Made by a program: the position numbers and the translations under genes
In this document: one piece after another, positions 1 through 21,894 of the stretch
Layout: every line of letters starts with the position of its first letter
Numbering within the stretch: position 1 is the first letter of the stretch
The notes under the pieces: model-generated
What the model was told of the DNA's origin: nothing
What the model saw: the letters and a program-made list of their open reading frames with translations, nothing else
Database searches by the model: none
Origin: a virus
Length of the DNA: 21,894 nt
Strand: one strand, 5' to 3'
Virus record (IMG/VR): IMGVR_UViG_3300045431_000299
Location: 1-21,894 of that record

Positions 1-1
1 T

Positions 2-163
2 GAGGATTCTATATATGATTGTCTATACGAATATATTTTAAGAAAGGGAAGCGAATACCGAATTGTCAGCAAGAAGGGGAAACCTCTTGGCAAGTTTAAG
101 AGTAAAAAGAAAGCAGTCAAGAGACTTAGGCAGATAGAATGGTTTAAGCATCACAAAAAATGA
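2..163 (+). CDS. C-terminal fragment of a small basic phage protein (5' truncated by window edge)
   Basis: The frame from position 2 is open without a stop to TGA at 161-163 and gives 53 residues; the start lies outside the window. The tail is very basic, with a core reading YRIVSKKGKPLGKFKSKKKA and ending WFKHHKK. This pattern (vvSKKGK.LG...sk..A.k.L..I) resembles short C-terminal modules I recall from phage proteins, where it often precedes a Lys/His-rich end; its function is unknown to me. Its stop overlaps the next start as ATGA, which supports it being a real translated gene. A structural or internal virion role is only an inference from the neighbours. Confidence 0.6.
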   Translation, partial: EDSIYDCLYEYILRKGSEYRIVSKKGKPLGKFKSKKKAVKRLRQIEWFKHHKK

Positions 164-636
164 GCTGGTCAAAGAAATACAAAAAATCAATAAACTGCGA
201 CAACCCAAAGGGATTCTCCCAAAGGGCGCATTGTCAAGGTAGAAAGAAAAGAAAACTCAAAGAGTTCAAGGAGTATATCACCGAACAAGTGGAACTCGAA
301 AACAAGGTTTCCGACTTCGTTGACTTTGCCACCAACTACCTTGGACTTAGTAAAAGACCAGATGTTACTCTACTGACAGTAAGAGAACCAAATATGACTA
401 CTGCATATTATAATATCAAAGACGGAAAAATGAAGATATATTCAAAGGGTAGAGCATGTTTTGATATTTGCAGAAGTATTGCACATGAGATGGTTCACCA
501 AAAACAACACGAAGAAATAGATAATCCAGACGATCTTGATGGTTCAACTGGATCACCACATGAAGATGAAGCAAATGCAGTTGCAGGGCGTATGATCAGA
601 ACATATGGGGAACAGGTGCCAGGATTTTATGAATGA
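160..636 (+). CDS. HExxH metallopeptidase-like protein with N-terminal Cys/Lys phage module
   Basis: 158 residues. A zinc-peptidase signature HEMVH lies at residues 109-113 (H109, E110, H113) in a helix-like context (SIAHEMVHQKQHEE). A possible third ligand is E137 in the downstream HEDEANA stretch, as in gluzincin-type enzymes. Residues 5-30 form a separate basic module with two cysteines (C13, C25) around NPKGFSQRAHC, which I recall at the ends of several marine T4-like phage proteins. Between them, FKEYITEQ (36-43) resembles a capsid-targeting/prohead-protease site. The ATG overlaps the upstream stop by 4 nt (ATGA) and no strong Shine-Dalgarno is visible, so translational coupling is likely. 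The fold (SprT-like or other) and the substrate are unknown. The peptidase motif is clear; activity is inferred. Confidence 0.7.
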   Translation: MSWSKKYKKSINCDNPKGFSQRAHCQGRKKRKLKEFKEYITEQVELENKVSDFVDFATNYLGLSKRPDVTLLTVREPNMTTAYYNIKDGKMKIYSKGRACFDICRSIAHEMVHQKQHEEIDNPDDLDGSTGSPHEDEANAVAGRMIRTYGEQVPGFYE

Positions 637-1294
637 TATAAAAAAACAACTTCTGATAGAGATCAAACAAAGATTTGGTTCATTTGATAATAAAGAAATC
701 AAAATAACCGATAAGAGGTTTCCATTACAAATAAACAATAAACACAGAAAAGATGAAAAACTAGCAAAGGTAAAAGCAAAAGAAGAAATGACATCTGGTT
801 ACCACAGAGGATCAATCAAAAAGGCAGTTCTTCCAACATCTTATAGATTTAAGCCAACAGCATTTAATAAAGGAAAACTTTCATACTCTGGATACACAGA
901 GTCGGGAACACACGAATATACAATAAAGACCGATGGAACCCCCGCTTTGCTTAAAATAAATCACGGAAAATCAAAGAGGGGAACTATGAAGAAAGGTTCT
1001 TTAACAACCAGTAACATAGAAATAGATTTGGGTAAAAATCAACCAACAGAAGAATTGTTACAAAGTATGATACCCTCTTTAGCACATCACATAAGTTCTC
1101 ATAGTCCAGACACAATAAACATAAAAACAAAAGATATGAAAGTTTTTTATGACAAATTAATAAATGCAGTTTCCTCAAAGTATAGAGTATCATCTAATGA
1201 ATCGGAAGATGGAACACATAATTGGACACTACAAAGTAGAAAAATAACACCAAAGATTCAATCGTTGATTAAGTCGTTACTAGATAAACAATAA
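629..1294 (+). CDS. Hypothetical phage protein
   Basis: I do not recognise this 221-residue protein. The start at 629 is preferred over the in-frame ATG at 605: it overlaps the upstream stop by only 8 nt, matching the spacing of neighbouring genes, and AGGA at 621-624 sits just before it. The N-terminal 60 residues are Lys-rich and probably helical. The middle has a Tyr/Gly/Thr-rich stretch (SGYTESGTHEYTIKTDG, then LLKINHGKSKRGTMKKG) that looks beta-rich. The C-terminal third (LLQSMIPSLAHHISSHSP...) looks helical and ends LIKSLLDKQ. No signal peptide, membrane segment or metal motif is visible. Being embedded in the late block suggests a virion or host-takeover role, but this is not shown. 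Confidence 0.75.
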   Translation: MNDIKKQLLIEIKQRFGSFDNKEIKITDKRFPLQINNKHRKDEKLAKVKAKEEMTSGYHRGSIKKAVLPTSYRFKPTAFNKGKLSYSGYTESGTHEYTIKTDGTPALLKINHGKSKRGTMKKGSLTTSNIEIDLGKNQPTEELLQSMIPSLAHHISSHSPDTINIKTKDMKVFYDKLINAVSSKYRVSSNESEDGTHNWTLQSRKITPKIQSLIKSLLDKQ

Positions 1295-1304
1295 GGAGAA
1301 ACAT

Positions 1305-1565
1305 ATGGCAAGCAACCCAAGATTCGCAGCAAATAATTCAACTAGAGACGCATCAAGAGAGGCAAGAGAAAGAATTGCAAACAGAAGAACTCTTCCAGGC
1401 GGTTCTTTACTACGACCAGTTGAAGATGGTGCATCTAGACGGTATATTGACAGAAGTAGATCTGCAAGAGCAAATGGTGTAGGAAATCAACCAGTTGATC
1501 CAGCACGAAATGCAAAAGATGTAGATCATGCAAAGAGAGATCAAAGAAGACAAAGCAAAGGATGA
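1305..1565 (+). CDS. Small Arg-rich protein carrying one NAKD repeat
   Basis: 86 residues, very rich in Arg, Asn, Ala and Ser, with almost no hydrophobic core, so probably disordered or nucleic-acid-associated. A strong Shine-Dalgarno (AAGGAG, 1292-1297) precedes the ATG. The N-terminal half has Arg-rich helical stretches (DASREARERIANRR). Residues 62-82 contain a 21-residue unit ending NAKDVDHAKRDQRR that recurs twice in the next reading frame. The gene stops at TGA (1563-1565), after which the same frame continues into the next ORF with no other stop. I recognise no family. A DNA- or RNA-binding virion protein is a guess based on composition. Confidence 0.65.
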   Translation: MASNPRFAANNSTRDASREARERIANRRTLPGGSLLRPVEDGASRRYIDRSRSARANGVGNQPVDPARNAKDVDHAKRDQRRQSKG

Positions 1566-1757
1566 TATTTGAATCCAAGAGCACCAATACATCCTTCTAT
1601 AAACGCAAAAGACATTGATCATTTAAAGAGAGATCAAAGAAGGATGGGTATTGTCCCTAAAAAATTTGAAGATAAATACAAAGAGAAAAAATATCAACCA
1701 ATAGTTGCTGCATTTAACGCAAAAGATAGAGATCATTTTCAGAGAGATAATAAAAGG
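1488..1757 (+). repeat. Three-copy 63-nt coding repeat (21-residue NAKD unit)
   Basis: Copies lie at 1488-1550, 1581-1643 and 1695-1757. The protein consensus is [QA]P[IV]xxxxNAKDxDHxxRDx[RK]R. The last 42 nt are best conserved at DNA level: all three share AACGCAAAAGA or AATGCAAAAGA, then GATCAT, and AGAGAGAT. Units start 93 and 114 nt apart, so they are not a simple tandem array; linkers of 10 and 17 codons differ in sequence. Conservation of the motif rather than the linkers implies selection on a short peptide that may bind a repeated partner. Confidence 0.85.
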
Positions 1758-1772
1758 AAAAAATATGCCTAA
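1569..1772 (+). CDS. Small basic protein with two NAKD repeats (TTG start, in frame with the preceding gene)
   Basis: 67 residues from a TTG codon. Shine-Dalgarno AAAGGA (1557-1562) lies 6 nt upstream, overlapping the end of the preceding gene. Repeat units begin APIHPSINAKD and QPIVAAFNAKD, with cores NAKDIDHLKRDQRR (residues 12-25) and NAKDRDHFQRDNKR (50-63). The frame is the same as that of the 1305-1565 gene, separated only by one TGA and one TAT codon. The two may be translated as coupled proteins, be read through as one protein of about 155 residues, or be a nonsense-split gene. No ATG is available in this frame before the repeats. Function unknown. It overlaps the next gene by 8 nt. 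Confidence 0.6.
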   Translation: MNPRAPIHPSINAKDIDHLKRDQRRMGIVPKKFEDKYKEKKYQPIVAAFNAKDRDHFQRDNKRKKYA

Positions 1773-2067
1773 TTATGGATTTGTGTGTGAGGGGTGTGAA
1801 AAATCATTTGATGTTTTAACAAGCATTGCAAATAGAGACAATCCTCTAAATGAAGCATGTCCTCATTGCAACAAAAAAGGAAAGATTGTAAAAGACTTTC
1901 AAGGTATACGATGTAGTTTGTCAGCAGACATGACACTAACACCAGACAAAGCAACTGGTGGAAGATGGTCTGAGCTCATGGGAAAGATGAAAAAAGGTCT
2001 TGCTCCTAGATATCATAAAAAGATAGACGCCGCAACTAACATGACGGGTAGAAGATGGAAAGGTTAA
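1765..2067 (+). CDS. FmdB-like zinc-ribbon protein
   Basis: 100 residues. It begins MPNYGFVCEGCEKSFDV, the classic opening of the FmdB/CxxC_CxxC zinc-ribbon family, with C8xxC11 and C32PHC35 as the predicted zinc ligands. After the ribbon come IVKDFQGIR and a basic tail with MTLTPDKATGGRWSELMG and HKKIDAATNMTGRRWKG. ATG 1765 is chosen over upstream in-frame codons because the family signature starts exactly here and AAAAGGA (1752-1758) is well spaced. It overlaps the previous gene by 8 nt and the next by 13 nt. Family members are small putative regulatory or nucleic-acid-binding proteins; the phage role is unknown. Confidence 0.8.
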   Translation: MPNYGFVCEGCEKSFDVLTSIANRDNPLNEACPHCNKKGKIVKDFQGIRCSLSADMTLTPDKATGGRWSELMGKMKKGLAPRYHKKIDAATNMTGRRWKG

Positions 2068-2960
2068 CATTCAAACAATTTCTGTTAAAAGAGGCAAAGG
2101 GTTACTTTGGTCAATATGGAGAAACTGATGCAAGAACTGCCGCTCTTATTGCATCGAATAGGTTGCCGGATAGCGATGCAGCAAGCCGAGAAAGACAAAC
2201 ACACTTTTGGGCCGGTGAGGGGGATCCACAAAATAGAACTCAAAAAGATAGAAGTAATCTATCTACTAATTACACCGATACAATACAGTCACTAAAAGCA
2301 CAAGGAAAGGCTCCTAGAACAAGAAACTATAGAGAGTTAGTTAATAGAAATTCAAGGATAGGTGTTGCTGGTGTTAGATCGGTTCCAAATCCAAGCGAAT
2401 TATATGAAGCAATAAAACTTTCAAGTGGCAAGATAACTTCTCCAAAACTTAGGGTATTTGATTTTGATAATACTATTGCAAACACTTCATCCTCTGTTAT
2501 CATAAAAGACAAAAAAACTGGAAAGTCTAGAAAATTAACATCTGCTGAGTTTGCAAGATATAAACCAGCAAAACACGAAGAAACAGACTTTTCTGAGTTT
2601 TCTAGGGTAATAAATCCACAAGCAATAGTTCAAATACAAGGAATAATGAGTAATTTAGCAAGAAAAAAGAGACCATATACTGTATTAACTGCTAGACCTC
2701 AAAGTTCCTCAAGAGAAATAATAAGATACCTGAAAAAACAAGGATTACATACAAAAGGTGTAAGAGTTATTGGATTGGGAACTTCGGATCCACAAGCAAA
2801 AGCAAGATATCTGGGTGATCTTCTGAGAAGAGGAAAACATAGTCATTTAGAGTTTTTCGATGATCATAAAGAAAATGTTCACCATGTGGCAAAATTACGC
2901 AAAGAATTTCCAAGTATAAATATAAAAGCAAGACACATTGCATACGGAGAAGCACAATGA
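2055..2960 (+). CDS. HAD-superfamily phosphatase with N-terminal capsid-targeting-like leader
   Basis: 301 residues. The HAD core is in the second half: motif I VFDFDNTIANT (D136 nucleophile, D138, T140), motif II VLTARP (T212) and motif IV EFFDD (D269, D270). A lysine between them, near residue 250, could serve as motif III. The order and spacing suit a small HAD phosphatase resembling the phosphatase half of phage polynucleotide kinases, but no kinase P-loop is present. The first 14 residues (MERLTFKQFLLKEA) resemble the T4 internal-protein targeting sequence with a possible L-K-E/A prohead-protease site. Residues 20-125 are polar and unassigned. A 5'- or 3'-end phosphatase carried in the virion is plausible; the substrate is unproven. 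It ends in an ATGA overlap with the next gene. Confidence 0.75.
   Translation: MERLTFKQFLLKEAKGYFGQYGETDARTAALIASNRLPDSDAASRERQTHFWAGEGDPQNRTQKDRSNLSTNYTDTIQSLKAQGKAPRTRNYRELVNRNSRIGVAGVRSVPNPSELYEAIKLSSGKITSPKLRVFDFDNTIANTSSSVIIKDKKTGKSRKLTSAEFARYKPAKHEETDFSEFSRVINPQAIVQIQGIMSNLARKKRPYTVLTARPQSSSREIIRYLKKQGLHTKGVRVIGLGTSDPQAKARYLGDLLRRGKHSHLEFFDDHKENVHHVAKLRKEFPSINIKARHIAYGEAQ
2915..2922 (+). promoter_or_regulatory. Candidate T4-type late promoter octamer inside the HAD gene
   Basis: Exact TATAAATA, 34 nt before the ATG of the 2957 gene. The octamer is identical to those at 5449 and 10874, which lie between genes. Here it overlaps codons for Ser-Ile-Asn-Ile, so chance occurrence in A/T-rich coding DNA is quite possible. 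Confidence 0.3.
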
Positions 2961-4312
2961 ACAATAAAATATATGTAAATTGGTTATCAGAACAAATTAA
3001 AATAAATCAAAAAGAAATAATTTCAGTTTGTGGTAAAATACAACCAGCTACCGATGTTGAACAACTGGAAGAAGCAAAAAGTAACAAAAAAACAGTTGCA
3101 AGGGCCGTAAGCAAAAATAACCCTAAAAAATCAAAAATGTCAGATATGAAAGAATTAGCAGCTGCAATTGCAGATGCTATGCATTCCCATACTGTGAGTG
3201 TAGTTGATGCTTTAAGGGGTGCAGGAAAAGATGTAGTTTCAACTGACGAAGTAGATCCAGATACACAATCCAGATTTCTTGCTCCATTTTCAAAAAACCC
3301 AGTTTCAGTAAAATATGGAGCACAAGCTGGTTATACTAAGTCAACCCACAGAGGAGATGATGTCAGAAACGCATTAGCACAAATATATTCTCTGGAGGAA
3401 GGGAAAGAGGCTGCGGCCCGAGCGGCCCGAGCGGCACGAGCTGCAGCTAGAGCTGCAGCAAGCGCAGAAGCAGTGTCTAGAGCTGCGGCGACCGGTGGAG
3501 CTAGTTTAAGTTCAACTCCTGGAGCAATTGTACCCGTTTCACCAGCAACATCTGGCGTTGCATCAAACACCGGAGGTTCTATTGTTCCTTCTGGGTCTTC
3601 GTCTTCAGGAGGAAGTGTCCCTTCTGGGCCTTCGTCATCTAGATATATTCCTCCAGCCGAAGCTGCTAATGTAGGAGGAGTTCCGTCATCAAACGATCCT
3701 GTAATTGCTAAGGTTGCAGCACAACTAGACATACAGGGAAATGCTGGTGGATCTTCTAGTAGACCAAACATAGAACTAGCACCAGATGCAACAGGACCAA
3801 AAGAAAGAAATCCGGTCCTTCCGGAAGTGCCGTCTGGGGCCATTTCCCAAGTTGTTAGAAGCACGGAACAACCAAAGGCCCCAGAACCAGAAAAAGCAAT
3901 TGCTCCTGCAAGTATGTCTTCAATAACTACCCAGCCCGTTCCAATAGAAAAAGAAAGAACACAATTACCTAGCGAAGTTCAACAATCTTCACAATCTCCA
4001 GTTCGAAGAGGAGGGGGCCGCGCAGCTGCCGGCGGAGGAGAACCACCATCTGGTGGTGAAGGAAAACTTCCACAAGGAAGTGGAGAACCCAAACGTCCAA
4101 GTCAACCCCCAGTCGTTCCAACTACTTCATCAACAACAGAACCTTCAAAAAGAAGAATTAAAGGGGTATTTGTTACTGGCAGCAATAACAAATTGAAGAA
4201 TGTAGTCGGAAACATAGGTAAAATCAATATCGGTAGTGGTGATTTTAGAATAGGCGACACGAAAAAAATGGTTGCTGAGATATTGCAAAGAAAAATTAAT
4301 CTGCTAAAATAA
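2957..4312 (+). CDS. Low-complexity Ala/Pro/Ser/Gly-rich phage protein
   Basis: 451 residues; family not recognised. The N-terminal 150 residues look folded (helical segments MSDMKELAAAIADAMHSHTV and VVDALRGAGKDVV). Residues 151-178 are an almost pure Ala/Arg stretch with an RAARAARAAARAA core, probably a long amphipathic or basic helix. Residues 180-400 are Ser/Pro/Gly/Val-rich and probably disordered, with near-repeats (VPSGSSSS, VPSGPSSS). The C-terminal 50 residues (KRRIKGVFVTGSNN, then NIGKINIGSGDFRIGDTKK) look folded again and end in a helix. The layout is head, linker, tail, which suits a virion tether or internal protein. The linker DNA is more G/C-rich than its surroundings. The start overlaps the previous stop (ATGA). 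Confidence 0.75.
   Translation: MNNKIYVNWLSEQIKINQKEIISVCGKIQPATDVEQLEEAKSNKKTVARAVSKNNPKKSKMSDMKELAAAIADAMHSHTVSVVDALRGAGKDVVSTDEVDPDTQSRFLAPFSKNPVSVKYGAQAGYTKSTHRGDDVRNALAQIYSLEEGKEAAARAARAARAAARAAASAEAVSRAAATGGASLSSTPGAIVPVSPATSGVASNTGGSIVPSGSSSSGGSVPSGPSSSRYIPPAEAANVGGVPSSNDPVIAKVAAQLDIQGNAGGSSSRPNIELAPDATGPKERNPVLPEVPSGAISQVVRSTEQPKAPEPEKAIAPASMSSITTQPVPIEKERTQLPSEVQQSSQSPVRRGGGRAAAGGGEPPSGGEGKLPQGSGEPKRPSQPPVVPTTSSTTEPSKRRIKGVFVTGSNNKLKNVVGNIGKINIGSGDFRIGDTKKMVAEILQRKINLLK
3413..3439 (+). repeat. 9-nt tandem repeat encoding Ala-Ala-Arg
   Basis: Three consecutive 9-nt units (GCGGCCCGA, GCGGCCCGA, GCGGCACGA) code for Ala-Ala-Arg. They run into degenerate GCTGCAGCT/AGAGCTGCA units up to about 3460. 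The tract is strikingly G/C-rich for this A/T-rich window, a typical slippage-prone microsatellite. Confidence 0.85.
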
Positions 4313-4321
4313 AAGAGTAAA

Positions 4322-5017
4322 ATGATTGTTGTTGGTAATTTTCATCATGTAAAAACCAATCTTGAACTTTCAAATCTAGAAAGACTTGAAGTAGCAGGGG
4401 AAAGATTCTACCAGACACTAGATGGTAGAGTATATCCCTCTGTGACTACCGTAACTGGATTTGAAAAGAGATCATTTTTTGCAGAATGGAGAAGAAACAA
4501 TCCTACAGAATCAAAGAGAGTTTGCTCTAGAGGTAATAGTCTTCACTCTGTAGTTGAAAAATATCTACTAAACGAAAAAGTAGACTTGTCAGAACTGGGT
4601 GAGATAGAAAGAGATCTATTTCATACAATAAAACCAGAAGTAGACAAGATAACTAACATCTATTGTCTTGAATCTCCATTGTATAGTAAAACTCTTCAAC
4701 TCGCTGGTAGAGTTGACTGCATTGCTATGCACGAAGGAAAGTTAGCAGTAATAGATTTCAAAGGAAGCACTAGAAATAAAAAGAGAACAGAAATAGAAAA
4801 TTATTTCCTACAGGCAAGTGCGTATTCTATGATGTTTCAGGAAATGACAGGAATAAGAGTTCCTGATATTAAAATATTGTTAGCATCAGAAGAAGGAATT
4901 TGTCAAGTTTTTGAAGACAAAGTTATAAATAATGTGCCTAGATTAAAAGAAGTCATAGACACATATTTTGATTATATCAGAAGCATTAGGAACAAAAATG
5001 AAGCAACTACGACTTGA
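4322..5017 (+). CDS. PD-(D/E)XK exonuclease, RecB/MGME1-like
   Basis: 231 residues. The nuclease signature is complete in order: YPSVTTVTG (about 38-46), RGNSLH (70-75, H75), GRVD (D132), VIDFKGS (D145, K147), then the RecB-type QASAY (Q164, Y168). This matches compact single-domain DNA exonucleases of phages and mitochondrial MGME1. The usual T after DFK is G here (DFKGS rather than DFKTS), a mild departure outside the catalytic residues. It probably trims DNA ends during recombination, replication or packaging. It starts 9 nt after the previous gene with only a weak AAGAG before the ATG, and overlaps the next gene by 20 nt. The superfamily assignment is strong; polarity and substrate are not visible. 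Confidence 0.85.
   Translation: MIVVGNFHHVKTNLELSNLERLEVAGERFYQTLDGRVYPSVTTVTGFEKRSFFAEWRRNNPTESKRVCSRGNSLHSVVEKYLLNEKVDLSELGEIERDLFHTIKPEVDKITNIYCLESPLYSKTLQLAGRVDCIAMHEGKLAVIDFKGSTRNKKRTEIENYFLQASAYSMMFQEMTGIRVPDIKILLASEEGICQVFEDKVINNVPRLKEVIDTYFDYIRSIRNKNEATTT
4924..4931 (+). promoter_or_regulatory. Weak candidate late promoter octamer inside the exonuclease gene
   Basis: Exact TATAAATA, but within coding sequence and 66 nt before the next ATG (4998). The distance is longer than at the intergenic copies, so chance is the more likely explanation. Confidence 0.2.
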
Positions 5018-5396
5018 AGAGGTAAACAAAAGAAATTCGGTTACATGGACTGCATGTAACGATGACTCTAGATCAATGATTTGGAGAAATATATTTGTTG
5101 AAAAGTTTGGTGGTAATTTTTCTAGAGAAAGAACTGGTTGGACTTGGAAAGAGGATAAGAAGCAAGAAATACCCAGAAAATGTTGGATTTTTTCAAAGGA
5201 CAATAAAGAAGTAAGAATAACACATTTCTCCGATTATTGTAAAGATAATAATCTAAGTAGATCTGCGATGTACGAAGTTATGAACGGAAAAAGAAAACAA
5301 CACAAGGGGTACACATTTGTGGCAGAAGAATTAAATGGTGTTAAAATAATTAATTTAAACAACCATAACATAGAAACTCCCTCCGAGGAAATCTAA
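4998..5396 (+). CDS. Small NUMOD-like DNA-binding protein, no nuclease domain seen
   Basis: 132 residues. ATG 4998 is chosen over the TTG at 4968 because AGGAA sits just upstream. The C-terminal half contains HFSDYCKDNNLSRSAMYEVM followed by NGKRKQHKGYTF, a helix-turn-helix-like unit matching the NUMOD/IENR-type DNA-binding repeat that accompanies HNH and GIY-YIG homing endonucleases. The N-terminal half (VTWTACNDDSRSMIWRNIF, then FGGNFSRERTGWTW and KCWIF) is rich in Trp and unassigned. No HNH, GIY-YIG or LAGLIDADG catalytic motif is visible. It may be a regulator, or the leftover DNA-binding part of a free-standing homing endonuclease. It is the last gene of its block, 20 nt before a terminator hairpin. 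Confidence 0.7.
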   Translation: MKQLRLEEVNKRNSVTWTACNDDSRSMIWRNIFVEKFGGNFSRERTGWTWKEDKKQEIPRKCWIFSKDNKEVRITHFSDYCKDNNLSRSAMYEVMNGKRKQHKGYTFVAEELNGVKIINLNNHNIETPSEEI

Positions 5397-5415
5397 AAAT
5401 AGTCACATTTGTGCC

Positions 5416-5443
5416 AACCAGAGGATTGCCCTCTGGTTTTTTT
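5416..5443 (+). terminator. Rho-independent terminator
   Basis: A perfect 9-bp stem AACCAGAGG (5416-5424) / CCTCTGGTT (5430-5438) with 5-nt loop ATTGC is followed by an unbroken T run to 5443. It ends the first plus-strand block, 20 nt after the NUMOD-like gene and directly before a late promoter. Confidence 0.92.
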
Positions 5444-5448
5444 ATCTG

Positions 5449-5456
5449 TATAAATA
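5449..5456 (+). promoter_or_regulatory. T4-type late promoter
   Basis: Exact late consensus TATAAATA in a 78-nt intergenic gap, 5 nt after the terminator T run and 18 nt before the ATG at 5475; AGGA lies between. In T4 this octamer is recognised by the gp55 sigma factor with the gp45 sliding clamp. It sits inside a 6-bp inverted repeat (CTGTAT AA ATACAG, 5446-5459). Confidence 0.85.
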
Positions 5457-5474
5457 CAGTACAGGAACTAATTT

Positions 5475-8180
5475 ATGGCAAAAAGTATAGTCGTAACATA
5501 TGGTAGATTCAATCCCCCAACGGCAGGACACCACTTACTAGCACAAGAAGTGATGAGTCGGGCGGGAGAAATGGGTGCAGACCATATGATCTATGGTAGC
5601 ATGAGTGCAGATCCCAAAAAGAATCCACTTACCCCAGAACAAAAAGCAAAGCACATGGGAAGAGTTCTAGGAACTCCAAGAGTCCATGTTGGTGAGGGTG
5701 CAAGAAATCCATTTGAGATGCTTCATCATTTAAGTCAGCAAGGTTACGATACAGTTCATATGGTTCTTGGTTTGGACAGAGCAGAAGAAGGCATATTTGA
5801 TAAAATGAAACAGTATGTTGCAAGTGGAGAATTGCCAGGTATTGGTAAACTTGGAATCAAGAAACTTACAAGTTCAACTGCCGGAGAGGCACGCAGCGAT
5901 GATGCCAAAGGTATAGCTAGTGTTTCCGGTACGAAGCAAAGAGCTTTTGTTTCTGCTGGAGACTTTGCTGGATTTAGAAAAGGTCTTCCCGGACATGTTT
6001 CTGAAAAACATGCAAGAGAACTTTTCGATGATGTTAAAGCTGGCATGCAAGGAGCAACTAAATCCACTCCAAAAAAGAAAGTTGCAAAGAAAGTAAAGAA
6101 GAAACTCAAAGAAAGTTTATACTTTGGTCCTTTGTCATTTGTCATAAATTCTATGTTAACTGAATCAGAAAAGAAAACAAGAGTAGAAAGAAAAACATCA
6201 CAGAACACAAGAAAAAGAAATCAAAGGGCAAACGACAAGGCAAAACAAGACGCCGGTGATTTGTCACAATACATGATTGTGACAACTAAGCAAAATAGAA
6301 TTGAAATTATTACCAAAGGTGCTTTTAGAAAAAGTCAACATGTAATTGTGACCCCACCAGAAAAAATGAGTAGTGGTGCTATGTCGAAAGCTGCCAAAGA
6401 CAAAAACTTTAGAGCAACACCAACTTCTATAAAATTGGGGTTTGGGAAGAAAGAAGATTTAGAAAAAGAAGGAAAGTCACAGAAGAAAAAACCACAGGCG
6501 AAAGGTAAGAGCAAAAAACAAGAACAAGCACCACCACCCCCACCACCAAGAGCTCCTAGAGTAATAAAAGGCGGTAAATCAATTTACCCCGATGACGATC
6601 ACGGTGCAACCGACATGGAATTCGGTATTGTTGCATTATTCAATCAAATGAGATCAGGAATGTCATTTAAGGATCAAATTAAATCCGGACTACTGACGCC
6701 AGCACAATCACAAGAGCTAGAAAGAAGTCAAACTCTAGGTTCGGCCGGACAAAGAATAGTTGCTCAAATAATTCAATCACTACCAAAAGGTAATTGGGTG
6801 GCGATTCACACTGGTGGTAAAAAAGATCAACCAATAACAAAAGAATGGAAAGCATCAGGTGGCTCTGACAATACACCAAAAGCAGACTTAATTCTCCAAA
6901 ACCAAAATACAGGAGAAACAATAAGAGCATCAGTAAAGTGCGGAGAAGCACAACTAATGTCTGGAAAAACTCCAGAAACATCTGGTACATTTATATCTGC
7001 GTTAAATATTGCATCAAATCAAAAAACTCTTCTTGAAGGAACTGAAAAAACAGTAAAGAAGATAATGAAAAAGATGAGAGAAGGTCTTGCAATTTCCGAA
7101 AAGACAAAAAAAGGTCCAGTAAGTCTTTATATTGCTGGTGGGGAGTATGAAGACAAAGATGCAGAAATTAAAAGGATAGAAGACCTGCACAAAGAAATTA
7201 CTGGGCAATTAGAAGATCTATTCGAACAAGATGAAAACTTTGCAGCCGGTGTGGTATACGAAGCATTGACTGGTGTTGGAAAGTTTGGCGAAGGATCTAT
7301 GGGAACCGCAACTCACGTTTTAAGCATGAACAAAGATGGAACAAATGCAAGTCTTGTTGCTATAGACTGGGAATATGCCAAGAAAGTAGCAAAAGCAATA
7401 AAAATTGGTATTAAATTTAAATCATCTGCAATAGAACCAAAAGAAATTAAAAAGAAATGGAAAGAATTTAAAAAGAAATTAGGAAGAAATCCAACACTTA
7501 AGGAAGATTTCAGAGCATATAACTTCTGGAGTGCTTTCAGAATCTTCCTACCAAAGATGAATACACTTGAAGAACTATTTTCATACAACTCAACTCTACT
7601 TGCTCTTCTAGAAGAAAAACAAACTTCAGAAGATGTGCCAGAACCACAAACAGAGTATGAAGCACAGCAGTATATCAAAGAAGCAGAAGAATATATCGGT
7701 AATGATCCTGCAAAACTTATGACATTCTTGGGTGTTGATGTAGATCAATTAACTACTAGTGCGGTAGATATGACTGATTTTGCTCAAACAGATAGTGGTC
7801 TTTATAATACCATAATTATAAATGGTAAAGAAATTGACATACCAGTTCAAAGAGATATGGATATTTCAAAACTAGAAGTTCCAAACGGATTGAATGACGA
7901 TAGCATAGAGAACTATATGAAGGAATCATATATTCAACGTGCTTTGAATTTCCTACTAGAAAGAAGAAACTATAGAAAAGAGTATGATAATTACCAAGGT
8001 CGTTCAGATCAGATTAAGAAGAGATCAAGTCGCAACAAGGCAAGAAGACTTCTCAAGAAGATGGGTAGAGTAAGAGATGGGGACGGAAAAGATGTTGATC
8101 ACAAGAATGGCAACCCAAAAGATAATAGTGTTAAAAATCTAAGAGTTACCAGCAAGTCCCACAACAGATCCAAGAGGTAA
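5475..8180 (+). CDS. Three-part fusion: nucleotidyltransferase, nuclease-like middle, HNH C-terminus
   Basis: 901 residues. Residues 1-190 are a cytidylyl/NMN-adenylyltransferase-type domain: GRFNPPTAGHH (10-20) is the (H/T)xGH signature and SVSGTKQRAF (149-158) is the second, ISSTxxR-like, motif. Residues 200-360 are Lys-rich, end in a PPPPPP run (353-358), and include INSMLTES, a protease-site-like stretch. Residues 365-640 hold a nuclease-like region: PKADLILQ (468-475), RASVKCGEAQLMSGK (484-498) and VYEALTGVGKFG (594-605). This is D-x(16)-K like PD-(D/E)XK, but with S where E is expected. Residues 842-901 are a zinc-less HNH unit (KDVDHKNGNP, NL, SHNRSK; H876, N888, H896). It is the first gene of block B. 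A virion-delivered multi-enzyme protein is an inference; the first and last domains are clear. Confidence 0.8.
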   Translation: MAKSIVVTYGRFNPPTAGHHLLAQEVMSRAGEMGADHMIYGSMSADPKKNPLTPEQKAKHMGRVLGTPRVHVGEGARNPFEMLHHLSQQGYDTVHMVLGLDRAEEGIFDKMKQYVASGELPGIGKLGIKKLTSSTAGEARSDDAKGIASVSGTKQRAFVSAGDFAGFRKGLPGHVSEKHARELFDDVKAGMQGATKSTPKKKVAKKVKKKLKESLYFGPLSFVINSMLTESEKKTRVERKTSQNTRKRNQRANDKAKQDAGDLSQYMIVTTKQNRIEIITKGAFRKSQHVIVTPPEKMSSGAMSKAAKDKNFRATPTSIKLGFGKKEDLEKEGKSQKKKPQAKGKSKKQEQAPPPPPPRAPRVIKGGKSIYPDDDHGATDMEFGIVALFNQMRSGMSFKDQIKSGLLTPAQSQELERSQTLGSAGQRIVAQIIQSLPKGNWVAIHTGGKKDQPITKEWKASGGSDNTPKADLILQNQNTGETIRASVKCGEAQLMSGKTPETSGTFISALNIASNQKTLLEGTEKTVKKIMKKMREGLAISEKTKKGPVSLYIAGGEYEDKDAEIKRIEDLHKEITGQLEDLFEQDENFAAGVVYEALTGVGKFGEGSMGTATHVLSMNKDGTNASLVAIDWEYAKKVAKAIKIGIKFKSSAIEPKEIKKKWKEFKKKLGRNPTLKEDFRAYNFWSAFRIFLPKMNTLEELFSYNSTLLALLEEKQTSEDVPEPQTEYEAQQYIKEAEEYIGNDPAKLMTFLGVDVDQLTTSAVDMTDFAQTDSGLYNTIIINGKEIDIPVQRDMDISKLEVPNGLNDDSIENYMKESYIQRALNFLLERRNYRKEYDNYQGRSDQIKKRSSRNKARRLLKKMGRVRDGDGKDVDHKNGNPKDNSVKNLRVTSKSHNRSKR

Positions 8181-8182
8181 TC

Positions 8183-8815
8183 ATGCAGGAAGTAGATCTT
8201 ATTAAAGAGTTTAGTTTTAATTATTGGATCGAACTTGGGATTGCGGTTGGAGTTGCTGTTGGTGCTGCCGTGTGGAAACTGTATCCAAAGAAAAAAGAAG
8301 AAATAGAAGATCATATGGACTGGAGAGTTCATAGTGACATACACGAACAACTGACAGAACTAAGAGTTCTCACAGATGCTGCCAGAGCACAACTAATTCG
8401 CTTCCACAATGGCGAATACTTCATGGATGGTGTGTCAATGAGAAAACTTTCTCTGACTCATGAATCAGTATCTCGTGGAGTTGCGGCAGAAGGTGACAAG
8501 AAAACAAATTTACTAATCTCTCTTTTTGCACCACTTATCGAAAAGATAATAAACAACTCAGCACATATGCACTTTACATCATCAGAAAGAGAAGGATTTC
8601 ATAAGTCTTTCATGGAAATATCAAATGTTAACTCTTTCATGGTTCTTCCTGTCAAATATAAAAACAACATTTCCGGCTATTTGATGCTACAGTGGTGCAG
8701 TCCAACAAAAACAAAAAAGGCACTAAATAATATTGTTGATACATCTAAACTTATAACTGATGCAAGAGATAGAATACAAGTTCTTCTTGAAGAACAAACA
8801 AGGGTGAAAAAATGA
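8183..8815 (+). CDS. Membrane-anchored GAF-like protein
   Basis: 210 residues. One N-terminal membrane helix (about 14-31, YWIELGIAVGVAVGAAVW) is followed by KLYPKKK, so the bulk is probably cytoplasmic (positive-inside rule). The soluble part has LTDAARAQLIRFHNGEYF (63-80), a helix-strand element resembling GAF/PAS-like sensor domains with an FHNG turn, then SFMVLPVKYKNNISGYLMLQW, a typical GAF beta hairpin. The C-terminal helix is charged. I recall similar proteins in phages without assigned function. It starts 2 nt after the previous stop, with AGAGG upstream, and its TGA overlaps the next ATG. It could sense a ligand at the host membrane; the ligand is unknown. Confidence 0.65.
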   Translation: MQEVDLIKEFSFNYWIELGIAVGVAVGAAVWKLYPKKKEEIEDHMDWRVHSDIHEQLTELRVLTDAARAQLIRFHNGEYFMDGVSMRKLSLTHESVSRGVAAEGDKKTNLLISLFAPLIEKIINNSAHMHFTSSEREGFHKSFMEISNVNSFMVLPVKYKNNISGYLMLQWCSPTKTKKALNNIVDTSKLITDARDRIQVLLEEQTRVKK

Positions 8816-10869
8816 TAAACGAAGATCTAAGAAATTGGTTCAATCCAAAACACCCGGATGGTGGATGGAAAAGAATTAATTCAAAAGGAGAGGCGGTAGG
8901 ACCATGCGCGAGAGGATCAAGTTCAGAACCCAAACCAAAATGCATGTCGAACAAAAAAAGGAAACAACTCAGCAAAAAACGAAGGGCTGCGGCTGTAAGG
9001 GCAAAAAGAAGACATGATCCCGTGGCGGATCGTGCAGGAAAAGGTGGCAAACCAGTAAACGTTTCAAACTTTGGAAAAGGAAGGATATCAGAGGCAATGG
9101 AATACTTAACAGAAAAGAATGTACCAACAAATCCAGAATTATGGTCAAAAGCAAAATCACTTGCAAGATCAAAATTTGATGTATATCCTTCAGCCTACGC
9201 CAATGGGTGGGCAGCTAAATGGTATAAGAGCAAGGGTGGTGGTTGGAAGAAGGGCAAAGTTAACGAAGCAGTTGTGTTCGGTATTTTTAGTAAAAAGAGA
9301 GGTAAGTTTTTAACAGATCCAGCACAAACAGATCCATCTACAGGTATGCCAATGGCCGCACAATATAAAACAAATAGAGAGGCAATGCCAACATTTTATA
9401 ATCAATTAGATATAAATGATCTAATGATTACTCCATATGATCCAAAGAAAGAAACACTTAATGAAAAACTTTCATTTTTCTACAACAGTCAATTCAAAAA
9501 ACTAACAGAAGATCATGCTGCAATCGAAAGCGGAGAAATGGTTGATGATGAAGGTCAAATGGCAGCAAATCAACTCGACACAATTCAACACGCAATAGAG
9601 AGACTAAGAGATAAAATCAAAGGAAAGAAACAACAACTTCCTGCATGGGTTCAATCCAAGATAACGAAAGCAACAGATGGTATTGACACCGTTGCAGATT
9701 ATATGTCTAGCGATTCCGAAGAAGAATTAAATGAAGTCAACAAAGAATATAAAAATATAAAAGATTTGATATACAGAGGTAGAACTAGAGAACAATTTTT
9801 AGCAGACACGGATCGTATAGTAAATAAAGCACTTAAACCAAAACCAAAACCTACTGGATTAAGGGGATTAATTCAAAGAATAAAGGGTGTATTTGTAAGA
9901 GAAGATGTTCAGAGAAATAAAGAAAGTTATGAAGATTACCAAGAAAGACTTCAGGGACATGTCGGTGCTGGCAGATTTGATAAATTAGCAGATCACCACG
10001 ACAAAGTTCATGCCGCTATGGGATTTTTGAAAAGTTTAGAACCACAGTACAAGAAAGCACTTCCTCTAGTAATAAGGGCTATGGGTGGTGGTGGTTCTCA
10101 ACACGCAAGAGGTATGATTGTCACTGGGGTGAGTGGAATGAAACTTGTTGGTAGACCAACAGGTGCAGGAGGTCATGCTGCTTCTCACAAAAGAAATGTT
10201 TTCAATCATGTAAAAGACATAACCGGTCTTAATAAAAGTTTCTATGCTTCTCTAAGACCAGATCATTATCACACCTTAACGAGTATTTTTGGTGACATGT
10301 TTACTAAAGAGGGTAAACAAAGACTGGAAGAATCAAAAGAAAAACCATACAAAGGATTCAAGAAAGGCAAAAATCACCCAGAAGGTGGTCTATCCCGGGC
10401 AGAAGCAAGAAGACAGGGTATTCATGCTGGAATTGAAACTAAAAGAGAAGCACAGAAAAAGGGTGGATTTGGCAAACTCTCAGGGAAGACTCAAAAGAGA
10501 AGAAAATCATTCTGCTCTCGTATGTGCGGAATGAAACGAAGAAGAACCAGTGCAAAGACGGCAAGAGATCCAAAGAGCAAGATTAATGCCGCTTTGAGAG
10601 TCTGGGGATGCCGCTGTGAGTCATATAACCCAACCTGCGATGTGTGTGAGCACGAAAAACAACTCCTAATGCACGAAGAAGTGGTCAATAAGAAAAATAA
10701 AGGGACAATGACTAAAGCAGAAATCAAAAATAGAGATGAAAAAGCAAAAGGCATCAAACCCCAACCAATTAAAGGCGACACCGACGATGAGTCAAGACAC
10801 CGTATTGCGACATACATCACTTTAAGAGCGCGTGGTGGTGGTAAAAAGAAAAAGAAAGCAAAGAAATAA
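8812..10869 (+). CDS. Multi-module basic phage protein (DUF6321/DUF5872-like modules in one chain)
   Basis: 685 residues, strongly basic. Recognisable modules in order: residues 5-87, WFNPKHPDGGWKRI then KCMSNKKRKQLSKKRRAAA and KRRHDP (Lys/Arg-rich); 104-146, NPELWSKAKSLARSKFDVYP then SAYANGWAAKWYKSKGG (DUF5872-like); 232-306, a helical unit with LPAWVQSKITKATDGIDT; 370-500, a Gly/His-rich region; 515-602, NHPEGGLSRAEARRQGIHAG then KSFCSRMCGMKRRRTS and INAALRVWGCRC (DUF6321-like, with several Cys); 603-616, extra Cys (C609, C612); 630-670, a KGTMTKAEIKNRD unit; and a poly-Lys tail. The family names are recalled, not searched. Junctions contain I/L-x-E sites (ISEA, YLTEK, KLTED, FVRED) like T4 gp21 cleavage sites. 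It is probably a DNA-associated internal or structural protein. Confidence 0.75.
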   Translation: MINEDLRNWFNPKHPDGGWKRINSKGEAVGPCARGSSSEPKPKCMSNKKRKQLSKKRRAAAVRAKRRHDPVADRAGKGGKPVNVSNFGKGRISEAMEYLTEKNVPTNPELWSKAKSLARSKFDVYPSAYANGWAAKWYKSKGGGWKKGKVNEAVVFGIFSKKRGKFLTDPAQTDPSTGMPMAAQYKTNREAMPTFYNQLDINDLMITPYDPKKETLNEKLSFFYNSQFKKLTEDHAAIESGEMVDDEGQMAANQLDTIQHAIERLRDKIKGKKQQLPAWVQSKITKATDGIDTVADYMSSDSEEELNEVNKEYKNIKDLIYRGRTREQFLADTDRIVNKALKPKPKPTGLRGLIQRIKGVFVREDVQRNKESYEDYQERLQGHVGAGRFDKLADHHDKVHAAMGFLKSLEPQYKKALPLVIRAMGGGGSQHARGMIVTGVSGMKLVGRPTGAGGHAASHKRNVFNHVKDITGLNKSFYASLRPDHYHTLTSIFGDMFTKEGKQRLEESKEKPYKGFKKGKNHPEGGLSRAEARRQGIHAGIETKREAQKKGGFGKLSGKTQKRRKSFCSRMCGMKRRRTSAKTARDPKSKINAALRVWGCRCESYNPTCDVCEHEKQLLMHEEVVNKKNKGTMTKAEIKNRDEKAKGIKPQPIKGDTDDESRHRIATYITLRARGGGKKKKKAKK

Positions 10870-10873
10870 GGGT

Positions 10874-10881
10874 TATAAATA
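10874..10881 (+). promoter_or_regulatory. T4-type late promoter
   Basis: Exact TATAAATA in the 28-nt gap before the 10898 gene, 16 nt upstream of its ATG. AGGAG follows as Shine-Dalgarno. No terminator precedes it, so transcripts from block B may read through. Confidence 0.8.
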
Positions 10882-10897
10882 AGACTAGGAGAAAAAA

Positions 10898-12211
10898 ATG
10901 AAGAAATTTAAACAACTCTACAGAGAACTTTTAGAAGACTACACCGAAGGTGGATCCGTATTTAATGGATTTGCAGACGCAGATCCAAAAAGATCAGCAC
11001 ATTTAGATTACGGCAATAATCACTACGGACAAGGAGATAGTGTAGCAAGACTTAATGCTTTTATTCATAAGTTCCTAATGGGTTCATATATTGATGTGAA
11101 TGCACCAGTGAAAGAACTTAGAATTAAACTAAATCATGCCGGTTTAGACTTCCCATTTGATGGTCAAAAAATCAAATTAAATCCAGGAGTAAATACCTTT
11201 CCACTAAAACTATATGGGGATGTCTTCGGTCAAACTCCAACTACAGATCTTTCTAAAGGTTTCGATAAAGGAGAAAATTTGCCTGGTGCAATACTAGAAA
11301 TTTCTTGCACATACAACGAAGACTCATGCACATGGACTCTAGTTGGAAAAATCAAACCAACAGGTTCACAAAGAGAAATAAATGAAGGAGCACAACTATT
11401 AAATGAATTAGTTCCTCTTTTAGCTCCTCTTTTAATGGCTGGTGCTAGAGCGGCCGGTTCTGCTCTTCTCAAAGGAGCTGTCCAAGGAGTAGGACAAAGG
11501 ATTGCAGGTGGATTAGCACAAGCAGGACAGAGATTTGCAAGTGGGGCAGCACAAAACGCAGCAAAGAATTTTTTATTCCCAAAAGCACAATCAGGCTCTG
11601 CTGATCAGTCTGCATCACAAAATCCAGAAGGTCAGGGAGAAGGACAAGGGGCTGCCACTCCAGAACAAATTGCAGCATCAAATTCAATGGGCGAGTATGG
11701 CACAAAAAAGAAAATGGGCGAATACGGAAATAAAAAAAAATCATCAAAAATGTGTGAAGGTGGAAATTGTGGGGAAACAGACATGCCTGCGCCAGTAATA
11801 GGAGGAGATGGTTCCAACTACAACATGGGAATTAATTATGGAGGTGATCAATTAGTAAACACCGGAGATCCCCTAAAACCAATTGCAATGTATGAGGAGT
11901 CAGAAAACAAAAAAGATAGAGCAAGAGCATTAATGCACTTTATTACTAGAAAGGGTGACATTAGAACTAGAATTTTAATGCCAGTCTTCTCACATTTAGC
12001 ACAGAAGTCAGCTAAAGGAAAATTAGGAACAGATACAATCAAAAAAGAACTTTACTATGTTGTAAATTCTGCATCTAGAAAAGCATCATTGAATCTTACC
12101 AAGGCAGAGAAGGATAGAGTTGTTAATGATCTTGTTAGAAATTTTAGAAAATATCTAAAAAGTAAAACATCTACCAAAACAACAAAGTCTAAAAAACCAG
12201 AGAAGAGATGA
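10898..12211 (+). CDS. Probable virion protein with hydrophobic Gly/Ala centre
   Basis: 437 residues, not assigned to a named family. The N-terminus MKKFKQLYRELLEDYTEG again resembles the T4 capsid-targeting leader. Residues 20-155 look like a beta-rich domain (KELRIKLNHAGLDFPFDG, LNPGVNTFPLKLYGDVFG, ILEISCTYNEDSCTWTLVG) of the kind seen in virion decoration or fibre proteins. Residues 160-225 are Leu/Ala/Gly-rich (LVPLLAPLLMAGARAAGSAL) and could be a membrane-active helix hairpin. Residues 230-335 are low complexity with a duplicated MGEYGxKKK. The C-terminal 100 residues (RARALMHFITRKGDIRTRI, then KKELYYVVNSASRK) are a helical basic domain. The hydrophobic core plus leader would suit an internal protein involved in DNA delivery; this is inference. 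Confidence 0.7.
   Translation: MKKFKQLYRELLEDYTEGGSVFNGFADADPKRSAHLDYGNNHYGQGDSVARLNAFIHKFLMGSYIDVNAPVKELRIKLNHAGLDFPFDGQKIKLNPGVNTFPLKLYGDVFGQTPTTDLSKGFDKGENLPGAILEISCTYNEDSCTWTLVGKIKPTGSQREINEGAQLLNELVPLLAPLLMAGARAAGSALLKGAVQGVGQRIAGGLAQAGQRFASGAAQNAAKNFLFPKAQSGSADQSASQNPEGQGEGQGAATPEQIAASNSMGEYGTKKKMGEYGNKKKSSKMCEGGNCGETDMPAPVIGGDGSNYNMGINYGGDQLVNTGDPLKPIAMYEESENKKDRARALMHFITRKGDIRTRILMPVFSHLAQKSAKGKLGTDTIKKELYYVVNSASRKASLNLTKAEKDRVVNDLVRNFRKYLKSKTSTKTTKSKKPEKR
11687..11740 (+). repeat. Direct 27-nt coding repeat (MGEYGxKKK twice)
   Basis: Two adjacent units, ATGGGCGAGTATGGC... and ATGGGCGAATACGGA..., code for MGEYGTKKK and MGEYGNKKK (residues 264-281). Third-position differences (GAG/GAA, TAT/TAC) show the protein repeat is older than a fresh slippage event. 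Confidence 0.8.
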
Positions 12212-12585
12212 AGTCAGCAATAACTCCTGATACTTTTTTATTATATGCAAGCAAGATGTATAGCAATCCATCTTGCATGGGTATCGAGGAGTTTTATGAA
12301 GATCTAGACAAAATAAAGTATGTTAAAAGACTTCTTATAAGGTTTAAACGAGGAGGAAAACTAAAAGAAAGACTCATCTTAAACCACATAATAACTCTTC
12401 AAAATTTATTTGGAGCAGAGGCGTGTACTAGAATTTTATTCTACAGGTTAAATAGAGAGTTACACCCCTCTTTAAAATCGTTTTTATCATATTTAAACTA
12501 TCTACCATTTAGTATTCCAGAACTGGATATAAACAAAATACCAACAGATCATAGAGTAGACAAGGTACTGAAAGAATTAAAATGA
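12208..12585 (+). CDS. DUF7207-like conserved phage protein
   Basis: 125 residues, all helical in appearance. It opens with ITPDTFLLYASKMYSNPSCM and continues YVKRLLIRFKRGGKLKERLI, then LNHIITLQNLFGAEACTRIL. This order (ITP..FLLYA, KY.KRL..R, GeLKERLILNHII, FG.EA.tR.LF) is a pattern I recall as widespread in T4-like marine phages (DUF7207). No catalytic motif is seen. It overlaps both neighbours by 4 nt in ATGA-type junctions, so its level is probably tied to them. In T4-like genomes such proteins lie among late genes; the molecular role is unknown. Confidence 0.8.
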   Translation: MKSAITPDTFLLYASKMYSNPSCMGIEEFYEDLDKIKYVKRLLIRFKRGGKLKERLILNHIITLQNLFGAEACTRILFYRLNRELHPSLKSFLSYLNYLPFSIPELDINKIPTDHRVDKVLKELK

Positions 12586-14231
12586 ATGGAAAAGTAAACA
12601 ACTTAAACAATATAGTTAATGCTTTTCCTCTTTATAAATTTGTAAAAGCAATATCTACACCATTTAGATCTATGACTGCGTATAAAATGGGATTAATTGA
12701 TATTAAAGGTAATTTTATACAAAATCCAGATGGTAAAATATCAGAATTCGATAAACTAGTCATACGATTAAAATTTTTAATAAACACAACATGTAATCCA
12801 AAAATAAAATCATACATGAACTATTTTACAACTGCAATTGATTTACTAGCGGAGGAAACAGTAAATCTTTATGGAGGAGACAAAGAAATGCTTTCAGAAC
12901 AAATAAAGAAGTATCTAAAAGAAACAGCAGAGTTTGAGCCAATTGGACACCTACAACACGCAGGAGAACTTCTTTATACTGGAGGTGGTCATCATGCAGT
13001 TGAGCACTTGAGAGCAACCCACGAAGCATTAATAGGTAAAGGAAGAAAAGGACACAACCTCTCATACAAAGCAGATGGTACTATGTCACTCATCTTTGGA
13101 AAGTCTGGTGGTAGACCTTTTGTTCGTTATAAAGGTAAAGGAGCACAGACATTCTTCTCACCAGAAGAAGTACAAGAATATGCAGCAAGAGAAGGTAAAC
13201 CACACTATGTTGCACCATTTACTGCTGCACTTCAGGCTGCCGGGCACAAAAAAATAGATCCAGATGTTTCATATCAAGCAGATGCCATTCTTGACTCAGG
13301 AGAGGGAACTCTGAAAGGAAATCTGATCCACTATAAACGCCCAAAGAAAACTACCAAAAGTATGTTAGCAGTTCATGGTAGATTTGATTCACGAACTGGC
13401 AAGAGATTAGAAGCAGTTCCTGACGTATCATTCTTAAATACATCAGAACAACATTTTCCAGTTCTCTCTCTTAAGAATGCACCAAAACTGGGTCTTAAGG
13501 AAAGAAGACTTATGAGAGGTCATATTTCTACAGCAGGCAAAAAGTTGAAGAGAAAAGATGTACAAGCACTTGTTTCTGAAATTGCCGCACACACAGATCC
13601 TTCTACTGTAAATAAAGCGGCAACTCGTGCCGGTCATATGACCATGTTCTCAAATGCCGTTCAAAGAGGTGAATATCAAAGAACAGTCCAAGGTTATAGA
13701 GACTTTACCACGGCAAGAATACAAAAAGCAGTAGAGGGTAAGAAGGGTTCTGAAGTAAGACGACTCCAAGGACACCTTGAAGCGTTCAAAGGTAGAGAAA
13801 AAAGTCTACAGCACCTATTCGATGCTCACAACTCGATTGATGCAGCAAGAGATGTAATATTCGGACATTTAACTAGGACCGGACAATTACCCATGCAACC
13901 AGCAAGAGGTCACGGTCATGAGGGCTTCGTTTCTGAACTTCCCGGAATGGGCATGGTAAAGTTTGTACCTACCACATTTACTGCCGCAAATGTGGCACAA
14001 AAAGACAAGTTTAAGAAGAAGGTAAATGAGTTTATTGAAAAATACGGTCATTTACTTTTTGAAGAAATGTCTGTTGGTGGAGGTGGTGTTGCAGGAATAG
14101 GTGTAAATGATGCAACTGGCGAAGAAGATCCTTCAAATATTGCCATTTCGGCAAGAAATAAATTGAATAAAAGAAATAGACTTAAACGAGTCAAAATTGG
14201 TAGAAAAATTTTGAATCTAGAAAGTTACTAA
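12582..14231 (+). CDS. Ligase-fold (KxDG) nucleotidyltransferase-like protein, DUF6267-like, with fused N-terminal phage module
   Basis: 549 residues. Residues 11-90 are a module (AFPLYKFVKAISTPFRSMTA, then YKMGLID and LVIRLKFL) that I recall as a separate small protein in T4-like marine phages. Residues 120-465 carry the order of covalent nucleotidyltransferase (DNA/RNA ligase, capping enzyme) motifs: HLQHAGELLYTGGGHHAVEH, then SYKADGTMSLIFG (motif I, K163-A-D165-G166), YQADAILDSGEG with GNLIHYKRP (231-254), EGFV (447-450, motif IV) and VKFVP (459-463, motif V, K460). This matches the phage DUF6267 family as I remember it. A Lys-rich helical insert (300-430) is larger than in a minimal ligase. 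KKYLKETAE and LLFEEMSV resemble protease sites. Ligation, nucleotidylation of a protein, or a lost activity are all possible. Confidence 0.75.
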   Translation: MNGKVNNLNNIVNAFPLYKFVKAISTPFRSMTAYKMGLIDIKGNFIQNPDGKISEFDKLVIRLKFLINTTCNPKIKSYMNYFTTAIDLLAEETVNLYGGDKEMLSEQIKKYLKETAEFEPIGHLQHAGELLYTGGGHHAVEHLRATHEALIGKGRKGHNLSYKADGTMSLIFGKSGGRPFVRYKGKGAQTFFSPEEVQEYAAREGKPHYVAPFTAALQAAGHKKIDPDVSYQADAILDSGEGTLKGNLIHYKRPKKTTKSMLAVHGRFDSRTGKRLEAVPDVSFLNTSEQHFPVLSLKNAPKLGLKERRLMRGHISTAGKKLKRKDVQALVSEIAAHTDPSTVNKAATRAGHMTMFSNAVQRGEYQRTVQGYRDFTTARIQKAVEGKKGSEVRRLQGHLEAFKGREKSLQHLFDAHNSIDAARDVIFGHLTRTGQLPMQPARGHGHEGFVSELPGMGMVKFVPTTFTAANVAQKDKFKKKVNEFIEKYGHLLFEEMSVGGGGVAGIGVNDATGEEDPSNIAISARNKLNKRNRLKRVKIGRKILNLESY

Positions 14232-14233
14232 TT

Positions 14234-14241
14234 CCTAAATA
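14234..14241 (+). promoter_or_regulatory. Late-promoter-like CCTAAATA
   Basis: CCTAAATA sits 15 nt before the ATG of the holin-like gene, at the spacing of the exact TATAAATA copies; it matches 6 of the 8 consensus positions. It may be a weaker late promoter for the lysis pair. It would need transcript mapping. Confidence 0.45.
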
Positions 14242-14246
14242 TATTT

Positions 14247-14252
14247 GGAGGT
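14247..14252 (+). promoter_or_regulatory. Strong Shine-Dalgarno deciding the holin start
   Basis: GGAGGT, 4 nt before ATG 14257, is the best ribosome-binding site of the late region. It rules out the upstream in-frame TTG at 14245. Confidence 0.8.
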
Positions 14253-14256
14253 TTTT

Positions 14257-14694
14257 ATGATTCCTACAGAATTAATTTCATTGGTGGGTGGAAGCTTAAC
14301 TGGATTCGTGTTTAAGTACATGGCCCAAAAGAGTCAAGACCAAAAAGAAATGTTTGAACGGTTAATCACCGCAAACAAACAAACAACCGAAAATCAAGAT
14401 AAAGCAGCACTAAGAGTACCACTCGACATTGGCGCAAGTGTTCGTCAGTTGATTGTACTCACAGTTCTATTCGGAACAATTGCTGCCCCATTTATTCTTC
14501 CATTCTTTGGTGTTCCAACTTTTGTTGAAGTTGACACTGTATCACCTGAAGGAATGTTTGGACTGGTTCCAGAGACAACCAAGAAGTTCTTTGTAGAAGT
14601 TAATGGATTCCTCTATACATCAGAGAATAGGCAAATTCTTGTATCTATCGTTGGATTCTACTTCGGTACTGCTGCCGCCGGGAGGAAGTCATGA
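14257..14694 (+). CDS. 3-TM holin-like membrane protein
   Basis: 145 residues. Three hydrophobic segments: about 4-22 (TELISLVGGSLTGFVFKYM), 64-86 (RQLIVLTVLFGTIAAPFILP) and 126-142 (QILVSIVGFYFGTAAAGRKS, ending in small residues and Arg/Lys). A charged helix (24-55) separates the first two. This topology, and the last helix with FG..A...K, match the 3-TM holin family first described for gene transfer agent release (GTA_holin_3TM). Holins permeabilise the inner membrane at the end of infection. Its own strong ribosome-binding site, a late-promoter-like box and position at the end of the late genes support a lysis role. No endolysin is visible in the window. Confidence 0.75.
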   Translation: MIPTELISLVGGSLTGFVFKYMAQKSQDQKEMFERLITANKQTTENQDKAALRVPLDIGASVRQLIVLTVLFGTIAAPFILPFFGVPTFVEVDTVSPEGMFGLVPETTKKFFVEVNGFLYTSENRQILVSIVGFYFGTAAAGRKS

Positions 14695-15035
14695 AAAAGT
14701 TATGGAAAATAGGTATTGATGTTTTATTCATTGTCGTCTGTATTATGATGATTATGTCATTCCTTTCTGGTTGTCAGTGTGTAGCACCAGAAATCATTCC
14801 AGATAATACTGGTGACTCTGTTATAATGATGGATATTAAATCCAAGATTGAACAAGGGAAAGAAATAAAGAAAGATAATTCTTGGCTATGGTGGTATGCT
14901 CCTGTTCTATTCCTCGTTGTTGCCTGGGGTGTCAAAGAATTCTTCCTCAAGAAAAATCCCGACGACTGTGAAGAGGAAGATACCAAAAAGGAAGAAGTAA
15001 AGGTACTCACGGAAGAAAGTAAACCACAACAGTGA
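14691..15035 (+). CDS. Small lipoprotein-like membrane protein, possible lysis accessory
   Basis: 114 residues. The N-terminus MKKLWK and hydrophobic stretch 9-27 lead to a lipobox-like LSGC (25-28), so C28 may be lipidated. A second membrane helix at about 65-82 (WLWWYAPVLFLVVAWGVK) is followed by a Lys/Glu-rich tail of about 30 residues. The start overlaps the holin stop (ATGA), with GGAGG upstream. A lipidated N-terminus plus a C-terminal membrane helix recalls unimolecular spanins, which link outer and inner membranes. However, only about 37 residues separate C28 from the helix, short for spanning a periplasm, so it may instead be a two-helix inner-membrane antiholin-like or unrelated protein. 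Confidence 0.65.
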   Translation: MKKLWKIGIDVLFIVVCIMMIMSFLSGCQCVAPEIIPDNTGDSVIMMDIKSKIEQGKEIKKDNSWLWWYAPVLFLVVAWGVKEFFLKKNPDDCEEEDTKKEEVKVLTEESKPQQ

Positions 15036-15037
15036 GT

Positions 15038-15598
15038 TCATGCCAAATTTTTCATTGAGTAGTATAGAATCTTACAAATATAAAACGCATCTACTATATC
15101 TGATACTGGATTAACTACTCCAGTTCTGTTCGGAGTCATTATGTCTTTTAATGCGATGAATGTATCTTTGACAAAGAATTCATACATTGCCTCTTTGTCA
15201 GCATTTCCTTTACCCGTGGCAATCTTCTTAACATGTGATGGTTGAACTATTTCAACTGGGATAGAGTTTTGCCATAACTTGTACTTCAGGATGCCAGTAT
15301 TCTCAGCAATATGAAAAACTCTACCCTGTGCGTTATATGCATATCCTTCAAGTGCAACTTGCTCACACCCCATACAAATTCGCATAACCCACTCTGAGAT
15401 GGTATCGTATCTTTCGCAGTCTTGATCATACTCTGAGAAATTTTCTCCGTATATGTTATTAAGAAAAACGGTTGCGTTCTTCTTAACATCGGTCAAGAAA
15501 TAGAATGTACAATTCTTGAAGCAAAACTCTTTCTCAGTATTTGCTACACATATTGCAGGTCCATTTAAACTATAATCAATGCCAGCTATAACTCCCAT
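15038..15598 (-). CDS. RuvC-like Holliday junction resolvase
   Basis: 186 residues. RNase H-fold catalytic acids appear in the RuvC order: GIDYSLNGPAI (D8), VALEGYAYNAQGRVFHIAE (E84), and PVSDIVDAF (D167, D170), with a basic PSHVKKIATGKGNADKEAM segment between. RuvC enzymes cut four-way junctions; here it would debranch replicating DNA for packaging, the job done in T4 by the unrelated gp49 (endonuclease VII). It is cut off from the upstream nrdJ by a terminator and has its own TATAAATA octamer placed so that transcription would begin about at the ATG. No Shine-Dalgarno is visible. It ends 2 bp from the oppositely oriented lipoprotein-like gene. Confidence 0.85.
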   Translation of the reverse strand: MGVIAGIDYSLNGPAICVANTEKEFCFKNCTFYFLTDVKKNATVFLNNIYGENFSEYDQDCERYDTISEWVMRICMGCEQVALEGYAYNAQGRVFHIAENTGILKYKLWQNSIPVEIVQPSHVKKIATGKGNADKEAMYEFFVKDTFIALKDIMTPNRTGVVNPVSDIVDAFYICKILYYSMKNLA

Positions 15599-15603
15599 GT
15601 AGA

Positions 15604-15611
15604 TATTTATA
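15604..15611 (-). promoter_or_regulatory. T4-type late promoter for the resolvase, minus strand
   Basis: The plus strand reads TATTTATA, i.e. TATAAATA on the minus strand, in the 63-nt gap between nrdJ and the resolvase. Only TCTAC separates it from the ATG. With T4 spacing (octamer ending about 6 nt before +1), the first transcribed base would be at or next to the A of the ATG, giving a leaderless mRNA. Confidence 0.65.
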
Positions 15612-15616
15612 AACGC

Positions 15617-15636
15617 AAAACCCCCCTTGCGGGGGT
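15617..15636 (-). terminator. Rho-independent terminator after nrdJ
   Basis: On the minus strand ACCCCC GCAA GGGGGG TTTT: a 5-bp all-G/C stem with a GNRA-type GCAA loop (or 6 bp with a 5-nt loop) and a short T run. It lies 26 nt past the nrdJ stop and 5 nt before the resolvase promoter, so it separates the replication operon from the late resolvase. Confidence 0.8.
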
Positions 15637-15661
15637 CGTGTGTTCGGATAACCTACACTAA

Positions 15662-17587
15662 TTATTTAGTTAAATCAACAAGTTCACACTTGTCACCGGA
15701 GCAGGCATATGTCTGAGTTCCGGCGGTGTTGTCCTCTTTTTCATACTTGACAAGATCACCCCAGTTAACAACTGGCATCTTACTCAGGAGTGCTTCATAC
15801 TCTTCCTTGGTGCAATCCTGATATGGAGCCTGTTGATATGTGTGATCCGAATGTGGTAGGAATGAAATACCACTGACTTCATCAAAATGCTTGTAAACCC
15901 AAGCACCTACTTCCATCCACTCATGTTCCTTTACGGTAACAGTAATTGATGGTTTGTGTTCGCACCAATGATTCTGGTAAGTTAACCATAGTTCTAGGTG
16001 TTCTATTGCTGTCATATCGGTACGAGTCACCGATCCTTCTGCCTTCATGGGGAAGGAGAAAACCATAGTATGTTCTGGACGCATGACACATGGTTCAGCA
16101 GGAAATCCTGCATCGGTCATAAACTTGCAAAGTGGGTCCTTGATATCTGCACGAACAGTACGAATAAAGTATTCATTATGACGAGCATGAATACCGGATG
16201 CGGCATCTACAAGTTGTGAAACTGTGCCTGATGGTTTTACACAAGTAATTGCAGCGGCAGGATTGATTCCAAGTTTCTTTGCCCATTCCTTGTTGGTAAT
16301 AACGGCATCAGATCTTAGACACTCAAGTAGAATCTCAAGGTTTGGATTCTTGTTACGCATGATTGCGTTGTCGAGAATACCAGTAAGAGATACACCTAGA
16401 AGTGCCTCTTCCTCGCAGTTGTGCTTCCAATCACTAGAAAGATATGGGAAGTGTGTCATAGACGCTTGCCATGTTCCTAGAATAGTTGCCAACTGCACCT
16501 TACGCTTCAGGGTTTCAGGAGTATCGTTTGGACGAACAACGACCTCTGAAAGATTACAGAACTCCTTGTCTCGTAGAATTATCTCTGAACATGGATTTGT
16601 TCCAAACTCTTTAGTATTATCTCTACGATCACCTAGTTTTGCAACAGTCTTTTGAGCAGCATCTCGGTTGAAGATACCTCGTTCTCCGCTCTTTGACTTG
16701 TAAAGAGAAACCCACTCCTCCATGAAGGTTCCGATCTCTGGTTTCTCTTTATATGCTACTGAGTTATTTGCTAAAGCTCGTTGCGGATTGTCAACCCACC
16801 ACTGACCAGTCTTAGCGTCACGCATCCGTTCGTCCGTGAGGTTGGATAGAGAGATAAGTGCTGATCTACGCACTCCTCCGACAACGACAATTTCAGCAAT
16901 CTTGCAGATGATATCATGACATTCGATGGAAGTAAGTTTTCGTCCCGCAGCCTTTTTAAAAGTATTAATTGTGAAGTGGAACAACTCGTCCAAAGGTCTT
17001 GGGCCTGAAGCGCGTCCTCCGAAAGTCTTGAGGCGTGCACCAGCAGGACGAATCTTTGATAAGTCCCACTTCGGGATTTGTCCACCAATAAGAAGGGATA
17101 CCAATTCTCGGTACGCTTTGGCCCATCCTTCTTTCGAATCTTTGACAACAATGACGGTATCGCTTTGAGTAAAGTGTTCAGAGATTGTAGGAAGTTTTTC
17201 AACATATTGTCTCTCCACGCTGAAACCTACACCAGTGCCGCACATCAGAATATATAGGATTTCGTCAAATGCACGAACCTTATTGACTGCAACATATGAA
17301 CAATTATACCCGGCAGTATTATCTCTTGCTAGTGCTTCTCCTGCGGTCATCAATGCCCGCATTGAAGGCATGATCTCAAGATTCAAAACTGCATTCTCAA
17401 GTTCATTTCGTAGTTCCGCCGGTAGTTTGTAACCATGCTTTTCTTTAAGATGATTTACAAAGAAATTGAAATAGCGTGATACGGTTTCTGCCCATGTCTC
17501 GCGTCTCTTTTCTTCTTCTAGCCAGCGTGAATAACGTGAAAGGTGTATAAACTCCTGATATGGAGTGGGTAACTTAATCTCATTCAT
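15662..17587 (-). CDS. nrdJ: Adenosylcobalamin-dependent (class II) ribonucleotide reductase
   Basis: 641 residues, against 739 for the monomeric Lactobacillus enzyme. It reduces ribonucleotides to deoxyribonucleotides using coenzyme B12. Key residues are in family order and spacing: C96 (YNCSYV) and C344 (EFCNLSEV) as the substrate-reducing pair; C333 in NPCSE as the thiyl-radical Cys with N331 and E335; C629 and C634 (ACSGDKC) as the C-terminal re-reducing pair. The 333/344 and 629/634 spacings equal those of the reference enzyme (408/419, 731/736). PSGTVSQLVDAASGIH is the diagnostic phosphate-binding loop region. AAGGAG precedes the ATG. It follows thyX, with which it supplies DNA precursors. 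T4 itself uses class I and III enzymes, so this is a replacement. Confidence 0.93.
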   Translation of the reverse strand: MNEIKLPTPYQEFIHLSRYSRWLEEEKRRETWAETVSRYFNFFVNHLKEKHGYKLPAELRNELENAVLNLEIMPSMRALMTAGEALARDNTAGYNCSYVAVNKVRAFDEILYILMCGTGVGFSVERQYVEKLPTISEHFTQSDTVIVVKDSKEGWAKAYRELVSLLIGGQIPKWDLSKIRPAGARLKTFGGRASGPRPLDELFHFTINTFKKAAGRKLTSIECHDIICKIAEIVVVGGVRRSALISLSNLTDERMRDAKTGQWWVDNPQRALANNSVAYKEKPEIGTFMEEWVSLYKSKSGERGIFNRDAAQKTVAKLGDRRDNTKEFGTNPCSEIILRDKEFCNLSEVVVRPNDTPETLKRKVQLATILGTWQASMTHFPYLSSDWKHNCEEEALLGVSLTGILDNAIMRNKNPNLEILLECLRSDAVITNKEWAKKLGINPAAAITCVKPSGTVSQLVDAASGIHARHNEYFIRTVRADIKDPLCKFMTDAGFPAEPCVMRPEHTMVFSFPMKAEGSVTRTDMTAIEHLELWLTYQNHWCEHKPSITVTVKEHEWMEVGAWVYKHFDEVSGISFLPHSDHTYQQAPYQDCTKEEYEALLSKMPVVNWGDLVKYEKEDNTAGTQTYACSGDKCELVDLTK

Positions 17588-17626
17588 ATATTTCTCCTTT
17601 TTGGATTCCTCTATGGGTTGGTAAGA

Positions 17627-17634
17627 TATTTAGG
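17627..17634 (-). promoter_or_regulatory. Late-promoter-like CCTAAATA upstream of nrdJ, minus strand
   Basis: Minus-strand CCTAAATA overlaps the thyX stop codon, 39 nt before the nrdJ ATG, and is identical to the box before the holin-like gene. nrdJ is expected early or middle in infection, so this may be chance. Confidence 0.2.
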
Positions 17635-18382
17635 TAAGGTGTTCCCATGAAATTGGGAACAACGGTGCAATCATTTCCTTTATTGCTGAAGCATATTCAC
17701 GAATTTCCCATTGGGCATGGGGATCTGACCGCTGCTTGCAAACTCTTGCATATGCCGCCAAAGAACCAGTCCACCACCACTCGGTATAAGTCCCTTGTGG
17801 TAAAACAAATCGTGCTTGTTCTGGTGCAATCCCATTTTCTATTAGTCTATTATATACTTTTAAAGACTCATTTGCAACAGTTTTATAAAATGTATCACAA
17901 ATGGATAAAGTGTCTTCATTTGTTATAAAATCTTCAGAACCTTGCTTTGCGCCGTTTGATGGTTTTGATCTCCATTGAGGATTATAAATTTGAGGTTCAT
18001 CTATGACATATCGGCGTGATATTTCATTTTCAACAAACCCCTGCTTGTGTTTAAAAAATTGTGTTCGTATTGAGATTGGAGCTCTTATTCTTAGAGTAAT
18101 CTGTGGGTGTGCAAAGGGTGTCCAGTGATTGTGCTCCGCAAGATACTTAATAAGTTTCTTGTCTTTTTCGCTAATAGTAAGTATGTCCTCTTCCCAATAA
18201 AAAGAGTTAGTTGAATCTAGACGGTTCTTTACATCCATGTCTATTTCCCAATCACTCTGCTTGTTGAATGATACTCTTGCAGCATTTACTACAGTAAGAT
18301 CATCGCCCATATGCGAAACATACTGCACAAATCCATGATCCAATACATTTATTCTTTTATTTTGTTTTATACTCGTTTCCAT
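17630..18382 (-). CDS. thyX: Flavin-dependent thymidylate synthase
   Basis: 250 residues. It makes dTMP from dUMP using FAD, NADPH and methylene-tetrahydrofolate. Signature regions: HNHWTPFAHPQITLRIRAPI (84-103), the ThyX motif as KHKQGFVENEISRRY (111-125), and RFVLPQGTYTEWWWTGSLAA (191-210) followed by KQRSDPHAQWEIREYA. The canonical RHRxxSxNExSxRY appears here with KHK for RHR, Phe at the first Ser, and one extra residue; I recall the same form in cyanophage ThyX, so it is probably functional. It overlaps the primase gene by 16 nt. A phage thyX replaces the td (ThyA-type) gene of T4. Confidence 0.93.
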   Translation of the reverse strand: METSIKQNKRINVLDHGFVQYVSHMGDDLTVVNAARVSFNKQSDWEIDMDVKNRLDSTNSFYWEEDILTISEKDKKLIKYLAEHNHWTPFAHPQITLRIRAPISIRTQFFKHKQGFVENEISRRYVIDEPQIYNPQWRSKPSNGAKQGSEDFITNEDTLSICDTFYKTVANESLKVYNRLIENGIAPEQARFVLPQGTYTEWWWTGSLAAYARVCKQRSDPHAQWEIREYASAIKEMIAPLFPISWEHLT

Positions 18383-19371
18383 GATGTAAATACCAATTGT
18401 GCTTTCAATCCTTCAAATACATTGCTCTCAAGAATATTGTTAACATAATCAATACCATTCTTGAGAACCATATCGTTTATATCTTTCTCTTTACAATAAT
18501 CTGGCCAAACACAAACTTTATGTCCAGACTCAATCAACTTCTTTTGAATGTCAACCGTATCGTAATTTCTTGGTTCATTGTCCAAGACAAATACAGCATT
18601 TGGAAAAATCTTAGTCATATCAAGAAAAGATCCAGTACCAAGACATGCTACACTATTGTGTAGAAATGTGCTGTCTAGTGGGCCCTCTACAATGTAGATG
18701 GTTTCATCTTTTTTAAGTTTCTCAATACCGAACATCAGTTTTGTATTTTCCTTTTTGATGGTTAGATACTTTGGTGCATTTTTTTTACAAGTTATACATC
18801 TACCTTGTGCCCCAACTACCTCACCATTCTCATCACGAATAAGTATAACAATTCGTGGTTCCTCTTTTGCATTGTAACTTTCATCAAATTGCTTTGCAAA
18901 GAGTGAGAAGTTATCAGTATAACCAATGTCGTCCCATCTGTCTTCAGGAATCTTTCTAGATTCCAAAAACTCCATGCATTCTTTTGATGATTTAGCTGGG
19001 GTAAAATGATCTACTTTTTTGGCAAATATGGGGGTAGAATCATATGGATATAGTTTCTCTTTAGTAGGTTTCTTATAATTTGCTTTTCCGTCTTCTCCTG
19101 CAATAAATCTCTCAAGAGCATATTGTTTACAGAGATATGGGGAAACTTTCTCTAGAAAATTATAAAGATTGCATCCAAACCCACAGTTATGACAACGATA
19201 AAAGAAGTCATTACCCTTTTGGTAAAAGAATCCTCTGGCAACAGTCTTTCTCTTGGTAGAATCCCCACAGATAGGACATCTGCAATTTGCAAGATTATCT
19301 TTCTTCCACTTGAATCTTTTCAACAATGGAGAAACCATACCGATGTACTTCTTGTCGATATAAGTTGACAT
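18367..19371 (-). CDS. 61: DNA primase, T4 gp61-like
   Basis: 334 residues (T4 gp61 is 342). N-terminal zinc ribbon C32xxC35 ... C60xxC63 (CPICGDSTKRK, YRCHNCGFG), then a TOPRIM catalytic core: IYIVEGPLD (E229) and VFVLDNEPR (D264, E266). It makes RNA primers for lagging-strand synthesis with the gp41-type helicase encoded just upstream. The ATG at 19371 is chosen: it shares one base with the helicase stop (TGATG) and GGAAGG lies 4 nt upstream. A TTG four codons earlier lacks that support. The start arrangement implies translational coupling and near-equal dosage of helicase and primase. Confidence 0.92.
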   Translation of the reverse strand: MSTYIDKKYIGMVSPLLKRFKWKKDNLANCRCPICGDSTKRKTVARGFFYQKGNDFFYRCHNCGFGCNLYNFLEKVSPYLCKQYALERFIAGEDGKANYKKPTKEKLYPYDSTPIFAKKVDHFTPAKSSKECMEFLESRKIPEDRWDDIGYTDNFSLFAKQFDESYNAKEEPRIVILIRDENGEVVGAQGRCITCKKNAPKYLTIKKENTKLMFGIEKLKKDETIYIVEGPLDSTFLHNSVACLGTGSFLDMTKIFPNAVFVLDNEPRNYDTVDIQKKLIESGHKVCVWPDYCKEKDINDMVLKNGIDYVNNILESNVFEGLKAQLVFTSWKRV

Positions 19372-20768
19372 CAGACCTTCCAATCACTCGTTTTTGCTAG
19401 ATTTCTTGGTTTTGCTTTGTTGAAGAAATTTTGTTCTTCATCCTTTTGCTTCTTGGCAGCATCGCTGATGAATCCTTGATCTTCAGCAGAGACATCATAC
19501 ATTTTCATCTTAGCACGATTTACTCCAACAATAAACTTACGATTCTTTGCTTTGTCATTATAACGATTCTTCAGCTGCTTTACCATAATCTGATTGACTT
19601 CATCAAGTTCTTCTGTTGCAATCAGGGCAAACATTAGATCTGATGTTGCAGGAAGTCCAAAAGACTCTGAGGTATTTTCAAGATCAACATCTGTGTTACC
19701 ATATCCCTCACGATTTGTTTGTGTCGCAGTAAACAGAGGAACATTGTATTCAATTGCAAGTCCTCGTAGTTCTTCTGCAATAGACTTTACATATTCGTAA
19801 GAGTTAACATTCTTTGAACCCTTGTGACGAGAAGATGCACAGATGTTTAGATAATCAATGAAGATAACATCAGGAACAAACTTCTTCTTTAGTTTTAGTT
19901 CATCTAGAAGGAATCTAAAGTGATTCGCATTTGCCGTGGCAGTTGGATATTCCTTGATGATTAGTTTTCCAGTCACACCAGCAGCAACTGCCTCAAGTTT
20001 CTTGTCATAGACGGTCTTTGGCATTGTTTTAAGATCGTCAATGTTTGTATCAAGAAGATTCGCATCAATTCTTTCTGCGATTCGTTCTTCTGCCATCTCA
20101 CAAGTAATGTAGAGAACATTCATGCTACTCTTGAGACAGTGTGCTGCATGGTGACAAAGGAATAGAGACTTACCCACTCCAGTTCCTGCCATTACTACAT
20201 TAAGTGTCTTGGCAGTTACACCATCTCTGGTGATGGAGTTGAAGAACTCCAGATCAAACGGAATCTTCTTCTCTTCCTTGTGGTAGAAGTCATACCGTTT
20301 ATCTGCGTCTTCAATATAATCGTGTCCGATGTTGGGATCAAAAGATACCGCAAGTGCCTTGCTGAGAATATCAGGAATCTCACCATCGCCTCTAGCAGAC
20401 TTACCATCGATGATGTTGATGGATTCCATTATGGCGTTGTAGATTGCCTTCTTACGACAGAACTCTTCAGTTTCTTTCGTCAACCAGTCTAGATCAACCT
20501 TGTCGGCATCAGAAGTGATTGACTCCACAACATCGGAAATATCCTTGACTTGTACTTCGGTTAGATTCTTTTCCTTGTCAAGAATAATAATCAACGCTTC
20601 CTTGGTGGGAAGACCGTTGTACTTGAGAAAGTAATCCCTAACAGTTTCAAAGACAAATCTTTCAGAGAAATTATGAAAATACTCCTTCAGTAAAAAAGGA
20701 GATACCTTTCTTGCAAAGTTTTCATCTTTGATTAAGTTATGTAGGATTACTTGCTCAATATTATTCAT
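19371..20768 (-). CDS. 41: DnaB-type replicative helicase, T4 gp41-like
   Basis: 465 residues (T4 gp41 is 475). Residues 1-150 are the helical N-terminal domain. The RecA-like motor follows: Walker A AGTGVGKS (194-201, K200), Walker [11 protein letters not shown] (301-310, D305), the arginine-rich stretch KHFR-like region absent but QTNREGYGN (350-358) present as motif 4 of the DnaB family, and [10 protein letters not shown] plus [14 protein letters not shown] near the end. It unwinds the lagging-strand template as a hexamer and pairs with the primase next door. GAGGAA precedes the ATG; 8-nt overlap with uvsX. T4 gene 40, which lies between uvsX and 41 in T4, is missing. Confidence 0.93.
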
Positions 20769-21810
20769 TTTCTTCCTCTACTACTGTTTCAGATGTTCCA
20801 TACTTGAACTCTGATGCAGCTGCTTCGTTGATTTTGTCCATCAATTCCTTGGTAAAATACTTCTCAGGATTCTCGTAGATGTTCTTTTCAAACACCTTTG
20901 AACCGTCTGGTAGTTCGATTCTACCGCTTGTCTTTGAGAGTATACCATGATCTACTGCTAAGTCAACCAATCCATAATAAGGGTCTAAACCTGTTTCGTA
21001 GTTAAGACGGACATCAACGACCTTGTTTTCTTTTGTTAGACGACCTTTGTGTTGCTTGCAATGAATAATATTACCGACAACTTCACCAGAGGCATCCTTG
21101 TCCTTTTTCTTTGAAAGATAGACAACAATCGATGCGGCGTACTTAAGACCAGAACCACCACCCATCTCCTTCATTGGAACATATGCACCAACAACATCAT
21201 AAGTATGATTTGTAATAATCATTGGAATATGAGCAATGCCAAGTTTAACAGTCAGTACACGGAAAGTTGACTTGATAACTTGTGCTCTGGTCATATCACG
21301 AACTTCTTTGCCTTCGGCAGTATCGTTGATTTCTTTTGAGGTTGACAACATACCGAGTGAGTCAAGAACAATCATCATCTTCTTTCTCTTATTCTCTGGC
21401 ATCTCAAGATACTTATCAACAATAGTGACAATCTGCTTACGGAACTCTTCAATTGTCATGACCGGAAAAACTGCAACACGTTTTGGATCAACTCCACGAT
21501 TCTTGAACATTTCAGTAGTAACTGCTTGCTCTGAATCGAAGTAAAGAACAACTGCTTCAGGATGATCCTTGAGGAACTTAGAAACGATACCCATAGTAAT
21601 ATAGGTCTTACCCGTTGCTTGTTCTCCTGCAAGTGCCATAATCTTGTTGTCAGGAATGCCACCATAAACATCACCAGAAACAAGGGCATTCAGAATGTGA
21701 CATCCAGTATCAATTAGAACTCCGACATCACTTGTCGGAAGTCCATCGTTTACCAATGATGCATACTTGTTTCCAGACTCTTTAACAATACCATTTAAAA
21801 AATCACTCAT
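20761..21810 (-). CDS. uvsX: RecA-like recombinase UvsX
   Basis: 349 residues (T4 UvsX is 391). Walker A GEQATGKT (62-69, K68), a [11 protein letters not shown] strand with catalytic Glu (E94), Walker [12 protein letters not shown] (D150), and the L1/L2-like loops around [12 protein letters not shown] and [19 protein letters not shown]. It forms filaments on single-stranded DNA and promotes strand exchange, the basis of T4-type recombination-dependent replication. The acidic end (TVVEEENE) resembles acidic tails that bind single-strand binding protein or helicase loaders. AAGGAA precedes the ATG. It overlaps both neighbours by 8 nt. Confidence 0.94.
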
Positions 21811-21892
21811 ATTTTTTCCTTATATTATTTACAATTTCTATAATCTTTGATGGAACATTAACTAAAACTGTGTAAATTAAAATACCAAAAAC
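21803..21892 (-). CDS. C-terminal fragment of a small membrane-like protein (truncated by window edge)
   Basis: The minus-strand frame is open from the window edge to TGA at 21805-21803: 29 residues starting [19 protein letters not shown] and ending with a basic tail RKKYE. The hydrophobic stretch could be a membrane helix. Coding is supported by the 8-nt overlap with the uvsX start, the same overlap as uvsX with the helicase gene; the fragment is too short to identify. Confidence 0.45.
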
Positions 21893-21894
21893 AA

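Follow-up and report, generated by a model that had tools for sequence, protein, structure and literature searches.

The question raised by this locus is why a single reading frame that carries a recurring sequence unit should be broken by one stop codon. The window, i.e., the whole stretch of DNA that was analysed, measures 21,894 bases and takes in the whole of an IMG/VR virus record. Translation of its plus strand from position 1305 to 1772 yields one frame with one internal stop, the TGA at 1563-1565, and a terminal TAA at 1770-1772. As had been noticed in a sequence-only reading, the two open reading frames, ORF1 (1305-1565) and ORF2 (1569-1772), are in register, and the TGA is all that separates them. 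Coupled expression of two forms, programmed readthrough, and a recent nonsense split had been offered as explanations. In place of two forms of one gene, an ancestral gene followed by an inserted partial duplicate is considered the better description. Probably, ORF1 is a complete gene with its ancestral TGA, and ORF2 is a mini-gene that arose by partial duplication and would be translated by coupling or reinitiation. The features of the locus are as follows.

629 to 1294, plus strand: upstream syntenic gene, ~220 aa, synteny anchor
1305 to 1565, plus strand: ORF1, small basic protein gene, putative ancestral member of a syntenic family; homologue at L004 3726-3998 with 56% identity over 88 aa
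1491 to 1550, plus strand: unit copy 1 (PVDPARNAKDVDHAKRDQRR), overlapping the predicted C-terminal helix of ORF1
1557 to 1562, plus strand: Shine-Dalgarno sequence AAAGGA inside the 3' end of ORF1, at a distance of 6 nt from TTG 1569
1563 to 1565, plus strand: TGA, ordinary stop of ORF1; TGA also in the L004 homologue, at the equivalent place
1569 to 1772, plus strand: ORF2, putative inserted mini-gene (ATGCCTAA), 67 aa, TTG start, pI 10.2, 8-nt overlap with the next gene
1584 to 1643, plus strand: unit copy 2 (PIHPSINAKDIDHLKRDQRR), in ORF2
1707 to 1766, plus strand: unit copy 3 (PIVAAFNAKDRDHFQRDNKR), in ORF2
1765 to 2067, plus strand: zinc-ribbon gene (FmdB-like, Zn_ribbon_8), 100 aa, Shine-Dalgarno sequence AAGGA at 6 nt, synteny anchor

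The repeat unit on either side of the stop

The unit PxxxxNAKDxDHxxRDxxR occurs once before the TGA and twice after it, in agreement with what had been read from the sequence. At the DNA level, the repeat copies span 1486-1554, 1579-1647, and 1693-1761, with spacings of 93 and 114 nt, both of which are multiples of 3; over these 69 nt the later copies are 67-71% identical to the first, and within the unit itself the copies differ by 25-32%. Comparison of ORF1 with ORF2 gave a protein score of 82 (maximum of 2000 shuffles, 50) and a DNA score of 32 (maximum of 500 shuffles, 20). Because both scores exceed those of all shuffles, the repeat similarity across the stop is not due to chance but lies far above it.

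The ORF1 protein comprises 86 aa with a pI of 11.6, and its gene is preceded by the Shine-Dalgarno sequence TAAGGAG at 6 nt. Neither ORF1 nor ORF2 gave a significant profile match in Pfam or PHROGs, and the family profile found no match among the PDB sequences. The AlphaFold model of ORF1 was kept out of the fold searches because of its low confidence (mean pLDDT 64); its best-supported part is the C-terminal helix of residues 70-85 (pLDDT about 80), which overlaps the unit. As a guess, the repeated, short, basic, and helical unit might serve as a nucleic-acid- or protein-binding tail of variable dosage or copy number.

The small basic gene in related contigs

Protein searches of viral contigs and phage records gave no match for ORF1 and no homologue of ORF2, and the degenerate DNA pattern of the unit was unmatched in the viral contigs. 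As these direct searches gave no relatives, the latter were reached through the zinc-ribbon gene and flanking genes. Eight related IMG/VR contigs were considered, namely, L004 (the same contig as L003, L006, and L024), L005, L008, L009, L010, L011, L023, and L025; L008 and L011 are nearly identical at the locus, which leaves seven lineages. Among the genome contigs, no relative of the zinc-ribbon gene was found. A search with the upstream peptidase-like gene returned 80 loci, and none of the new ones holds the 1305-1772 locus. The isolated phages pf16, BUCT-ZZ01, and SUMAE were set aside, the genes before their zinc-ribbon-like genes being unrelated by inspection.

The order of an upstream ~200-aa gene, a small basic gene, and the zinc-ribbon gene is common to all eight contigs, with one additional 174-aa gene preceding the small gene in L025. 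No stop interrupts the small gene in any of them (8/8); it forms one frame, which comes to its end immediately ahead of the zinc-ribbon gene. It encodes 90 aa in L004, 88 in L025, 91 in L008 and L011, 96 in L009, 90 in L010, 77 in L023, and 151 in L005. The pI values of the family range from 10.4 to 11.9, and ORF1 alone matches the family in size and basicity. The closest homologue, the L004 protein, aligns with ORF1 from end to end, and the TGA that closes its gene directly precedes the zinc-ribbon ATG (GGACTGATAATGCC); at the junction, L004 ends in ...CAGGACTGATAATGCC, and the window reads ...AAAGGATGATATTTG. Since L004 stops at the equivalent place with the same codon, the TGA at 1563-1565 is most likely the ancestral stop, a placement that is pinned by this one close homologue. 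Alignment in related phages had been proposed as a check on the conservation of the TGA, and in the closest homologue the codon is indeed conserved. The other members are 13-25% identical to ORF1, which is close to the alignment limit or under it, and it is chiefly gene order, size, and charge that would speak for their kinship.

The syntenic small gene of L005 (L005:3534-3989) is built differently, with tandem units of ~30 residues (SGNxFxVPExxSAPIKSLQKRMETxQ). These units represent a different expansion of a possibly related tail unit; by the visual similarity of weakly conserved units, this multi-unit gene suggests that the number of tail units changes repeatedly in the family.

The existence of such long multi-unit versions would be compatible with a once continuous gene of ~155 aa in the window lineage that a recent nonsense mutation, or else an assembly error, divided at 1563. 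This is very unlikely, since the version is short in 7 of the 8 related contigs, the nearest included, and ORF1 alone matches the nearest homologue in its full length and its stop. A split of this kind would call for separate losses of the downstream part in the nearest relative and in several remoter ones, and it would leave the functional-looking Shine-Dalgarno sequence and start, exactly at the junction, to coincidence.

Programmed or basal readthrough of the TGA, which would give a fused protein of ~155 residues with three units, draws on the common frame of both sides and on the L005 protein, whose 151 aa at this position come near to the length of the read-through product. A shared frame alone, however, has a chance of about one in three, and the L004 gene has its TGA at this very position and no homologous sequence behind it; in none of the eight related loci is a downstream frame conserved behind the stop. 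TGA terminates 11 of the 22 gene models in the window, which upholds the earlier description of it as an ordinary stop and shows no reassignment. No significant stimulatory structure was found 3' of the TGA (fold z -0.98), nor any Rfam element at the locus, and the good Shine-Dalgarno sequence and start make readthrough unnecessary. Among phages, the A1 extension of the Q-beta coat protein is produced by stop-codon readthrough. The window resembles that case in having an open frame behind an in-frame TGA, but differs from it in that the closest homologue lacks the extension, which comes with a Shine-Dalgarno sequence and start of its own and with no conserved readthrough context. Readthrough is, hence, held to be highly improbable, and an elaboration in which regulated readthrough would supply an 86-aa and a 155-aa three-unit form, next to a 67-aa form, as three variants of tail dosage, is extremely improbable. 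With L004 stopping at the same codon and a single frame before the zinc-ribbon gene in all eight relatives, neither the readthrough nor the nonsense-split option of the sequence-only reading is supported. An uninterrupted frame in homologous phages had been named there as evidence against the proposal, and such frames do occur in 8/8 relatives; the contradiction is superficial, though, the downstream segment being absent, except in L005, rather than read through. When an in-frame stop lies between repeat-sharing ORFs, homologues should be compared before readthrough is called.

The segment behind the TGA and its probable translation

Between the TGA and the zinc-ribbon ATG, the window is ~207 nt longer than L004, and this segment is seen in the window genome only, as against the eight related loci. 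On parsimony, it would have been gained by duplication in the window lineage and not lost repeatedly elsewhere. According to this scenario, ORF1 would have been a complete small basic-protein gene with the TGA as its ancestral stop, and the phage lineage would have acquired the segment between that stop and the zinc-ribbon gene in the form of two diverged copies of the C-terminal unit of ORF1, which would make up the separate 67-codon gene 1569-1772. Ribosomes ending ORF1 at the TGA would rebind at AAAGGA 1557-1562 to initiate at TTG 1569, and the 8-nt overlap at the other end of ORF2 would hand them over to the zinc-ribbon gene. That the duplicated segment carried the stretch of stop, Shine-Dalgarno sequence, and start as well was discarded, as the tails after each unit are not significantly similar (P 0.15-0.96).

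In phage genomes, partial tandem gene duplication yields small paralogous ORFs. As in such cases, the extra copies lie just downstream of the parent, on the same strand and tightly packed; unlike them, only the C-terminal unit is concerned, it is duplicated twice, and the start is a non-ATG codon. What is most likely at work is the usual evolution of phage genomes and not the readthrough of a stop codon. The locus would illustrate a route of small-gene birth, in which a tail unit duplicates behind the stop codon of its own parent gene. The Shine-Dalgarno sequence of the next gene is already in place at the end of the parent, so that the copy would become translatable with little further change.

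Several observations indicate that the ORF2 insert looks coding. Its codon-usage score is +0.43 bits/codon in frame and negative in every other frame, with 0.33-0.35 for neighbouring genes, and in shuffles a frame stays open over this length with P=0.0023. Copy 1 compared with copy 2 gives a pS of 0.60 and a pN of 0.16 (pN/pS 0.26), with an amino-acid identity above the expectation for random substitution (P=0.01); copies 2 and 3 give a pN/pS of 0.95, i.e., no constraint, these selection signals being based on 20 codons and, hence, on small samples. The value near 1 for copies 2 and 3, together with the failure of the searches to find an ORF2 homologue, would suit an untranslated relic of duplicated DNA. 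In the eight related records, ORF2 was not matched at E<=1, a weak negative given the very short query. The relic is nevertheless thought unlikely, in view of a frame that has stayed open with gene-like codon usage despite the 25-32% divergence of the unit copies, the constraint between copies 1 and 2, and the 8 nt shared with the next gene, an overlap of the kind that tightly packed genes have.

It had been claimed that the downstream part, unless reached by readthrough of the TGA, must begin at TTG. No start other than TTG 1569 covers both downstream units, which sustains the claim in this sense; an in-frame ATG also exists at 1644 (RRMGIV), with no Shine-Dalgarno sequence at a usable distance, and a start there would exclude the second unit. 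The ATG at 1562, which overlaps the TGA, was rejected, as it opens a very short frame only. The Shine-Dalgarno sequence reported across the end of the first gene was found at its expected place; AAGGA at 6 nt before the TTG is identical, in sequence and spacing, to that of gene 1765 and is a longer match than in several long genes of the window. Sites with Shine-Dalgarno sequence plus start have a frequency of 0.00087 per nt per strand, from which the chance of meeting one in frame in the four codons that follow the stop is derived as roughly 0.3%. In L025, the zinc-ribbon gene has TTG (4300-4302) where relatives have ATG, behind GGAGG at the same junction; no other in-frame start is available, and a TTG start would therefore be in use within the clade.

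Experiments in E. coli and Haloferax have demonstrated that reinitiation works at distances of few nt and fades at about 14-38 nt; coupling is possible where the start follows the stop by a few nt, and the -8 nt overlap is one of the most frequent arrangements at gene junctions (PMC10666635). Because of the Shine-Dalgarno sequence, the TTG use in L025, the 3-nt gap between the TGA and the TTG, and the 8-nt overlap, coupling or reinitiation would be the most likely mode of ORF2 translation; together with the coding signal of ORF2, this favours the coupled start that had been suggested among the original options. Known systems of termination-reinitiation coupling (PMC6728339, PMC10666635) likewise have stop and start within few nt, with the Shine-Dalgarno sequence inside the upstream gene, and the 8-nt overlap from ORF2 to the next gene is of the same kind. 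Unlike the commonest coupled pairs, with overlaps of -4 or -1 nt, the present pair has a +3 nt gap and a TTG start, and its coupling is predicted from sequence.

Genome context

The source of this cyanophage-like fragment is, by its sequence features, a relative of the T4-like cyanophages. On the minus strand, UvsX-, helicase-, and primase-like genes are found, as are genes for ThyX and a class II ribonucleotide reductase. ThyX and the reductase were identified by Pfam, and the UvsX-like gene is a putative assignment by reading of the sequence; the helicase shares about 56% identity with its counterparts in Synechococcus phages. Further along, at 5475-8180, a 901-aa protein has an HNH domain at its C-terminus and a cytidylyltransferase-like N-terminus that scores just below the Pfam cut-off. 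A long low-complexity stretch rich in Ala, Pro, Ser, and Gly (window 3400-4250) lies within the 451-aa gene at 2957-4312; the L004 gene at the same place (5180-6169) is shorter, with 329 aa. At 2055-2100, a HAD/kinase-like gene begins with MERLTFKQFLLKEAKG, and starts similar to F-K-x-F-[IL]-x-E also open genes in the related contigs; these gene starts presumably recall the T4 capsid-targeting sequences that are cut by the prohead protease.
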